From: Opitutia bacterium ISCC 52 | GTDB lineage: Bacteria; Verrucomicrobiota; Verrucomicrobiia; Opitutales; UBA2995 | Direction of reading: 5' to 3' | DNA: 64,000 nucleotides | Assembly (NCBI GenBank): GCA_014529675.2 | Contig: CP076040.1 | Span: forward strand, 1,550,001 to 1,614,000 | Shown here: one piece after another, positions 1 through 64,000 of the stretch | Layout: every line of letters starts with the position of its first letter | How positions within the stretch are numbered: position 1 is the first letter of the stretch | The notes under the pieces: model-generated | What the model was told of the DNA's origin: nothing | Seen by the model: the letters and a program-made list of their open reading frames with translations, nothing else | The model's database searches: none | Made by a program: the position numbers and the translations under genes

Positions 1-2
1 TG

Positions 3-770
3 TGGGATGCGGAAGTAGTTAAAGTTCAATCTCAGTTTGGTACCGGAACCAGTCCTGTAGTTTACAAGGACAAGGTGATTGTTATGAACGACATGGAGCC
101 GAACCAGATGATTGTCGCCTACGATATTAATTCAGGCAAAAAACTCTGGCAGACCCGACGCAATGAAGCGAACAAGTCCGGTTTGCATAGTTACTCCACT
201 CCTCGCTTATTTAGTGTTCAAGGAAAAGACCGTCTCGTAACCACGGGTTTGGAAAAGGTGGTAGTCTACGACCCTGAAACTGGGAAAAAAGATTGGGAGA
301 TGGATGCGGGATCTAATGTTACCGTCGGAACACCTTTGATTAATCGCCGTTACCTTTACGTAAACGGGGGATGGCCTCAGTCGGGATCCACAGCAATTGA
401 TTTGCGGAAGAAAGAGGTGATCTGGAAGAATCGGGTCAATACTTACATCTCTTCGATGGTTTTTTATAAGGACCATATTTATGGTACTACCAACCGAGGC
501 GAATTCTCCTGTGTAGATGCAAAGAATGGTATAGTGGTTTGGAGAGAGCGTTTCAAAGAAGATGTTCAGGCATCCCCATTTGTTGCGGGAGGGCATATTT
601 ATCTGACTTTGCGCGGTGGGGTGACTAAGGTTATTAAGGCTGATGGAGATAAGTATGTTGAAGTATCCGAAAATGAGATACGGGGGACGACGGATGCAAC
701 ACCGGTCGTGATTGATGGCCTGATTTATTACCGTGGAGACGATACGCTTTATTGTATCGGAAAGTCGTGA
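3..770 (+). CDS. PQQ-binding-like beta-propeller protein, 3' part
   Basis: The reading frame is open from the first bases of the window, so the N-terminus lies upstream; about 255 residues are visible. The sequence shows repeated beta-propeller blades of the PQQ-like/BamB type: 'YDINSGKKLWQTRR', 'YDPETGKKDWEMD', 'VDAKNGIVVWRERF' each pair an Asp-x-x-[ST/N]-G turn with a trailing W. Proteins like this in Verrucomicrobiota and Planctomycetota are usually exported and sit beside sulfatases or cytochromes; whether they bind PQQ is often unproven, and no dehydrogenase active-site residues can be assigned here. The gene ends in TGA at 768-770, which overlaps a GTG that starts the next propeller gene by four bases, so the two were probably translated together. 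Confident as a propeller protein, not as an enzyme. Confidence 0.85.
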   Translation, partial: WDAEVVKVQSQFGTGTSPVVYKDKVIVMNDMEPNQMIVAYDINSGKKLWQTRRNEANKSGLHSYSTPRLFSVQGKDRLVTTGLEKVVVYDPETGKKDWEMDAGSNVTVGTPLINRRYLYVNGGWPQSGSTAIDLRKKEVIWKNRVNTYISSMVFYKDHIYGTTNRGEFSCVDAKNGIVVWRERFKEDVQASPFVAGGHIYLTLRGGVTKVIKADGDKYVEVSENEIRGTTDATPVVIDGLIYYRGDDTLYCIGKS

Positions 771-1219
771 ATACGAAATGCGCTTCGAAAAATTTAATAG
801 TGCTGGTAAGTCTTTTAAGTCTGTTAAGCACGGTCAAGGCCTTTCCCAGTGATTGGCCCGAGTGGCGCAGCAATGGTCTGGATGGCGTTGTCCGGGAAGT
901 TGGGTTTCCAAAGCAATGGTCGGCCGACGAAAATATTCTTTGGGAGGTAGACTTACCTGCACCTGGAAACTCATCTCCCATCGTTTTTGAAGATCGGATA
1001 TTTGTTACTTGCGCAACTGAAGACGGAGCTGAGCGAGGACTACTTGCTTTCAATCGGGGAGACGGAAGCTTGCTCTGGCACCGGAGTATTTCGTATCAAA
1101 ACGACGATCCCACTCACGCAAATACATGCGCTCCCTCGTCAATCAGTCGTCAAGCTCGACATCTAGATCCCATCAGAGCCGCAGAAAGAGCTCGCGGGTA
1201 TGATGAACTCACCGATTAG
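767..1219 (+). pseudogene. Truncated PQQ-like propeller protein
   Basis: GTG at 767 overlaps the upstream stop (GTGA) and gives a good signal peptide (hydrophobic 'LIVLVSLLSLLSTVKAFPS') followed by the typical start of this family, 'DWPEWRSNGLDGVVRE', and first-blade features ('ILWEVDLPAPGNSSPIVFEDRIFVTC', 'LLAFNRGDGSLLWHRS'). A TTG at 752 is an alternative start. After 'NDDPTHANTC', where relatives continue with further blades for about 300 more residues, the sequence becomes unrelated and stops at 1219 after about 150 residues. A large inverted-repeat element begins 36 bases later, so a deletion or insertion at that element probably removed the 3' two-thirds. It could still be secreted but cannot form a complete propeller. 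Confidence 0.7.
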
Positions 1220-1255
1220 CGATTGTGGAAAAGTGCCTGTTATGGGATTTCTAGA

Positions 1256-1391
1256 GTAGCACAGGCATCTTGCCTGTGTATGTTCCGCAAACTAACGCTT
1301 CCGATGAGCTTTAGTTTGGTCAGGAAATCCAACCCAATCGATTGCGAAACAAAATCCTTGTTCCACTACACAGGCAAGATGCCTGTGCTAC
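1256..1391. repeat. REP-like element with 25-bp perfect inverted arms
   Basis: The left arm at 1256-1280 and the right arm at 1367-1391 are perfect reverse complements over 25 bp. Each arm is also a hairpin by itself: ACAGGCA and TGCCTGT separated by three bases. The 86-base middle holds a weaker AAACTAA/TTTAGTTT pairing. It lies between the truncated propeller gene and the convergent lacI-type gene, whose stop is at 1402, so it may also act as a bidirectional transcript end. The design (a hairpin at each end, ends complementary to each other) matches REP/BIME-like elements moved by RAYT transposases; no transposase is in the window. Confidence 0.75.
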
Positions 1392-1401
1392 ATCCATAAA
1401 T

Positions 1402-2481
1402 CTACCTAATCGTAAACCCTTCGACGAAGTCGCCACGAAGTACTGTCGTTCGTGGTTTAGTCAGCTCACCACGTTCGTTGTTATACAAACGTTCCGACAC
1501 AATGTTAGTTGCTACCTCTGCCATTTCTTCGTGGCATTGGCGATAGCCAGAACAACCATCGGTGCGTGATGACCAGTTCAAAACCATGTAGCCAAATTCA
1601 TCTGGAACTTTGTAACCCAGGCTCGTGAAGTAATCTAAGATTTTGGAGCGAAAGGTGATGATGACATCCGGCTTGTATTGTTTGTGCCATACGTGCATGG
1701 CTTCGTAATCCGGTTTTTCAAACAGTAGCTCGGGTTTATGTATGTGTAAAATGGGTACGCGGTCTTTTTCTTTGATGAGCCTATTTTGATATTCCAGGAA
1801 ACCTGCGTTCCAAAGGTGACCGCCTCTTGTCTCGTTTTCAGAGTCGGTGATGAAGCCTGGGCGTTTGTAGCCGCGCTCGCTTAAGAAATCGAGGATGTCC
1901 TGCATGCACCGAAAATTATCGTAGAATACGCTGGGTATGTTTCCCAAGGGATCGGAGAATCCGATTGAGGCGACTGCAAACGGAGACCAGTCTAGTTTTA
2001 ATGGCGTATCTGAGAATCGCATGGGTGCGAGTACCAGGCCAGAAATTTGACGGTTTAATAGGACTTGTTGAATACGTTCATTCGAATAATAGGCTAAATC
2101 GAATTCCAGAAAATCAAAATCAAAGCCGAGGTCTGAGGCGCGTCGCTTACAGCCTTCATGGAATCGACTGCCGATGTGCCATTCCACGCGTTTGTCTTCA
2201 CGCTGTTCATCATAAAAAGTAGAGAGCAGCCCTATAGTGGGCATGGAGCTTTTCCACTCTTTCGACCTTCGAACCCGCGCCATATTTGCATTAACCAGTG
2301 GATTATTCCGGTAGCCCATTCTCTGGGCTATCTTCTGGATGCGTTCTCGTGTGATGGCCGGTATCCGTGAATTATTTCTCAGTGCAAGTGACACGGTTGC
2401 TTTGCAGACACCAGCGGCTTCGGCTATGTCCGCAAAAGTGGGGCTTTTTTTGGAGCTATTCTGGAGTGATTTCTTGCTCAT
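1402..2481 (-). CDS. LacI-family transcriptional regulator
   Basis: This 359-residue protein has an N-terminal LacI helix-turn-helix (about residues 15-35, 'TFADIAEAAGVCKATVSLAL') and the following helix with hinge ('MGYRNNPLVNANMARVR', about 55-71). A periplasmic-binding-protein-like sugar-sensing core follows. The hinge lacks the usual 'NxxAR.L' spelling but keeps 'NANMARVR', as in many verrucomicrobial members. Typical family length is 330-360. It sits beside a sulfatase and two TonB-dependent receptors, and three copies of a palindrome with central CG, the normal shape of a LacI-family operator, lie at 4184, 4244 and 8035. I infer that it represses those genes until an oligosaccharide or sugar acid binds. 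No operator copy was seen in its own upstream region (2482-2717), so self-regulation is not evident. Confidence 0.92.
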   Translation of the reverse strand: MSKKSLQNSSKKSPTFADIAEAAGVCKATVSLALRNNSRIPAITRERIQKIAQRMGYRNNPLVNANMARVRRSKEWKSSMPTIGLLSTFYDEQREDKRVEWHIGSRFHEGCKRRASDLGFDFDFLEFDLAYYSNERIQQVLLNRQISGLVLAPMRFSDTPLKLDWSPFAVASIGFSDPLGNIPSVFYDNFRCMQDILDFLSERGYKRPGFITDSENETRGGHLWNAGFLEYQNRLIKEKDRVPILHIHKPELLFEKPDYEAMHVWHKQYKPDVIITFRSKILDYFTSLGYKVPDEFGYMVLNWSSRTDGCSGYRQCHEEMAEVATNIVSERLYNNERGELTKPRTTVLRGDFVEGFTIR

Positions 2482-2717
2482 AGGGGTATTTGGCTGAAAA
2501 TAAGGAGACTGAAGGAGTGATTTACTTCCAATTCAATAGAACATACCTGTGAATGCAACTTTTGAAACTTCCAAGCGAATTAAGGGGTAGGGTAACAGGT
2601 TGAAGTTGAGCCGGATTTCCGGATTGTTAATGCTTCTCGAGGATGTGGTTAGCTCATTTCCAATTTCTGCCTTTTAGTATCTATCAAATACCAGCCTCTT
2701 AAGACCCATTTAAAATG

Positions 2718-4115
2718 TCACATGGGTGCGATTCGTTTAGATCCCACATTAGTGGTGAGGTTTACGTGACTATTGAAACTCTCCAAAATTAATTGGTTCT
2801 TAATGGATTCGTAGTTCGTGTCATCCCATAAATTATTGAATTCCCAGGGATCTGTTTCCAGGTCAAAGAGTTCACCTAATCCATGGTCGTGGTAGACGAC
2901 CAACTTGTAGCGCTCGTTTCGGTGCATGGTAGCAAAGGCTCCACTGCCACCGGTAAAATAAGGATCCAAGGCATCAAAATATTCGCAGCGGGCATGGCTT
3001 CGTATCTGAGCGCCCGTGTCATCGCTTTTTAGATAGGGCATCAAACTCTTTCCCTTGTGATAGTCTGGGATCTCTAATCCAGCTAATTCTAGCAAAGTTG
3101 CTGAGAGGTCCAGGAGTTCTACAAGTCCTGAGCACTGCTTGTTGCTGTTAAATTGATTTGGACAGGAGAAAATAAGCGGAACCTTCACGAGTCCTTCGTA
3201 AAAGCGACACCCTTTGAACATAAGACCATGATCGCCTAATGTTTCGCCGTGATCCGATGTGAAAATGATGACCGTGTTTTCCCGTTGGCCTGTTTCGTCG
3301 AGGGCTTTGAGTATCCGGGCAAACTGATCGTCGATCTGGGCGATCATCGCATAGTATTTAGCCTGAGCTGATTTGGCCTGATGTTCTTCGGGGGATCGAA
3401 CCTCTCCCTGGAAATCTACTTTTTCCAAGGCTTTCTGGTTCTTGATATCGGATTCCTTAAAGTAAGGGCCGGGCATATCTTCCGGATCGAACTGGGCGTC
3501 ATACTCGGCTGGTGGAATGAAGGGTGGGTGAGGATCGTAGACATTGATGTTTAGCATCCATGGCTTTCCATGATCCTGAGAAATATAGTCGATGGCGCAG
3601 TCCGAGGCCCATTTCGCTTGATGGTATTCGGGACGGACGCGTTCTGGTGAATTTCTCATCTCATCCAAACTCTGTCCCTGCTCGCGAACCCAGTCTGCGT
3701 ATTGATGAGCGCCTTCGGGCCAATCATCACGTGGGGCATGGGAGTGTTGCCAGTAAGTGAATCCATCATTCAGTCGCGGTTCAGGCCTTCGGCCAGCGCT
3801 GACCAGGTGGAATTTTCCAATCAAGCCACAGGCATAACCCGCATCCGCAATCAGCTTGGAGATGAGTGGAATATCTTCGGGGAATGTGTCGTTCCCGTTC
3901 CGTGTATTTCTCGTTCGACTCGGATAGAAGCCAGTCATCAGGCTGGCTCGGCTCGGTGTGCAAATGGGGCTTTGGCAATAGGTGTTGGTAAATGAAACGC
4001 CATCTCGAACGAGCTGATCCAAGGTGGGAGTTTTCACATGCACATTTCCTAGTGCGCCGATGGTATCAAAGCGTTGTTGGTCAGTACAGTACCAAAGAAT
4101 ATTTGGGCGTTTCAT
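2718..4115 (-). CDS. S1-family sulfatase, no signal peptide
   Basis: Sulfatases of this family hydrolyse sulfate esters with a formylglycine made from a Cys or Ser. Here C52-T-P-S-R56 is the CxPxR maturation motif. The N-terminal metal-binding start 'PNILWYCTDQQRFDTIG', the 'GLIGKFHL' block and a C-terminal 'SDHGETLGDHGLMFKG' metal site are all present. I chose ATG at 4115 (465 residues) because 'MKRPNILWYCTDQ' matches the family start; an ATG at 4157 would add 14 unconserved residues. There is no signal peptide with either start, so this copy should be cytoplasmic, unlike the other four sulfatases here, and may act on imported oligosaccharides. It diverges from the first receptor gene with two operator-like palindromes in between. 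Confidence 0.93.
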   Translation of the reverse strand: MKRPNILWYCTDQQRFDTIGALGNVHVKTPTLDQLVRDGVSFTNTYCQSPICTPSRASLMTGFYPSRTRNTRNGNDTFPEDIPLISKLIADAGYACGLIGKFHLVSAGRRPEPRLNDGFTYWQHSHAPRDDWPEGAHQYADWVREQGQSLDEMRNSPERVRPEYHQAKWASDCAIDYISQDHGKPWMLNINVYDPHPPFIPPAEYDAQFDPEDMPGPYFKESDIKNQKALEKVDFQGEVRSPEEHQAKSAQAKYYAMIAQIDDQFARILKALDETGQRENTVIIFTSDHGETLGDHGLMFKGCRFYEGLVKVPLIFSCPNQFNSNKQCSGLVELLDLSATLLELAGLEIPDYHKGKSLMPYLKSDDTGAQIRSHARCEYFDALDPYFTGGSGAFATMHRNERYKLVVYHDHGLGELFDLETDPWEFNNLWDDTNYESIKNQLILESFNSHVNLTTNVGSKRIAPM

Positions 4116-4183
4116 TGAAGGGCCATGGGGTGTTTTCAGATCATCACTGTGGATCAAAAGGCCGTATCGAACGATTTAAATGC

Positions 4184-4201
4184 TGCTAAACGCGTTGAAT
4201 G
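4184..4201. promoter_or_regulatory. Degenerate LacI-type operator (site 1)
   Basis: The left half TGCTAAACG is identical to the perfect palindrome at 4244, and the right half is degenerate; 14 of 18 positions match. It lies 68 bases upstream of the sulfatase start at 4115, placing it where it could control the minus-strand gene, 42 bases from the perfect site. Its pairing with site 2 could allow looping. Binding by the neighbouring LacI protein is inferred. Confidence 0.6.
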
Positions 4202-4243
4202 CCTAAGATTTGGATGATAAATTTTAATTGGCAGAATTTATTT

Positions 4244-4261
4244 TGCTAAACGCGTTTAGCA
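4244..4261. promoter_or_regulatory. Perfect LacI-type operator (site 2)
   Basis: TGCTAAACGCGTTTAGCA is a perfect 18-bp palindrome with the central CG step typical of LacI/GalR operators. It ends 134 bases before the ATG of the first TonB-dependent receptor. The same motif in nearly the same position (135 bases) precedes the second receptor, and both copies continue with GATGG. The best candidate regulator is the LacI-family gene at 1402-2481. Confidence 0.8.
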
Positions 4262-4395
4262 GATGGCCTCTTGTGGTTTTCCGTGAGAGAACGATTTTAG
4301 TTAACGAACTTAGAATTAAAGCCCCGCACTACCTCTTAGACGATTTCTATGCAGTTTTCTTAACGCTCCGCGGGGTTAAAAGCAAACTTCTACTT

Positions 4396-7300
4396 ATGAA
4401 AGCAATACACCCAAAAGATTATATTAGAATACTCTTTGTACTCGTTTTGTCCTGCGCTGTTATTAGTCAACCGTTGCTGGCTCAAAATGAAGACGAAGAG
4501 GATGTATACACCTTGAGCCAGTTCCAGATCGATGAATCTGAAGTTCAGGGTTACTTGGCTACCAGTACGCTCGCTGGTACTCGTATCAAGACGGACTTAA
4601 AAGATTTAGGCTCCGCGATTTCAGTGGTGACCGAAGAATTCATGGACGACGTATCGGCCACGGATGCCCAAACGCTCCTGTCCTACACCCTGGGAACGGA
4701 AGTGGGAGGATACCAAGGTAATTTTGCCGGTGGCTCGGAACAGCGACAGTCCCGCATTTACCTGACCGATGAAAGAGTCAATCCCCAACGAAACCAACGG
4801 ATTCGTGGTCTCGGATCCGCTGACTTAACCCGCGGATTCTTCCTCTCCGACATTCCTTTTGACACCTACAATACCGAACGGGTCACCGTCAGTCGTGGCC
4901 CCAATTCTTTGCTCTTTGGTATTGGTAGTCCGGGCGGGGTCATCAACAACGCCACCAAACAAGCCTTGCACGGAGAAGAGTTTGGTGAAATTGGTGTTCG
5001 GCTCGACAATTATGGTAGCTGGCGCCTGAGTTTCGATTATAATAAACCTCTGATTGAAGATAAGCTGTCTCTCAGGGTCGCCATGCTTGAAGAGAGTATG
5101 GAATTTAAACAACAACCTGCCTACGAGGATCAGTCTCGCATCTATGCGGCCCTGGACTGGATTATTGCTGAAGGTAACGGCAATCTGACGCGTTTCCGGG
5201 TCAATTATGAAGACGGCGAACAGGAAGGTTCTCCCCTGGAAGTCATTCCACCTACCGTGGCCTACCATAACTGGTTTGAGCCGATTTCTTCGAATATTTC
5301 TCAATACACTGGTGTGGAGGCCGATCCGTGGGTGATTTCGCCCAGCGAAGGGGGCACGTGGCAGTTTCAGGCTCTTCATGATAATCCCCTGGTAACCCAA
5401 AATGATGAATCCAAGGTATTTACCAATGTGCACCCGACCATTTTCCGTCACGTGGGAATCAGTTACACCACCCGCGGGGCAACCGTTCCAGATGTAGGTG
5501 GCGGTCTTGGCCTGGGCGGCTATAACGGCTTGATTCCGTGGAGCCCGAGTCGAGACACACTGGCCAGCACTGGCCTAGTGGGCACCCCGGTTGCTCAGGG
5601 CCTCCCGGATGACACACCGGTGGGCGGTTTTCGGGACTGGCATACGGTCAGCCCTTATGCTGAGGGCTATGCGACGGGTTTCGTGGCTCCCACCCTGCAG
5701 AATCGCGATGTGTTCGATTTCTACAACCACATGTACAGTAATGGACTGGACAATGTTGTCCGTGAATTTGACGCCTTAAATATCGCACTGGAACAGAGCT
5801 TCTTTGATGGGAAGGCCGGTATTGAAGTCGCTTTTGACGAACAATCTTATTTTACCCATGAGAATTTCCCTTTTTCAGGTGGTAACGGTACCAGTTCAGC
5901 CGGACCCTACGATATTTATGTGCACAACTCAGTTTACCTGACCAATGGACAGCTCAATCCAAATCTTGGCCGGGCCTACACTCGGGTTCGAGCTCCACAA
6001 CAGTTTTATAATTGGAGTGATCGGGAAACCTTTCGTATCACCGCCTTTGGCGAGGTCGATCTATCAGAAAACGACGGTTTCTTGGGTTGGTTGGGACGTC
6101 ACCGCTGGACCGGACTCTACAACGATTACTCCCTGGATACGTTTATGCGGAACACAAAGGATCAAGGGGATAGTAATGAGATCGATATGAATTCCACTCA
6201 GCAGGCCGGCTCTCAAGGACTAAGACACGGCCGGCGAAATGTTAACATTATGGCCTACACCAGTGAGCAGTCATTGATTGGCGTCCAGTCCATGGATGAT
6301 GTGCGACTTCACCCCATCGATTTTGTAATGTATGAACCAGGATTAAGCTATAATTACGCCTGGGTGGATACAACGGGAGCAGGAGACCGCATGATTCACA
6401 CCAACGAAGTGTTTATTAACCGCATGTTATTTAATGAAAACATCAACCAGACCAACATTGAAGCCAAGGCACTTGCCTGGCAGGGTTACTTCCTGGACGA
6501 CACCATCGTGGCCATGTATGGATACCGCGAAGACGATACGGAAAGTTTTGCCAGAAACCCGGCATCTGAAGCGAGCGCCAGTCAATATACCTCTATAGGG
6601 GAATATAATCCAGAATTCACAAAACTCTCTTCTACTCCAGCACTGGTGGAAGACGGCGACACCCAAACCTGGAGTGTCGTAGGCCGCCTGCCCGAAAATC
6701 TGTTAGGGGAGATGCCCTTTGATTTTCAAGTCCACTGGGCCACATCGGAGAATTTCAATCCGATCGGACTGCGCAATAATGCGTTGGGTGAAACCATTGG
6801 TCAACCCACTGGCACTACCGAAGAATATGGCTTCCAGTTCAGTTCGAAAGACAACCGATATGTGATTAAATTAAACTGGTTTGAAACCCAACTAGCGAAC
6901 GTCAACGCCGGGGTTAATTTCAACTTGGCTAATCACGTGTTCAACCGAATCAACGAACACCGCGACGGTGAGCAAAGTGGCATCGATTGGAATGAGCACT
7001 TGATACGCCTTCCCGGAGGCGCAGATCCGGCGGGACACCCTATTCAAACCTACGATCAATGGTATAGCGCCACTTTGAATTCCATACCTTCAGTATTGAG
7101 AGACATTGTCAGTCCCCAGCAGGTGGATAACGACGGAGATGGGATGTGGGATGAATATCAATTTGATTCCATTCCCAACCTTCGTTCAACCCGGGATCAA
7201 AAGGCCGAAGGTTTTGAAATCGAATTTGTGGCCAATCCAACCGCGTCCTGGCGTTTGATGGCCAACATCGGACAGCAAGAGACGGTATTTTCTAATACCG

Positions 7301-7866
7301 CTCCCGTCATGGCTCAACTTACACAGGAATACGTTGCCGCTATCGAGGCCAGCCGTATGGATGAACTCCAAGAGGATGGAGCCTTCCAACGGGATGAAGA
7401 GACTTACAGCATTAATCTCGGAAGAGGTATCAGAGGTCCGATTGTTCAAGCCAGAGCTCTTGACGGAACCGTATCCAACGAACAGCGCGAATGGCGCTTT
7501 ACCGGAGTAAGCACCTATCAATTCCGGGAAGGAGCACTAGAAGGCTGGGGAGTTGGTGGTGCCGTCCGCTGGGAAGACGAAGCAGCAACCGGCTACGTAT
7601 TCAGTGTGGATCCCGAGACCGGTGCCCCGCTTCCGGATGTCAATCGTCCCTATTACGATGATGGACTGTTCAGTGGAGATCTTTGGTTTACCTACAACAC
7701 CATGATTTGGGATGATAAGGTAGACTGGCGCCTACAGTTGAACATCCGCAACTTGGTCGGTGAGAGTGGAAACATTCCGGTCAGAACCAATCCGGACGGA
7801 CAAGTGGCTGTTATTCGTATCCCCAATCCTCGCACGGTTTATCTTTCAAGCACCTTTAAGTTCTAG
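4396..7866 (+). CDS. TonB-dependent receptor 1
   Basis: This 1156-residue outer-membrane receptor should import a large ligand using TonB energy. ATG at 4396 gives a signal peptide ('YIRILFVLVLSCAVISQPLLAQ'); earlier in-frame codons run through the operator region and are rejected. A TonB-box-like 'EDVYTLSQFQI' is followed by the plug ('STLAGTRIKTDLKDLGSAISVVTEEFMDD', later 'RVTVSRGPNSLLFGIGSPGGVINNATKQ'), then a 22-strand-type barrel ending in an aromatic terminus ('PNPRTVYLSSTFKF'). There is no carboxypeptidase-like N-domain of the SusC type. It is a close paralogue of the next gene, including its leader and the AAAnCAAACTnCTACTTATG start context. The barrel contains a D911-N-D-G-D-G-M-W-D loop resembling thrombospondin-3/EF-type calcium sites. 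Location next to sulfatases suggests uptake of a sulfated glycan; the ligand is not known. Confidence 0.93.
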   Translation: MKAIHPKDYIRILFVLVLSCAVISQPLLAQNEDEEDVYTLSQFQIDESEVQGYLATSTLAGTRIKTDLKDLGSAISVVTEEFMDDVSATDAQTLLSYTLGTEVGGYQGNFAGGSEQRQSRIYLTDERVNPQRNQRIRGLGSADLTRGFFLSDIPFDTYNTERVTVSRGPNSLLFGIGSPGGVINNATKQALHGEEFGEIGVRLDNYGSWRLSFDYNKPLIEDKLSLRVAMLEESMEFKQQPAYEDQSRIYAALDWIIAEGNGNLTRFRVNYEDGEQEGSPLEVIPPTVAYHNWFEPISSNISQYTGVEADPWVISPSEGGTWQFQALHDNPLVTQNDESKVFTNVHPTIFRHVGISYTTRGATVPDVGGGLGLGGYNGLIPWSPSRDTLASTGLVGTPVAQGLPDDTPVGGFRDWHTVSPYAEGYATGFVAPTLQNRDVFDFYNHMYSNGLDNVVREFDALNIALEQSFFDGKAGIEVAFDEQSYFTHENFPFSGGNGTSSAGPYDIYVHNSVYLTNGQLNPNLGRAYTRVRAPQQFYNWSDRETFRITAFGEVDLSENDGFLGWLGRHRWTGLYNDYSLDTFMRNTKDQGDSNEIDMNSTQQAGSQGLRHGRRNVNIMAYTSEQSLIGVQSMDDVRLHPIDFVMYEPGLSYNYAWVDTTGAGDRMIHTNEVFINRMLFNENINQTNIEAKALAWQGYFLDDTIVAMYGYREDDTESFARNPASEASASQYTSIGEYNPEFTKLSSTPALVEDGDTQTWSVVGRLPENLLGEMPFDFQVHWATSENFNPIGLRNNALGETIGQPTGTTEEYGFQFSSKDNRYVIKLNWFETQLANVNAGVNFNLANHVFNRINEHRDGEQSGIDWNEHLIRLPGGADPAGHPIQTYDQWYSATLNSIPSVLRDIVSPQQVDNDGDGMWDEYQFDSIPNLRSTRDQKAEGFEIEFVANPTASWRLMANIGQQETVFSNTAPVMAQLTQEYVAAIEASRMDELQEDGAFQRDEETYSINLGRGIRGPIVQARALDGTVSNEQREWRFTGVSTYQFREGALEGWGVGGAVRWEDEAATGYVFSVDPETGAPLPDVNRPYYDDGLFSGDLWFTYNTMIWDDKVDWRLQLNIRNLVGESGNIPVRTNPDGQVAVIRIPNPRTVYLSSTFKF

Positions 7867-7891
7867 TCTCGTTTATAGTCTATTAAGTTAA

Positions 7892-7934
7892 TTTAGCTCC
7901 GGGTATTTTATAATATCCGGAGCTAAATGTTTTT
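7892..7934 (+). terminator. Rho-independent terminator of receptor 1
   Basis: Arms TTTAGCTCCGG (7892-7902) and CCGGAGCTAAA (7917-7927) form an 11-bp perfect stem, and TGTTTTT follows directly. It lies 25 bases after the stop at 7866 and separates the first receptor from the second, which has its own operator and leader. Confidence 0.85.
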
Positions 7935-8034
7935 AGGAAATGAGGCAGGATACTCTCAAAATGCTCCTGTGGAACCATGGTTCTGTGTGTATTGTATAAT
8001 CCTTCCTTGGTAGGTCGATACGGATAGAATCAGT

Positions 8035-8052
8035 TGTTAAACGTGTTTAGCA
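8035..8052. promoter_or_regulatory. LacI-type operator (site 3)
   Basis: TGTTAAACGTGTTTAGCA matches the perfect palindrome at 4244 in 16 of 18 positions and is followed by the same GATGG. It ends 135 bases before the ATG of the second receptor. The stretch from 7867 to 8187 otherwise holds the upstream terminator and the receptor leader; I saw no gene in it. Confidence 0.75.
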
Positions 8053-8187
8053 GATGGTGCCTTGAGATTCGCTCCGAACGTTAGATTTTAGAAAGTGATC
8101 ATCCCCAATTCTACCTCGAATTTCTACAACAAAGCTTACCCCGACCTCTCAAACAAGGTCCGACGTACCCAAAACAAACTCCTACTT

Positions 8188-11100
8188 ATGAAAACGATAC
8201 TCCATAAAGCGAGCAAAGCGCTTGCCTATGTACTGCCGCTTTTTTGCGTGATCGTGATGCCCTTTGCATCCGCTCAAGAAGACGATGATGTCTACAATCT
8301 GAGTCTGTTCCAGATTGATGAAGAAGAAACTCAGGGTTACTTGGCTACCAGTACGCTCGCTGGAACGCGGATTAAAACCGACCTGAAAGATCTAGGTGCT
8401 GCTATCTCGGTGGTTACCTCTGAATTCATGGATGATATATCCGCTACCGATGCTCAAACGCTCTTGTCTTATACAAGTAATACGGAAGTCGGCGGCTTTC
8501 AGGGAAACTTTAGTGGAGCCCAGGCCAGCAACCGAAGTCGTTTTGTTGATAATGACTCGAGAACTAATCCCCAACGTAACCAACGTATTCGTGGGCTAGG
8601 TGCCGCTGATTTGACTCGAGGATATTTTCTGACGGATATCGCTTTTGATAGTTACAACACTGAGCGGGTAACTGTCAGCCGTGGACCCAATTCACTACTT
8701 TTTGGTATTGGTAGTCCTGGTGGTGTGATCAATAACGCGACAAAGCAAGCCATTCACAATAACAACTTTGGTGAACTGGGAATCCGTTTTGATAACTACG
8801 GCAGTTGGCGCGCAGAAGTTGATTATAACAAAGTAATAGTCGAAGATCGGGTCTCCTTGCGCGTTGCACTTTTAGAGGAAAGCCAAGAATACAAGCAGGA
8901 GCCAGCGCACGAGGACCAACATCGCGTATACGCTGCACTGAATGTCGTCTTATCTGAGAATGAAGCGAGCGACTTTCTGGATGCCACCATTTTTAGAGCC
9001 AATTACGAAAGAGGTGAGCGCTCAGGTTCACCGGTGGAGGTTATTCCTCCATCTGTTGCATACCATGGTTGGTTCGAACCTACTCCCTCTTCGATTTCAC
9101 AGTATACAGGTTCAGTGCCCGCCGCAAACGCTCGTGCTCCTGGCGATGGAGGAACCTGGGAGTTTCAAGCTCTCCACGATGATCCACTTCATATTGGTTC
9201 TGTGGGAAGTAGTGAAGCCGCCGTTGGTACCAATGTTCACCCCAGTAATTTTCGCCACAATGCGATTTATTACCCCGGAAAAGGCGCTCCTGCGAATGTA
9301 GGTATTCCTGGATCAAACATTCAAGGTTACACGTCCTTGATCCCATGGAGAGCTAGCCAGGGTGATACCATAGACAGCACAGGATTAGCAGGTAGTCCGT
9401 TGGCTGCTGGATTACCAGGCGACACTGGGGTTAATGATTTTCGGGAATTTGCTACCAATAGTCCTTATGCCGAATCTTATGCTATCGGTTTTGCGGTTCC
9501 TACCTTAAGGAACACAGATGTATTCGATTACCGAAACAAGATGTATACCAACGGATTGGACCTGGCGATTCGTGATTTTGATGTAATGAATTTAGCATTG
9601 GAACAAAATTTCTTTAACAATAATGCCGGTATCGAAATTGCTTACGACGAACAAAGTTACGATACTTATCAGGACTTCATCTTTTCGGGAGGACTCCAGC
9701 ATAGTAGTCGTGGAGAGTATGATATTTATGTCATGAATTCCACCCACTTGATCAATGGTCAGCCTAACCCAAATCTGGGTCGTGCATTTACCGCTAACGC
9801 GGGAACTCAACAACAATTTGAGCAAATTGATCGTGAAACATTTCGGGTCACGGCTTTTGCCAAACTTGATTTAACAGAGAACGACGGGTTTCTTGGAATG
9901 TTGGGGCGACACACTTTTACCGGCCTCTACAACGACCATACCAAGGACCGTCATTGGTGGACCAACAGAGACGCGACGGGCAGTGATGAGTTCTCTATGA
10001 ATTCAGCTATGCAACACCAACTGGGTGGAGGTCGCAGAAATACCAATCTCACAGTATTTACCAGTGACTCTCTTATTGGAGTTCAGTCCATGGATGATGT
10101 TCGCCTTTATCCCATTGATTTTCCAAGACCACAAGTGGGAGATACCTTTGAGTATTTATATGTGGATACCACTCCCGCGAGTAATGCAAATAGCAACGGT
10201 ATTAGAGACCGCAGTCTTAAAACCGGTACTATTTATACGACTAGCTACTTGCAGGACGAAAACATCAGCCAAAACAGCATCGAAGCGAAAGCTTTCGCTT
10301 GGCAGGGTTACTTCTTGGACGATCACATTGTAGGTCTTTATGGCTGGCGCGAAGATGACACCAAGAGCTTTGCCCGTGCCAATGCAACTGAAGTTGGGTT
10401 TTCGCAGAGACTGCCAGACCTGACGCACAATCCGGATTACGCACGACTTTCCAATACGCCTTCTTTGGAAGAAACCGGGGATACAACCACTTGGAGTGTA
10501 GTCGGTCGTTATCCAGAAGTCTTATTTGGAGAGCTTCCATTTAATCTCCAAGTGCATTATGCAGAATCCGAGAATTTCAACCCGATTGGCCTTCGTAATA
10601 GTCCGCTGGGAGTTCCTATCGGTCAGCCTACTGGTACGACTGAGGAATATGGATTTCAAATTTCCTCGGATGACAACAAGTATGCGATCAAGTTTAACTG
10701 GTTCGAAACGAGATTAGCGAATTCTAATACAGATCCTGCACTTACAACAAACTTCGCGAACCATGTGGTTGGTCGAATCAATGCGTACCGCGATGCTCAG
10801 CAAGGAGGATTCACTTGGGCAGACGAGCTAACTTGGGTAGAAGGTCCTCTAGAAAGTTATCCGCATCAGAGCTTCGAAGAGTTTTATGCCGCTTCATTGG
10901 CTACCATTCCTTCCGAACTCGCTTCTGTTGCTAATCCTAGACCTGTTGATGATGACGGAGACGGGGAGTGGGATCGTTATGAAACAGACAGCATCCCCAA
11001 CGTTCAGTCTACTCAGGATCGTGTCGCAGAAGGATTCGAAGTTGAGCTCGTAGCTAATTTCACTCCGAACTGGCGCATGATGATGAATATCAGTCAGCAG

Positions 11101-11688
11101 GAAACGGTTCAGTCGAATACCGCCACGATTTTGGCAGGGCTTGCAGAAGATTATGTGTCTGCTGTTCAATCAGCTCGACTCGGAGAAACCGAACAAGATG
11201 GATCCTTGGGAGCTGACTCAGAAGCCTATGAAGTTTCACTGTTGGGCGGATTGCTCGCGCCTATCCGCGGTGCCAAAGCTTTGGATAATACCGCTTCGAA
11301 CGAACAACGTGAGTGGCGTATTACCGGTGTAACCAATTATGAGTTCACTGAAGGTCGCCTGGATGGATTCGGTATTGGTGGAGCCTTCCGTTGGGAAGAT
11401 GAAGCAGCTACCGGTTATGTATTTCAACTCGAGCCCGAAAGCGGAGTGCCTGTTCCTGACGTAACACGCCCATATTTTGATGACGGTCTGTTTAGTGGGG
11501 ACCTGTGGTTCACTTATGGACAACGTATCTGGGATGACAAAATTGATTGGAGCATCCGGCTCAATATCAGAAACCTGGTGGGTGAAAGTGATGACATTCC
11601 AGTGAAAACTAATCCCGATGGTCAAGTGGCTGTAATTCGAATTCCGAATCCACGCACTGTCTACCTTTCTAATACTTTTAAGTTCTAA
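8188..11688 (+). CDS. TonB-dependent receptor 2
   Basis: This 1166-residue receptor is the tandem paralogue of the upstream one. It has the same 'YNLSLFQIDEEETQGYLATSTLAGTRIKTDLKDLG' region (read as two consecutive blocks), the same plug motif around 'VTVSRGPNSLLFGIGSPGGVINN' and a near-identical C-terminus ('NPRTVYLSNTFKF'). ATG at 8188 gives the signal peptide 'ALAYVLPLFCVIVMPFASAQ'. A V-D921-D-D-G-D-G-E-W-D loop corresponds to the calcium-site-like loop of receptor 1. The surface loops differ more than the plug and the last strands, as expected if the two copies recognise related but different glycans. Its 3' end is 6 bases from the next start, which suggests an operon, but a terminator-like palindrome lies just inside the next gene. 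Confidence 0.93.
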   Translation: MKTILHKASKALAYVLPLFCVIVMPFASAQEDDDVYNLSLFQIDEEETQGYLATSTLAGTRIKTDLKDLGAAISVVTSEFMDDISATDAQTLLSYTSNTEVGGFQGNFSGAQASNRSRFVDNDSRTNPQRNQRIRGLGAADLTRGYFLTDIAFDSYNTERVTVSRGPNSLLFGIGSPGGVINNATKQAIHNNNFGELGIRFDNYGSWRAEVDYNKVIVEDRVSLRVALLEESQEYKQEPAHEDQHRVYAALNVVLSENEASDFLDATIFRANYERGERSGSPVEVIPPSVAYHGWFEPTPSSISQYTGSVPAANARAPGDGGTWEFQALHDDPLHIGSVGSSEAAVGTNVHPSNFRHNAIYYPGKGAPANVGIPGSNIQGYTSLIPWRASQGDTIDSTGLAGSPLAAGLPGDTGVNDFREFATNSPYAESYAIGFAVPTLRNTDVFDYRNKMYTNGLDLAIRDFDVMNLALEQNFFNNNAGIEIAYDEQSYDTYQDFIFSGGLQHSSRGEYDIYVMNSTHLINGQPNPNLGRAFTANAGTQQQFEQIDRETFRVTAFAKLDLTENDGFLGMLGRHTFTGLYNDHTKDRHWWTNRDATGSDEFSMNSAMQHQLGGGRRNTNLTVFTSDSLIGVQSMDDVRLYPIDFPRPQVGDTFEYLYVDTTPASNANSNGIRDRSLKTGTIYTTSYLQDENISQNSIEAKAFAWQGYFLDDHIVGLYGWREDDTKSFARANATEVGFSQRLPDLTHNPDYARLSNTPSLEETGDTTTWSVVGRYPEVLFGELPFNLQVHYAESENFNPIGLRNSPLGVPIGQPTGTTEEYGFQISSDDNKYAIKFNWFETRLANSNTDPALTTNFANHVVGRINAYRDAQQGGFTWADELTWVEGPLESYPHQSFEEFYAASLATIPSELASVANPRPVDDDGDGEWDRYETDSIPNVQSTQDRVAEGFEVELVANFTPNWRMMMNISQQETVQSNTATILAGLAEDYVSAVQSARLGETEQDGSLGADSEAYEVSLLGGLLAPIRGAKALDNTASNEQREWRITGVTNYEFTEGRLDGFGIGGAFRWEDEAATGYVFQLEPESGVPVPDVTRPYFDDGLFSGDLWFTYGQRIWDDKIDWSIRLNIRNLVGESDDIPVKTNPDGQVAVIRIPNPRTVYLSNTFKF

Positions 11689-11694
11689 GTTAAA

Positions 11695-13569
11695 TTGTAC
11701 ATAAAGCGTTTGTATTGTAGTTCTATATGCTTTGCCGTCACCGCAATTGCGGTGACGGTTTTGCATGTTATCAGTTCTCTGTCCGCAGCTGAGGTACCTG
11801 CCTTTCAGGTAGATGAACAAAAAGAGCCGCCTACTTGGGCACTCTATGAGCGGCAGCTGATCGATACGCTCAATCAAGCCGGTATCGAGTTTTATGATAC
11901 TTATGTATTGGAAGATGGCACTTTAGAGTGGAAGGAACGTTATGAGGGTGGGATGAATTCGTCCGACGATGCCTATGAAGCGTTTCGCGGGTATTCATTA
12001 TTAACCGCGCTCGGTGGCTCTAAAGAGATCGACCGGCGACACCGCTACGTGTGGGAAGGTATTACCAAGCAGTTCGCACGGTACGGGCAAATCTACCGGG
12101 AGTTTGATTCGAACTGGGATTGGATGCACCACGGAGAGGGATATATTTCACTTTATCCGATGGGGATGGTGGAGCCTGACGATAGTAAATTCATCGATCG
12201 ATCGGTGAGGTTCGCTGCGATGTATACGGGTGAGGATCCTGAATCTCCCAATTGGGATCCTGAGCATAAAATCATTCGGTCTGTCATGAACGGGAGCAGA
12301 GGCCCAAAAATGGAGTGGGTGAAACGCGACTGGATTCCTACCAATGCCAATCTCACTTACTACCCGTTACCCTTCTTTGATATCCCAGGCGTGGACGCTT
12401 CAACAGCTTGGATCAATGATCACCCGGATAACGATCAATTTGCACTGTTGGTTAAAGCGATGAGCGATCGCATGGCTAAAGGTGATGTCCCCATCAACCT
12501 AGCGGCGACCGCTTTAATCGCCAATGCCTACCTTTATACGGGTGAGGAAAAATACGTTCAATGGGTCAAGGATTATGTGGGCACATGGGAACGCTTAACC
12601 AAAGAGAATGGTGGCATTACTCCCGACAATGTGGGGCTCTCTGGAAAGATCGGTGAATACACCGGTTACTGGTGGGGTGGCTACTATGGTTGGGTATGGC
12701 CGCGCGGTGGAACGGATGTTGTTTACGCGACCTTAACTTCTGCCAAGGTTGCTACACTGATGACCGGGGACACAAGCTATGGAGAATTGCCCCGAAGCCA
12801 GATGGCGGTCATGCGCAAAGAAGGTAAACTGGAAAACGGCAGGTATGTAATGCCGATTCGCCATGACCAACGGGGTTGGTATAACTTCTCTTCTGAAATA
12901 CCTTATCCCTATGTGAATCTTTGGTACCTTTATCATGACGACGATGATTGGAATAACATCGAGCGTTTGGCAGAGGCAGAGCTAAAACGAAGCGGCCACA
13001 TCAGTGACCCTGATTTGGGCTGGGCTTATTTCGTGCGCGGCAGGAATCCGGATTATCCCGTTGAAGCATTCCAAAAGGATTTTCGCTTTGTGGCAGATAG
13101 GATGAACACCATCCGGGAGGAAAACGGTGATCCGGAAACCTTTGTTGATAATAAATGGATTAATCACGATCCCGTTCGCATGGACAATTTGGTCCGCTTA
13201 ACGATTGGCGGAATGCCCATTCATAAACGGGGTGAGATGCTCCATGCCCAGGTTCGATATTTTGATCCGAAAAACAAACGGGCAGGGCTCCCTCAGGATG
13301 TAGCGGTTCTTGTATCACGTATCGAGGCTGATTGGGTTCAGATTGACATCAGCAATCTCAATCAGTTCGAACGCAGGCACTTGATGATTCAGGGAGGCAC
13401 CTACGGGGAGCATCAGATCAAATCGATTCAGATAGGTGATGGAGCCAAGGAAGTGATCGATGGGCAGGCGTTGACTCTCGACTTGGGACCCGGAGCAGGT
13501 GTTTCAATTAAGCTTTCTTTGGACCGTTATAAGAACAAACCCAGTTACGATTTTCCATGGAAGGACTAA
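11695..13569 (+). CDS. Secreted protein of unknown function
   Basis: I do not recognise a named family. The frame opens at a TTG (11695); no ATG is available before the mature region. The TTG gives a signal peptide 'YIKRLYCSSICFAVTAIAV...' ending near 'SSLSAAEVPA'. The 624-residue product is rich in Trp, Tyr and His motifs ('YEGGMNSSDDAYEAF', 'DSNWDWMHHGEGY', 'GYWWGGYYGWVWPRGG'). Helical segments alternate with conserved aromatic turns, which suggests an alpha/alpha-toroid of the kind found in many glycoside hydrolases and polysaccharide lyases, and the last 120 residues look like a beta-sandwich. Position right after a TonB receptor fits a periplasmic glycan-active enzyme or binding protein. 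Coding status is sure; function is inferred only from context. Confidence 0.82.
   Translation: MYIKRLYCSSICFAVTAIAVTVLHVISSLSAAEVPAFQVDEQKEPPTWALYERQLIDTLNQAGIEFYDTYVLEDGTLEWKERYEGGMNSSDDAYEAFRGYSLLTALGGSKEIDRRHRYVWEGITKQFARYGQIYREFDSNWDWMHHGEGYISLYPMGMVEPDDSKFIDRSVRFAAMYTGEDPESPNWDPEHKIIRSVMNGSRGPKMEWVKRDWIPTNANLTYYPLPFFDIPGVDASTAWINDHPDNDQFALLVKAMSDRMAKGDVPINLAATALIANAYLYTGEEKYVQWVKDYVGTWERLTKENGGITPDNVGLSGKIGEYTGYWWGGYYGWVWPRGGTDVVYATLTSAKVATLMTGDTSYGELPRSQMAVMRKEGKLENGRYVMPIRHDQRGWYNFSSEIPYPYVNLWYLYHDDDDWNNIERLAEAELKRSGHISDPDLGWAYFVRGRNPDYPVEAFQKDFRFVADRMNTIREENGDPETFVDNKWINHDPVRMDNLVRLTIGGMPIHKRGEMLHAQVRYFDPKNKRAGLPQDVAVLVSRIEADWVQIDISNLNQFERRHLMIQGGTYGEHQIKSIQIGDGAKEVIDGQALTLDLGPGAGVSIKLSLDRYKNKPSYDFPWKD
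11735..11762 (+). terminator. Terminator-like 24-bp palindrome inside a signal-peptide coding region
   Basis: Bases 11735-11758 form a perfect palindrome: 10-bp arms CCGTCACCGC/GCGGTGACGG around AATT, followed by TTTT. It starts 46 bases after the receptor stop, where a terminator would be expected, yet it encodes 'AVTAIAVTV' in the hydrophobic core of the next gene's signal peptide. It may attenuate read-through from the receptor gene into the downstream gene. Confidence 0.65.
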
Positions 13570-13578
13570 GAATTCCAT

Positions 13579-13644
13579 TCGGCAGCAAGCTACCTCCTAC
13601 TCCTCGATTCGGCTATTTGAATGTAGGAGGTAGCTTGCTGCCGA
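13579..13644. repeat. REP-like inverted repeat, 22-bp arms
   Basis: Arms 13579-13600 and 13623-13644 are perfect reverse complements around a 22-base loop that is itself GC/TA mixed. The right arm contains the imperfect hairpin GGTAGCTTGCTGCC. It begins ten bases after the stop at 13569 and could end the transcript, but there is no U-tract and its design resembles the other palindromic elements in this window. Confidence 0.7.
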
Positions 13645-13685
13645 TCAGATCAAATCTGTGGTTAAAGTCGTTTGACAAAAGAACC

Positions 13686-14687
13686 ATGCCAGAAAGTAGC
13701 TATTGGAAATTGTTTCTCCTGTTATTTTCATCGATTCTGATGAGTAACAACTTATCTGCGCAAATGGGCTCTCCCGGGCACGGAGAAACCCAAGCCATAG
13801 GTCTGCACCCGACCAATCCAATGATTTTGTACGCAGGAGCTGCCAAAGGCTTGTGTAAATCAACCATCGGAGGAAAAGACAACTGGCCGACCGTAGGACT
13901 CGATACTTATTCTCCTCGAGCGATAGTCGTCGGTCAGAAGAATCCTTCCATCGTTTATGCAGGCACTCATAAAGTGGGAGTCTACAAGTCTTCCGATGGG
14001 GGCGATTCTTGGGACGAAGTGAATTTGGGAATTACTTACCCTGAAATTCGAGCGATGCTCATCCACCCCAAGAATGATAATATTGTCTATGCTGGGACCG
14101 ACGGAGGAGGGGTCTTTAAAACGCTTAATGGCGGCGATTCCTGGAGAGAGATCAATCATGGTCTAATCGACAAGGTCATTCGTTCGATGGCTATGGATCC
14201 TCGTGACTCCGATGTCATCTATGCAGGCACCTGGCATGGAGTATATAAAACAACGGACGGTGGAAAAAATTGGTCGGCTGATCCTGAAGGGCTCTTCGAT
14301 GTCGATGTGCGAGCGATAGCGCTCGATCCATCGAACCCGGATATCGTTTATGCAGGTACTCAGCCTCGCGGTGTTTATCGATCCGAAGATGGTGGGAAGA
14401 CCTGGGCGAGAGGAAAAAATCCTCTGATGGAGCATATTGAATCGATGGCCATCGATCCAGCAAATCCAGGGCATGTCTATGTAGGTACGAGAGCAGGTGT
14501 GTTTGTAAGTACCGATAAAGCGGATACGTTTGTGACAGCCGGACTCCGTTGGTCCAACATGGCTTGGACGCTAATTTTTGATGCGAAAACAGACCCACCG
14601 ACCTTGTATTATGGAGGAGTGGGAGGAGTTCTTAAGACGACGACTCGCGGCGTCCAGTGGGATGTGACAGGGCCTATTAGACCTTAA
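13686..14687 (+). CDS. Secreted Asp-box (BNR/sortilin-type) beta-propeller protein
   Basis: ATG at 13686 gives a 333-residue protein with a clear signal peptide ('YWKLFLLLFSSILMSNNLSAQ'); an upstream in-frame ATG at 13557 would read through the inverted repeat and is rejected. Repeats of about 45 residues each combine 'DPxNPxIVYAGT' with an Asp box: 'KSSDGGDSWDEV', 'KTLNGGDSWREI', 'KTTDGGKNWSAD', 'RSEDGGKTWARG'. This is the YCF48/sortilin/BNR-type propeller fold found in sialidase-like and glycan-associated proteins. No sialidase Arg triad or catalytic Asp can be picked out, so a binding or scaffold role is as likely as an enzyme. It stands at the head of the transporter and catabolic genes that follow at short spacing. 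Confidence 0.85.
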   Translation: MPESSYWKLFLLLFSSILMSNNLSAQMGSPGHGETQAIGLHPTNPMILYAGAAKGLCKSTIGGKDNWPTVGLDTYSPRAIVVGQKNPSIVYAGTHKVGVYKSSDGGDSWDEVNLGITYPEIRAMLIHPKNDNIVYAGTDGGGVFKTLNGGDSWREINHGLIDKVIRSMAMDPRDSDVIYAGTWHGVYKTTDGGKNWSADPEGLFDVDVRAIALDPSNPDIVYAGTQPRGVYRSEDGGKTWARGKNPLMEHIESMAIDPANPGHVYVGTRAGVFVSTDKADTFVTAGLRWSNMAWTLIFDAKTDPPTLYYGGVGGVLKTTTRGVQWDVTGPIRP

Positions 14688-14705
14688 CGTCTCGTACCTG
14701 ATCGA

Positions 14706-16037
14706 ATGACTGACGTTCAACGAAACGCTATTAAGCACACCCTCATTGCTGGACTCATCCTGGTCTCGATCTTTCAGTATGTGAAGTTAGGATCTGGCTT
14801 AGGAGAAGAATATCCCAGAAAACCCATACGCGTCGTGGTACCCTTTCAACCCGGCGGAGGATCGGACACCTTTGTTCGGATTGTTCAAAAGGCTATCAAT
14901 GATGATCAACTCATGCCTCAACCTTTGGTAGTGGTCAACAAGCCGGGTGGGGGAACGTCGATTGGAAGCAGCTATGTGAAAGACGCGCGCGCCGATGGTT
15001 ATGCAGTGCTCTGTTTGCACGAAGCCTTGATGGTGGCAAAGTCTAACGGACAATCACCGAACGGTCCCGACGATTATGAAGTAGCTGCTGCCACCGGGGA
15101 ATTTGGTGTAGTGGTACTTGTTTCCAATGAATCTCCTTACCAAAACCTGGGAGATCTAATGGAAGCCGCCAAAGCTCAACCTGAGACCCTGAATTTTGGC
15201 ATCAATTTCAATACCCCGACGCATTTTTCAGCTATTATGCTAGAGAATACGCTACCGGGAGCTCGCTTCCGGTTTGTCGCAACAGGTGGAGGTGCGCATC
15301 GATTGGCCGGAGTCATGGGAGGACATCTCGACGTCATCATTTTGTCTATCGGGGAGTATGTCCGATTTAAGGAGAACGGATTGAAGGCCATCGCTTATCT
15401 TGGGGAAGATCGTCTAGATTCTATTCCCGACATTCCAACCAGTGCGGAGTTGGGCTTTCCTGTTTTCAGTGCGAATCTTCACTATTGGTGGTTTCCTAAG
15501 GGTACAGATGCATCGATCGTAAATTTCTTCGCTGATGTCATGGGCAAGGTGATGGCCTCCGATTACGTGCTTCAACGTACGGAGGAGCTGCAGATTCTTC
15601 CACGAATCATCGTGGGAGATGAGCTGAGTCAACGCATTGACGATCGCATGGAAGCGTTTGGAAAAATCAAACCCGAGCATCGAATTGAACTGCCTGACTT
15701 TGAAGTTTGGACGATGGGATTTGTGTTATTGTTCGTATTGCTTGTATCGGTAAGCCACTTCCGAAACAAGCAAACCAAAGTCGATACGACATCTGAGATA
15801 CGATTGCGTTACGATTTCGCTTTTGGGACCTTAGCGATGACGATTGTTTACGTATTGATCATGGGACTGGGGATAGTTCCATTTATTTGGGCGACCATCA
15901 TCTTTGTAATGGTTGCTGGGCTATTTTTGACAGGCATGGATAAGCGTAAGTGGGTTTCCATCGTAGAAGTCGCTCTGCTCATGTCCTTTGGACTGCATTA
16001 TGTCTTCACTCAATTGTTCACCATCGATCTGCCCTGA
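14706..16037 (+). CDS. TctC-TctB fusion: TTT-family solute receptor joined to small membrane subunit
   Basis: Residues about 35-325 are a TctC/Bug-type extracytoplasmic solute-binding domain ('YPRKPIRVVVPFQPGGGSDTFVRI', 'VVNKPGGGTSIGSSYVKDA', 'LADVMGxV'-like end). Residues about 335-443 form a TctB-like domain with four hydrophobic segments. In usual tripartite tricarboxylate transporters these are two genes. The N-terminal hydrophobic stretch (residues 11-30) lacks a clear cleavage site and may be an anchor, so the receptor would be tethered at both ends. The next gene is the large TctA subunit, completing the transporter. It probably carries the sugar acid consumed by the dehydratase downstream. 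443 residues against about 320 plus 150 for separate partners. Confidence 0.88.
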   Translation: MTDVQRNAIKHTLIAGLILVSIFQYVKLGSGLGEEYPRKPIRVVVPFQPGGGSDTFVRIVQKAINDDQLMPQPLVVVNKPGGGTSIGSSYVKDARADGYAVLCLHEALMVAKSNGQSPNGPDDYEVAAATGEFGVVVLVSNESPYQNLGDLMEAAKAQPETLNFGINFNTPTHFSAIMLENTLPGARFRFVATGGGAHRLAGVMGGHLDVIILSIGEYVRFKENGLKAIAYLGEDRLDSIPDIPTSAELGFPVFSANLHYWWFPKGTDASIVNFFADVMGKVMASDYVLQRTEELQILPRIIVGDELSQRIDDRMEAFGKIKPEHRIELPDFEVWTMGFVLLFVLLVSVSHFRNKQTKVDTTSEIRLRYDFAFGTLAMTIVYVLIMGLGIVPFIWATIIFVMVAGLFLTGMDKRKWVSIVEVALLMSFGLHYVFTQLFTIDLP

Positions 16038-16079
16038 TGATTTTTAGATCTACTTTGAGTTATTCCTTACAACAACGTA

Positions 16080-16199
16080 CGGCATCGCGAGGACGCGATG
16101 TTATTCTGCGCTTCGCTTGTAGATGTGTCGGCATTCGCCTCGGTAGCCCTACCATCTCTGGCAATTATGAGTTAGGGCTACTGCGTCCTCGCAGTGCCG
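16080..16199. repeat. Palindrome-bounded intergenic element A
   Basis: Outer arms 16080-16096 and 16183-16199 pair at 15 of 17 positions. The left arm region also folds on itself (CATCGCG/CGCGATG), as does the right (CTGCG/CGCAG). A nested stem pairs GTAGCCCTA (16143-16151) with TAGGGCTAC (16173-16181). Between them, 16106-16130 matches 23 of 25 bases of the element at 52731-52859, so both belong to one family. It fills the gap between the TctC-TctB and TctA genes of one transporter, where it may affect the relative expression of the subunits. Confidence 0.75.
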
Positions 16200-16246
16200 C
16201 ATCTACGACATTGTCAGGTCAAAAGAGTACCTCTGCTGCTTAAACT

Positions 16247-17743
16247 ATGGAAGCAATTCAAACAGCGTCGGCTTATATCTTTAGCGTCCAAGGAATGATG
16301 CTCGTGGTGATCGGCACCATACTGGGAATTACCATGGGAGCCATCCCCGGGCTGACTGGTGCTATGCTCATCGCACTGACGTTGCCGTTGACCTTCAATA
16401 TGGATCCCATCAATGCCTTCATCCTGCTCATCAGCATGTATGTCGGTGCCATCAGTGGTGGATTGATTACAGCTACCTTGTTGCGTATGCCTGGGACACC
16501 TGCGTCGATCATGACGACGATGGATGGCTATCCCATGGCTCAAGCGGGCAGGCCTGGCAGAGCACTCGGATTGGGAATTACCGCATCATTCGTAGGAGGT
16601 TGTATTTCCTGGTTGTTCCTTATTACTCTATCCAAGCCAATTGCTCTCTATTCTACTAAGCTGGGGCCTTTTGATTTCTTCGCGTTAGTATTATTGGCTC
16701 TGGTGTTGATTGCATCAATAGGAGGCAAGTCAATGAGTCGGGCCTTTCTTTCAGCTTCACTGGGCGTTTTGGCATCACTGCCGGGTATCGATAAGGCAAC
16801 GGGAAATCTGCGCATGACCTTTGGTTTCGAAGAGCTGAATGGGGGGCTTAAGTTATTACCCGTGCTCATCGGAATGTTCGCCATTAGTCAGGTCATTTCT
16901 GATCTCACCAGGATGGAAGAAAAGATCACCATCATCCCATTAAAGCTTGCTCGTGAGATGTTGTTCAGTTTGAAAGACTGGAAGGATCAGGCAATCAACC
17001 TGATCCGTTCTTCTTTCATCGGAACGTGGGTGGGAATTCTTCCTGGCATTGGCGCCAATATCGGATCGGTATCTGCCTACAGTGCGGCAAGGTCCTTAGC
17101 GAAGCCTGAAGAACAAGCCAAATTTGGGGAAGGTTCCGAGACGGCCATAGTGGCATCTGAATCCGCCAATAACGCAACCATTGGTGGCGCCTTGATCCCA
17201 TTGGTGTCATTAGGGATTCCCGGCAGTGTGGTCGATGCGATCCTACTCGGCGGATTGCTTATTCATGGACTTCAACCGGGACCATTACTGTTTCAACAGA
17301 ATCCAGAGATGGTCTATACCATCATGGGTTCGATGTTCGTATCCAACGTCTTCATGTTTCTGTTCATGCTAGTGGCGGTAAAGCATATCGCGAAGTTGGC
17401 TTCCTTGCCGCGGAGCTTGTTGATGCCGGTGATCTTGGTTTTCTGTATCATTGGATCGTTTGCTCTGTCTACGCGTATGTTTGATGTGTGGACCATGATA
17501 TTCTTTGGGTTACTCGGATTTGCTTTCGAGCGGATGAAAATCCCTCTGGCACCTTTTGTGATTGGATTTATTTTAGCCCCTATTGCAGAAGAGAATTTGC
17601 AAGCCGGCCTCATGGCTTCGAGTGGTAGTTTTCTGCCGTTGATTCAACGCCCTGTATCTTTGATTTTTGTGGTAACCTCGTTGCTGTTACTCACAGTCCC
17701 ATTGTATAAGAGATTTAAATACGGCCCAACAAAAAGCCCATGA
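16247..17743 (+). CDS. TctA-type large membrane subunit of a TTT transporter
   Basis: This 498-residue protein has about 11-12 hydrophobic segments and the TctA signature start 'MLVVIGTILGITMGAIPGLTGAMLIALTLPLTF' (in two adjoining blocks), then 'GGLITATLLRMPGTPASIMTTMDGYPMAQAG', where the PGTPAS-type loop is a hallmark. It should form the ion-coupled channel that accepts substrate from the fused TctC-TctB protein. Length is normal for TctA (about 500). Its TGA (17741-17743) overlaps the ATG of the dehydratase at 17740, so transport and first catabolic step are translationally coupled. A palindromic element separates it from its partner gene. Confidence 0.93.
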   Translation: MEAIQTASAYIFSVQGMMLVVIGTILGITMGAIPGLTGAMLIALTLPLTFNMDPINAFILLISMYVGAISGGLITATLLRMPGTPASIMTTMDGYPMAQAGRPGRALGLGITASFVGGCISWLFLITLSKPIALYSTKLGPFDFFALVLLALVLIASIGGKSMSRAFLSASLGVLASLPGIDKATGNLRMTFGFEELNGGLKLLPVLIGMFAISQVISDLTRMEEKITIIPLKLAREMLFSLKDWKDQAINLIRSSFIGTWVGILPGIGANIGSVSAYSAARSLAKPEEQAKFGEGSETAIVASESANNATIGGALIPLVSLGIPGSVVDAILLGGLLIHGLQPGPLLFQQNPEMVYTIMGSMFVSNVFMFLFMLVAVKHIAKLASLPRSLLMPVILVFCIIGSFALSTRMFDVWTMIFFGLLGFAFERMKIPLAPFVIGFILAPIAEENLQAGLMASSGSFLPLIQRPVSLIFVVTSLLLLTVPLYKRFKYGPTKSP

Positions 17744-18972
17744 CCCACACCATTTTCAAAATCACAACTGATGTGAAAGAGTTCCCGCTCAAAGAAGGGG
17801 ACGGAACCGACTCCATTCACACGGATCCTGTCTATTCTTACATCGTAACTTACTTGCATACGGATACCTCTATCTGTGGAACCGGTATTGTATTCACGCT
17901 TGGTGCTGGAAATCAGGAGATTCGTTCTCTGATTGAGGGCCTGGTTCAACCTTTGGTCGGTTGCGAGGTAGAGGAACTGATGTCTCGGTTTGGGAAGCAG
18001 GTTAAGCAGTTGGCTGAGCATCCTAGATATCGTTGGTTGGGCCCACATAAGGGTATAATTCACCTGGCATTGGCCAGCATCACCAACGCCTGTTATGATC
18101 TCTGGGCAAAGGCTAGGGGAGTGCCTTTATGGAAACTACTGATTGATCTGACTCCTGAGCAAATCGTTGATACTTTGGATCTGAGCTACCTTGAGGATGA
18201 GCTGACGAGAGAAGACGCGATTCAATTGTTGAAGGAAAATCAAGCTGGTAGTGAAGAACGTGCCGGAATCATTGAGAAAGGCTACCCGGGTTATGATACT
18301 TCAATTGGTTGGTTCAATTACTCGGATGAGCAGGTAAAAGAAAACGTTAAGAAGGCTGTCGCGGCTGGATTCGATTCCATGAAGTTAAAGGTCGGATCTC
18401 CTGAGACGGAACGAGATGTTCGTCGGGCTTACATGGTGCGAGAAGCTGCCGGTGACGACGCACGAGTGATGTTGGACGTGAATCAGAGCTGGTCCCTGCC
18501 AAAGGCCATTTCAACCTCCAAAGCTTTGGCTGACATGTCACCGTTTTGGATAGAAGAGCCGACTCAACCCGATGATGTGATTGGCCATCAAGCCTTGGCC
18601 AAGGAGATAGCTCCGATTGATATCGCTCTAGGCGAGCACGTTTCGAACCGGGTGATGTTTAAGAATTTCATGCAGGCCAAAGCGGTAAAGTATGTGCAAG
18701 TGGATTGCACTCGCGTAGGGGGTATCAGTGAATACATTACAGTGAGTTTATTGGCACGCAAATTTGGACTGACCGTCGTGCCACACGTGGGTGATATGGG
18801 ACAGATCCACCAACATCTTGTTTTGTTTAATCATATTACGCTTGGGCAGGATGCCTTATTCCTGGAACATATCCCGCATTTACGAGACTACTTTTTGCAT
18901 CCGGCTATCGTTGAAGTTGGCATTTACAAAACGCCTCAGGAACCCGGAGCGAGTTCTGATTTTGTTAGCTGA
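17740..18972 (+). CDS. Enolase-superfamily sugar-acid dehydratase, L-fuconate dehydratase-like
   Basis: The enzyme would dehydrate L-fuconate, or a related six-carbon acid sugar, to a 2-keto-3-deoxy acid. The 410-residue sequence keeps the mandelate-racemase-type catalytic set: K215-L-K217 in 'MKLKVG', metal ligands D246 ('LDVNQ'), E272 ('WIEEPT') and E299 ('LGEH'), base H349 ('VVPHVG') and E376 ('LEHIPHL'). The stretch 'EEPTQPDDVIGHQALAKE' plus 'GEHVSNRVMFKNFMQA' closely resembles known fuconate dehydratases. It differs in 'HVGDMGQIHQH', where the usual enzymes have a Gly-rich 'HAGGVGL' loop, so the substrate could be another acid such as rhamnonate or a uronate-derived product. The ATGA overlap with tctA indicates coupling to uptake. 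Confidence 0.82.
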   Translation: MTHTIFKITTDVKEFPLKEGDGTDSIHTDPVYSYIVTYLHTDTSICGTGIVFTLGAGNQEIRSLIEGLVQPLVGCEVEELMSRFGKQVKQLAEHPRYRWLGPHKGIIHLALASITNACYDLWAKARGVPLWKLLIDLTPEQIVDTLDLSYLEDELTREDAIQLLKENQAGSEERAGIIEKGYPGYDTSIGWFNYSDEQVKENVKKAVAAGFDSMKLKVGSPETERDVRRAYMVREAAGDDARVMLDVNQSWSLPKAISTSKALADMSPFWIEEPTQPDDVIGHQALAKEIAPIDIALGEHVSNRVMFKNFMQAKAVKYVQVDCTRVGGISEYITVSLLARKFGLTVVPHVGDMGQIHQHLVLFNHITLGQDALFLEHIPHLRDYFLHPAIVEVGIYKTPQEPGASSDFVS

Positions 18973-19002
18973 ATCAATCATTTAATAATCAATCCAATCA
19001 TC

Positions 19003-19947
19003 ATGATCTTAAATAAAGTTACCCGTTCAATCATCTGTGTTGTTTATATTCTTGCAGCCGCAGGGTCGGTTTCGGCCATGCCATTTTCCTTGGAAAGGGA
19101 AGCGATGATCAAATTCACGCCTCATTGGGAGGGAGAACGTTTCCCGAATGGGCGTCCAAAGGTATCCGATAGTATTCTTGAGCGTATGAAGCTTGTGGAT
19201 ATCGAAGCTGCCTGGGTGGTTTTGAGAAATGAAGGCTACGAATATCAATTTGAGGAAGGCTGGGAGCATGTTCACCCTGGTGAGATACTCTGTGGTCGAG
19301 CGATGACAGCGATGTACATGCCTCTGCGAAAAGACGTCAATGAAGTGGTAGACGCGCAAGCTGAGGTGGACGGTCATTCCGGAGGCCAGGTTACCTGGCC
19401 CATCGACATGCTACAGCAGGGTGATGTTTATGTGGCAGATGTTTACAATAATCAGAATGATGGTGGCCCTATTATTGGAGCGAGCTTGGGGACGACCATC
19501 TTTGCAAATTCAGGAAACGGAGTGCTTTTCAACGGAGTGGCTCGCGATCTGGAGCAGCTTGAGAAAATCAAGGGATTCAACGGTTTCGTGCGTGGCTGGA
19601 ATCCCAGCTTCTACTGGGCATCCATGATTACTGGTATCAATGTCCCGGTGAATGTGGGCGGCGTAACCGTCATGCCGGGCGATGTTATCTTGGGTAAGCG
19701 TTCCGGTATCATTGTTATTCCAGCGCATTTGGCCGAGAAGGTTGTGAAAACTGCGGAGCTTATCCGCCTACGCGACCAATTTGGCTTTGAGCGAATAAAG
19801 GCGGGCACCTATACCGCAGGTCAAATCGACGCTCGTTGGTCGGATGCGGTTGAAAAGGATTTTTCCGGTTGGCTCGAAAATCACATGGATCGTCTGCCGG
19901 TTCCTAAAGAACAAATTCAGGAGCTGCTTAAGGAGAGAACCTGGTAG
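19003..19947 (+). CDS. RraA-like (HMG/CHA aldolase family) protein with signal peptide
   Basis: RraA-like proteins include pyruvate-releasing aldolases and RNase E regulators. The core is visible: 'GRAMTAMYM', 'DVYVADVYNNQNDGGPIIGASLGTTIFANSG', 'GVLFNGVARDLEQL' (the Gly...Arg-Asp metal/substrate site) and 'PGDVILGKRSGIIVIP'. At 314 residues it is longer than the usual 160-230, with extra N- and C-terminal helices. The N-terminus 'SIICVVYILAAAGSVSAMPF' reads as a cleavable signal peptide, unusual for an aldolase. Following the dehydratase by 30 bases, it is a candidate to cleave or process the keto-acid product, yet the export signal would place it outside the cytoplasm. Family call is good; its role is uncertain. 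Confidence 0.8.
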   Translation: MILNKVTRSIICVVYILAAAGSVSAMPFSLEREAMIKFTPHWEGERFPNGRPKVSDSILERMKLVDIEAAWVVLRNEGYEYQFEEGWEHVHPGEILCGRAMTAMYMPLRKDVNEVVDAQAEVDGHSGGQVTWPIDMLQQGDVYVADVYNNQNDGGPIIGASLGTTIFANSGNGVLFNGVARDLEQLEKIKGFNGFVRGWNPSFYWASMITGINVPVNVGGVTVMPGDVILGKRSGIIVIPAHLAEKVVKTAELIRLRDQFGFERIKAGTYTAGQIDARWSDAVEKDFSGWLENHMDRLPVPKEQIQELLKERTW

Positions 19948-20059
19948 GTTACAGTTCGTGAGAGTTTTTGTGATCGGATTTAAACCCTTGATATCCGAAT
20001 AGGCTTCCGCATGTTTGGAAGTTGCCCCGACCACCAACAGTTAACCCAGTCTCTACTCT

Positions 20060-21628
20060 ATGGAATTCGATCTACTTGTTCGTGTGCCGGGCCGTACCCG
20101 CATTAAGCAAGCTCTGGCTACTTTTCTTCACTTGGTCTTTTTAAGCGCTTCAGTTGGTTTGTGGGGTCTGACCGAGAAGCCCAATATTATCCTTCTTATT
20201 GCTGACGACCAAGGTTGGGGCGACGTCGGCTATCATGGCAGTGAAATTTCCACGCCGAATATCGACCAGCTAGCCAAGGAAGGCCTGGAAATGAACCGTT
20301 GGTATTCCTACCCCTGGTGTGGTCCTACTCGTACCGCTCTTTTAACCGGTCACATTGCGGGTCGTCATGGATCCTTCTTTGGTGGCGCGAATCTGACTCA
20401 TGATGAGCCATTATTGAATGAAGTGCTGCAAGACGCGGGCTACATGACTATGACCGCTGGAAAGTGGCACTTGGGAAACAGGACGAAAGCGGATTTCCCT
20501 ATCAACCGCGGATTTGATCATACCTACGGTTCTCTGGGTGCTGGAATTGATTACTATACCCATGCCAGCGGAGAAGTGAGGGATTGGGCTCGTGATGGAA
20601 AAACCGTATTTGAGAATGGCTATATGACCGATCTTTTCGGCAACGAAATTTGTCGGCTGATCCGGGAACGGGATCCTTCCAAACCCTTCTTCACCTACGC
20701 GGCATTCACCGCACCCCACACGCCACTTCAGGCACCGCAGGAATATATCGATAAATACGCTCATATCGAAGATGAGAATCGCCGCATTTATTGCGCCATG
20801 GTTGAGGTTCTGGATGTGGCCATTGGCAATATTCTGAAGACGGTCGACGATGAAGGTATTCGTGATAACACTCTGGTGTTATATTTTTCAGATAATGGGG
20901 GTAATGTCCGTGCTGGGGGAGCTAACAATGGTGAATTACGGGATGGTAAAAGTTCTCTCTACGAAGGGGGAACTCGACTTCCTGCTATCTTTCGCTGGCC
21001 TGGCAAAATTCCTGCCGGAGCAAAAAGCGAACAACCTATGGTGGTCCATGATCTGTTTCCAACCTTGGTGGATGCCTTGAGTCTCAAAACAAATCTAAAT
21101 ACTCCGTTTGATGGAGAGAGTTTGTGGGATGTATTGCAGACCGGGAAAACCCGGCCACGCCAAGCGGATCTTGTGATCACTGCTCCTTATGGGTATTCTG
21201 TTCACTCAGGGGATTTTAAGCTGATTCACACGAACCTGAACAAGAGCCAAGCCGACCTCGAAGAATCGGTTGAGCTATACAAAATTTACGAAGATCCTAA
21301 CGAAAACAGCAACGTGGCCGGGGATTACCCGGAAGTGGTTAGTCAAATGATTTCACGCACGAAATACGTTACACCTTGGATCTACGAATCTAGCATGCCG
21401 ACACGCGGACGCTTTGCAGCAGGTGGTCCTGCTGGTCGTGGACGTGCAGGTCCAAATGCTGCTGGTCCTCGAGCTCAAAACGGTCAGGGAGGTCCTGGTG
21501 GTCCTAGGGGTGGCGGTCGCGGAGGTGCTGGCCCTCGTCGTGGAGGTGGAGGTGCCGATTCGGTTCCAGTGACCCGTGACAGTGACAACAACATCATCCA
21601 TCTTCACGAATCTATTTCAGGCGATTAG
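20060..21628 (+). CDS. Secreted S1 sulfatase with Arg-Gly-rich tail (copy 1)
   Basis: The maturation motif is C87-G-P-T-R91; 'PNIILLIADDQGWGDVGYHG' supplies N-terminal metal ligands and 'FSDNGGN' the later ones. A hydrophobic N-terminal segment (about residues 19-37) suggests export, with a longer n-region than usual. Residues about 449-498 are a low-complexity stretch of Gly, Arg, Ala and Pro ('PRGGGRGGAGPRRGGGG'), followed by a short conserved end 'NNIIHLHESISGD'. The next gene has the same layout. The central part, about 78 residues from 'FGNEICRLIRERD', is almost identical between the two copies. The 3' neighbour starts 58 bases later, so an operon of duplicated sulfatases is likely. Substrate is not readable; context suggests a sulfated glycan. 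Confidence 0.93.
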   Translation: MEFDLLVRVPGRTRIKQALATFLHLVFLSASVGLWGLTEKPNIILLIADDQGWGDVGYHGSEISTPNIDQLAKEGLEMNRWYSYPWCGPTRTALLTGHIAGRHGSFFGGANLTHDEPLLNEVLQDAGYMTMTAGKWHLGNRTKADFPINRGFDHTYGSLGAGIDYYTHASGEVRDWARDGKTVFENGYMTDLFGNEICRLIRERDPSKPFFTYAAFTAPHTPLQAPQEYIDKYAHIEDENRRIYCAMVEVLDVAIGNILKTVDDEGIRDNTLVLYFSDNGGNVRAGGANNGELRDGKSSLYEGGTRLPAIFRWPGKIPAGAKSEQPMVVHDLFPTLVDALSLKTNLNTPFDGESLWDVLQTGKTRPRQADLVITAPYGYSVHSGDFKLIHTNLNKSQADLEESVELYKIYEDPNENSNVAGDYPEVVSQMISRTKYVTPWIYESSMPTRGRFAAGGPAGRGRAGPNAAGPRAQNGQGGPGGPRGGGRGGAGPRRGGGGADSVPVTRDSDNNIIHLHESISGD

Positions 21629-21686
21629 TCTGTGATTTAAAACTCTATTAGCCTGTAATCTTCTTAATCATATACCCAGCTCGAAC

Positions 21687-23237
21687 ATGTACAATAAAAC
21701 TCTACTGCCCCTGATGGGTGGCTTATTTCTGATCGCCGTTTCGAACCTCATTGCCACAACGACAAAACCCAACGTCATTCTACTTGTTTCCGACGACCAA
21801 GGTTGGATGGATGTGGGGTATCACGGCGGCGAGATATCTACTCCTAATATAGATCAATTGACCAAGGATGGTATGGAGTTGAATCGATGGTATTCCTACC
21901 CGATTTGCTCTCCCACTCGAGTGTCTTTGCTCACCGGTCATATGTCCATGCGTCATGGTGTTTTTTCGCCGATTCCAGGTAATATGACCATTCCGCATGA
22001 TGAGCAGCTGATGAGTGATGTCTTTAAAGATGCTGGCTACATGACCATGACGGCTGGCAAGTGGCACCTCGGAATGACTCATAAACGAGATTTTCCTATC
22101 AACCGTGGGTTTGATCATACCTATGGTTCCTTGCGTGCGGGACCAGACTATTGGACCCATGGGCGAGGTGAGCAAAAGGACTGGGCGCGTGATGGTAAGA
22201 CTGTATTTGAAAGCGGATACATGACAGATCTTTTTGGAAATGAGATTTGTCGCTTGATTCGTGAGCGTGATACGTCGAAACCCTTCTTCACCTACGCAGC
22301 ATTCACTGCTCCCCATACTCCTTTGCAGGCTCCGCAGGAATACATTGATAAGTACGCTCACATTGAAGATGAATCCCGCCGTATTTACTGCGCTATGGTT
22401 GAGGTTTTGGATGTGGCCATCGGCAACATTCTCAAGACGGTCGATGACGAGGGCATCCGCGATAACACGATCGTAATGTTCTTTTCTGATAACGGAGGTG
22501 CTGCAGGTGCCGATAACGGGAATTTTCGTGGAAGAAAAGGTACTGTTTATGAAGGTGGCACGCGCTTACCGGCAGTCATTCGTTGGCCCGGCAAAATTCC
22601 GGCCGGAGTGAAAAGTGAGCAGCCTATGGTTGTGTATGATCTTTTTCCAACTCTGGTGGAAGCGATAGGATTACCCACGAATCTCAATACACCCTTCGAT
22701 GGAGAAAGCCTTTGGGATAACTTGCAAACAGGAAAAGCTCGTCCTCGTAAAACGGACATGCTCATTGGGAACTCAACAGCCTATGCGGTCCACTCTGGTG
22801 AATTCAAACTGGTTCATTCCAATATCAACAAGCATCAGACTGATGTAACTGAAACCGTGGAATTATTTAGCATCTTCGAAGATCCCTATGAAGAAACCAA
22901 CCTGGCAGATCAATATCCGGATGTAGTCAAGAAAATGATGGCGCGTTCAACACAGGTTGCTGAATGGGTCCGCGAGGCACCTCAGCGAACCAACCGACGT
23001 GGCGGCCGTGGTGGTGCCGGCGGTGCCCTTGGGGGTCGAGGTCCCGGCGGCGGTGGCCGTGGAGGTCCAAATGCTCAAGGTGGGGCTGGAGGGAATACAG
23101 ATGCTGTTGGAGGCCGTGGTGGCCCTGGTGGAGGTCGAGGTGGCCCTGGTGGAGGCCGAGGTGGGCCAACAGCCGCTCCCGCTCTGGACGCTAATGGGAA
23201 CATCATTCACATACACGAATCCGTGCCAGGGGAATGA
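21687..23237 (+). CDS. Secreted S1 sulfatase with Arg-Gly-rich tail (copy 2)
   Basis: A 516-residue paralogue of the preceding sulfatase. C74-S-P-T-R78 is the formylglycine motif; 'LLPLMGGLFLIAVSNLIATT' is the signal peptide. The catalytic domain ends near residue 430. Residues about 434-493 are made of GGRGG/PGGGRGG units, then 'DANGNIIHIHESVPGE' ends the protein, matching the terminus of copy 1 ('NNIIHLHES'). A 21-bp DNA tandem repeat at 23118-23159 encodes part of the tail. The conserved end after a variable repeat suggests the tail is functional (for example binding to anionic polysaccharide or the cell surface) and not a read-through artefact. Stop is followed 16 bases on by a convergent sulfatase. 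Confidence 0.93.
   Translation: MYNKTLLPLMGGLFLIAVSNLIATTTKPNVILLVSDDQGWMDVGYHGGEISTPNIDQLTKDGMELNRWYSYPICSPTRVSLLTGHMSMRHGVFSPIPGNMTIPHDEQLMSDVFKDAGYMTMTAGKWHLGMTHKRDFPINRGFDHTYGSLRAGPDYWTHGRGEQKDWARDGKTVFESGYMTDLFGNEICRLIRERDTSKPFFTYAAFTAPHTPLQAPQEYIDKYAHIEDESRRIYCAMVEVLDVAIGNILKTVDDEGIRDNTIVMFFSDNGGAAGADNGNFRGRKGTVYEGGTRLPAVIRWPGKIPAGVKSEQPMVVYDLFPTLVEAIGLPTNLNTPFDGESLWDNLQTGKARPRKTDMLIGNSTAYAVHSGEFKLVHSNINKHQTDVTETVELFSIFEDPYEETNLADQYPDVVKKMMARSTQVAEWVREAPQRTNRRGGRGGAGGALGGRGPGGGGRGGPNAQGGAGGNTDAVGGRGGPGGGRGGPGGGRGGPTAAPALDANGNIIHIHESVPGE
23118..23167 (+). repeat. 21-bp tandem repeat in the sulfatase tail
   Basis: Two units, GGTGGCCCTGGTGGAGGYCG plus A (23118-23138 and 23139-23159), differ by one base and are followed by a partial third (GGTGGGCC). 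They encode Gly-Gly-Pro-Gly-Gly-Gly-Arg. Length change by slippage is likely, which would vary the charge of the tail. Confidence 0.8.
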
Positions 23238-23253
23238 ATCACAATCGATACTG

Positions 23254-24687
23254 TTAGTTCTTATTGTCCAAATTCGGCTTTGGCATGGGTGCTTTTACTT
23301 TGTCGCGCCAAGCTTGCAGTTTGGCTTGAAGATTGGCGGCTAGGGGAGGGCGAGTATCAGCTTGGTTGTTTGTCTCTCCCGGGTCGGAAATAAGATCGTA
23401 TAGTTCGAGGCGACCATCTTCATGAAACTCCATGAGTTTCCACTGCCGTTGGCGAATCGAGCTTACAGGACTCGTCGTCTGGTAGTAGTGTGGGTAGTGC
23501 CAGTAGAGTGTAGTACGTCTTAGACTTGAATCAGGATTCTGCAAGGTGGGTGTTAAGCTAATGCCTTCGACGTCACGATTGTGATCGGAATCACCAGTCA
23601 ATCCTGTCATCTCTAAAATAGTAGGGTAGAGGTCGGCGGTTATTACCGCTTGTTCCGAGATCGATTGAGGCTTGGTCACGCCGGGCCAGTGAATAATGAG
23701 GGGAACTCGAACGCCGCCTTCGTAAAGAGAACCTTTTCCAGATCGAAGAGGGGCATTGGAAGTAACGGTTTGACCGTCGTAGTTATTAATGAATCCACCG
23801 TTGTCTGAGGTGAGAATCACGATGGTGTTGTCCGCTACTCCACTGTCTTCAATCGTTTGTCGAATGCGTCCGACATTGTCATCGAGTGTTTCATGCATGG
23901 CCGCATAGTGTGCGTTGTCATGATCCATGCCTGGGTGGATGGCATCTTTGTATCTCTCAGCGACCTCAGGCTTTCCCTCGATCGGTGTGTGCACGGTATA
24001 ATAGGACATATAGAGAAAAAAGGGCTCGCCCGCAGACTGTGTGATGAATTGTACAGCTTTATCAGTCAGCCGATCGGTTAGATGCTCGCCTTCACGATCT
24101 TCCGTTGCGTCTATTCCAGGAATGTAGCGCGGGTGAGCACGTTCACCTGATCCCCAGGTACCTCGATACGGAAAATAAAAGGTGGGGGGTGCTCCCCAGA
24201 AGCTGCCTCCAAAAGTAAAATCAAAGCCGTGAGTTTCCGGATAGTGGGACGCTTCGCCTAAATGCCATTTGCCTACATGGCCTGTTCGGTAACCTCCTTC
24301 ACGCAGAACTTCCGCAATGGTCACTTCTTTGTGGGGTAGATTGCCTTCAACTACAGGTGGGGTAAGAGGACGATTCTTTTGTGGCACACGGCTAGCCTCG
24401 TGCCAGATGGTCATGTTCAACTGGGCTGGAGATTTGCCAGTCATAAAAGCTGCCCGTGTAGGGGTGCAGACGGGGGCGCTGGCATAGGCCTGATTAAATT
24501 TCATGCCGTCTGAAGCTAACTGATCGATATGAGGAGTTTGATGAAGGTCGGAGCCGTAGGAACTCAATCCAGTCCAACCCATATCATCGACCATGATGAC
24601 CACGATGTTTGGTTTATCTTGGGCGTGAGTTAATACCGAACTTAGAAACAGAACGGGTATGATAAGTAGTTGGATAAAACGTCGCAT
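23254..24687 (-). CDS. Secreted S1 sulfatase
   Basis: 477 residues with a clear signal peptide ('FIQLLIIPVLFLSSVLTHAQ'), C74-T-P-T-R78 as formylglycine motif, 'PNIVVIMVDDMGWTGLSSYG' at the N-terminal metal site, 'GYRTGHVGKWHLG' and 'TSDNGG'. This is the common arylsulfatase A-like layout of marine Verrucomicrobiota and Planctomycetota. It lacks the Arg-Gly tail of the two upstream copies, ending in a basic 'KVKAPMPKPNLDNKN'. It faces the copy-2 sulfatase tail to tail, 16 bases apart, and is followed on its own strand... in reverse order it comes after the cyclase gene (7 bases), so cyclase and sulfatase probably share a transcript. Substrate unknown. Confidence 0.93.
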   Translation of the reverse strand: MRRFIQLLIIPVLFLSSVLTHAQDKPNIVVIMVDDMGWTGLSSYGSDLHQTPHIDQLASDGMKFNQAYASAPVCTPTRAAFMTGKSPAQLNMTIWHEASRVPQKNRPLTPPVVEGNLPHKEVTIAEVLREGGYRTGHVGKWHLGEASHYPETHGFDFTFGGSFWGAPPTFYFPYRGTWGSGERAHPRYIPGIDATEDREGEHLTDRLTDKAVQFITQSAGEPFFLYMSYYTVHTPIEGKPEVAERYKDAIHPGMDHDNAHYAAMHETLDDNVGRIRQTIEDSGVADNTIVILTSDNGGFINNYDGQTVTSNAPLRSGKGSLYEGGVRVPLIIHWPGVTKPQSISEQAVITADLYPTILEMTGLTGDSDHNRDVEGISLTPTLQNPDSSLRRTTLYWHYPHYYQTTSPVSSIRQRQWKLMEFHEDGRLELYDLISDPGETNNQADTRPPLAANLQAKLQAWRDKVKAPMPKPNLDNKN

Positions 24688-24694
24688 GGAAAAC

Positions 24695-25732
24695 TTAGCG
24701 AATGGCTATAGGTCGCAGTGTGAATCCTGCGGTGGTTCCTTTGATCTTGTTGGTTGAGCACACGTAGGCGAACTCATAAACTTTATCAGCCGCTAGATCG
24801 TCCAGGTAGTGTAACTCTCCGATGTGCACTCCCTGGCGAATGAGCAGGTAGTTGTGGACGGGAATGAAGGTATTGTACTCTTTGACAAGGGCATCCATTT
24901 CCTCAGGTCGTGGGGCTCGTTCTAAACCGCTCGTGTCACTTCCGATCAACATCGAACCTTGTTCTTCAACGAGCCACTTAGCACCTTCGAGCGTCAATCC
25001 TGCTGTGTCGTGGGCGAGAATCTTCTCCCGATCTTCTAGTTTATCCCAATATCGGATCGATCCCGTCCGGAGGAGGACCACATCGCCGGGAGCTAGTTGC
25101 GTACCTTGTTTCTTAAGAGCACCTTGCAGGTCTTCAATTGTTATCCCGTAGTGTGGAGGTAGGACGGATACGCCTTTATAGCTGGCTACATCGATGAGTA
25201 CTCCGCGAGCGATAATAGAAGGGATGGTTGTCGCATCGCATTTGCGAATGCCCCAATCACCACCCCAGTCGGCTTCTGTAAAGCCGTTGTACCAATGGTT
25301 GTCTTTGCCTTCAACCACATGACCCAGGCCATCTATTTGAGTGGCGACGTTGTCGTTAATAAATAAAGCGCAACTATGCCAAGCCGTTCCTCCTTCATCA
25401 GTAGGAAAGCCGCCCTGGCGTTTTACGCCTTCCGGAGTACGGAAGGTCATGATCTCTCCGGGACTGTGTCCCGGCCATTTGAATGAATCACGATCGTAGG
25501 TCACGCCCAGGTCATAGGACTTGCCCGACTTCGCCAGCTTCAGTGCGGCTAGTTTGCTGGCATCCGTCATTTCGTTCAGTGACCCCACTTCGTCTTCCGC
25601 TCCCCAGACCCAACCCCAACCGTTTCCTTTTTTCCATTTCTTCATGCCAGAATCGCCGGCGTAAGTTAATGAGGGTAGAAATACGAAGACAGTTAGTAGA
25701 GCCAAATGAGATATCTTAAATATGCGTTTCAT
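24695..25732 (-). CDS. Secreted cyclase-family (kynurenine-formamidase-like fold) hydrolase
   Basis: The 345-residue protein belongs to the cyclase family (PF04199 type), metal-dependent hydrolases that include kynurenine formamidases and isatin hydrolases. A signal peptide is present ('HLALLTVFVFLPSLTYAG'). The metal motif HxGTHxDxxxH appears as 'NDNVATQIDGLGHV': the middle His is Gln, while Asp and the last His are kept, as in a large subgroup of bacterial members. 'DVVLLRTG' and 'DTAGLTLEGAKWL' are further family blocks. It lies 7 bases upstream of a sulfatase on the same strand, which suggests a role in processing a glycan-derived or aromatic lactone, but no substrate can be read from sequence. 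Confidence 0.85.
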   Translation of the reverse strand: MKRIFKISHLALLTVFVFLPSLTYAGDSGMKKWKKGNGWGWVWGAEDEVGSLNEMTDASKLAALKLAKSGKSYDLGVTYDRDSFKWPGHSPGEIMTFRTPEGVKRQGGFPTDEGGTAWHSCALFINDNVATQIDGLGHVVEGKDNHWYNGFTEADWGGDWGIRKCDATTIPSIIARGVLIDVASYKGVSVLPPHYGITIEDLQGALKKQGTQLAPGDVVLLRTGSIRYWDKLEDREKILAHDTAGLTLEGAKWLVEEQGSMLIGSDTSGLERAPRPEEMDALVKEYNTFIPVHNYLLIRQGVHIGELHYLDDLAADKVYEFAYVCSTNKIKGTTAGFTLRPIAIR

Positions 25733-25753
25733 GAGCTGTGGTTGTTTGTCGGA

Positions 25754-28402
25754 TTAATTAAATTCTATCCAGTTGAGGCCGATGGTTTGTCCATCAGGTT
25801 GGTCAAAGTGCACTACGACGCAGACATTCGAAAGTCCCTTCGCATTTTGGAGGGAGGCGCCGATCTCGGAGTATGCATGGTTCTCGGTAACGGGAATTTG
25901 GATACTAGAAAGGAGGGGGCCGTTGGGGGATCCATTGCGGAGTTCGATACGGCCCGTTCTGGATCCCAGGTTGGCTGCGTTAGCGGTTATGTCGGTAATG
26001 CCCTCAAGGTCGAGTTCTTTCCAGATAATATAGTCGCCATCTGTGAAATGGCCGAGAATACCCCCGTCGCCAGCCATGTCTACGTATTCCATGCCCGAGG
26101 CTTCATCGTAAAGGGCCGCTTTCTTCTTACGAGCGTGAAGAATGACTGAGGATTCTCCTCTTAGGGGAGCAGCGTTACCAGATCCTTGGTCAGTATATTC
26201 TGCAGTGAGGACGAAAACACCTCCGTCAGTCCGGATGCCTTCTCCGGGGACGGGCGGTACTGTCCAGTTGTTAGTGGTGGCTCGTCGTGGCGTGGTCCAC
26301 GTTCCTTGATTTCCTAACTTGGGAGCATTAGCGGATTCGTGCGTGAGTGACAAAATCCAGTTCACCATCTGGCGGGCTTGGTTGATATTGTGTTGCGGAT
26401 GAGGGGGCATCGGAAGTTCTCCCCAGATCCCGGTTCCGCCAGACAGGATTTTTTGCGCCAGCATTTCTAAGGCAGCTGAATCACCGGTGTATTTATCCGT
26501 AACGGATTGGTAAGGCGGTCCTGCAGAGGCAGCGTCGGATAGGTGGCATGAGAAACAAGTGCTTTGACGCATCAATGCCAATCCGGGGTGGGTGAATTCG
26601 TCCTCCTCCTTGGATGCGTACCGACGGTTTCGATACTCCCCTTGAACGGCGACTAATGAAGGATTTACGGCCTCGCTGTCAACATCACTTAGCTCGACGG
26701 AATAAGCGATCTCTGTTTCCCAATCGAAAAAGGAACCGTGGGCAGGTTGAGTGAAGGTTAATTGAGGCCGTGCATTACCCACCTGAATCGTTTCTGTGAC
26801 GGTATGCGAGCCACGACCAGGGTCTTCAGCTGTGAGTCCCAATTTGTACGAGCCGGGTTCTCTGAATGTATGAGTAAAGGTAGAGCCCTTGCTCTGTGCT
26901 CGGCCATCTACAGACCAGGTGTAGTTGAGCTGGTCGCCGTCCGCATCGGTTGACTCGGATGCATCGAACTCGAGTGTCAGCGGGTGCCGGCCCGCTGTTT
27001 CCAGCGCGTTTAACTTGGCCACAGGGTTTCGATTCCCTCGACGGTAAATAATACGGACGATGCGGCTATCCTGGTTTTCCCACCACATGTCACCGTATTC
27101 GATCATGTACAATGCACCGTCAGAACCGAACTTGATGTCGATGGGGCGTCGAAGATCCCGGTTTTGCATAAAAGGTCGAAAATCGAGGTCCTCAGTTGTT
27201 GGGTCAATGGTCTGGATCCAGTTACGCATCCATTCATAAATTAGAACACGTCCATCAAAGGCCTTGGGAAACTGGATGGTCGATGGAATCGAAGGATCAA
27301 AATGGTATACTGGACCCGCCATCATGGAACGGCCACCGCTACCCATAGTTGGAAACATTTTCGATTCGGTGCTGGGGTACCAAATGAGCGCCGCCTTGGC
27401 AGGTGGAAGATCTTTGGTGCCCGTATTGTTGGGAGAGTTGTTTTTGGGGCTAGCGGGATCGTAGCGTTCGATTTCCTCGTTCTTTTCAAAGTCCCAAACA
27501 GGTAAGGCTTCATTGTCCCCCACAAAGGAAGGCCAGCCGAAATTAGAAGCTTCGGTGGCAACGTTGAGTTCGTCGTACCCCAAGGGGTTGATGCCCAGCT
27601 CGGGTAGAATATTTGGTCCAACGTCACCGATGTAAAGCGCCCCGGTTTTGTCGTCGACGGCGATGCGAAAGGGATTGCGTAAGCCCATGGCATAGATCTC
27701 TGGATGGCCGTCCTTCCCATCCGGGAAGAGGTTGTCCCTGGGAGTCGTATAACTGCCGTCCTTTTCGGGATGAATTCTCAAGATTTTTCCGCGGTAATCG
27801 CGAGAATTGGCAGCCGAACGATAGGCGTCCCAGTTGATTCGATCAGGTCGCCTGTCTACCGGCAATCCAGGGTCGAAGTGACAGTTGTCACCATTACCGA
27901 TATAAAGGTCTCCGTTGTCACTCATCCACATGGCGCCACCCATGTGGAATATGTGTTCGTCGTCGTACGGCCAGCTGAGCAGTTCAACTTCTGAACTCGA
28001 AGCCATATGATCGTCTTTAACCGTAAATCGACTGACGCGCATAGTGGTTGGTTTGTCGGCAGGGCAGAAAAGAACATAGAGGAAACCGCTTTCCAGAAAA
28101 TCCTTGGCCACGGCCATACCGAGAAGACCGACTTCGCCTTTGGCAAAGGTATCTACTCCTCCTAACTGGAGTACTTCTCCCGATACTCGATCCCAGCGTT
28201 TTACGGTACCTCGAAATTCCACGAACACAATATCTCCGTTGGGTAGAACCTCCAGCTGCATGGCGTCGAGACTGGCGGGCACTAAAATCTCTCGTTCAAA
28301 GCGGTCAGGGTCGTAATCCTGGGAGATGGCTTCCTGCTGGCTGAATCCCATCCACAGGATCGATGAAAAGAGGACGATACGAAGTTTGAGGATCGAATTC
28401 AT
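25754..28402 (-). CDS. Exported GSDH-type propeller with PKD, cytochrome c and C-terminal sandwich domain
   Basis: ATG at 28402 gives an 882-residue protein with signal peptide ('LRIVLFSSILWMGFSQQEAISQ'); an ATG 15 codons earlier adds residues before the basic n-region and is less likely. Residues about 35-460 are a glucose/sorbosone-dehydrogenase-type six-bladed propeller ('GDNCHFDPG', 'GLRNPFRIAVDDKTGALYIGDVG'). About 470-560 is a PKD domain ('LEFDASESTDADGDQLNYTW'). A CFSCH heme motif lies near residue 615, inside a cytochrome c-like segment. The last 150 residues resemble a CBM6-type sandwich ('GIRTDGGVFVLTAEY', ending 'IGLNWIEFN'). Known relatives are membrane-side oxidoreductases of unknown sugar; electrons probably leave through the heme. 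The upstream 260 bases, shared with the divergent DUF1592 gene, hold no gene. Confidence 0.9.
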   Translation of the reverse strand: MNSILKLRIVLFSSILWMGFSQQEAISQDYDPDRFEREILVPASLDAMQLEVLPNGDIVFVEFRGTVKRWDRVSGEVLQLGGVDTFAKGEVGLLGMAVAKDFLESGFLYVLFCPADKPTTMRVSRFTVKDDHMASSSEVELLSWPYDDEHIFHMGGAMWMSDNGDLYIGNGDNCHFDPGLPVDRRPDRINWDAYRSAANSRDYRGKILRIHPEKDGSYTTPRDNLFPDGKDGHPEIYAMGLRNPFRIAVDDKTGALYIGDVGPNILPELGINPLGYDELNVATEASNFGWPSFVGDNEALPVWDFEKNEEIERYDPASPKNNSPNNTGTKDLPPAKAALIWYPSTESKMFPTMGSGGRSMMAGPVYHFDPSIPSTIQFPKAFDGRVLIYEWMRNWIQTIDPTTEDLDFRPFMQNRDLRRPIDIKFGSDGALYMIEYGDMWWENQDSRIVRIIYRRGNRNPVAKLNALETAGRHPLTLEFDASESTDADGDQLNYTWSVDGRAQSKGSTFTHTFREPGSYKLGLTAEDPGRGSHTVTETIQVGNARPQLTFTQPAHGSFFDWETEIAYSVELSDVDSEAVNPSLVAVQGEYRNRRYASKEEDEFTHPGLALMRQSTCFSCHLSDAASAGPPYQSVTDKYTGDSAALEMLAQKILSGGTGIWGELPMPPHPQHNINQARQMVNWILSLTHESANAPKLGNQGTWTTPRRATTNNWTVPPVPGEGIRTDGGVFVLTAEYTDQGSGNAAPLRGESSVILHARKKKAALYDEASGMEYVDMAGDGGILGHFTDGDYIIWKELDLEGITDITANAANLGSRTGRIELRNGSPNGPLLSSIQIPVTENHAYSEIGASLQNAKGLSNVCVVVHFDQPDGQTIGLNWIEFN

Positions 28403-28596
28403 GAAAGCGGTTGATTGAGAAGAAGCCGTTTCGCGGTTTGGTCGCAAAGGGCCGACCTCTAAACTATTTCAGTTGTTGGGGCTTCCTCAAGCCTTTTGCC
28501 AGCATTCGAACGATATTTGTTTCCTTAAAAAAATATTTTGGATCGTATGTGGTATTCGGATACCCAGATCGGCGATTTACGAATAGCTATAATTCG

Positions 28597-28627
28597 TTGA
28601 CACCGCTTTGTTTACTGATTGTGTAAT
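28597..28627 (+). promoter_or_regulatory. Possible sigma-70 promoter for the DUF1592-DUF1552 pair
   Basis: TTGACA (28597-28602) and TGTAAT (28622-28627) lie 36 bases upstream of the ATG at 28663. The 19-base spacer is longer than ideal, so this is a weak call based only on consensus match. Confidence 0.3.
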
Positions 28628-28662
28628 GAACCTGCACTCCTTGATCTGATCTGCCCGAGAAA

Positions 28663-31600
28663 ATGACCCTGAGATCCGTTCATTTCGCTACCTCTGCCCC
28701 AGGTGTAACGGCTGGTAAATTCATCCGTTTGGGCTGCGTTTTGGCTATGATGTATGTGTTGTGCACCAAGCTGGCTCTGGGAGCGGATTGGGACGCTGCT
28801 TCTGCATTCCCTGTCATCAAAGAATACTGCTTTGACTGTCACAATGAGGAGAAAAGAAAAGGAAATGTGAATCTGGAGCCTCTTTTGGCGAATCACGATT
28901 TTGGAAAAGATTTTAAACTCTGGGAGCTAGCCTCAGAGATGCTGGAATTTGAAGACATGCCTCCGGTCGAGGAAGAGCAACCAAATGATGAGGAGCGGGA
29001 GCAGTTAGTGGACTTTATTAGAGGCGGTGTGCAATCAGCAATTGAGGAAAATGCAGGAGATCCAGGGAAGGTGGTGCTGCGTCGGCTCACCAGTGCTGAG
29101 TATGCTTACACGATTCAGGATTTGACTGGATTGAATCTGGGCTTGGAGAAAACCTTATTAGGGGATGCCGTTGGCGGAGAAGGCTTTTCTAATGTGGGTG
29201 ATGTTCAGTTTGTTCAAGACTCTACGATTGAGCAGTATTTGAAAGCGGCCAAACAAGTGGCTTCTCATGCGGTGATCGGAGCCGGACCATTGACCTTCTA
29301 CGACAACCCTGGGAAAACCGGACAAGAGCTCTCTGCGATTAATCGTATCCAATCTATATACCAAGAGCATGGCTTTAGCACGGGTGCAGGTGAGGGAGCT
29401 GAAGCCTTTGGACTGGAGCGCTATCCGAAGGCCTTCTTTGCTGCATGGCGCTACAAACATCGTCGTGCTCTGGGGGAACGATCTTTAAAACTGAAAGACT
29501 TGGCCGAATCAGAAAACCTCGAAATTCGATTTTTAGAACATATCTGGTCAGTGCTAAATGAAAAGGGTCTCAGGTTTCCTTCTACGGAAATTGTGAAAGC
29601 CTGGTATGAACTTCCTCTACCGAACTCGGGACCTGACTCCAAAGAAGAAGCCATTCGACGAGCATGTTCTGAGCTTTATGACTTATTGCAGAGTTGGCAA
29701 AAAGCATTGGCGGCAAACTCAATAGACGATGAAGAAGCTCCCGCTTTGACAGAAAAGAACTTTCGGCCAACCTTGGACTACTCATTCAGCACGCGAGTAA
29801 ACAAAGCGGAGAATGCCAAATATTCAACTGTTGAGATTTCAGTGGTCTCTGCAAGTGGTGAAGGTAAAGTTCCCGTTGTGCGATGGAAGGATCCTGAAAT
29901 CGTTTTCCGTGAATCGGGTGAAACCACATCCACCGTCGTTCCCTTAGCAGAGGTTGTGACTGAAGAAACACGTGCTGCCCTCAAATTCGGCCATGGTGTA
30001 GATGGGATGCCTGTTGAGCCAAACGAGTTCGTTACCGTAGGTTCTCAGGTACTCACCGTTCAATATGAGGTGTCGGGCGAAGTTCGCGGCACGGCACTGC
30101 ATGTTGATGTAGAACTCGATATTGAGCATGGGGATGATAGTATGGTGCGTTGTGTTGTTTTTGTTCCGCGCGTCGAGGGCGAGGAGGTTTCTGCAACAGG
30201 AGCTGCATCCGTTTTGTTGGCCAATCCTAATGGAGCCGAAACCGAAGCTCGAAAAAGAGGGGTAGCCGAATTCGCTCGCAAGTTGCCTCAGGTGTCACAT
30301 CGCAAACCTGCTCCTTCCGATCGCGATCCTATCCCTGAACCTTTTGACAATACTTACAACAAACCGGAGCGGAATGCCTTCCATTACATCATTAAGTATC
30401 ACCGCGATGATCGGTTTATTTATGAGAGTATTCTCGATTCCGACGGTCAGGAGGAGCTCGATCATGCCTGGGTAGACTTGCTGACATCCTTTGATTACCA
30501 TGACACCTTCATTCGCTTTATCGCCGATAAGTTTGATTTGGAGTTAGGGGATCTTGCGATGGCTGATTTGAGTCAGAGCTGGATTGATGAGCAGCCGGTC
30601 GAAGTTCGCGATTATATTCAGAGTTTGTATGACAATCATAGCAATGCTCAGGCAAAATTGAAAGCAGCCGAGAAAGGACACTTGGAAGATACCCTGGTAT
30701 TTGCCGAACAAGCATGGCGTAGACCTTTAACGCGCGATGAGCGGAAACGTCTTAAAACGTTTTATCAGCGTATCCGTGAAGAAGGAGAGTTAGGACATGA
30801 CGAGGCGACTCGCTTGTTGCTGGCTCGTGTTCTAACAGCTCCTGCGTTTCTATACCGTATAGAAGAATCGCCTAATCGAAAGAAGATGGTTCCGTTGTCT
30901 GATTATGCCTTAGCGAGTCGTTTAAGTTATTTTCTGTGGTCTTCCCAACCTGATGAAGAACTTCTTCGCGTGGCTGCTTCAGGTAAATTGAAAAAGCCCG
31001 ATGTTCTGGTGGCTCAGACCAAGCGAATGTTGAAGCATCCCAATGCTCGTAGGTTTGCCACTGAATTTTTTGGTCAGTGGTTTGGTTTCTATCGTTTTGA
31101 TGAATACAAGGGGGTCGATACAACCAAATTTACAGAATTCACTGATTCTTTGAAGGCTTCCATGTATGAAGAAGCTGTCTCTTCTTTTGAGTACTTAGTG
31201 AGAAAAGATCGATCTGTTTCGGATATCCTATTTGCGAATCATAGTTTCTTAAACGAGGAACTCGCTTCCCATTATGGTATCGATCTGGCGAATACAGATA
31301 AGGGAGAACTCGTGAAAGTATCTGATCTGGGAGATCAGCACCGAGGCGGATTGCTTCAGTTAGGTGCAGTACTTACAGTGACATCCGCTCCGTTGCGGAC
31401 AAGTGCAGTCAAACGAGGCGATTGGATTCTTCGGCGTATTTTGGGAACTCCCGTACCATCGCCCCCTGCTGATGTTGGGTCGATTCCTGCGGACGAAGTG
31501 TTACCGGATGGTCTCACCGTGCGACAGAGGTTGGAAGCGCATCGAAGCGATGCCTCTTGTGTGAATTGTCATTCGCGTATGGATCCACTAGGGTTTGCAT

Positions 31601-31974
31601 TGGAGAATTTTGATCCTGTAGGACGCTGGCGAGATACCTATGCGGACGGGCAAGCAATCGAAACCTCAGGGACTCTCAATACCGGAGTCGAAATACCGGA
31701 TCTCCAAGGTTTACTGAGTTACTTGGGCGAGAATAAAACCCAGGTAAACCGCAATTTGAGCGCTAAATTGCTGGGTTATGCCCTTGGACGCGCTGAAATT
31801 ATTTCAGATCGTCCTTTGATCGATCAGATGGTGAAAAGCATCTCAAAGGATGAGCGATTTTCAAATCTTGTTGTGCAAGTGGTAACAAGTCCTCAGTTTC
31901 TCAATCAACGTGGCCGTGGTATGGATGCAGATATGGCCGCCATTGAACCTAAGAATGACCCAACAGAAGGCTAA
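28663..31974 (+). CDS. DUF1592-family large exported cytochrome-like protein
   Basis: This 1103-residue protein follows the PSCyt/DUF1587-DUF1595-DUF1592-DUF1588-DUF1585 order typical of Planctomycetota and Verrucomicrobiota. An N-terminal '[20 protein letters not shown]' supplies one CxxCH; '[21 protein letters not shown]' is the DUF1587 part. '[22 protein letters not shown]' (two blocks) and '[17 protein letters not shown]' mark DUF1595/1592, '[22 protein letters not shown]' DUF1588, and '[20 protein letters not shown]' DUF1585 with a second CxxCH. A hydrophobic segment at about 24-41 should export it. Function is unproven; these large heme proteins always occur beside a DUF1552 partner, as here with a one-base gap. 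Confidence 0.92.
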
Positions 31975-31975
31975 G

Positions 31976-33337
31976 ATGAAATCCCCTAGATCCAATACAT
32001 CTATTTCACGCCGCAACTTTCTCCGAGGGGCGGGTGTCGCCCTGGCTTTGCCTTGGATGGAATCTTTACCTCTGAGAGCTGCCGAAACAGTAGCACAATC
32101 CGCAAGCAAGGTTTCGAACAGTCCTCCGGTTCGTTTTGGTTGTATCTATTTTTCAAATGGAGTGGAGCCCGCTCATTGGTGGGCTAAGAATGAAGGGAGA
32201 GGAACAGAGATCGGGCAGGGGCTCACCCCGATCGCTCCCTACCTTAATGATCTGAATTTTATTCGCGGGCTCTACAATGAGCAGGCTGTATTGCACAAGA
32301 GTGCCCATCTAGGCCGTGTGCCAAATTTGCTTTCAGGTGCCTGGGTAAGTACGGAACAGAGCGACCTTCGTGTGGGTAAGACCATGGACCAAGTGCTGGC
32401 GCAACAAATAGGTCAACAAACACAGATCCCTAGTTTGATTCTTGGGATTGAGCCGACTGAGCTGCGTCTCGAAGACGGCCTGTCGATGCTTTATGGATCT
32501 TGCATTTCCTGGACTTCAGATACGAAGCCGGCCATGAAGGAAATCTATCCGGCTCGCGTGTTTGATCAATTAGTCGGTGATGGTAGAGATCGCCGTTGGG
32601 ACCGCAGTATTCTCGATGAAGTCTTAACGGACGCAAAAGGGCTGAAACGCAAAGTGGGTCGTTACGATCAGGAAAAATTGGATGACTATTTAGACTCTAT
32701 TCGTGATGTTGAGAAACGGATCGAACATGCAAATCGTGAGCAGCGCTTGGAGGGATGGAGACCGTCTTTGATAGCACCGAATATGGAGCGACCGGCAGAG
32801 CAGCTTCCTCAAAATATTCCGGATCACATGAAGCTGATGATGGATCTGATTGTCTTGGCCTTTCAGATGGACAAGACACGAATTGCCACATGCATGTTAA
32901 ATAATGATTTGTCGCAAATGAATTTCGGTTTCCTCGAAGGAGTGCAAGGTAGCTTGCACCTCGACCTGACGCACAATGGCAAGGATCCTGAGCTTGAGGC
33001 AATGTACCTAAGGACCAATCAATTTCACACTCAGCAATTTGCTTATCTCCTCGAACGAATGAAGAATATCGACGAAGGCGGTAGTTCTCTACTGGACAAT
33101 TCGATGATTATGTTCTGTTCCAACTTATTCGATGGAGACAAACACCAGGCAGATCACATGCCCATTTTACTCGCAGGCCAAGCGGGTGGAAAACTGAAAA
33201 CGGGCCGTATCCTTGACTATAAGGATTCTGGTGACGCGAATCGAAGAGCGTGTAGTCTTTACCTTTCGGTCATGGACCGTATGGGAGTTAGCTTGCCGCA
33301 GTTTGGAGATACCACGCGGCGATTAGCTAATATTTGA
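31976..33337 (+). CDS. DUF1552 protein with Tat signal
   Basis: ATG at 31976 lies one base after the upstream stop and gives 453 residues. The N-terminus '[20 protein letters not shown]' is a twin-arginine export signal. The body has the DUF1552 pattern ('[20 protein letters not shown]', '[12 protein letters not shown]', '[21 protein letters not shown]'). This domain is related in fold to alkaline-phosphatase-like DUF1501 proteins and almost always pairs with a DUF1592 cytochrome, implying one exported complex. An in-frame ATG at 31955 would overlap the upstream gene and push the Tat motif inward, so it is not preferred. Confidence 0.93.
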
Positions 33338-33463
33338 AGGTAGTTGGTTCTCCTAGAAGTAAAACTATAGCCGGAATTAAGCTGATTTACTGCTATTCTG
33401 GTAAAAAATAATTTAAAGGTACTCCGGGAGGATTTCCTCATTTTAACTTCATCTTAAGGGGAA

Positions 33464-34531
33464 ATGATCATCGGACCGATTTCCCGGTTGGCCACAGTCG
33501 CAAATGAAGTGGCTAGTAAAGGTGATTATTCAATGCGAGCACAAGTCGATGGGAATGATGAGGTAGGGGTTCTGACTAGCACCTTTAATGATATGCTTAG
33601 CCGGATTGAAGATTCTGATAGTGATTTGCGTGAGGCATACAAACAACTGGAGAGCGAAGTTACAGAACGTGAGCGTCTTCAGGATGATTTGGTGAAAACC
33701 TCCCGTGTTGCTTCGGGTATGGCGGAGGTAGCTACCGGAGTATTACACAATGTAGGGAATGTGCTAAATACGGTGAATTTGTCGGTTCACAGTATTGAGG
33801 ACCAATCAGGAGCCAGCCGTCTAACCCACCTGAGCCAGGTGGTGGATATCTTAGAGTCTCATCAGAGTGCTCTGGCCGATTTTTTAACGACTGACAAACG
33901 CGGGATAGCTCTCCCGGGTTTTCTCGCTAAGGTAACATCCTTTTTAAGGGCTGAAAACGAAGAGATGCGAGACGAAGTAAAACGCTTGGTCCGTAATATT
34001 GAGCACATTAAGGAGATTGTCTCTACGCAACAGAATTTGGCTAAAGGACTAGGGGTATCCGATGACTTGGATCCCGTTTCAATAGTAGAAGAAGCCTTAT
34101 CCTTAAATAAGGATATATTTGAAAAGCATAGTATCGAATTAGTGAAAGAATTTGAGGGTGTGCCGACCATTTTAGGTGACCGACATAAAATCATTCAAAT
34201 TCTTGTTAACCTGCTAACGAATGCTAGGGATGCCATGCAAGTTATTGATACATACCGCAGAAAGATCACCATTCGTATTCAAGTAATGGATTATGAGTCG
34301 GTTGGAATAAAAATTATCGATTCTGGTTTAGGAATTAAACCATCGGATTTACCTAACATTTTCCACCATGGTTTCACGACCAAAGCGGACGGACATGGAT
34401 TTGGACTACACATGAGTGCATTAAGTGCTCAAGAGATGGGTGGTTCATTGAACGTCCACAGTGAAGGTTATGGAAGGGGAGCTGAATTTACACTTTGTAT
34501 GCCACTCGCAACTGAACCCGCATTAGTATGA
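33464..34531 (+). CDS. Histidine kinase starting inside its HAMP domain
   Basis: The 355-residue product begins '[45 protein letters not shown]' (read in parts), which is a HAMP domain from its first 'PI..L' onward with no transmembrane or sensor part before it. An in-frame TAA sits three codons upstream of the ATG and AAGGGG precedes it at good ribosome-binding distance. A coiled linker leads to an H-box '[14 protein letters not shown]' (H95) and a HATPase domain ('[10 protein letters not shown]', 'DSGLGIKP', '[15 protein letters not shown]'). Either the sensor part was lost, or the kinase now works in the cytoplasm. Its TGA overlaps the ATG of the next gene by four bases (ATGA), so the two act together. 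Confidence 0.85.
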
Positions 34532-35814
34532 GCAGTCTATTAAAACCCAACAGAAGAATATTACTCGTGGACGACAATCCAGCGATCCACGAAGATTTTA
34601 AACGTGTACTCTTGAAAGATGATTCCAAAGCCCGAGATTTGGATGCAGATGCAGCGGCTTTATTTGGCTACGAAGAAGAATCGTGTGATTTTGGAGATAC
34701 TCCATTTGATCTAGATTCAGCTCACCAAGGAGAGGATGCATTAGAGAAAGTTAAGGAGTCGCTGGCCGAAAATAATCCTTATGCGCTGGCTTTTGTAGAC
34801 ATGAGAATGCCTCCCGGCTGGGACGGTTTGAAGACCATTGAAGAAATATGGAAGGTGGATAGCTCCATTCAGATCGTAATATGTACCGCTTATTCAGATA
34901 AAAGCTGGAAAGAGATTCGAGATACATTGACCGAACGTGATCGTTGGATGGTTGTGAAAAAACCCTTTGATCAAATAGAGGTCTTACAGCTGGCGCATGC
35001 ACTTACATCCAAATGGGATTTGAAGAAAGCTACAGAGCTTCGAGAGCAAGCACTTGAGCAGGTGGTGATGTCTCGCACTGAGCAGCTAACGGCTGCACTA
35101 CAAACGAATTCTGATTTTTTAAATCATGTGAGTCACGAAATGCTGACTCCCATGAATGGTATCCTTGGTTATTTAGATCTCCTGTCTGAACCCTGTGATG
35201 AAGATGAAGAAGGTGAGTATGTACAGGAAGCCAAAGGATGCGGTGAACACCTGTTAAGATTGATAAATCAGGTATTGGCATACAATGAAGCAGGAGCTGA
35301 TGAAGTGAAGCCTTTGGCGACTTCGGTGAATGTGCATGAATGGCTTCCTGGTATAGTCAATGATGCGATTCAGGAGGAGGCGAAAAAGAAGAGTCTAGGT
35401 ATTTCTATAGATGTAGCCGCTAGCGTTCATAATCACTATCACATGCCGGATAATATTGTGGGCCGTGTTCTGACCATATTGGTAGAGAATGCCATAAAAT
35501 TTACGCAGTCTGGCACCATTACCTTGTCGGTGGAGCCTAGTGATCAGAATGCTTCCGATTTATTATTCAAAGTTGCAGATACTGGAGTAGGTTTGAGCGA
35601 AGAGCAGTTGAAATTAATCAATATTCCTTTCGCCCAGATAGATGGCTCCTATACGAGAAGCAATGATGGGATAGGAATCGGACTTCCTTTGGTTCGTCGG
35701 CTATTAGGCCTGATTGGTTCTAATCTTGAGATTGAATCGACAGGCGTTGAAGGGACTTGTGTCTCTTTCTATGTTACAGCGGTTCTCGGAGAACGTATAG
35801 ATCAAGCGATGTGA
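34528..35814 (+). CDS. Receiver-histidine kinase hybrid
   Basis: 428 residues. Residues 10-160 form a receiver domain with acidic pocket D15-D16, phospho-acceptor D91 ('FVDMRMPP'), T120 and K144/K145. It carries an insertion of about 25 residues (36-60), seen in this subgroup that begins 'ILLVDDNPAIHEDFKRVL'. A coiled segment leads to H203 in 'NHVSHEMLTPMNGIL', then HATPase boxes ('VENAIKFTQSG', 'DTGVGLSEEQ', 'GIGIGLPLVRRL'). There is no DNA-binding output, so the pair with the preceding kinase forms a relay that needs a partner elsewhere. It is tail-to-tail with an oxidoreductase, 5 bases apart. Confidence 0.9.
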   Translation: MSSLLKPNRRILLVDDNPAIHEDFKRVLLKDDSKARDLDADAAALFGYEEESCDFGDTPFDLDSAHQGEDALEKVKESLAENNPYALAFVDMRMPPGWDGLKTIEEIWKVDSSIQIVICTAYSDKSWKEIRDTLTERDRWMVVKKPFDQIEVLQLAHALTSKWDLKKATELREQALEQVVMSRTEQLTAALQTNSDFLNHVSHEMLTPMNGILGYLDLLSEPCDEDEEGEYVQEAKGCGEHLLRLINQVLAYNEAGADEVKPLATSVNVHEWLPGIVNDAIQEEAKKKSLGISIDVAASVHNHYHMPDNIVGRVLTILVENAIKFTQSGTITLSVEPSDQNASDLLFKVADTGVGLSEEQLKLINIPFAQIDGSYTRSNDGIGIGLPLVRRLLGLIGSNLEIESTGVEGTCVSFYVTAVLGERIDQAM

Positions 35815-35819
35815 AAAGT

Positions 35820-37013
35820 TTAAGCTAAAGAAAACCAAGCCTGCTGGTTTTTACTGCTCTTAACCGCCTTTTCAACAAATCGGATGCCTGCCATGCCGTC
35901 ATCGACGGTTGCATACTTCGACCCATCAGCACCTTTGTAATCTCCTTCTTGATACGCGCGAACATCTGATTCGAAGCATCTATGGAGTCGTGCAAAGGCA
36001 TCGTGAAAGCCTTCACTGTGTCCCCAGGGAATTGTATTTTCCTGTAGTAGTTCAGCAGGCAATGTTCCCAAGAAATCGTCTGCTGCTAAATTTGGGTCCC
36101 GGTAGTAGGTCCGTACAGGTTTTTCGAGCGGAGAAACTATTAGTTTTTCCGATTCCTCCTGTGCCCAGCTAAGCGATCCCTTTGATCCAACGACTTCGAT
36201 TCGTAAGTCATTCTTATGGCCGATTGAAATCTGGGATGCCCTCACCAGCGCTTTACCCCCATTGTTTAGACGGCAATAAGCGGTAAAGTGATCATCTAGA
36301 TTATCCTCTTCATTTTCGTGCCACTTAAAGAAGCTCTCAAGGTGAGCACTGACAGCTTCAACTTCCAAGCCGGTAATGTAGCGTAGCTGCATTAGTGCAT
36401 GGGTGCCAATATCCCCTCCGCAATTTGAAATACCGGAAACTTCTTTCCTTAATCTCCAGGTGTTTTCTTTGAAATCTGGATTGCTAGAACGAATCGCCAT
36501 CCAAGCTTGAAGATAACAACTATCGACCCAACGAATGTCCCCGAGTAAACCAGATCGAACGATGTGGCGTGCAAGACGAGTCGTCCAGTGCCCGAGGTAG
36601 GTATGAGCCACACAGAAAGGTATTTGTTTTTCTTGGACTAGTTGACTGAGCGATTGTGATTCCTCGAAGTTTAGGGTGAGAGGCTTTTCGCAGAAAACGG
36701 GAATTCCGGCCTCGACAAATTTCTTGGCAGGATCGAAGTGTGCATGGTTTGGCGTCTGAATTAATACGTAGTCAACGCGTTCACTGATCGGCTTGCGTAA
36801 TTCTGCTTCCAGCATTGCGTTGTAGTTTTCGTATCCCTGGATCGGATACGGCCATGTCTCTATTGCTTTTAAGGCTTTTTTTGGATTGGAAGATAGAGCT
36901 GCACAGCTCACCTTTCTGGTGCCATCCATAAATATCGCTCGTTGATGTGCGTTGGTTATGAAGCCTTTGTTTCCACCTATGAGTCCAATATTTAAAGGTC
37001 GATTAGTTGCCAT
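35820..37013 (-). CDS. Gfo/Idh/MocA-family NAD(P)-dependent oxidoreductase
   Basis: ATG at 37013 gives 397 residues starting 'MATNRPLNIGLIGGNKGFI', a Rossmann fold with GxxGGN in place of the commoner GxGxxG. 'VDYVLIQTPNHAHFDPAKKFVEAGIPVFCEKPLTLN' contains the conserved EKP catalytic Lys region, and 'SGISNCGGDIGTHALMQLRY' matches the His-bearing active-site helix. Members oxidise or reduce sugars and inositols; this one resembles proteins annotated as sugar dehydrogenases in Verrucomicrobiota. It is alone on its strand between a signalling pair and the large protease gene, so its substrate is not indicated by neighbours. Confidence 0.92.
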   Translation of the reverse strand: MATNRPLNIGLIGGNKGFITNAHQRAIFMDGTRKVSCAALSSNPKKALKAIETWPYPIQGYENYNAMLEAELRKPISERVDYVLIQTPNHAHFDPAKKFVEAGIPVFCEKPLTLNFEESQSLSQLVQEKQIPFCVAHTYLGHWTTRLARHIVRSGLLGDIRWVDSCYLQAWMAIRSSNPDFKENTWRLRKEVSGISNCGGDIGTHALMQLRYITGLEVEAVSAHLESFFKWHENEEDNLDDHFTAYCRLNNGGKALVRASQISIGHKNDLRIEVVGSKGSLSWAQEESEKLIVSPLEKPVRTYYRDPNLAADDFLGTLPAELLQENTIPWGHSEGFHDAFARLHRCFESDVRAYQEGDYKGADGSKYATVDDGMAGIRFVEKAVKSSKNQQAWFSLA

Positions 37014-37203
37014 GTAAGTGTTGAAGGATGGGGTAGGAGTATGCCGTTTCAAGAGCAATAGACCGAAATTAGCGAACGTAAACCAGCTTTGATCCATAGT
37101 TTTGGGGTAAATCAAAAGCCAATCATCCAAATTTTTGATGGTCTAGCATGATTACTAGGCCATGCTTCATTCCAACTATCCCAAGTATTTCCCTCGCCCT
37201 TTT

Positions 37204-40200
37204 ATGAAATTCCGACCTTTTGCTGCTATTGTCGTATGTCTGGTGATGATTGTATCTTCATGGGTCGTATCTAGGTGGGCGGATCCTGAGGGGAATACAC
37301 AAAAGGTGGATGGGCCTGGGGCTAATAAAGATATCTCGCTGAATGATGAATCATCGCATCATTCAAGTTCGCCGCCTTTAAGTTTAGCTTCTTATTCGAT
37401 GGAGTCTATCCATGACTTTGAGGAATGGGTTCAAGGGTTTGTCGAATCCGAGCCTGGCGATCGGGACACCTTGATTGAAATGGGGGTATCCATCGCAAAG
37501 TCTCGACGGGCTGAGATGAAGGTGCTTATCCGGGAGGCTCCGGAATATGCACTGGGCCTGGCTCTTCCGTATAACCTTAGAAGGCCTTTACCTGATGTCG
37601 TAATTGCAGAGTTGGAAACTCCTATAAGCACCCATGCCTCCTACGAGCTTTTGGTGTATTGTCTAGACCCCGATCAGGAGGAAGAAAGGACGGAACGAAT
37701 TGCAACTTGGGGTAAAGATGTATTTGAAGTTTTCACCTTTGGGGATCGACTCAATGTATCGACAAAAAATCACTTGTCTCTTCATGGGATTGCGATTGAT
37801 GAAGTGATTGCCATGGATGATAATCCTGTTCGATTGCTTACAGAAACGGAAGCTATAGATTTGGATATTGCTTTCGAGAATGTTGCACTTGTTGGAGATC
37901 AGTATTATTCGTTCAAGAGCGAAGACGACTTGCAGAGGTTAAGTGAAATTGTACAAGCAGACGAGCGTGCTCTTGGGCCATTTCCTACCAGCAAAAGACT
38001 AGCACTTCAGGATAACGAAGTCGAAGGGCTCAGTCGGGTCCTGTTAAATGGCTCTTCTGGCGGAGCTGATTTTGAGCTTCCGGAGATGGAATCCGAGCAC
38101 ACGGAAGGTCCAAAGAAAATGCTCTACATACGGGCACGATTTTCTAACCAGGATGCCAACTATGAACCCAACAGTCTTGCGACCGTGATGGAGCGTCAGG
38201 CGGATTGTGAAGCTTACTGGTTTGAAAACTCTTACGGTAAATCGAGTCTGACCACGACCTTCACCGATGTGATCACGCTTCCCAACTCGGCTACCTACTA
38301 TGCCGATCTTACGTCGGGTCGTTTAAATGCCTTGTTTAACGATGCGCTGCCACTGGTGAAAGCAGCGGGTGAGGCCAAGGGGCTGGACTGGGACGAAGCC
38401 AACTATGATTTCTACACGATGCTCACAACGGGCGGCACTTGGGGGTACGCTGGGGTGGCTGGTGTGGGGGGAAGACGTTCGCATCTTAATGGTGCTGGGT
38501 CATCCAATGTCCGAACGGCTTCCCATGAATTTGGTCATAACCTGGGTCTGCGTCATGCCAACTACTGGCGAACCGATTCTACATCACCTATAGGTAGAGA
38601 TAGTATTCCTGGAGGTTATGTCGGAGATGCCGAACGAGACGAACGCATCGAATACGGTCACAAGTTCTCCGTGATGGGTGCCCAGAACGGCGGTGGTGAC
38701 TTGAATGAGGGTCGTGGACACTACACGACGGGTGAGAAAGTCTTTCTCGATTGGTTGGTCGCGGACGACAATGATTGGGTGAGTATCGATCAGACGACTC
38801 CGGAGCCTATCCGGCTTTATCGTCATGATGTGGAGTCCGAATTTTTTGCTAGCATGACTTCAGGCGTTCCTCGAGCGATCAAGATCAATCAAGATTCGGG
38901 TGATTACTCCGAAACAAACAAGCGCCGCTATTGGTTAAGTTACCGTCGATTGCCCACCAACGGAATTGCTGAGGATTGGCTGAGGCATGGACTAGAGATC
39001 GACTGGCAACGGGAGAATTATGGAGGTGACGGATCTATCCAACTGGATATGACACCGTTCAGTCGTGACGATACGAATATAAACCCCAATGCAAGGAGAG
39101 ACAATAACGATAAAGAAGATGGAGCGCTCATCATTGGCCGAACCTATAGCGATGAGATTGGCGACATTCATTTTACCCCCATCGCACAAGGAGGGGAGAA
39201 CCCGAACGAATGGATCGATGTCCTTGTTCATCTCGGGACACAGGAAAACAATCAGGAGCCTGTGATCGAAGCTTTTTCTGCTTCTGTCTTAGAGGTAGGG
39301 CTTGGCGAGCAAGTTGATTTTTCTGTTAATGCCGAAGATCCTGACGGCGAAACTGTTTACTACGCTTGGACATTTGGAGATAATGCCATGGTGGTTGAGA
39401 GCCTAAATTCTGCCACAGCTTCAAAAAGTTGGGATTCGAATGGGTATTATCCAGTTAGGGTTACCGTTTCAGATGGTAAGGGAGGAACAGATACGAAAGA
39501 GATTATAATTAGAGTCGGTACTGTTCCTGATAGCTTTTCCATTTCGGGCCGTGTTATTCATGCCGGACTCCCTGTTGAAAATGCACGGGTGAATATTGGG
39601 GGTAATGTGCAGGCCTGGACGGATGGCAGAGGTCGCTACACACTACCTGGAGTTCGCTGGACTAGCAATTTGGTGTCCGCTGCAAAAGCAGGGCTGAGCT
39701 TTGAAGCACAATTTACCAACCCGGTTATTCTTTCTCCATTTGATGCAAATGGGAGAGATTGGATTGCCTTGGAAAATGGGAAAGGGACGGGATCTCTTCA
39801 ATTGGCGATAACTCCCTATGAAAGTACGATGCCATTGGGTGCGATATTGGCCCTGAAGGTGTTTGCCTGGAATGAAAGCGGGGAGTCCGTCACTACCAAT
39901 CCAACTTGGTCTGTATCTGGTGGTGGGACGATCGACCAGGATGGAAAATACACCCCGGAACAATTTGGTGGACCCCATACCATAACGGCAATCCAAGGAA
40001 CTTCAGAGGCGGAAGCGTTTGTTTCGATTGAAGATGTCAAAGGCGTTGGAATTGTTTCACTAACTCCACAACTGTCTGAAGCGAGTGGTGAATCTGGAAT
40101 CTTCCAGATACGACGTTATGGAAGTACAGAAGGGGTACTTCGTGTTTATTACAGTTGGGGCGGATCCGCTACCAACTTGGAAGATTATAATGGGTTGGTA

Positions 40201-43047
40201 GACTTCGCCGATATTCCTGATGGAATGACCTCTGTAGATGTGATGGTTGAACTCATAGACGATGCGATTGCTGAGTCTTCGGAAGAAATTTCTGTGACCT
40301 TGAAATCGGACACTGCCTACACGGTGTATTCTGCTGAGGCCGTAGCTACTATCGAGATTCTTGATGAAGGAGATCAAGCTCCTCTGATCGAGATTACTTC
40401 GCCCACAAGATCAGTTGCCATGGTACCGGAAGGTGTGGGGCTCTTGATAAGTGCAAATGTTACGGATGACGGTTTTCCAGATCCTCCTGGAGAAACGACC
40501 GTTGCCTGGTCAGTGGTTGATTCGCCAGTCGGTGGAGCCGTTGACTTCTCCTCGGCTGGCAACAACGAAAGCGTGGCTAAATTTAGCAAGTCGGGATTTT
40601 ATAGAATTCGTATTGAGGCCAGTGATGGGATCAATTCAAGCAGTGTGGATCTCGGTGTGCATGCAGGTTTGGTTGCTGGAACCAATCCTTCCTCGGAAGC
40701 AGAAGTTGTGTATTTGCCGATAAGCTTAGGGGCAGGTCTTGTGTTGGAGGACGCACGTGGCGGAGATAACAACGGGACCTTCGAAGGTGGGGTCAGTTGG
40801 GAGAATGCTGAGGCCGGTGTTTCGGATGTGGCTATTTATCTCGATGGAGTCGATAGCCAGATCAATATAGAAAACGCCAACGAAATAAACCTGATAGACC
40901 ATCGGGCTCGATCGATATCTCTTTGGTTTAAGGCGGAAGACCCTCTGAAATCTGGTAAGCAAGTTATCTACGAAGAAGGGGGTGGTATTCGCGGGCTCAA
41001 CTTTTACTTGGAAAATGGGCTTCTTTATGTTGGAGGTTGGAATAGTGGCGGTAGTGGATGGGAAGAAACTTATTTTAGTACTGAGTTAACGGATACAGAA
41101 TGGCATCAAGTGGGTTTGGTGCTTGACGCTTTGGAATCCAATGATGCACAGCCTGAGGCTTTTCGAGTCTTTCTGGATGGAGTGGAATTTGCCCGTGGAA
41201 CGGCTGCTCCGCTGGATGCCCACAGTGGCAATATCGCTCTAGGTGCGAATCGTGGAAATACCCGCTATCACGATGGTAATAGTTCGGGGACTGAAGATCG
41301 ATTTGCTGGGTATTTAGATGAGTTTCATTTGTGGAACCGTGTATTGAGCAACAGTGAGATGGGACAACTGTTTGGAGTGGGTTATTCAGGCCCTCAAGTG
41401 TCTCTGGCATCCATTAAATCGTTCAATCGGGCCGTTGTTATTCCTGAAGCAACGGGGCTTTTAATATCGGTGAATCAAACTGACGATGATGTACAAAATG
41501 ATTGGACAGTGCTTTTTCCTGGTCAAGAGGACTCCGTGGAGTTTGTAGATGGCGGGCAGGGACGCAGTTTGGTTTCCTTTTCGGAGCCGGGCTTTTACGG
41601 TCTTCGGCTTTCTGCTGACGATGGGCGGCAAAAATCGGCGATCGATCTGAACATTCATGCTGGGATCAGCGAACCTGGATTATCTTTATCGGAACAAACG
41701 CTGTACTATTCGTTGGATGAAACAAGTGGTACGTTCATTCAAAATGGAAACGAAGGCTTCGATCCTGGTGAATTATTTAACGGGGCAAGTTTGTCGGATA
41801 CAGGCGATGGCATTTCAGGTGCCGCGTTGATCTTCGATGGGGACAATGATTATTTGCAGATCCCTACGTCGGGGGGCATGGGTACTGATCCAGTCAAACG
41901 ATCACTATCCTTCTGGCTTAATCCATCTGAGAATGCTTCTGGGGAAGAGGAAATGATATTTTTTCAGCGAAGCACCTTGAGCGGATGGAGCCTGTCGATT
42001 AATGAGAGTTTATTATCTTTGGCTGCTTGGAACAACCGTGAGCCTAGCTGGGGTGCTATTCTCCAAGTTTCTCTACAGAGAGATATGTGGAATCACGTTG
42101 TCGTTGTCTTAGATGGGGAACAGAATCAAATAGTTGAAGAGGGAATTCGTTTCTATCTCAATGGTGTGCTTTGCGAATTTAGCGAAGCTGGGAAATTGGA
42201 CAATGTGAACGAAATCGCCTGGTTTGGTGCGATAGCTGAAGACGGACCGGTAGAACAAGCTTATGCCGGTATGATAGATGAAGTGCATCTATTTGATGGA
42301 TATGCTCTTTCCATTGAAGAGGTCGGTCGTTTATACGCCTTAGGCAATATAAGTCCACTGGTGGATGCCGGAGAGGATATTCAAGGAATTTCCGAATTGG
42401 AAATTTCCTTAAATGGAAGCGCGACGGATGACGGTCGCTGGGAAAGTCCCCTGAAGTATGAGTGGTTATTTGCAGGACGACCAGGCGCTGGGTCGTTTAA
42501 CCCTGGGGACTCGCTAACTACTCAACTGGAATTGAATGCCGGGGGATCTTATCCGGTGGCCTTGGCCGCATTTGATGGTCAGGTGACAACCTTCGATACG
42601 GTTACAGTCAGTGTCGATCAGCCGACTTATTTCGATTTATATATGGATAGTTATCCTAACTTGGAGGGAGCCGAACGGGACTACCTATCTGATCCAGACT
42701 TGGATGTATGGACGAATGTGGAAGAATATGGATTTGGGGGTTCACCTGATAGTTCCGATACCTCTTTCCAGCTTCACATTCGTTCCGAGCTAGTTCGAGA
42801 AGCGGGACAACTGTTTTTCGAATTTCGTTTTCCTCGAAGGCAGGATGCTGGATTACGTGGGCTGCGCTACGACCTCGAGTTTTCAGAAGACTTGTCCGCA
42901 AATTCTTGGATGGAAGAAAGTTATTCTGAGATGAGCATTTTTCCGATTGATCAAAATTATGAGGAAGTAAGAGTTCGTTTGGAGCAGGCAATGACGCCTT
43001 CTACTACACCTTTATTTGGGCGTGTGAGAGTTTTATTAAACGAATAA
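37204..43047 (+). CDS. Giant secreted modular metalloprotease
   Basis: ATG at 37204 gives 1947 residues with a signal peptide or anchor ('FAAIVVCLVMIVSSWVVSRW'). The catalytic domain carries H441-E-F-G-H445-N-L-G-L-R-H451, the HExxHxxGxxH zinc site of metzincins, with a Met-turn 'FSVMGAQ' near residue 490; this fits a reprolysin-like protease. After it come a PKD domain ('AEDPDGETVYYAWTFGD'), a carboxypeptidase-regulatory-like domain ('ISGRVIHAGLPVENARVNI'), a Big-type and a Calx-beta-like repeat, two laminin-G/concanavalin-type domains around residues 1190-1395 and 1500-1710, and a final PKD plus beta domain. It probably degrades proteins or binds glycans at the cell surface. The first 430 residues probably include a propeptide. 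Confidence 0.88.
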   Translation: MKFRPFAAIVVCLVMIVSSWVVSRWADPEGNTQKVDGPGANKDISLNDESSHHSSSPPLSLASYSMESIHDFEEWVQGFVESEPGDRDTLIEMGVSIAKSRRAEMKVLIREAPEYALGLALPYNLRRPLPDVVIAELETPISTHASYELLVYCLDPDQEEERTERIATWGKDVFEVFTFGDRLNVSTKNHLSLHGIAIDEVIAMDDNPVRLLTETEAIDLDIAFENVALVGDQYYSFKSEDDLQRLSEIVQADERALGPFPTSKRLALQDNEVEGLSRVLLNGSSGGADFELPEMESEHTEGPKKMLYIRARFSNQDANYEPNSLATVMERQADCEAYWFENSYGKSSLTTTFTDVITLPNSATYYADLTSGRLNALFNDALPLVKAAGEAKGLDWDEANYDFYTMLTTGGTWGYAGVAGVGGRRSHLNGAGSSNVRTASHEFGHNLGLRHANYWRTDSTSPIGRDSIPGGYVGDAERDERIEYGHKFSVMGAQNGGGDLNEGRGHYTTGEKVFLDWLVADDNDWVSIDQTTPEPIRLYRHDVESEFFASMTSGVPRAIKINQDSGDYSETNKRRYWLSYRRLPTNGIAEDWLRHGLEIDWQRENYGGDGSIQLDMTPFSRDDTNINPNARRDNNDKEDGALIIGRTYSDEIGDIHFTPIAQGGENPNEWIDVLVHLGTQENNQEPVIEAFSASVLEVGLGEQVDFSVNAEDPDGETVYYAWTFGDNAMVVESLNSATASKSWDSNGYYPVRVTVSDGKGGTDTKEIIIRVGTVPDSFSISGRVIHAGLPVENARVNIGGNVQAWTDGRGRYTLPGVRWTSNLVSAAKAGLSFEAQFTNPVILSPFDANGRDWIALENGKGTGSLQLAITPYESTMPLGAILALKVFAWNESGESVTTNPTWSVSGGGTIDQDGKYTPEQFGGPHTITAIQGTSEAEAFVSIEDVKGVGIVSLTPQLSEASGESGIFQIRRYGSTEGVLRVYYSWGGSATNLEDYNGLVDFADIPDGMTSVDVMVELIDDAIAESSEEISVTLKSDTAYTVYSAEAVATIEILDEGDQAPLIEITSPTRSVAMVPEGVGLLISANVTDDGFPDPPGETTVAWSVVDSPVGGAVDFSSAGNNESVAKFSKSGFYRIRIEASDGINSSSVDLGVHAGLVAGTNPSSEAEVVYLPISLGAGLVLEDARGGDNNGTFEGGVSWENAEAGVSDVAIYLDGVDSQINIENANEINLIDHRARSISLWFKAEDPLKSGKQVIYEEGGGIRGLNFYLENGLLYVGGWNSGGSGWEETYFSTELTDTEWHQVGLVLDALESNDAQPEAFRVFLDGVEFARGTAAPLDAHSGNIALGANRGNTRYHDGNSSGTEDRFAGYLDEFHLWNRVLSNSEMGQLFGVGYSGPQVSLASIKSFNRAVVIPEATGLLISVNQTDDDVQNDWTVLFPGQEDSVEFVDGGQGRSLVSFSEPGFYGLRLSADDGRQKSAIDLNIHAGISEPGLSLSEQTLYYSLDETSGTFIQNGNEGFDPGELFNGASLSDTGDGISGAALIFDGDNDYLQIPTSGGMGTDPVKRSLSFWLNPSENASGEEEMIFFQRSTLSGWSLSINESLLSLAAWNNREPSWGAILQVSLQRDMWNHVVVVLDGEQNQIVEEGIRFYLNGVLCEFSEAGKLDNVNEIAWFGAIAEDGPVEQAYAGMIDEVHLFDGYALSIEEVGRLYALGNISPLVDAGEDIQGISELEISLNGSATDDGRWESPLKYEWLFAGRPGAGSFNPGDSLTTQLELNAGGSYPVALAAFDGQVTTFDTVTVSVDQPTYFDLYMDSYPNLEGAERDYLSDPDLDVWTNVEEYGFGGSPDSSDTSFQLHIRSELVREAGQLFFEFRFPRRQDAGLRGLRYDLEFSEDLSANSWMEESYSEMSIFPIDQNYEEVRVRLEQAMTPSTTPLFGRVRVLLNE

Positions 43048-43098
43048 GAATAATTTGTGCGTTACGTTTGAAATGATTTATGCGTACATTCCCATAAG

Positions 43099-44382
43099 AT
43101 GATTCGGCCATTAATAGTAGTTTTTGCATTTGTACTCGGTTCAGTTTCACTATTCTGTGCGGATGAAGTTCGGGTTCCTTACCAAGGTCCTTCCAAGTCA
43201 GGCGTCGATACGAGTACACTGACCGGAAAAGTCATGTGTGGATATCAGGGATGGTTTAATGCGGAGGGAGACGGTGCAAATTTAGGTTGGACTCACTGGA
43301 GCAGGAATAGATCTGAACCGTTTGCACCCGGCAATGTTACGGTGGATCTGTGGCCAGAGGTTTCAGAATACAATCAGGACGATTTGTTTGAGACAGGATT
43401 TGAATTCGCCAATGGAGAAAAAGCCAAAGTCTTCAGCTCTTATTCGGCAAGCACCGTGAATGTTCATTTTAAATGGATGCAGGAGTATGGAATCGACGGT
43501 GCCTTTGTGCAGCGATTTGCCAACGGAGTGTCGGATCCGGAGAAGCGGCATCATAAAGATGTCGTTTTGTCTAATGCAAGAGCAGCCGCCAATCAGCACG
43601 GTCGAACCTACGCGGTGATGTACGATTTGAGTGGGCTTCCTTCAGGAGGTGTAGATCGCGTCCGCAAGGATTGGCAGCTACTGCGTAGTAAAATGCATAT
43701 CACCAAAGATCCTGCCTACCTTCACCATAAGGGTAACCCTGTGGTCACGGTTTGGGGTGTGGGATTTCATGGTGGCAGCAAACCACGCGCATATTCGTTG
43801 GAAGAGTGCCGTGAACTGATTGCTTTCCTGAAAGCTGATGGTTGCACTGTTATGTTGGGCGTTCCTGCGGGTTGGCGATCTCTGGATCGAGATGCGATTG
43901 ATGATAAGCAGTTTCACGAAGTTCTGCAAATGGCCGATATTGTGAGTCCTTGGACACCTGGGCGCTACCGGGATCTTGAAGGCATATCTCGACATGGAGA
44001 ACGCTATTGGAAACCCGATGTAAAATGGACCCAGGGTAAGGGACTCGATTACCTGCCCGTAGTGTTCCCTGGATTTAGTTGGCACAATCTAAAAGGAGCT
44101 GAGTTGGCTGCCATACCTCGATTAAAGGGTCAGTTCCTCTGGTCTCAGATCGTTGAGGCGAAACGATCTGGTTGTGAAATGATCTACGTTGCCATGTTTG
44201 ACGAGGTGGACGAGGGGACTGCTATTTTCAAGTGCACGAACAATCCTCCTAATGCGAATGGAACATCATTTTTGACTTATGAGGGCTTGGTGAGTGACTT
44301 CTATCTTCAGCTTACAGGGAAAGCAGGAGAGCTACTCCGCGGCGAATTGCCCTTGAGCAACAATCTGCCCATAAGAAATTAA
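43099..44382 (+). CDS. Secreted glycoside hydrolase family 71/99-like protein
   Basis: 427 residues with a signal peptide ('PLIVVFAFVLGSVSLFCAD'). The TIM-barrel pattern of GH71/GH99-like proteins is visible: 'VMCGYQGWFNAEGDG', 'WMQEYGIDGAFVQRF', 'YAVMYDLSGL', 'VVTVWGVGFHG', 'VVFPGFSWHNL' and 'MIYVAMFDEVDEGTAIFK'. GH99 enzymes are endo-mannosidases/mannanases; the pair 'FDEVDEGT' holds likely catalytic acids. Whether this copy cleaves alpha-mannan or another glycan is not clear. It lies 8 bases upstream of a sulfatase gene, so both probably act on the same sulfated glycan. Confidence 0.87.
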   Translation: MIRPLIVVFAFVLGSVSLFCADEVRVPYQGPSKSGVDTSTLTGKVMCGYQGWFNAEGDGANLGWTHWSRNRSEPFAPGNVTVDLWPEVSEYNQDDLFETGFEFANGEKAKVFSSYSASTVNVHFKWMQEYGIDGAFVQRFANGVSDPEKRHHKDVVLSNARAAANQHGRTYAVMYDLSGLPSGGVDRVRKDWQLLRSKMHITKDPAYLHHKGNPVVTVWGVGFHGGSKPRAYSLEECRELIAFLKADGCTVMLGVPAGWRSLDRDAIDDKQFHEVLQMADIVSPWTPGRYRDLEGISRHGERYWKPDVKWTQGKGLDYLPVVFPGFSWHNLKGAELAAIPRLKGQFLWSQIVEAKRSGCEMIYVAMFDEVDEGTAIFKCTNNPPNANGTSFLTYEGLVSDFYLQLTGKAGELLRGELPLSNNLPIRN

Positions 44383-44389
44383 CGATCCT

Positions 44390-45853
44390 ATGAGAAATCA
44401 ACTTAAGCAATTCCTGGCGGTGTGTTTGGCAATGGCCGCATCCCACTTATATGCCCAAGACCGACCTAATGTATTGTTTATCGTTTGCGATGATCTAAAC
44501 ACGCATGTTTCGACGTCCGACTACCCTTACATTTCGACTCCTGCATTCGACGAGCTGGCGGAAAACGGCATGACCTTTAAGCGGGCGTATTGCCAGTATC
44601 CGGTTTGTGGCCCGTCGCGGGCTTCATTTTTGAGTGGGCTTTATCCTGAGTCCTCCGGCGTGATTAATAATACGGCTGACATTCGTGATGAAAGACCCGG
44701 CACGCTTACTATGCCTCAGGCATTTAAGGAGCAAGGTTACTGGACTGCGGCGACAGGGAAGATTTTTCACAACTCCAAGGTTGATCCCGGCGAAGCAGTC
44801 TGGGATGAGCGGGCCTTTTATACGAATGACGAAATGCCGCTTGAGAAACAGGCACGCAAAGAATTCGAGGCAAAGCACGGATCTATCGATAAGAGAGAGA
44901 ACAGACAGTTGTGGAAAGAATTCCTGCTCAGTTATGCACCTCAGACGATGAATCAAGAACCGGGGTGGGGGCCTTCAGGTCTCACCGATGAACAACATCG
45001 TGATGGAAAGAATGCTCAGCAAGCTCGCGAGTGGATTCAAAACGAGAGTTATGGTGACAAACCGTTCTTCATGGCGGTGGGTATTCATAAGCCTCATGTT
45101 CCGTTTCTCGCACCCGATAAGTATTTTGAAAAGTATCCAAAGGAAGGGCTGACGTTTGGTAAGCCACCTTCTAATTTCTGGGACACCGTGCCGAAGAGCT
45201 CTATCTCCAAGCGGTACGAAGGATTTGGATTCGAGTTGGGTGTTGAAAAGGATGATCTGCGACGTGAATACATGCAGGCTTATCACGCCTGTATCAGTTT
45301 TATTGATGCACAGATTGGATCTATTTTTGAAGACCTGAAAGAAAACGGGCTCTGGAAAAATACCATTATCGTTTTAACTTCCGATCATGGTTACCAGTTG
45401 GGTGAACATTTCATGTGGGGAAAGGTGACCTTGTTTGAAGTTTGTAATCGGGTCCCTCTTCTCATTCGTGTTCCAGGGCAGACAACGGCTTCCTCTTCTA
45501 GTCAGGGCTTGGTAGAACTGGTCGATCTCTTTCCGACTTTGGCCGATCTCTGTGGGATTGATACTCCTGCTTACCTGCATGGGCAAAGTTTGGTGCCTAT
45601 GCTCCGTGATCCCAATGAATCTGGAAAAGAGGTCGTCTACACGATTGTATCGCGTGGCAAGAACCTGGGGAAAGCCATCCGTACAGATCGATGGCGCTAT
45701 TCCAAATGGGCTGATGGAGAAGAATTGTATGACCTTCATAAAGATCCTGAAGAACATCACAACCTCGCCAAGTTGGAAAGCTATCGCAACACCTTGGGAG
45801 AGGTCCGGAGATTGTTAAACGATAAGCAGAGAGAAGCGGTTCAATTTCGCTGA
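44390..45853 (+). CDS. Secreted iduronate-2-sulfatase-like S1 sulfatase
   Basis: 487 residues, signal peptide 'KQFLAVCLAMAASHLYAQ'. C73-G-P-S-R77 is the formylglycine motif. 'PNVLFIVCDDLNTHVSTSDYP', 'GIHKPHVPFLAPDKYF' and 'TSDHGYQLGEHFMWGK' are the features that separate iduronate-2-sulfatase-like members from arylsulfatases. In marine bacteria this subgroup removes 2-O sulfates from several polysaccharides, so the exact substrate is open. It probably forms an operon with the GH71/99-like gene just upstream. Downstream lie remnants of a thioesterase gene on the same strand. Confidence 0.93.
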   Translation: MRNQLKQFLAVCLAMAASHLYAQDRPNVLFIVCDDLNTHVSTSDYPYISTPAFDELAENGMTFKRAYCQYPVCGPSRASFLSGLYPESSGVINNTADIRDERPGTLTMPQAFKEQGYWTAATGKIFHNSKVDPGEAVWDERAFYTNDEMPLEKQARKEFEAKHGSIDKRENRQLWKEFLLSYAPQTMNQEPGWGPSGLTDEQHRDGKNAQQAREWIQNESYGDKPFFMAVGIHKPHVPFLAPDKYFEKYPKEGLTFGKPPSNFWDTVPKSSISKRYEGFGFELGVEKDDLRREYMQAYHACISFIDAQIGSIFEDLKENGLWKNTIIVLTSDHGYQLGEHFMWGKVTLFEVCNRVPLLIRVPGQTTASSSSQGLVELVDLFPTLADLCGIDTPAYLHGQSLVPMLRDPNESGKEVVYTIVSRGKNLGKAIRTDRWRYSKWADGEELYDLHKDPEEHHNLAKLESYRNTLGEVRRLLNDKQREAVQFR

Positions 45854-45914
45854 ATTGAAACCTTTCGTTCAATAAATGGTGCCGGTCATGGTCATTGCTT
45901 AAGCAAAGAGATCT

Positions 45915-46337
45915 ATGGACGTCACTTGGCTCCTCTTTAATTGGTTCTTTGGAATCCAACAGTGTGAATCAAAGGAAGATGGTATCTTCGAATGAGTCTC
46001 TGATGAGAAATACCTCAATCATCTGAAGACGGTACATGCCAGTGCTTTGTTTGCCTTGGCTGAAGCTACGAGCGGTCAAGTTCCTCCAGATCAATTGAAA
46101 GAGGATGAGGATGCATTATTTCCCGCTCTTAGGCGCACTGAGATGAAATACAGAAAACCTGCGCAAGGTGCCGTTTATGCAAAGGCGATATTCGATGCTG
46201 AGGCGTGGAAGCTCTTTCTCGAAACCTTAGAACGAAGAAACCGAGCGCTTATGTCGATCCAAGTGGATCTCCTGGCTCTAGAAAACGTCTTGGTTGCGAC
46301 CGATACTTTTGAGTGGTTTGTGGCCAAAACCACTTAA
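45915..46337 (+). pseudogene. Hotdog-fold thioesterase-like gene interrupted by an in-frame TGA
   Basis: From ATG at 45915 the frame reads 26 codons ('MDVTWLLFNWFFGIQ...DGIFE'), meets TGA at 45993-45995, and continues in the same frame without further stop to 46337. After the TGA comes 'VSDEKYLNHLKTVHASALFALAEATSGQVPP', the core of DUF4442/PaaI-like thioesterases, ending 'TFEWFVAKTT'. Both parts together make 140 residues, the normal size. A single base change explains it (for example a CGA Arg or TGG Trp codon to TGA). Starts after the TGA (CTG 46023, TTG 46047) would drop conserved N-terminal residues. I read this as a recent pseudogene; read-through or a sequencing error are alternatives. 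Confidence 0.7.
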
Positions 46338-46343
46338 CAAAAA

Positions 46344-47564
46344 CTATTCGTGTCTCAAGGCATCGATCGGATCGAGTCGCGATGCCATGAACGCGGGATA
46401 AAGGCCGAATATTACACCGATGGCCGCAGAGACACCAAGGGATACTCCAATGATCCAGGTCTTGACGATGGTGGTCATGCCAAATTTGTCCTGTACGATA
46501 TCGCACACACCATAGGCGATGCCGATACCTATAGCTCCACCCGCGACACTTAATACCACGGCCTCGATGAGAAACTGTGTTAGGACGTCGGTTGATCTTG
46601 CGCCGACAGCTACTCGAATACCAATTTCGCGCGTACGTTCAGTAACAGAGACCAGCATGATATTCATAATGCCAACTCCACCCACCAGCAATGATACGGC
46701 TGCCACAATCGTAAGAAAAGTGGTCATAGTCTCAGTGGTCGATGTAAAGGCTTCGGTAAGTTCCGATTGGCTGCGCACACTAAAATCATCCTCCTGGCCG
46801 TCGATCAGTTTATGGGCCAAACGTAAGGTTTGGGTGACCTCCTCTTTGGCTTGCTCCATTTGGTCGACATTGATGGCGCTTACGTAAATTTGACTGACAT
46901 ATTGAGAATCTCCGCGAAGCCGAAAGGCGGCAGTGGTTAACGGGACCAGCACCGTATCGTCCTGATCCTGGCCACCGGAGCTCTGTCCCTTGGCTTTCAA
47001 TACACCGATGATTTTAAAAGGGGTTTTTTGAATACGTATCGTTTGTCCCACGGGGGCTACCCCTCCATACATATTTTCCACGACGGATGCTCCTAGAACA
47101 GCTACTTTGGTTTTTGCACGGATGTCGCGTTCAGTAAACATGGTTCCGTCCTCAATTTCCCAGCTCTTAATGGTCAAATACTCCGGGTCGACACCTTGGA
47201 CGGAAGTAAACCAATTAGTTCCACCGCCGATGACTTGTCCGCTTGCTGTGACGATGCCGGAAACGGCCATCACGAGGTTGCATTGTTCGCGGATGATATC
47301 TGTATCTTTGATAAAGAGTGTTCTGCTGCTGCCGGCGCCTCTCCGGATTCCGCCCATGGAATTGGAGCCGGAACGGATCATGAGCAGATTAGTCCCCAGT
47401 GAATTAATTCGCTCCTCAATGTTTTGCTGAGCACCATCCCCAATCGCACGCATGACGATCACCGCCGCTACACCGATAATGATACCGAGCATGGTAAGGA
47501 TACTCCGTGTGCGGTTCTTAAGCAGACTGCCTTGGGCGATGGCTAGAAGTTTAAATATTTTCAT
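46344..47564 (-). CDS. MacB-type ABC transporter permease
   Basis: 406 residues with the MacB/FtsX permease layout: one N-terminal membrane helix ('ILTMLGIIIGVAAVIVM'), a periplasmic domain of about 230 residues, and three C-terminal helices including 'GGVGIMNIMLVSVTERTREIGIRVAVGA', the family signature. There is no fused ATPase; that is the next gene upstream on this strand (10 bases). With the adaptor and TolC-like genes it makes a complete tripartite efflux pump for peptides, lipids or small drugs. It is the last gene of the operon. Confidence 0.94.
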   Translation of the reverse strand: MKIFKLLAIAQGSLLKNRTRSILTMLGIIIGVAAVIVMRAIGDGAQQNIEERINSLGTNLLMIRSGSNSMGGIRRGAGSSRTLFIKDTDIIREQCNLVMAVSGIVTASGQVIGGGTNWFTSVQGVDPEYLTIKSWEIEDGTMFTERDIRAKTKVAVLGASVVENMYGGVAPVGQTIRIQKTPFKIIGVLKAKGQSSGGQDQDDTVLVPLTTAAFRLRGDSQYVSQIYVSAINVDQMEQAKEEVTQTLRLAHKLIDGQEDDFSVRSQSELTEAFTSTTETMTTFLTIVAAVSLLVGGVGIMNIMLVSVTERTREIGIRVAVGARSTDVLTQFLIEAVVLSVAGGAIGIGIAYGVCDIVQDKFGMTTIVKTWIIGVSLGVSAAIGVIFGLYPAFMASRLDPIDALRHE

Positions 47565-47573
47565 GTTTCGTGC

Positions 47574-48314
47574 TTAAATTCCGATTACACCGGAGAATTC
47601 CTCCAGTTCTTTGCGGGCATTACTGCGATCTGTGATTTGGGTGTCCCGGACAATGAGACCATCTTTCATTTCCACGCAGCGTTTGGTGAACATGGCAATG
47701 TCGGGTTCGTGAGTTACCAGGACAATGGTTATCCCCTGATCATTGAGTTCCTGAAATAGTCCCATGAGATCGAGGGAAGTTTTAGAATCCAGGTTTCCAG
47801 TGGGTTCGTCCGCCAGGATCAGAGCCGGATCATTTACCAGGGCGCGGGCTACTGCTACCCGCTGTTGCTGACCGCCTGAAAGTTGTTGCGTCTGGTGATC
47901 CATCCGATCGGCCAGGCCAACGCGCTCGAGGCATTGTGCGGCTTTTTTATTGGGACTGACTTTAGATCTTTTTCGTTGGTATACCAGGGGCAGCTCAACG
48001 TTTTCCAGAGCCGAGGTTCGAGATAACAAATTGAAACCCTGGAAAACGAACCCGATTTTCTCATTACGGATATTGGCTTGTTGGTTGCGGGAGAGCTTGT
48101 TCACGGCGACTCCATCAAGGAGGTAACCGCCAGATGTGGGCTTGTCCAAGCAACCAATGATATTCATGAAGGTTGATTTACCGGAACCCGACGCACCCAT
48201 GATACTTACAAACTCACCTGGATCGATCGTGAGGTTAACCCCGCGTAGTGCATGAACCGGCTCAGCCAGTTCGTAGGTTTTCTTTAAATCAATGGTTTCG
48301 ATGACATGTTCCAT
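47574..48314 (-). CDS. MacB/LolD-type ABC transporter ATPase
   Basis: 246 residues, complete ATPase: Walker A 'GASGSGKST', Q-loop 'FVFQGFNLL', signature 'LSGGQQQRVAVARAL', Walker B 'LILADEPTGNLD' and switch 'VTHEPD'. The type is that of MacB, LolD and FtsE relatives. It drives the permease 10 bases downstream and lies 18 bases from the adaptor gene, second from last in the four-gene efflux operon. Confidence 0.95.
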   Translation of the reverse strand: MEHVIETIDLKKTYELAEPVHALRGVNLTIDPGEFVSIMGASGSGKSTFMNIIGCLDKPTSGGYLLDGVAVNKLSRNQQANIRNEKIGFVFQGFNLLSRTSALENVELPLVYQRKRSKVSPNKKAAQCLERVGLADRMDHQTQQLSGGQQQRVAVARALVNDPALILADEPTGNLDSKTSLDLMGLFQELNDQGITIVLVTHEPDIAMFTKRCVEMKDGLIVRDTQITDRSNARKELEEFSGVIGI

Positions 48315-48332
48315 AAGGAAGTCTGAGTAAAA

Positions 48333-49667
48333 TTAAAAGATTCCTCCACCGCGTCCACGACCTCCAAATGGATTTTGCGCTCGAGTCGCTGCTTCTGAAG
48401 TGGATGGTGTCAGTACTTTGGAAATGATTTCTCTACCTTCAGGAATCTCTTCGTCTCGTAGAGGCAAAACCTCGGTTGTTATGCCGTCTGTAACTCCGGT
48501 TCTGACCATCATCATCTTCAATTCTCCTGCATCATCTTTATACCAGATCGTGCCGATCGCTGCTCGGCCGCCTCCTCCTCGTTGACCTCCACCGAATCCG
48601 GCTCCGCCTCCTCCGGCAAACCCTTCTGGGCGTTGTCTGCGTTGTCCACCATCACCGCCTTGGCCACGCTGTCCACCTTCGCCACCACGACTTGCTTGAC
48701 GTTGGGCTAGCATCTCCTCGCGAAACTTGGCTTGTACTTCCACCATTTCGTCGCTCATTTTCAGACTGAGAGCTGAGGCAGGAACACTTAGGACTTCTTC
48801 CACTTCATCGACTACAAAATCGAGTGTCGCAGTCATGCCTGGAAGGAGTAGGCGCCTTGGGTTTTCTGTTTCGACTACTACGGTGTAATTAACTACGTTC
48901 TGAATAACCGTTGGTTGTAGTCGGATTTCGGTTACAGTTCCTGTAAAGTTGCGCTCAGGGTAACTGGCTACGGTAAAACGGACTTCCTGATCTTTCTTGA
49001 TTTGGCCGATGTCGCTTTCATCCACATTGGCCAGGATTTCCATGAGATTCAAATCCTCTGCAATGATAAACAGACGAGGCGTATTGAAGCTTGAAGCTAC
49101 TGTTTGCCCTTCTTCGACATCGCGGTTGATGATCACTCCGCTGATAGGAGCTCGGATTTCGGCGAATTCGCGGTTTCGTTTGGCGCGATCCACTGAGGCT
49201 TCAGAGCTCTTCACATTGGCTTCTGCCGTTTCTTTGCCGATTTCGTAATTGAGGAAATCATCTCCTGAAAGGAAGCCTTTATCATAAACAGGCTTGAACC
49301 GCTCGTATTGGATCGTGGCTCTTTTGAGATTGGCTTGTTGGCGCGTCAGGTCGGCCTCTGCGCTTTTGACCTGGGTATCGAGGGTGCGAGGATCGATAAG
49401 TGCGATCAGGTCGCCTTCCTCGACGGTGTCATTAAAATCTTTATAGACGCCTTCGATGACACCAGAGACCTGACTTCCGATTTCTACGAGCTCCCGCGCT
49501 TCCAGAGAACCGGTGGCGGTTATCATGTTGAGAATGTTCTTTCGCTCAATCTTGGCGTAGTTGTAATTCTCTGTGGTCTCGCTCGTTTCTTCTTCTTGAA
49601 AGTAGAAACGATATCCACCGTAGCCGACGCCACCGAGCAGGATGATTATAATAATGAATTTTTTCAT
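48333..49667 (-). CDS. MacA/HlyD-type periplasmic adaptor with Arg-Gly insertion
   Basis: 444 residues: an N-terminal membrane anchor ('FIIIIILLGGVGYGGYRFYF'), a biotinyl-lipoyl region ('ITATGSLEARELVEIGSQVSG'), an alpha-hairpin (about 100-175) and beta-barrel parts ('VDESDIGQIKKDQEVRFTVASYP'). Between the barrel and the membrane-proximal part, at about 320-372, lies a Gly/Arg/Gln-rich stretch ('SRGGEGGQRGQGGDGGQRR', 'GGGQRGGGGRA'), and the protein ends 'FGGRGRGGGIF'. The insertion is far from the residues that normally contact MacB or TolC helices. It connects the TolC-like gene 5 bases upstream with the ABC genes. Confidence 0.93.
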   Translation of the reverse strand: MKKFIIIIILLGGVGYGGYRFYFQEEETSETTENYNYAKIERKNILNMITATGSLEARELVEIGSQVSGVIEGVYKDFNDTVEEGDLIALIDPRTLDTQVKSAEADLTRQQANLKRATIQYERFKPVYDKGFLSGDDFLNYEIGKETAEANVKSSEASVDRAKRNREFAEIRAPISGVIINRDVEEGQTVASSFNTPRLFIIAEDLNLMEILANVDESDIGQIKKDQEVRFTVASYPERNFTGTVTEIRLQPTVIQNVVNYTVVVETENPRRLLLPGMTATLDFVVDEVEEVLSVPASALSLKMSDEMVEVQAKFREEMLAQRQASRGGEGGQRGQGGDGGQRRQRPEGFAGGGGAGFGGGQRGGGGRAAIGTIWYKDDAGELKMMMVRTGVTDGITTEVLPLRDEEIPEGREIISKVLTPSTSEAATRAQNPFGGRGRGGGIF

Positions 49668-49672
49668 GGGAA

Positions 49673-51058
49673 TTACTGTGATTCGGGGACTTGGGTATTC
49701 AGGCGATTAATCAGAAAGTTTTCGAGTGTTCCATCCTGGAGGGTAATATCCAGGCGGTTGGTAAAGAGGTTGAACCAGGATTCTTCAACCGCGACTGCTG
49801 CATCGAGGCGATTGGATCGGAGAGAATTTACATCCAGCAGGGTGGCGGCACCGGCATCGAATCGTGCCAGTTCAGCTTCCAGGGCGGCACCTGCAGAAGC
49901 CAATTGTTCTTGGGAAAAGGAAAGTTGTGCCTTGGCGGTATTGAAGTCTAACACGGCCTGTAGCAGGTCGGTGCGTGCATTCTGTTTTAGATCCACCATG
50001 TCGAACTTTTCCTGGCGGAGCTGAATATTAGCTCGGGCCACGTTGGTTTCGGTTCTTCGGCGATCGAAAATCGGAACGGAGAGGGTAAGACCTCCGGACA
50101 CTTCAGGTTCCCGTTTGAAAAACTGACTGCCGAATCCAGCACTACGGTTCTGACTGGCATAGTTGGTTCGGAGATTGGCCGACGCACTCACCGTTGGCTT
50201 TTTTCCTGACTCAGCGATCCGGATACTCTGATTGGCTGCTTCGATGCGGTACTCTTGTGCGAGCAGGTCAGGACGTTTGATTATCCGGCTCCAGGATGAT
50301 TGGACGTCGGGATCGGGCAAGTAATCTGTGTTTCCCCAACCGCTATTGTCGATATCGAGGAGAATATTGGTTTCGGGTGGGAGTAAGAGAAGCTCTTTTA
50401 GGAAATATAGACTTCTTTGGTGTGCCTGGCGGGCCTGGGCGAGACGACGTTCGCTGTCGGCTACCAGCGCGCGTTGGCGAAGCACATCTGCTTCAATCCG
50501 AATCTCGTTTTCATAGCTCACCTGGATTAACTCAAGGTTTTCCATCCTGGAAGCGAGCTCCTCAGCCTGGATCTCAATTTCCTTAAAGCGCAGGATGGCT
50601 TCCATGTAGCGGAAAATCGAATTGAAGAGTACAATCTGCTTAGATCGATTCAAGTCTTGTAGGCTGGCTTCCAAGACTGATTGGGCTTGGTTGATCGCGG
50701 CTTGTCGGGCTCCACCATTATAAAGCACCATATTGGAATTGAGGCTACCATTCAGAGAGCGAGAGGTATCGGCATCTTCCCAAACGGGCTCACCATCTTC
50801 GCCAAAAAAGCGAACTGTGCCTCCTGCTGATCCGGTGAGGTTGGGTTTCGAATCCGCTTCCTCGAAGGCTAGGTCGTTTTCTCTTAGTTCTACCTGCAGT
50901 TTGGATCTCTCGAGGCTCAAATTCTGGTTCAAGGCCAGGGAGATGACATCGGACAGGGCAAGCGTTCGAGTCTCAGCGTTGGCAATCTGGGCTTCTTGTC
51001 CATGGGCGCAGATGCTCAATAACAGAATGCAATAGGAAATGAGAATAGGTTTAGGCAT
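49673..51058 (-). CDS. TolC-family outer membrane efflux protein
   Basis: 461 residues, with signal peptide 'PILISYCILLLSICAHGQE' and two repeats of the OEP coiled-coil/barrel design ('LSLERSKLQVELRENDLAFEEADSKPNL', later 'DLLQAVLDFNTAKAQLSFSQEQLASAGAALE'). Length is that of TolC relatives. As first gene of the minus-strand operon it sets the outer-membrane duct for the MacA/MacB-type pump that follows. The 223 bases between it and the divergent GntP gene should contain promoters for both; I could not assign them. Confidence 0.94.
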   Translation of the reverse strand: MPKPILISYCILLLSICAHGQEAQIANAETRTLALSDVISLALNQNLSLERSKLQVELRENDLAFEEADSKPNLTGSAGGTVRFFGEDGEPVWEDADTSRSLNGSLNSNMVLYNGGARQAAINQAQSVLEASLQDLNRSKQIVLFNSIFRYMEAILRFKEIEIQAEELASRMENLELIQVSYENEIRIEADVLRQRALVADSERRLAQARQAHQRSLYFLKELLLLPPETNILLDIDNSGWGNTDYLPDPDVQSSWSRIIKRPDLLAQEYRIEAANQSIRIAESGKKPTVSASANLRTNYASQNRSAGFGSQFFKREPEVSGGLTLSVPIFDRRRTETNVARANIQLRQEKFDMVDLKQNARTDLLQAVLDFNTAKAQLSFSQEQLASAGAALEAELARFDAGAATLLDVNSLRSNRLDAAVAVEESWFNLFTNRLDITLQDGTLENFLINRLNTQVPESQ

Positions 51059-51281
51059 AGGGTATAGCCGAAGGTTCGAGCTGTCGGAATAACGTTACGC
51101 TTTGAAATAAGGTTTCACTTTAATGGGAAATAAATGGATTTTTTGATGTTTGTGCTGACTAGGGTCCGAGTATTCAGATTTTCATTGCGCCGAAGCCCCC
51201 GAAAATTCACCGTTTTAGGCCTATACCCCGCTGATCGATACTTCAGATCCGCACTCCGTAAAACTCACTCCATATCCATCT

Positions 51282-52715
51282 ATGCTTCTTGATTCGTTTC
51301 TTGTTTTTGGTGCATCTTCCTCCTGGCCGTTTCTAGTATTGGCTGCCGGTATTATTTTTGTGGTTCTGGCCATTGGTGTATTCCGTTTTCATGCGTTTGT
51401 CGCGCTGATTTTGGCTGCCATTCTTGTCGGTGTGCTATCCAGCTCGCTGCCAGGTGAAGGAAATCACGTTATTAAAGCGATCGAGCTTTCAATGGCCGAA
51501 TTTGGTTCCACGGCTGGAAAGATCGCCTGGGTGATCGGTGTGGCGGCGATTATTGGTTTGTCCTTAATGGAGAGTGGGGCTGCCGACCGGATCGTGCGTG
51601 GACTCATCGGAGTGATGGGCGAGAAACAGGCTGGGTGGGCCATGATGGTTGCCGCTTTCTTCCTCTCGATCCCGGTATTTTTCGATACCGTCTTTTTCTT
51701 AATCATCCCCTTGGCTCAGGCCCTGGCATTCAGACTGGGGAAACGATATGTTTATTTTGTGATGTGCGTATCGGCTGGTGGTGCTTTGACTCACGGCTTG
51801 GTGCCACCGACTCCGGGGCCACTGGTTATGATCGAGACCCTTCAGTTAGATCTTGGCTTCGCCATGGTGATGGGAATTGTCTTGGGTCTACCCGCGGGTG
51901 CGTTTGGTGTTTGGTTGGCTGGCCGGATGGACAAGAAACTGAATCTTAGCCTCCGCGAAAGCCCCATGGTCAAAATCGCTGACCTGGAAGAGATCGTTCA
52001 TAAAGATACCAGTGATTTACCTCCTTTTTTTGTTTCTATTCTTCCCGTTGTCTTGCCGGTCTTTCTGATTGCTCTCTTTTCCAGTGTGAAAGCGTTTGGT
52101 GGCGAGAGTGATTCCGCTTTGTATTCAACGATTGAGGTCCTGGGTAATAAAAACCTGGCGATGGCAATTGGAACGCTGATTGCGATTTGGTTGATGGCTT
52201 CGAGGCGCAAAATCAACATGCAGAAACTGTGGTCTGAGATGGATGCGCCCATTGCTGTGGCCGGAACCATTATTCTAATCACGTCAGCTGGGGGAGCTTT
52301 TGGTGCCATGATCCGTCATGCTGGAGTGGGGGATGCTGTAAAATCGGTGATGGAAGGTTCAAATATTTCCCTCCTTCTACTGGCCTGGATCATCGCGATG
52401 GTGATGAAAGTAGCACAAGGCTCTGGGACCGTTTCGATGATCACCACCTCGAGTATTATTGCGGCGATTATCGGTGTTGGAACGGGGGAAGTAATGGAGC
52501 TGCCTTATCACCCTGTTTATCTGTTCGCGATCATTGCCTTCGGTTCAAATGTCGGATCCTGGATGAACGACAGTGGATTCTGGGTGGTCTGTAAATTGAG
52601 TGGGTTTACTGAGAGCGAGACGCTTCGAACGTGGACTGTGATGCTGGCCTCCCTGGGTGTATTCGGTTTGATCGAGGTATTTATCGTAGCGAAGATTTTG
52701 CCGTTTAACGGTTAA
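51282..52715 (+). CDS. GntP-family gluconate:H+ symporter
   Basis: 477 residues with about 12-13 hydrophobic segments. GntP-type landmarks are 'FRFHAFVALILAAILVGV', 'FFLSIPVFFDTVFFLIIPLAQALA', 'LTHGLVPPTPGPL' and 'SNVGSWMNDSGFWVVCKLSG'. It should import gluconate or a related aldonate with protons. The downstream IlvD/Edd dehydratase could be the first enzyme for the same substrate; a palindromic element lies between them. Confidence 0.93.
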   Translation: MLLDSFLVFGASSSWPFLVLAAGIIFVVLAIGVFRFHAFVALILAAILVGVLSSSLPGEGNHVIKAIELSMAEFGSTAGKIAWVIGVAAIIGLSLMESGAADRIVRGLIGVMGEKQAGWAMMVAAFFLSIPVFFDTVFFLIIPLAQALAFRLGKRYVYFVMCVSAGGALTHGLVPPTPGPLVMIETLQLDLGFAMVMGIVLGLPAGAFGVWLAGRMDKKLNLSLRESPMVKIADLEEIVHKDTSDLPPFFVSILPVVLPVFLIALFSSVKAFGGESDSALYSTIEVLGNKNLAMAIGTLIAIWLMASRRKINMQKLWSEMDAPIAVAGTIILITSAGGAFGAMIRHAGVGDAVKSVMEGSNISLLLLAWIIAMVMKVAQGSGTVSMITTSSIIAAIIGVGTGEVMELPYHPVYLFAIIAFGSNVGSWMNDSGFWVVCKLSGFTESETLRTWTVMLASLGVFGLIEVFIVAKILPFNG

Positions 52716-52730
52716 TTTAAACATATCTGT

Positions 52731-52859
52731 AGGAGCTGCTTGTTATGTTGGTGTCGCGTTGCTCAAAACTGCGCTTCGCTGGTATATGTGTCGTCGTATA
52801 GCTCCTCGGTAAGCTGCGATTTTTCACAAGTTATGGATCGCAGCCGAAGCAGCTCCTAG
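52731..52859. repeat. Palindrome-bounded intergenic element B
   Basis: Outer arms TAGGAGCTGCTT (52731-52742) and AAGCAGCTCCTA (52848-52859) are perfect 12-bp reverse complements. A nested perfect 8-bp stem pairs GCTGCGAT (52814-52821) with ATCGCAGC (52838-52845). The core 52770-52794 matches element A (16106-16130) in 23 of 25 bases, and CCTCGGTA follows in both at about the same distance. The two copies share structure and core but not arm sequence, which suggests compensatory change in a folded RNA or DNA. Confidence 0.75.
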
Positions 52860-52888
52860 GTTTTATAGCAAAAAGTATTTTAAATTAT

Positions 52889-54565
52889 ATGAGTAACGAC
52901 AATTTGAATTGGAAGAGTCGCGAGTTAACCGACGGCGAGAATATTGGCATCCAAGCTTTTTACTATGGTTTAGGCTGGGATCAGGATGATTTTCAGAAGC
53001 CACAGATTGGCATCGGGACCCCATTGCATGAGATCAACTTGTGCAATATGCATAGCCATGAAATTGGGGAATCGATCAAGGAAGGGCTGGAAGGTTCTGA
53101 CATGCATGGGTTCCGGTTCGGTGTTCCCTCTGTAAGTGACAATATCACGCAAGGGCATGGTGGAGGTAATGCTTCGCTACCTTCACGCAATGTCATTGCT
53201 ACGAGTACTGAAATGGTGACGACTTCGCATCGATTTGATGGATTTATCGGACTTCATCATTGTGATAAAAATGGTCCTGGCTTCGCTCTGGCTCTGGTGC
53301 GAACGAATTTACCTGGCTTCATTCTAAGTGGTGGCACCATTAAGCCGGGATGCTTGAATGGAGAGGATCTCACGATTCAGCATGTTTACGATGAGCAGGC
53401 AAAAGTTGAAGTCGGTAGCTCTACTCCTGAAAAGTTGTTGGCGGTGGTAAAGAATGCCTGCCCTGGAGCGGGTGGCTGTGGAATCGCCGCTTCGTTTAAT
53501 ACCTGGGGATTGGCCATGGAAGCTATTGGCTTGATGCCTCCTTTCAGTTCCTCGAATCCAGCGGAAGGAGAGGAAAAGCGTGACGAATGTCGTCAGACCG
53601 GTGAATGGATGAAATCCATCTTACTTTCAGGGAAGCGCCCCAAAGACATCGTTACCAAAGCAGCTCTACGCAATGCCACCGCCATGATTGGAGCCTCTGG
53701 TGGGTCCACCAATGGTATCCTTCATCTGATGGCTTTGGCAGCTGAAGCAGGGGTGGATTTCGGGTTACGGGATGTGCAAGCAATTCTACGTGATATTCCT
53801 GTCTATTGCAATTTTGCTCCCCGTGGTCGTGGAACTATGATCGATCTTTTTAAGATGGGTGGCACGCCTATGCTGATAAAGCACTTCATTGAGATGGGTG
53901 TATTGGATGGTTCGGTACCGACGTTGTTTGCTGAGTCCCTGGCTGATCAAGTAAAGGATGCGCCAGTTGTTCCTGAAGGAAATGATTTGATTGCTCCAGC
54001 TGGGCAGCCCTACAAATCGTTTGCCGACATGCAGATCTGTTTTGGAAGCTTAGCACCTGATGGCATTGTATTCAAAGTTTCAAGTCGGGCCGATCCTGTC
54101 TTCGAGGGCACCGCAATTTGTTTTAATGATGTCCCTTCCTTAGTTCAGGCTGTGACAGATAATAAAATTCAGCCAGGACACGTGGTGGTCCTTCGTGGTA
54201 TGGGGCCGGTTGCCATGGGTATGCCGGAAGTGCTTGTCGCGACCTCTGCATTATCGACTCCTGAGTTGGACGGCAAGGTGGCCTTTGTATCGGATACTCG
54301 TGTGTCAGGCGTATCTCATGGAGCGATTGGAGTTCACTGCGCTCCTGAAGCAGCAGTGGGAGGCCCCATTGCATTTGTTCAGGACGATGAGCCTATTCGA
54401 ATCGACCTTTTGAAGGGCGAGATCGATTGGCAGGGAAAGCCTGAGGGTAAGCCAGGCGGAGATTTCAAACCCTACGATGGGCCTCGAGTGTATTTGCGCG
54501 AATTTGCCAGTAGTGTCGCTCAGGCCGATCACGGATGCGTCAATAAATCGTTGATAACCAATTAA
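52889..54565 (+). CDS. IlvD/Edd-family dehydratase
   Basis: The 558-residue enzyme dehydrates a dihydroxy acid using an Fe-S cluster. Candidate ligands are all present: C52 ('INLCNMH'), C125 ('HHCDKNGPG') and C197 ('CPGAGGCGIA'). 'GASGGSTNGILHLMALA' and 'DTRVSGVSHGAIGVHCAPEA' are further family blocks, the second holding the catalytic Ser. Such proteins are either dihydroxy-acid dehydratase (branched-chain amino acid synthesis) or sugar-acid dehydratases. Lack of other ilv genes and the GntP transporter just upstream favour an aldonate dehydratase, but this is inference. Confidence 0.9.
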   Translation: MSNDNLNWKSRELTDGENIGIQAFYYGLGWDQDDFQKPQIGIGTPLHEINLCNMHSHEIGESIKEGLEGSDMHGFRFGVPSVSDNITQGHGGGNASLPSRNVIATSTEMVTTSHRFDGFIGLHHCDKNGPGFALALVRTNLPGFILSGGTIKPGCLNGEDLTIQHVYDEQAKVEVGSSTPEKLLAVVKNACPGAGGCGIAASFNTWGLAMEAIGLMPPFSSSNPAEGEEKRDECRQTGEWMKSILLSGKRPKDIVTKAALRNATAMIGASGGSTNGILHLMALAAEAGVDFGLRDVQAILRDIPVYCNFAPRGRGTMIDLFKMGGTPMLIKHFIEMGVLDGSVPTLFAESLADQVKDAPVVPEGNDLIAPAGQPYKSFADMQICFGSLAPDGIVFKVSSRADPVFEGTAICFNDVPSLVQAVTDNKIQPGHVVVLRGMGPVAMGMPEVLVATSALSTPELDGKVAFVSDTRVSGVSHGAIGVHCAPEAAVGGPIAFVQDDEPIRIDLLKGEIDWQGKPEGKPGGDFKPYDGPRVYLREFASSVAQADHGCVNKSLITN

Positions 54566-54597
54566 TAGGGGCTCTATGACGCCTCCTTTCCAAGTCT

Positions 54598-54915
54598 CTA
54601 GCCTTCAAAGAATTTTTCGCAATGATTCAAGCAGGTAGTCCAACCATCGCGGTGATCGGCGACCGTAAACTCTGGCAGTTCATGACGAAGAATGATTTCT
54701 GTGCCGCCGTCTACTTTTGAAAGTTCAAAGCTGAGCACACTATGGTCTATAAAACCCTCCGAGCTCCAGGTCATGGAGAGTTTCCTTGGCGGATCAATCT
54801 CCAGATATTTTCCTTCAGGGGCATAGGCAATCTCACCGTCGGGACGAATCATTTTAAGGACATATTTACCTCCGGGTCGAAGATCGTATTCAACCTTTGC
54901 ATGTCCTTCGTCCAT
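54598..54915 (-). pseudogene. SRPBCC/AHSA1-domain fragment lacking its N-terminus
   Basis: 105 residues from the middle and end of an AHSA1-like domain: 'VEYDLRPGGKYVLKMIRPDGEI', 'YLEIDPPRKLSMTWSSEGF', 'GGTEIILRHELPE', 'GWTTCLNHCEKFF'. Complete members have about 40 more residues at the start (the 'VW.A.TDP..L..W' helix). The ATG at 54915 falls inside the first strand, so the ligand-binding helix-grip fold cannot close. I take it for a remnant. Confidence 0.6.
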
Positions 54916-55045
54916 GCCGGTCTTGAAGGATAGTATTTACGGAGAGATTGGGCAGCTCCTCATAGCCCATGATCGTTTCAAAGTAGATCGTCTCCTTCTG
55001 AATGGAATAAGCGGGAAGCCACTCAAAGGCCGCATCCGAAACAAG
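54893..55045 (-). pseudogene. Possible second SRPBCC fragment
   Basis: In another minus-strand frame an open stretch reads 'DAAFEWLPAYSIQKETIYFE' then 'ELPNLSVNTILQDRHGR', similar to the middle of SRPBCC proteins. It has no start codon of its own and runs out of frame into the beginning of the preceding fragment, as expected if a deletion joined two adjacent SRPBCC genes. A weak call. Confidence 0.3.
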
Positions 55046-55439
55046 ACCTCAATTTCGATCTTTTGATTGGAAGCGGTACACCATCTTAGTCGTTGAGGAT
55101 GAGTATTCGAATGTCGAAGTGATCAAAGCGTTTTTAACCCCGACCGCAGCGAAGGTTGTCTACGCCGAAGATGGAGACCAGGCAGTATCGCGTGTAAAGT
55201 CTGATTCATCCATCGATCTGGTGCTAATGGACTTGAAGCTGCCCATTATGGACGGCATTACGGCAACCGAAGCCATTCGTGTATTCAATAGGGATGTGCC
55301 CATTATTGCACAGACTGCCTTCGGGGTGAGTCATGAACGGATGGAAACTTTGAAATGCGGCTTCAACGACTACGTAACAAAACCCCTCGATCGGGAGCGT
55401 CTCTTGAGCTCGATAGATCATCATTTGAAGCAGCATTAG
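55011..55439 (+). pseudogene. Orphan receiver-domain fragment (end of a hybrid kinase)
   Basis: The open frame starts right after a TAA at 55008 with no ATG. It reads 'DWKRYTILVVEDEYSNVEVI', then 'DLVLMDLKLPIMDGITATEAI' (phospho-acceptor Asp) and 'AQTAF...GFNDYVTKPLDRERL' (conserved Lys), a full receiver domain. The leading 'DWKRYTILVVEDE' is what follows the kinase part in hybrid histidine kinases. The only start candidate, GTG 55119, would remove the acidic pocket, so the fragment is probably not a working gene. Confidence 0.6.
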
Positions 55440-55459
55440 CTTCGATTGAGATAAAAGAG

Positions 55460-55488
55460 GCGGCGCAAACCATTTCTGGCTGCGCCGC
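55460..55488 (+). terminator. Stem-loop after the receiver fragment
   Basis: GCGGCGCA (55460-55467) pairs with TGCGCCGC (55481-55488) around a 13-base loop, followed by TTGTTA. It starts 21 bases after the TAG at 55437-55439 and looks like a terminator kept from the original gene. The rest of 55489-55727 holds nothing I can identify. Confidence 0.6.
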
Positions 55489-55727
55489 TTGTTACCTTAG
55501 GAATTTTCCAATTCCATACTAGAAAGTGTTTGAGGGGTCGTTTTACGAGGGTTGGTAAAGAGGGATGAGGGCAGATTGAAGCTTTCGTTCTATCTGTTTA
55601 TTGAATGCGAAAGTTTACAGTAAATGTGTAGGGGATCAAGTTGTTAATTCTATAATTATAAATTAATCACTTTTGTAAAACCGATAAAAGACGCTAAGAA
55701 TTATGTCCACTCTTCCGTTTATTCAAC

Positions 55728-56138
55728 ATGTTCCGATGTGCGATAAACAAAGAGTCTGGTTCGGTAAAAGTAAACATATCTCCCATGATCGATATGGTTT
55801 TTATATTACTGATTGTCTTCGTTGTAGCGGCCGTCTTTGTTGAAGAAATTGGCTTTGAAGCAACGACCCCAAGTGGAGTACCTGGTTTACGCCAGGAAGT
55901 AACGCCTCCCATGGGTGTTCGCATTGATGAGAAAAACCTTATTTACCTGGAGCAGAAGCTTTCATCGTTAAATTCAATACGTTCGAAAGTCGCACAACGC
56001 CTGAGTGTGAGTCCTGAATTGGATGTGATTGTTCGAGCAGCCCCCTTGACTGATGCCGGTATAATGGTGTCAGTATTAGATCAAGTTCGTTTTGGAGGAG
56101 TCGACCTCATCAGTCTTTCAGTGGATGCTGAGGAGTAG
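55728..56138 (+). CDS. ExbD/TolR-family protein
   Basis: 136 residues. One membrane helix ('PMIDMVFILLIVFVVAAVF') carries the conserved Asp (D22) that in ExbD/TolR couples proton flow to TonB or Tol energising. A short periplasmic domain follows, with the expected 'VIVRAAPLTDAGIMVSVLDQVRFGGVDLISLSV' end (two blocks). The usual exbB/tolQ partner is not adjacent, although the window's two TonB receptors need such a system. 'SPMIDMVFILL' agrees with the family start. Confidence 0.85.
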   Translation: MFRCAINKESGSVKVNISPMIDMVFILLIVFVVAAVFVEEIGFEATTPSGVPGLRQEVTPPMGVRIDEKNLIYLEQKLSSLNSIRSKVAQRLSVSPELDVIVRAAPLTDAGIMVSVLDQVRFGGVDLISLSVDAEE

Positions 56139-56207
56139 CCGACCCTGGTTTGGCTGCGTTTCGGTGTTGATATCGTAGAAATCCTTCGTAGGGTCCTGCC
56201 GTTTTCT

Positions 56208-57839
56208 ATGATCGAAATACAAGAAGTCTTTCTCCAGTACGGCCCAAAGGTGCTGTTTAATAATATTTCCTCAGTAATCGGGACGCGTGATCGCATTGGC
56301 CTGGTGGGATCCAACGGTGCGGGAAAGTCTACTCTAATCAAGCTCCTGCTTGGTGAAACAGAAGCCGACAAGGGCAATATTGTTCAGCCCAGTTATGTCT
56401 CTCTTGGTTACTTGCCTCAGGATGGCATCGAAGTTTCTGGCAGGACTTTATACCAGGAAGTTGAAACCGCCTTTGAAGATATGCTTTCGCTTCAAGGGAA
56501 GATCGATGAAGCCGATGCTCAGATGCTCGAGATGGATACTTCTTCAGAGGAGTACTATGAACTGATCGATATGATTGGGGAGTGGGAACACAAACTCGAG
56601 GAGCATGAGCCGGAAAAGATGAAGTCCAATATTGAGAAAATGCTCTTGGGACTCGGCTTTGGAATGTCTGATTTGGATCGGGACACGGGAGAGTTTTCCG
56701 GGGGTTGGCAGATGCGCATTGCTCTAGCCAAACTCCTGCTCAAAGAGCCGTCGTTGTTGCTTTTAGATGAGCCTACTAACCATTTGGATATCCTGTCCCA
56801 GTTTTGGTTGGAGCAGTACCTCATTCGCTATGAGGGATCTATCATGGTCATCTCTCACGATAGAGCCTTTCTGGATGCTATCACGAACCGCACACTTCAT
56901 TTAAGTATGGGGGAGATGAACTCCTACTCTGGAAATTACTCTTTTTATGAGAAGGAAAGTCAGGCGCATAAAGACCAATTGCGCAAGGCGCGTGACAATC
57001 AGGACAAGGAAATCGCTCGTCAGAAAGAGTTTATTAATAAATTTCGTTCCAACGGTAAAAAAGCATCCATAGTGCAGAGTCGTATCAAGGCGCTTGACAA
57101 AATGGAGCGTATTCAATTGCCGAAGGAGGAGAAGAAAATGTACTTTCGTTTTCCAGAGCCTCCCATTGCCAGTGCTAAGGTAATTGAATTAGAACGGGTC
57201 ACGAAGACCTATGGTGATATCCGAGTTTTCGATAACTTGGACTTCCATATCGAGAAGGGGGACCGAATCGCTATTGTAGGTGTAAATGGTGCCGGAAAAT
57301 CTACCCTGGCAAGAATACTTGCCGGAGTGGAACCCTATCAGAGTGGTGAGCGCACCACGGGGATCAATACGGTGATTGCTTACTTCGCTCAGCAACAAAC
57401 CAACGAATTGAATCCGGAGAATACGGTTCTGGAAGAGGTTCAAAAGGCCGCCTTCGATGCCAATAATCAGGAGACCAATCCGCGAGCTGTCCTAGGGGCT
57501 CTACTGTTTTCTGGTGACGATGCTCTGAAGAAGACCTCTGTCTTATCTGGAGGTGAGCGTAACCGGCTCGCGTTGGCAAAGATGCTTACCAAGAGGGCGA
57601 ATGCCATTATCCTCGATGAGCCGACCAACCACTTAGACATTCGAAGTAAAGAAGTGCTTCAAGAAGCCGTTCAATTATTCAAGGGAACGGTCATTCTGGT
57701 AAGTCACGATAGAGACTTCCTGGACCCGCTGGTCAATAAAGTGCTGGAAGTTCGGAAGGACGGAACCCGGATGCTCACTTGTAATGTAAGTGAATATATT
57801 GCGCGTATTCAAGAGGAGCAGGCAGTGAATGCTCTCTGA
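56208..57839 (+). CDS. ABC-F family ATPase
   Basis: 543 residues with two ABC domains and no membrane segments. Walker A motifs are 'GSNGAGKST' and 'GVNGAGKST', signatures 'FSGGWQMRIALA' and 'LSGGERNRLALA', Walker B 'LLLDEPTNHLD' and 'IILDEPTNHLD'. The charged linker between them ('KDQLRKARDNQDKEIARQKEF') is the P-site tRNA interaction motif region of ribosome-acting ABC-F proteins such as Uup, YbiT or EttA. It probably acts on stalled or idle ribosomes. The precise subgroup cannot be set by eye. Confidence 0.94.
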   Translation: MIEIQEVFLQYGPKVLFNNISSVIGTRDRIGLVGSNGAGKSTLIKLLLGETEADKGNIVQPSYVSLGYLPQDGIEVSGRTLYQEVETAFEDMLSLQGKIDEADAQMLEMDTSSEEYYELIDMIGEWEHKLEEHEPEKMKSNIEKMLLGLGFGMSDLDRDTGEFSGGWQMRIALAKLLLKEPSLLLLDEPTNHLDILSQFWLEQYLIRYEGSIMVISHDRAFLDAITNRTLHLSMGEMNSYSGNYSFYEKESQAHKDQLRKARDNQDKEIARQKEFINKFRSNGKKASIVQSRIKALDKMERIQLPKEEKKMYFRFPEPPIASAKVIELERVTKTYGDIRVFDNLDFHIEKGDRIAIVGVNGAGKSTLARILAGVEPYQSGERTTGINTVIAYFAQQQTNELNPENTVLEEVQKAAFDANNQETNPRAVLGALLFSGDDALKKTSVLSGGERNRLALAKMLTKRANAIILDEPTNHLDIRSKEVLQEAVQLFKGTVILVSHDRDFLDPLVNKVLEVRKDGTRMLTCNVSEYIARIQEEQAVNAL

Positions 57840-57870
57840 TTTTTAGACCTTATTATTGCATCCAGGCACT

Positions 57871-58752
57871 ATGCCTTCCAAGGTTTCTTCAATGTCAGAA
57901 GAACCCAATTATAAAGTCGACCTAGTGGGTGTGTTTGGGCACCCCGTTTCTGAAAACCCAACTGTCCTCATGATTGAGGCCGCTTTCCGTGAGCTTGGCT
58001 TGAATTGGCGGTATGTGAATTTTGAAGTACTTCCTCAGGATCTGGAAGCCGCAGTTGCCGGTCTTCGAGCCATGAATTTTAAAGGCATCAATCTTACGAT
58101 TCCGCACAAGGTGGAAGTGCTACAGTATTTAGATGAGATCGCGCCTGACGCGAAATTGATGGGGGCAGTGAATACTGTTCGTCGTGAAGGCGATCGATTG
58201 ATTGGAGAAAATACAGATGGTAAGGGATTTCTTAGAAGCATCCGAGAAGATGCGGGGATAGATCCAGCAGGGAAGCGAGTTGTGTTTCTCGGTGCGGGCG
58301 GTGCTGCCCGGGCCATGACCGTTGAGATGGCTTTGGCTGGCGCGGAGAATATTATTATCGTAAACCGTTCCGCCAATCGTGGAGAGTCTCTCGCCCAATT
58401 ATTGAATGATCAGACTCCCGCGGAAGCTCAGTTTGTTCATTGGGATCAAATCTTTTCTGTTCCTGAAGGAACTGATGTTTTAGTAAATTCTACTTCAATC
58501 GGGTTGTATCCGAATGTTGATGACAGGCCCGATATTGATTATGACTCGATTGCATCCAGCATGGTGGTGTGTGATGTCATTCCTAACCCTCCCCATACTC
58601 CATTTCTGCAAGAAGCTGAAAAAAGAGGAGCCAAGACATTGGATGGTCTTGGTATGTTAGTCGGGCAGGGTGCTATTGGTTTGAAGATGTGGACCGGGCA
58701 CGACGCTCCGGTATCCGTCATGCGCAAAGCACTTGAAGAAGTATTTGGATAA
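57871..58752 (+). CDS. aroE: Shikimate dehydrogenase-like oxidoreductase
   Basis: Shikimate dehydrogenase reduces 3-dehydroshikimate with NADPH. From ATG 57871 the protein has 293 residues; ATG 57892 ('MSEEPNYKVDLVGVFG') is equally possible. Catalytic K80 ('NLTIPHK'), N101 ('GAVNTV'), D116 ('NTDGKGF') and the NADP loop 'GAGGAARA' are kept. The substrate-hydroxyl motif near the start, normally 'HSLSP', is 'VSENPTVLM' here, so the second Ser is Asn. That change is seen in family members of uncertain substrate (quinate or others), so the gene symbol is tentative. It lies 17 bases after the ABC-F stop and ends beside the RRM gene's terminator. Confidence 0.85.
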   Translation: MPSKVSSMSEEPNYKVDLVGVFGHPVSENPTVLMIEAAFRELGLNWRYVNFEVLPQDLEAAVAGLRAMNFKGINLTIPHKVEVLQYLDEIAPDAKLMGAVNTVRREGDRLIGENTDGKGFLRSIREDAGIDPAGKRVVFLGAGGAARAMTVEMALAGAENIIIVNRSANRGESLAQLLNDQTPAEAQFVHWDQIFSVPEGTDVLVNSTSIGLYPNVDDRPDIDYDSIASSMVVCDVIPNPPHTPFLQEAEKRGAKTLDGLGMLVGQGAIGLKMWTGHDAPVSVMRKALEEVFG

Positions 58753-58785
58753 AAAAAAGGCCCTCCCGATTGGGAGAGCCTTAAG
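58753..58785 (-). terminator. Rho-independent terminator of the RRM gene
   Basis: Read on the minus strand, AAGGCTCTCCC-AATC-GGGAGGGCCTT forms an 11-bp stem with one G-T or mismatch position and is followed by eight T. It starts about 25 bases beyond the RRM stop at 58809, and the plus-strand aroE-like gene ends at 58752 inside its T-tract. On the plus strand there is no T-run, so it mainly serves the minus strand. Confidence 0.85.
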
Positions 58786-58808
58786 AAAGTTGCGATTATT
58801 AATCGAGA

Positions 58809-59156
58809 CTAGTAGCGGTTACCGCGATCGCGATCGCGTCCACCTCCACCTCCACGGTTATATCCGCCTCTTCCTCCACCGCCTCCGCCGCCGCCACCAT
58901 GGCGTGGACGTTCTTGGCGAGGAGTGGCCTCGCGACAGTTCATGTTGCGACCTTGGAAGTCTTGATCGTGCAGGGCTTCAATTGCCTGCCTGGCCTCGTC
59001 ATCATTGGTCATTGATACAAAACCAAATCCACGGGATCTTCCAGTGTCTCGGTCTGTAATGATTTTTGCAGATGTCACTTCACCATATTGGGCGAAAGCA
59101 TCATTCAGGTCTTGGTCTTCTGCAGACCAAGGTAGATTTCCTACGTATATTTCCAT
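58809..59156 (-). CDS. RRM-type glycine-rich RNA-binding protein
   Basis: 115 residues: a single RNA recognition motif with RNP2 'IYVGNLPW' and RNP1 'RGFGFVSM', then a Gly/Arg tail ('GGGGGGGGGRGGYNRGGGGG'). Bacterial members like this (Rbp of cyanobacteria, verrucomicrobial RRM proteins) bind single-stranded RNA and are often cold-induced. A long 5' leader (up to 187 bases, 59157-59343) with a 7-bp hairpin at 59223-59243 may regulate it. Confidence 0.93.
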   Translation of the reverse strand: MEIYVGNLPWSAEDQDLNDAFAQYGEVTSAKIITDRDTGRSRGFGFVSMTNDDEARQAIEALHDQDFQGRNMNCREATPRQERPRHGGGGGGGGGRGGYNRGGGGGRDRDRGNRY

Positions 59157-59222
59157 CTTATTACACTTTGCGTCATTGTTAAAAACAGAACCGACTTACG
59201 ACGCCAAAGACCGACTTCTGCC

Positions 59223-59243
59223 AAAGGGCTTTCAGTGCCCTTT
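59223..59243 (-). promoter_or_regulatory. Hairpin in the RRM gene leader
   Basis: AAAGGGC (59223-59229) and GCCCTTT (59237-59243) pair around a 7-base loop, 67 bases upstream of the RRM start. It may be a leader structure or the terminator of nothing else, since no gene ends here. Evidence is the pairing only. Confidence 0.35.
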
Positions 59244-59343
59244 CAATTTAAGGCTGCATTCATAGCCTGCTAATCTCCTATAGCAAGGTAAATAAAGGGC
59301 TTTGTTTGGCCTGTTTTGAGGGGTTTAAAAGGGTGGTTTTACC

Positions 59344-61473
59344 CTAGGGAAGCGAAAATGCGACATAGGCATCACCGCTCTTGGTCCCCAGCTTTCCACC
59401 GCCACAAGCAATGACTACATACTGTTTGCCGTCTACGGAGTAAGTGGCTGGTGTCGCATAGCCTGCTGCTGGTAGCTTCTGCTTAAAGAGCTCCTTGCCA
59501 GTAGCGGTATCGAAAGCGCGAAAGTTTTCATCCAAGGTAGCGGCTATAAATAGCACTCCTCCTGCGGTGACTACCGGTCCACCATAATTTTCAGATCCAG
59601 TGGGCGGGATACCTTGTTCTGTAAGTTCTTCAAATTCACCCAAGGTGGTTTTCCAAACGTATTCCCCTGTGTTCAGGTCAATCGCATTAAGGGTTCCCCA
59701 AGGTGGCTTTATGGCTGGGTAGCCATCAGAGTTTTTCCATTTATTGTAACCCGTGTGACCATATACGACCGGTACATCAGATGATTCGTTGTCAGCTGCC
59801 GTTCGATTAACGGACTCTGCTTCAGCTTCCACAAATAAGTATTTGATGAGGGCATCAAGATCTTTCTCAGGCAAGAACCCAAAGGAGGGCATGATTCCCG
59901 CTCCTTGTTGGATCTTTTCTCTCACTCCTGTTTGATCGAGGTTTTTCTCTGCCAGCTTGTTGGTTGTAAGAGGAGGGATGATTGTACCCTGATTTTCACT
60001 ACCAAGTCTGTTTTGTCCATGGCAGGCAGAACACATTTGCAGGAATACACGTTCTCCATTGGAAGCTCCGTGGGTCGCATTAATCATGGTTAATATCCAC
60101 GGCATTTCGTTGCTGTTTACGTATAGAATACCTTCAGGGTCAGTGGCTTGTCCTCCCCATTCGGCGGCTCCATCGAATCCAGGAAAAATGATGGTACCTT
60201 GTTCGCTCGGAGGAGTGAACGGCATGTGGGGGCGCAGCCGAATGAATTGGTCCTGTAGCTCTTTCTGCTTTTCTGGAAACAGATCATTCACCAGGTCATA
60301 AGACAACACCTGGCGGGCAAAGGGTTCCGGCTTGGTCGGAAGTGGTTGAGTAGGCCAGGCGCTTTCTCCAGCCAGATCAGAGGAGGGGTAGGGCTTCTCT
60401 TCGATGGGAAAGAGCGGTTCACCCGTCAGGCGATTGAATACGAATACATGGCCGGATTTGGTGCTTTGGGCTACGGCTGGAACCTTTTCTCCGTTCCTTG
60501 CGATCGTTAATAAGTTGGGCGGAGTGGGGAGATCTCTATCCCAAAGGTCGTGGTGAACAAATTGAAAGTGCCAGACTCGCTTACCAGTGCGGGCATCCAG
60601 GCATAGCAAGGTATTGGCGAAAAGGTTCTGGCCAATCCGGTCGGCTCCATAGAAATCAGCTGAGGCTGAGCCAGTGGGGCAGTAAACAAGCCCGTTCTTT
60701 TCGTCGACAGTCATGCCCGACCATACATTGGCCCCACCACTATTTAACCAGGCGTCTTTGGGCCAGGTTTCGTATCCATATTCTCCAGGGTGGGGAATCG
60801 TGTTGAAGCGCCAGACCTGTTTCCCGGTTACTATATTGTAGGCGCGAATGTGACCAGGAATGGCTGGTAGGCCTTCACTCATGCGACCCCCGATAATTAT
60901 AAGGTCTTCAAAAACCGTTCCTGGAGTCCGGATAGTATAGGAAAGATTGTCGACATTACGTCCGAGGCCTTTTTTCAAATCAACTTTTCCTGCTTCTCCG
61001 AAACTTGAAATGAGTTTTCCTGTTTTTAGGTTGATCGCATATAGGTAATGACCGGTAGCAAAAAGAAGACGTTCATCACTCCCTTGTTTCCAATGGGCCA
61101 AGCCTCGATTTATATCTGGCTGAGAGGAGGTTGGCTTTTCTGAGGCAGGGCTAAACTTCCACAGCGCTTCACCGGTTGCCGCATTCAATGCAATTGCGGA
61201 GACCCCAGCGGTCGTTCCATAGAGTATCCCATCAATAATAAGTGGATTACACTGAATCTGAGAGCGGTTATCTTCCCTGGCATCGCCTGATTGGTAGATC
61301 CATGCCACCTTCAGCTGCTTCACATTCTCCGTATTGATCTGATCCAGCTCGGAATATTGGCTTGATGCCTTATCCCCGAGATAGACAGGCCAATCAACGT
61401 CGGCTGCCGAAAGGTATATTTGAAATGAAAAAACGAACGAGAGTGCGAGTAGTTTGATGGCTTTATGTAACAT
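59344..61473 (-). CDS. PQQ-dependent dehydrogenase with internal cytochrome c
   Basis: ATG at 61473 gives 709 residues with signal peptide ('LALSFVFSFQIYLSAADVDW'); a TTG three codons earlier overlaps the preceding stop. The propeller is of the glucose/alcohol quinoprotein type ('WPVYLGDKASSQYSELDQI', 'FVHHDLWDRDLPTPPNL', 'SGHVFVFNRLTGEPLFPIEE'). A cytochrome c segment with CSACH near residue 480 ('ACHGQNRLG', then 'MPSFGFLPEKDLDALIKYL') is inserted before the last propeller blades, which resume with 'GTLNAIDLNTGEYVWKTTLGE'. This internal electron carrier suggests direct transfer from PQQ to heme. Substrate is unknown. It lies 5 bases after the Bax-inhibitor gene. Confidence 0.9.
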   Translation of the reverse strand: MLHKAIKLLALSFVFSFQIYLSAADVDWPVYLGDKASSQYSELDQINTENVKQLKVAWIYQSGDAREDNRSQIQCNPLIIDGILYGTTAGVSAIALNAATGEALWKFSPASEKPTSSQPDINRGLAHWKQGSDERLLFATGHYLYAINLKTGKLISSFGEAGKVDLKKGLGRNVDNLSYTIRTPGTVFEDLIIIGGRMSEGLPAIPGHIRAYNIVTGKQVWRFNTIPHPGEYGYETWPKDAWLNSGGANVWSGMTVDEKNGLVYCPTGSASADFYGADRIGQNLFANTLLCLDARTGKRVWHFQFVHHDLWDRDLPTPPNLLTIARNGEKVPAVAQSTKSGHVFVFNRLTGEPLFPIEEKPYPSSDLAGESAWPTQPLPTKPEPFARQVLSYDLVNDLFPEKQKELQDQFIRLRPHMPFTPPSEQGTIIFPGFDGAAEWGGQATDPEGILYVNSNEMPWILTMINATHGASNGERVFLQMCSACHGQNRLGSENQGTIIPPLTTNKLAEKNLDQTGVREKIQQGAGIMPSFGFLPEKDLDALIKYLFVEAEAESVNRTAADNESSDVPVVYGHTGYNKWKNSDGYPAIKPPWGTLNAIDLNTGEYVWKTTLGEFEELTEQGIPPTGSENYGGPVVTAGGVLFIAATLDENFRAFDTATGKELFKQKLPAAGYATPATYSVDGKQYVVIACGGGKLGTKSGDAYVAFSLP

Positions 61474-61478
61474 GTGTT

Positions 61479-62213
61479 TCAACGATTCCTTAGCTTAGAC
61501 AGGAGTCTCAAAAATTCGATGTAGAGCCAGACCAGGGTGACCAGGAGGCCAAAGGCACCGTACCACTCCATGTATTTGGGGGCTCCTTGGGCTGCTCCTC
61601 GTTCAATAAAATCGAAATCAAGCACGAGGTTCAGTGCCGCGATAGCAATGATGACTAAGCTGATGCCGATACCAATGGGGCCACTGCCGTGGATGAACGG
61701 CATATTAATTCCGAAAAAGCCCAGGATGAAACTGGCCATGTAGACTAAGAAGACGGCTCCAGTGGCTGCGATAAGGCCCGTTCTGAATTTTTCAGTGACT
61801 TTAATCAGTCCTGCTTTGTAGGCGCCTAACATGGCGAATAGCGTCGCAAAGGTGAGTAAGGCGGCTTGAAAAGCAATGCCTGGATATTGCAATTCCATGA
61901 ATGCGGAGAACGCGCCGAGGAAAACACCTTCAGCCAGTGCATAGAGCGGAGCGGTAAAGGGGGAGGCTTTCGGAGCAAATGCGGTTATGAGGGCAAAGAT
62001 AAGTCCGACTATGGCGCCTCCGATCATCCAGGGCATCATGGCTGCGGTATCTCCAAAGCTGATCACCTTTTTCCAGGACCAGATAAAGGTCATGGTCAGG
62101 ACAAGAAGCAGGATGAACGTTTTGTTAACGGTGCCGCCAACCGTCATCGTGTTTGTGCCCGTGTAGTCGACGCGGAAGGCTTTTTCGTTGAGGGTCGGAT
62201 TACTTGTTCTCAT
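61479..62213 (-). CDS. Bax inhibitor-1/YccA family membrane protein
   Basis: 244 residues with seven hydrophobic helices, from 'FILLLVLTMTFIWSW' to 'LLVTLVWLYIEFLRLLSKL'. 'LNLVLDFDFIERGAAQGAPKYMEWYGAFGLLVTLVWLY' (in parts) is the family's C-terminal region with the paired Asp residues that bind a proton or calcium in structural homologues. Bacterial relatives act as calcium leak channels or FtsH-associated modulators. The gene is followed by a quinoprotein dehydrogenase and preceded by a phosphatase; both relations may be only positional. Confidence 0.93.
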   Translation of the reverse strand: MRTSNPTLNEKAFRVDYTGTNTMTVGGTVNKTFILLLVLTMTFIWSWKKVISFGDTAAMMPWMIGGAIVGLIFALITAFAPKASPFTAPLYALAEGVFLGAFSAFMELQYPGIAFQAALLTFATLFAMLGAYKAGLIKVTEKFRTGLIAATGAVFLVYMASFILGFFGINMPFIHGSGPIGIGISLVIIAIAALNLVLDFDFIERGAAQGAPKYMEWYGAFGLLVTLVWLYIEFLRLLSKLRNR

Positions 62214-62255
62214 GGATTGCTCGGTTTGGTTATTAGCTGACTTCGGGGTTCGTAA

Positions 62256-63071
62256 TTAAGATATTGATACAATGATCGCGGTTAAATTGTCACGTCCGGA
62301 TTCTTCCATTGAATCCTTTATCAGACGTTCGGATGGAGGAAGGTCCTGAAAACGGGCAGGGGGATTGCGGACCAACTCCTCGAGACGACGGTCCCAGATT
62401 CCATCATTTATACCATCGGAGTTGATAATGAATCGATCGCCTGTTTCATACCCAACCGCTCCTAGCTGAGGTTCAACTTCGTTGGATTTTCCTCCGAGTG
62501 ATCTCCAGAGAATTTGTTTTTCAGGGTGAGTTCGGACCTCACGTTCGTTAAGTTTCCCTTTGCGATGTAATTCACCAGGATGTGTGTGATCGTGAGAGAT
62601 CTGTTTCAAACCGCCATCTTTAGGTAAGTAATAGATGCGGCTGTCACCTACATGGGCGAAATACATCCATTCAGGAGTAAACCAGCATAGGCTCAGGGTG
62701 GCGCCCATATTGCGACACTCTTCGTAGTGAAAGCTCATGCTCGACATCTCCTTGTCCACTTCCTCAAAGAGTTCGGTCATGAAGTCGTGGTAGCCTTCGG
62801 AGAGTCCCATGGCTCCGAGTCGATGACTTTGCGGTAGGCGCCGGGTGATATAATCAATGGCGATTCGACTGGCAAATTCTCCCGCGTTGGCTCCTCCCAT
62901 CCCATCACTCACGGCAAAGAGAAGATCTCCATCTTTTTCTAAGGAAGCTGACCCTTCTTTACCCAACAGGCGAACTTCCTGGCCCTGGATGTTAATTGCG
63001 AGAAAGGAGTCTTCGTTGTTTTTCCTGAATCTGCCGGGATGGGTCCCACCTGACCAGCTGATCTTATCCAT
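62256..63071 (-). CDS. PP2C-family protein phosphatase
   Basis: 271 residues with metal-binding Asp motifs of PPM phosphatases: 'RKNNEDSFLA', 'FAVSDGMGGANAGEFAS', 'FAHVGDSRIYY' and 'GRDNLTAIIV'. It should dephosphorylate Ser/Thr (or Arg/His) residues in the cytoplasm; no membrane segment is visible. Its start overlaps the stop of the upstream mini-kinase gene by eight bases, so the two are made together and may regulate one phosphoprotein. Confidence 0.94.
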   Translation of the reverse strand: MDKISWSGGTHPGRFRKNNEDSFLAINIQGQEVRLLGKEGSASLEKDGDLLFAVSDGMGGANAGEFASRIAIDYITRRLPQSHRLGAMGLSEGYHDFMTELFEEVDKEMSSMSFHYEECRNMGATLSLCWFTPEWMYFAHVGDSRIYYLPKDGGLKQISHDHTHPGELHRKGKLNEREVRTHPEKQILWRSLGGKSNEVEPQLGAVGYETGDRFIINSDGINDGIWDRRLEELVRNPPARFQDLPPSERLIKDSMEESGRDNLTAIIVSIS

Positions 63072-63510
63072 GCTTTTCAGCCTCCCGTTGCTGCCTCATA
63101 TGCTCTTCGGCATCCTCGATGGTGAGTCCTTCTCCGGTTTCCAAATTGGTTGAAAACTCGAAATCAATAACGCAAAAACAGCCTTTATGGGAATCGTAGG
63201 TAATGTTCCTGGCAAAGGCGTCTTCATGGTGAACGCCGTATTGTTCCAGGGATTTAAACATCTGTGAGACCTTTTCTTCGCTGATTTTTGGGGCCAGCTG
63301 TCCGCAATTGGTGGTTACGATGTAAAGTCGTTCGGGGTCGGATTCGAGCAATTTGGGCACAAATGTACAGCCTACGGCATCCAGGTATTTCAAAATCCTA
63401 ACTTCGTTCTCGAAACGTTGCTTTGCAAGGGGGCCTTTGTAGCGTTTATGCACGCGTCCATCAAAGCCTATGTGAACTTCAGCTCTTTTCGTATCTTTAA
63501 TTTCCCTCAT
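63064..63510 (-). CDS. Minimal protein-kinase-like protein
   Basis: 148 residues, about half a normal kinase. 'GRVHKRYKGPLAKQRFENEVRIL' resembles the N-lobe with Lys (K22) and Glu (E36). H95-E-D97-AFA-R-N102 matches HxDxxxxN of the catalytic loop, and D116-F-E stands for DFG. There is no activation segment or C-lobe helices beyond that; the protein ends in a charged helix ('EDAEEHMRQQREAEK'). The type is near aminoglycoside-phosphotransferase/RIO-like kinases. Whether it phosphorylates protein is open, but the eight-base overlap with a PP2C phosphatase argues for a reversible switch. Confidence 0.75.
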   Translation of the reverse strand: MREIKDTKRAEVHIGFDGRVHKRYKGPLAKQRFENEVRILKYLDAVGCTFVPKLLESDPERLYIVTTNCGQLAPKISEEKVSQMFKSLEQYGVHHEDAFARNITYDSHKGCFCVIDFEFSTNLETGEGLTIEDAEEHMRQQREAEKHG

Positions 63511-63698
63511 CTACGATTCTTCAAACCCCTAATCAAAATTAGTTATTTCCCCCATTTTAGGCTTAGAATTACATTTTATATTGAAAATAGGCATATTATT
63601 TGCTCCCTCTCGTTCGCGTCCCTGAATTGACGATCTCCGTTCCGCGGTAGGCCAGAAGAACCAGGGCACTTTCAACTAAAAAATAAAACGACAAGATA

Positions 63699-64000
63699 AT
63701 GCCGAAATACAAGCTTGAATACCTCTGGCTCGACGGATACCAACCCGTGCCGAACCTCCGTGGAAAAACAAGAATCGCTTCTGAAGCTCCAACTTCTGTG
63801 GAAGATTTACCTTTATGGGGATTCGATGGTAGTTCTACTCAGCAGGCCGATGGCAGCGACTCTGATTGCATGCTGAAGCCAGTAGCCCTATACCCTGACA
63901 GCGGACGGAATAATGCTTTCCTCGTAATGTGTGAGGTTACATTGCCCAATGGCGATCCACACCCAAGTAACAACCGTGCCACCATCCTTGACGATGAGAA
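63699..64000 (+). CDS. Type II glutamine synthetase, N-terminal part
   Basis: Glutamine synthetase joins ammonia to glutamate with ATP. ATG at 63699 opens a frame that runs off the window (100 codons seen). 'KYKLEYLWLDGYQPVPNLRGKTRI', split by eye into family blocks, then 'LPLWGFDGSSTQQADGSDSDCMLKPVALYPD' and 'NAFLVMCEVTLPNGDPHPSN' are typical for GSII, the eukaryote-like form also found in rhizobia and actinomycetes. The catalytic glutamates lie beyond the window. The 188 bases upstream hold no gene and should contain its promoter. Confidence 0.92.
   Translation, partial: MPKYKLEYLWLDGYQPVPNLRGKTRIASEAPTSVEDLPLWGFDGSSTQQADGSDSDCMLKPVALYPDSGRNNAFLVMCEVTLPNGDPHPSNNRATILDDE

What the first reader, a model, noticed from the sequence alone, without database searches (positions are those of the whole stretch)
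4184..8052. Three copies of one palindrome define a small LacI regulon
TGCTAAACGCGTTTAGCA (4244, perfect), a 16/18 copy at 8035 and a 14/18 copy at 4184 lie upstream of the two TonB receptors and the divergent sulfatase. The two receptor copies are 134 and 135 bases from their ATG and share GATGG after the palindrome. The adjacent LacI-family gene is the natural regulator. Seen: sequence and spacing. Established: LacI/GalR operators are CG-centred palindromes. Inferred: the pairing.
Basis: partly seen in the sequence, partly recalled or inferred. Interest (0 to 1): 0.75.

Follow-up and report, generated by a model that had tools for sequence, protein, structure and literature searches.

The report
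Operators of a local LacI-family regulator
Three copies of one 18-base palindrome look like binding sites that control two nutrient-uptake receptors and a sulfatase together, almost certainly through the neighbouring LacI-type protein, which sits a fixed distance in front of each promoter and may therefore activate rather than repress.

Summary
The palindromes at 4244, 8035 and 4184 are real, at the stated coordinates and spacings, and far above chance. Comparison strongly supports the pairing with the adjacent LacI-family gene (1402-2481). In 373 genomes of the order, the 16-base core occurs in all 7 that carry an intact close orthologue of this LacI; elsewhere it occurs once, inside a coding sequence. 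A same-genus genome without this LacI, and one with a LacI pseudogene, keep the receptor or sulfatase but lack the site. In this genome the motif is confined to this locus, so the 'regulon' is local.

Two points change the interpretation. First, the dyad is GC, not CG; a sister LacI clade uses TGAAACATGTTTCA, with the same AAAC-N2-GTTT geometry and an AT dyad. Second, exactly 8 bp beyond the operator, on sides facing a gene, lies a -35-like TTG/TCG, with the best -10-like signal 16-17 bp further on. This holds for both operator classes. The dyad therefore sits near -52, close to positions from which LacI-family CcpA activates. I favour a locus-specific activator (about 55%) over an upstream repressor (about 35%). 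No binding or expression data exist.

The parts
1402..2481 (-). LacI-family regulator gene, the proposed binder
   Evidence: Pfam LacI HTH, E 2.2e-12; clade profile aligns to PurR over query 15-354; orthologue present in every genome that has the motif in a promoter
2718..4115 (-). Sulfatase, divergent target; lacI lies downstream on the same strand and may be co-transcribed
   Evidence: Pfam Sulfatase, E 1.8e-47; first ATG at 4115; next to lacI in most relatives
4172..4175 (-). -35-like ATCG of the sulfatase promoter, 8 bp from operator 4184
   Evidence: same offset as TTCG/ATCG/TTTG on sulfatase sides in relatives
4184..4201 (-). Sulfatase-side operator, CATTCAACGCGTTTAGCA read on the - strand (14/18)
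   Evidence: conserved in close relative G007; proximal half and 8-bp element kept
4244..4261 (+). Receptor 1 operator, TGCTAAACGCGTTTAGCA (perfect)
4270..4273 (+). -35-like CTTG of the receptor 1 promoter, 8 bp after the operator
   Evidence: TTG at this offset in 16 of 17 sites, at any other offset at most 2
4293..4298 (+). Weak -10-like GATTTT of receptor 1, 16-bp spacer
   Evidence: -10-like score peaks at spacer 16-17 over 30 promoters
4396..7866 (+). TonB-dependent receptor 1, target
   Evidence: Pfam Plug, E 8e-9
8035..8052 (+). Receptor 2 operator, TGTTAAACGTGTTTAGCA (16/18)
8061..8064 (+). -35-like CTTG of the receptor 2 promoter, 8 bp after the operator
8084..8089 (+). Weak -10-like GATTTT of receptor 2, 16-bp spacer
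8188..11688 (+). TonB-dependent receptor 2, target
   Evidence: Pfam Plug, E 7.9e-8
11695..13569 (+). Conserved protein without a Pfam or NCBIfam match, probably co-transcribed with receptor 2
   Evidence: no family; next to the receptor in relatives

Best explanation
The palindromes are operators of the LacI-family protein encoded at 1402-2481. A dimer binds a TAAAC-N2-GTTTA core and sits at a fixed place just upstream of weak sigma-70-type promoters (8 bp from the -35, dyad near -52). One operator type thereby coordinates two TonB-dependent receptors (sites 4244 and 8035) and the divergent sulfatase (site 4184), with lacI possibly in the sulfatase transcript. From the strict spacing and the poor -35/-10 elements, the bound protein most likely helps RNA polymerase (activation), probably in response to a ligand derived from the imported sulfated glycan. 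Shown by sequence: the sites, their conservation, their co-occurrence with this LacI, the fixed offset. Inferred: binding (about 90%), sign of regulation (activation about 55%), ligand.
For: Core motif in all 7 of 373 order genomes with an intact close LacI orthologue and otherwise once, in a coding sequence. Five loci not used to define the motif each carry one copy upstream of the sulfatase. Co-loss in G003 (no LacI orthologue) and G243 (LacI with five stops) although receptor or sulfatase remain. TTG/TCG exactly 8 bp away on gene-facing sides, xTxG in 32 of 35 against 5 of 23 on other sides. -10-like signal best at spacer 16-17 of 88 offsets. Same architecture with a different operator sequence in the sister LacI clade. 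CcpA, a LacI-family member, activates from site centres 21 or 31 bp upstream of the -35 (PMC2329647); here about 19 bp to the first base of the -35 hexamer, 21 to its centre.
Against: Most LacI-family proteins repress. No expression or binding data. A sulfatase stays intact where LacI is a pseudogene, which loss of an activator would not favour. -35 and -10 are inferred from sequence only. Some sister-clade loci (L180) show no AAAC-N2-GTTT site, and a distant lineage (L183) has the palindrome without the 8-bp element. Which sides count as gene-facing was my judgement.
Confidence: 0.55

Rival explanations
1. Same LacI protein and same operators, but it represses from the upstream position (blocking alpha-CTD or UP-element contacts, or looping between sites) and is released by a glycan-derived inducer.
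For: Family default. A cre site upstream of a promoter can repress, as for the levanase operon (PMC4591507). Paired sites 60 bp apart here and 73-74 bp apart in G004 would allow looping. The sulfatase survives where LacI is broken.
Against: Operators lie wholly upstream of the inferred -35 at one invariant distance in two operator classes, with poor core promoters; occlusion would tolerate and favour overlapping positions.
Confidence: 0.35
2. The sites are bound by another transcription factor encoded elsewhere, and the LacI gene is only a neighbour.
For: Seven further LacI-family genes exist in this genome; no direct binding data.
Against: Presence and absence follow this LacI across families and are lost with it. 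Two LacI clades go with two related operator sequences. Candidate operators of three paralogues are different.
Confidence: 0.07
3. The similarity is a by-product of receptor duplication, or the palindrome acts as an RNA hairpin in a leader.
For: The receptors are about 61% identical tandem duplicates and share other upstream DNA near the ATG.
Against: In an eight-sequence upstream alignment the palindrome is the longest run of invariant columns while flanks diverge. It also precedes unrelated genes: PhoD-like, symporter, other sulfatases. The would-be loop CGCG is among the best conserved parts and position 3 breaks pairing in some copies.
Confidence: 0.03

Closest known systems
Local LacI-family sugar regulons reconstructed by comparative genomics (PMC4052901)
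   Same: A local regulator next to its targets, an even 18-bp palindrome upstream of uptake and catabolic genes, sites mostly within 140 bp of the start codon.
   Different: The centre is GC, not CG (1173 of 1251 even motifs in that survey have CG); the text does not mention Verrucomicrobia.
CcpA acting as activator (ackA-type cre sites; PMC2329647, PMC4591507)
   Same: LacI-family dimer site upstream of the -35; reported activating centres at -21 or -31 from the -35 are close to the distance found here.
   Different: CcpA is a global regulator with HPr-P and a CG-centred cre; this is a single-locus regulator with a GC centre. Activation is not shown here.
EbgR-like LacI-family regulators LacR, GalR, RafR of Lactobacillus (PMC2329647)
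   Same: Loss of the hinge alanine/leucine coincides with absence of the central CG. Here the aligned lever position is N or Q, not leucine, and the centre is GC or AT.
   Different: Another clade; the palindrome stays even; the EbgR-like insertion before helix 3 was not examined; paralogues here do not show a clean correlation.

Membership tests
LacI/GalR family (protein) | N-terminal LacI-type helix-turn-helix | tested here: met
   PF00356, 47 bits against cut-off 27
LacI/GalR family (protein) | C-terminal periplasmic-binding-protein-like effector domain | tested here: met
   no Pfam hit for it at 1e-3, but the clade profile aligns to PurR chains over query 15-354, E about 5e-6
LacI/GalR family (protein) | Hinge-helix leucine that intercalates at the operator centre | tested here: not met
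   N in the window's clade, Q in the sister clade at the aligned position; alignment read by eye
LacI-family operator | Even palindrome upstream of carbohydrate-uptake genes | tested here: met
   18-bp palindromes
LacI-family operator | Central CG pair (typical, not universal) | tested here: not met
   centre GC here, AT in the sister clade; about 6% of even motifs in the survey also differ or are degenerate
LacI-family operator | Specific binding by the named protein | not testable with these tools
   only co-occurrence and co-loss
CcpA-like upstream activation | Site centre at a fixed activating distance upstream of the -35 | tested here: inconclusive
   fixed distance found, but the -35 is inferred, not mapped
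CcpA-like upstream activation | Transcription depends on the bound protein | not testable with these tools
   needs expression data

The most novel reading that the evidence does not exclude
A clade of Opitutales LacI-family proteins works as dedicated activators of glycan-uptake loci. They lack the hinge leucine, bind GC- or AT-centred AAAC-N2-GTTT palindromes, and dock at one invariant distance from the -35, sometimes serving two divergent promoters from a single dyad.
Probability: 0.4. Interest if true: 0.55.

Novelty: new variant of a known kind. Interest (0 to 1): 0.42.

Why it matters
It assigns an operator and a target set to a LacI regulator in a bacterial order for which I found no described LacI operator. 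It gives a position rule (operator, 8 bp, TTG/TCG) that can help find promoters and regulated genes in uncultured glycan degraders. It also makes a testable case that a LacI clade with an altered hinge may activate rather than repress.

Tried and rejected
Further regulon members in the genome with the motif alone or with the composite operator plus TTG: no exact promoter hits outside the locus. Whether leucine-bearing paralogues have CG-centred operators: candidate palindromes were found upstream of three paralogues (GTCAACNGTTGAC, TTTGAAACAGTTCAAA, TTTACTGTCAAGTAAA), none CG-centred, so the link between lever residue and operator centre is not established within these genomes. Distant LacI relatives showed no common AAAC-N2-GTTT signal except one lineage (L183: palindrome directly upstream of its own lacI, without the 8-bp element). 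The sister motif is not clearly enriched across the order over reversed-pattern controls. Literature searches combining Verrucomicrobia, LacI and TonB returned nothing. RNA-hairpin and duplication-artefact readings were rejected on the conservation pattern.

Full report
Observation. Two hits with up to 3 mismatches in 64 kb compare with 0.02 expected from shuffles. In the whole 4.8-Mb genome only one more such hit exists, inside a dehydrogenase-like gene. The receptor spacings (134 and 135) are right. The third copy is degenerate in its distal half.

Neighbours. 1402-2481 is a LacI-family protein by its helix-turn-helix, 2718-4115 a sulfatase, and 4396-7866 and 8188-11688 TonB-dependent receptors. 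The block continues with a conserved protein without a Pfam match (11695-13569), a BNR/sortilin-type protein and a tripartite tricarboxylate transporter, then an enolase-superfamily enzyme, an RraA-like protein and more sulfatases. This looks like a locus for uptake and breakdown of a sulfated glycan; the substrate is not identified.

Does the motif belong to this LacI? Orthologues with 74-93% identity occur in four of the five other genomes of the genus held here. All four have the motif upstream of receptor orthologues or of other cluster genes. Additional targets in relatives are a PhoD-like protein, a third receptor, a sodium:solute symporter and another sulfatase. A scan with the LacI alignment gave loci that had not been used to define the motif. 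Five of them (L125-L129) contain the sulfatase, and each carries one (near-)perfect copy upstream of it; in L126-L129 a receptor lies divergently on the other side. Across 373 genomes of the order, GNTAAACGYGTTTAGC is present in all 7 that carry an intact close LacI orthologue and otherwise once, within a coding sequence. By hand I get a Fisher p of about 4e-14, not corrected for phylogeny; two of the seven (G235, G323) belong to another family. Two natural losses point the same way. G003 has no close LacI orthologue, keeps a 63% receptor and a 63% sulfatase, and has no site. G243 has a LacI reading frame with five stops next to an intact 76% sulfatase, and no recognisable site there.

A second operator class. 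LacI proteins of the sister clade (45-48% identity) lack this motif. Most of their loci carry TGAAACATGTTTCA-like palindromes upstream of a receptor or of the gene next to lacI. Both classes have AAAC-N2-GTTT: in the sister loci gap 2 gives 10 hits, other gaps at most 4, the reversed control 2. In a published survey 1173 of 1251 even LacI-family palindromes are CG-centred (PMC4052901). The residue aligned with the PurR/LacI hinge leucine is N or Q in these clades (read by eye). A correlation between loss of hinge Ala/Leu and loss of the central CG has been published for EbgR-like regulators (PMC2329647). I could not confirm such a correlation among paralogues here.

A fixed distance to the promoter. 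Exactly 8 bp after the operator comes NTTG on receptor sides and TTCG, ATCG or TTTG on sulfatase sides. TTG occurs at that offset in 16 of 17 sites and at no other offset more than twice. Sides that face a gene have xTxG in 32 of 35 cases, other sides in 5 of 23. The rows are related, so these counts are not independent events. The rule also holds for the sister operator class. A -10-like signal is strongest 16-17 bp after this element, the best of 88 offsets tested. I read the element as a -35, which puts the operator dyad near -52. In relatives one dyad often serves two divergent promoters. In this window the operator is duplicated: 4244 for receptor 1 and 4184 for the sulfatase, each with its own 8-bp-spaced element.

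Mechanism. Shown: sites, conservation, co-occurrence, spacing. Inferred: binding by this LacI (about 90%), position upstream of rather than within the promoter (about 75%), activation (about 55%) against upstream repression (about 35%). Strict spacing combined with poor -35 and -10 elements fits help to RNA polymerase. CcpA activates from site centres 21 or 31 bp upstream of the -35 (PMC2329647); here the distance is about 19 to the first base of the -35 hexamer and 21 to its centre. Against activation stand the family's usual mode and the survival of the sulfatase where LacI is broken. Because lacI lies downstream of the sulfatase on the same strand, feedback through site 4184 is possible.

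Verdict. A well-supported local LacI regulon with an unusual operator centre and an activator-like position: a useful, moderately interesting variant rather than a new kind of system.

Noticed in passing
window 1259-1393: A short inverted-repeat element (CACAGGCATCTTGCCTGTG and its complement) lies between a truncated beta-propeller-like gene end and lacI; similar copies appear elsewhere in this genome and in G007 (L195, L196, L202). It looks like a REP/MITE-type interspersed repeat.
   Followed up: no
window 11695-14687: Against the close relative G007, the unknown protein (56% identity) and the BNR/sortilin-type protein (73%) are far more diverged than their neighbours (receptors 97-98%, transporter 89-97%), which suggests local replacement or fast evolution.
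   Followed up: no
window 14706-16037: One reading frame matches both TctC and TctB, that is, a fusion of two tripartite-transporter components.
   Followed up: no
L137 9992-11043: The sister-clade LacI in record OX638348.1 is split into two overlapping reading frames (a frameshift, real or assembly) while its AAAC-N2-GTTT sites remain.
   Followed up: no
L181 9194-10219 (G243): A LacI pseudogene with five in-frame stops next to an intact sulfatase and no operator: a natural loss experiment.
   Followed up: partly
L193 9172, L199 9785, L195 9724: Candidate operators of three paralogous LacI genes of this genome, palindromes just upstream of each gene and conserved in relatives.
   Followed up: partly
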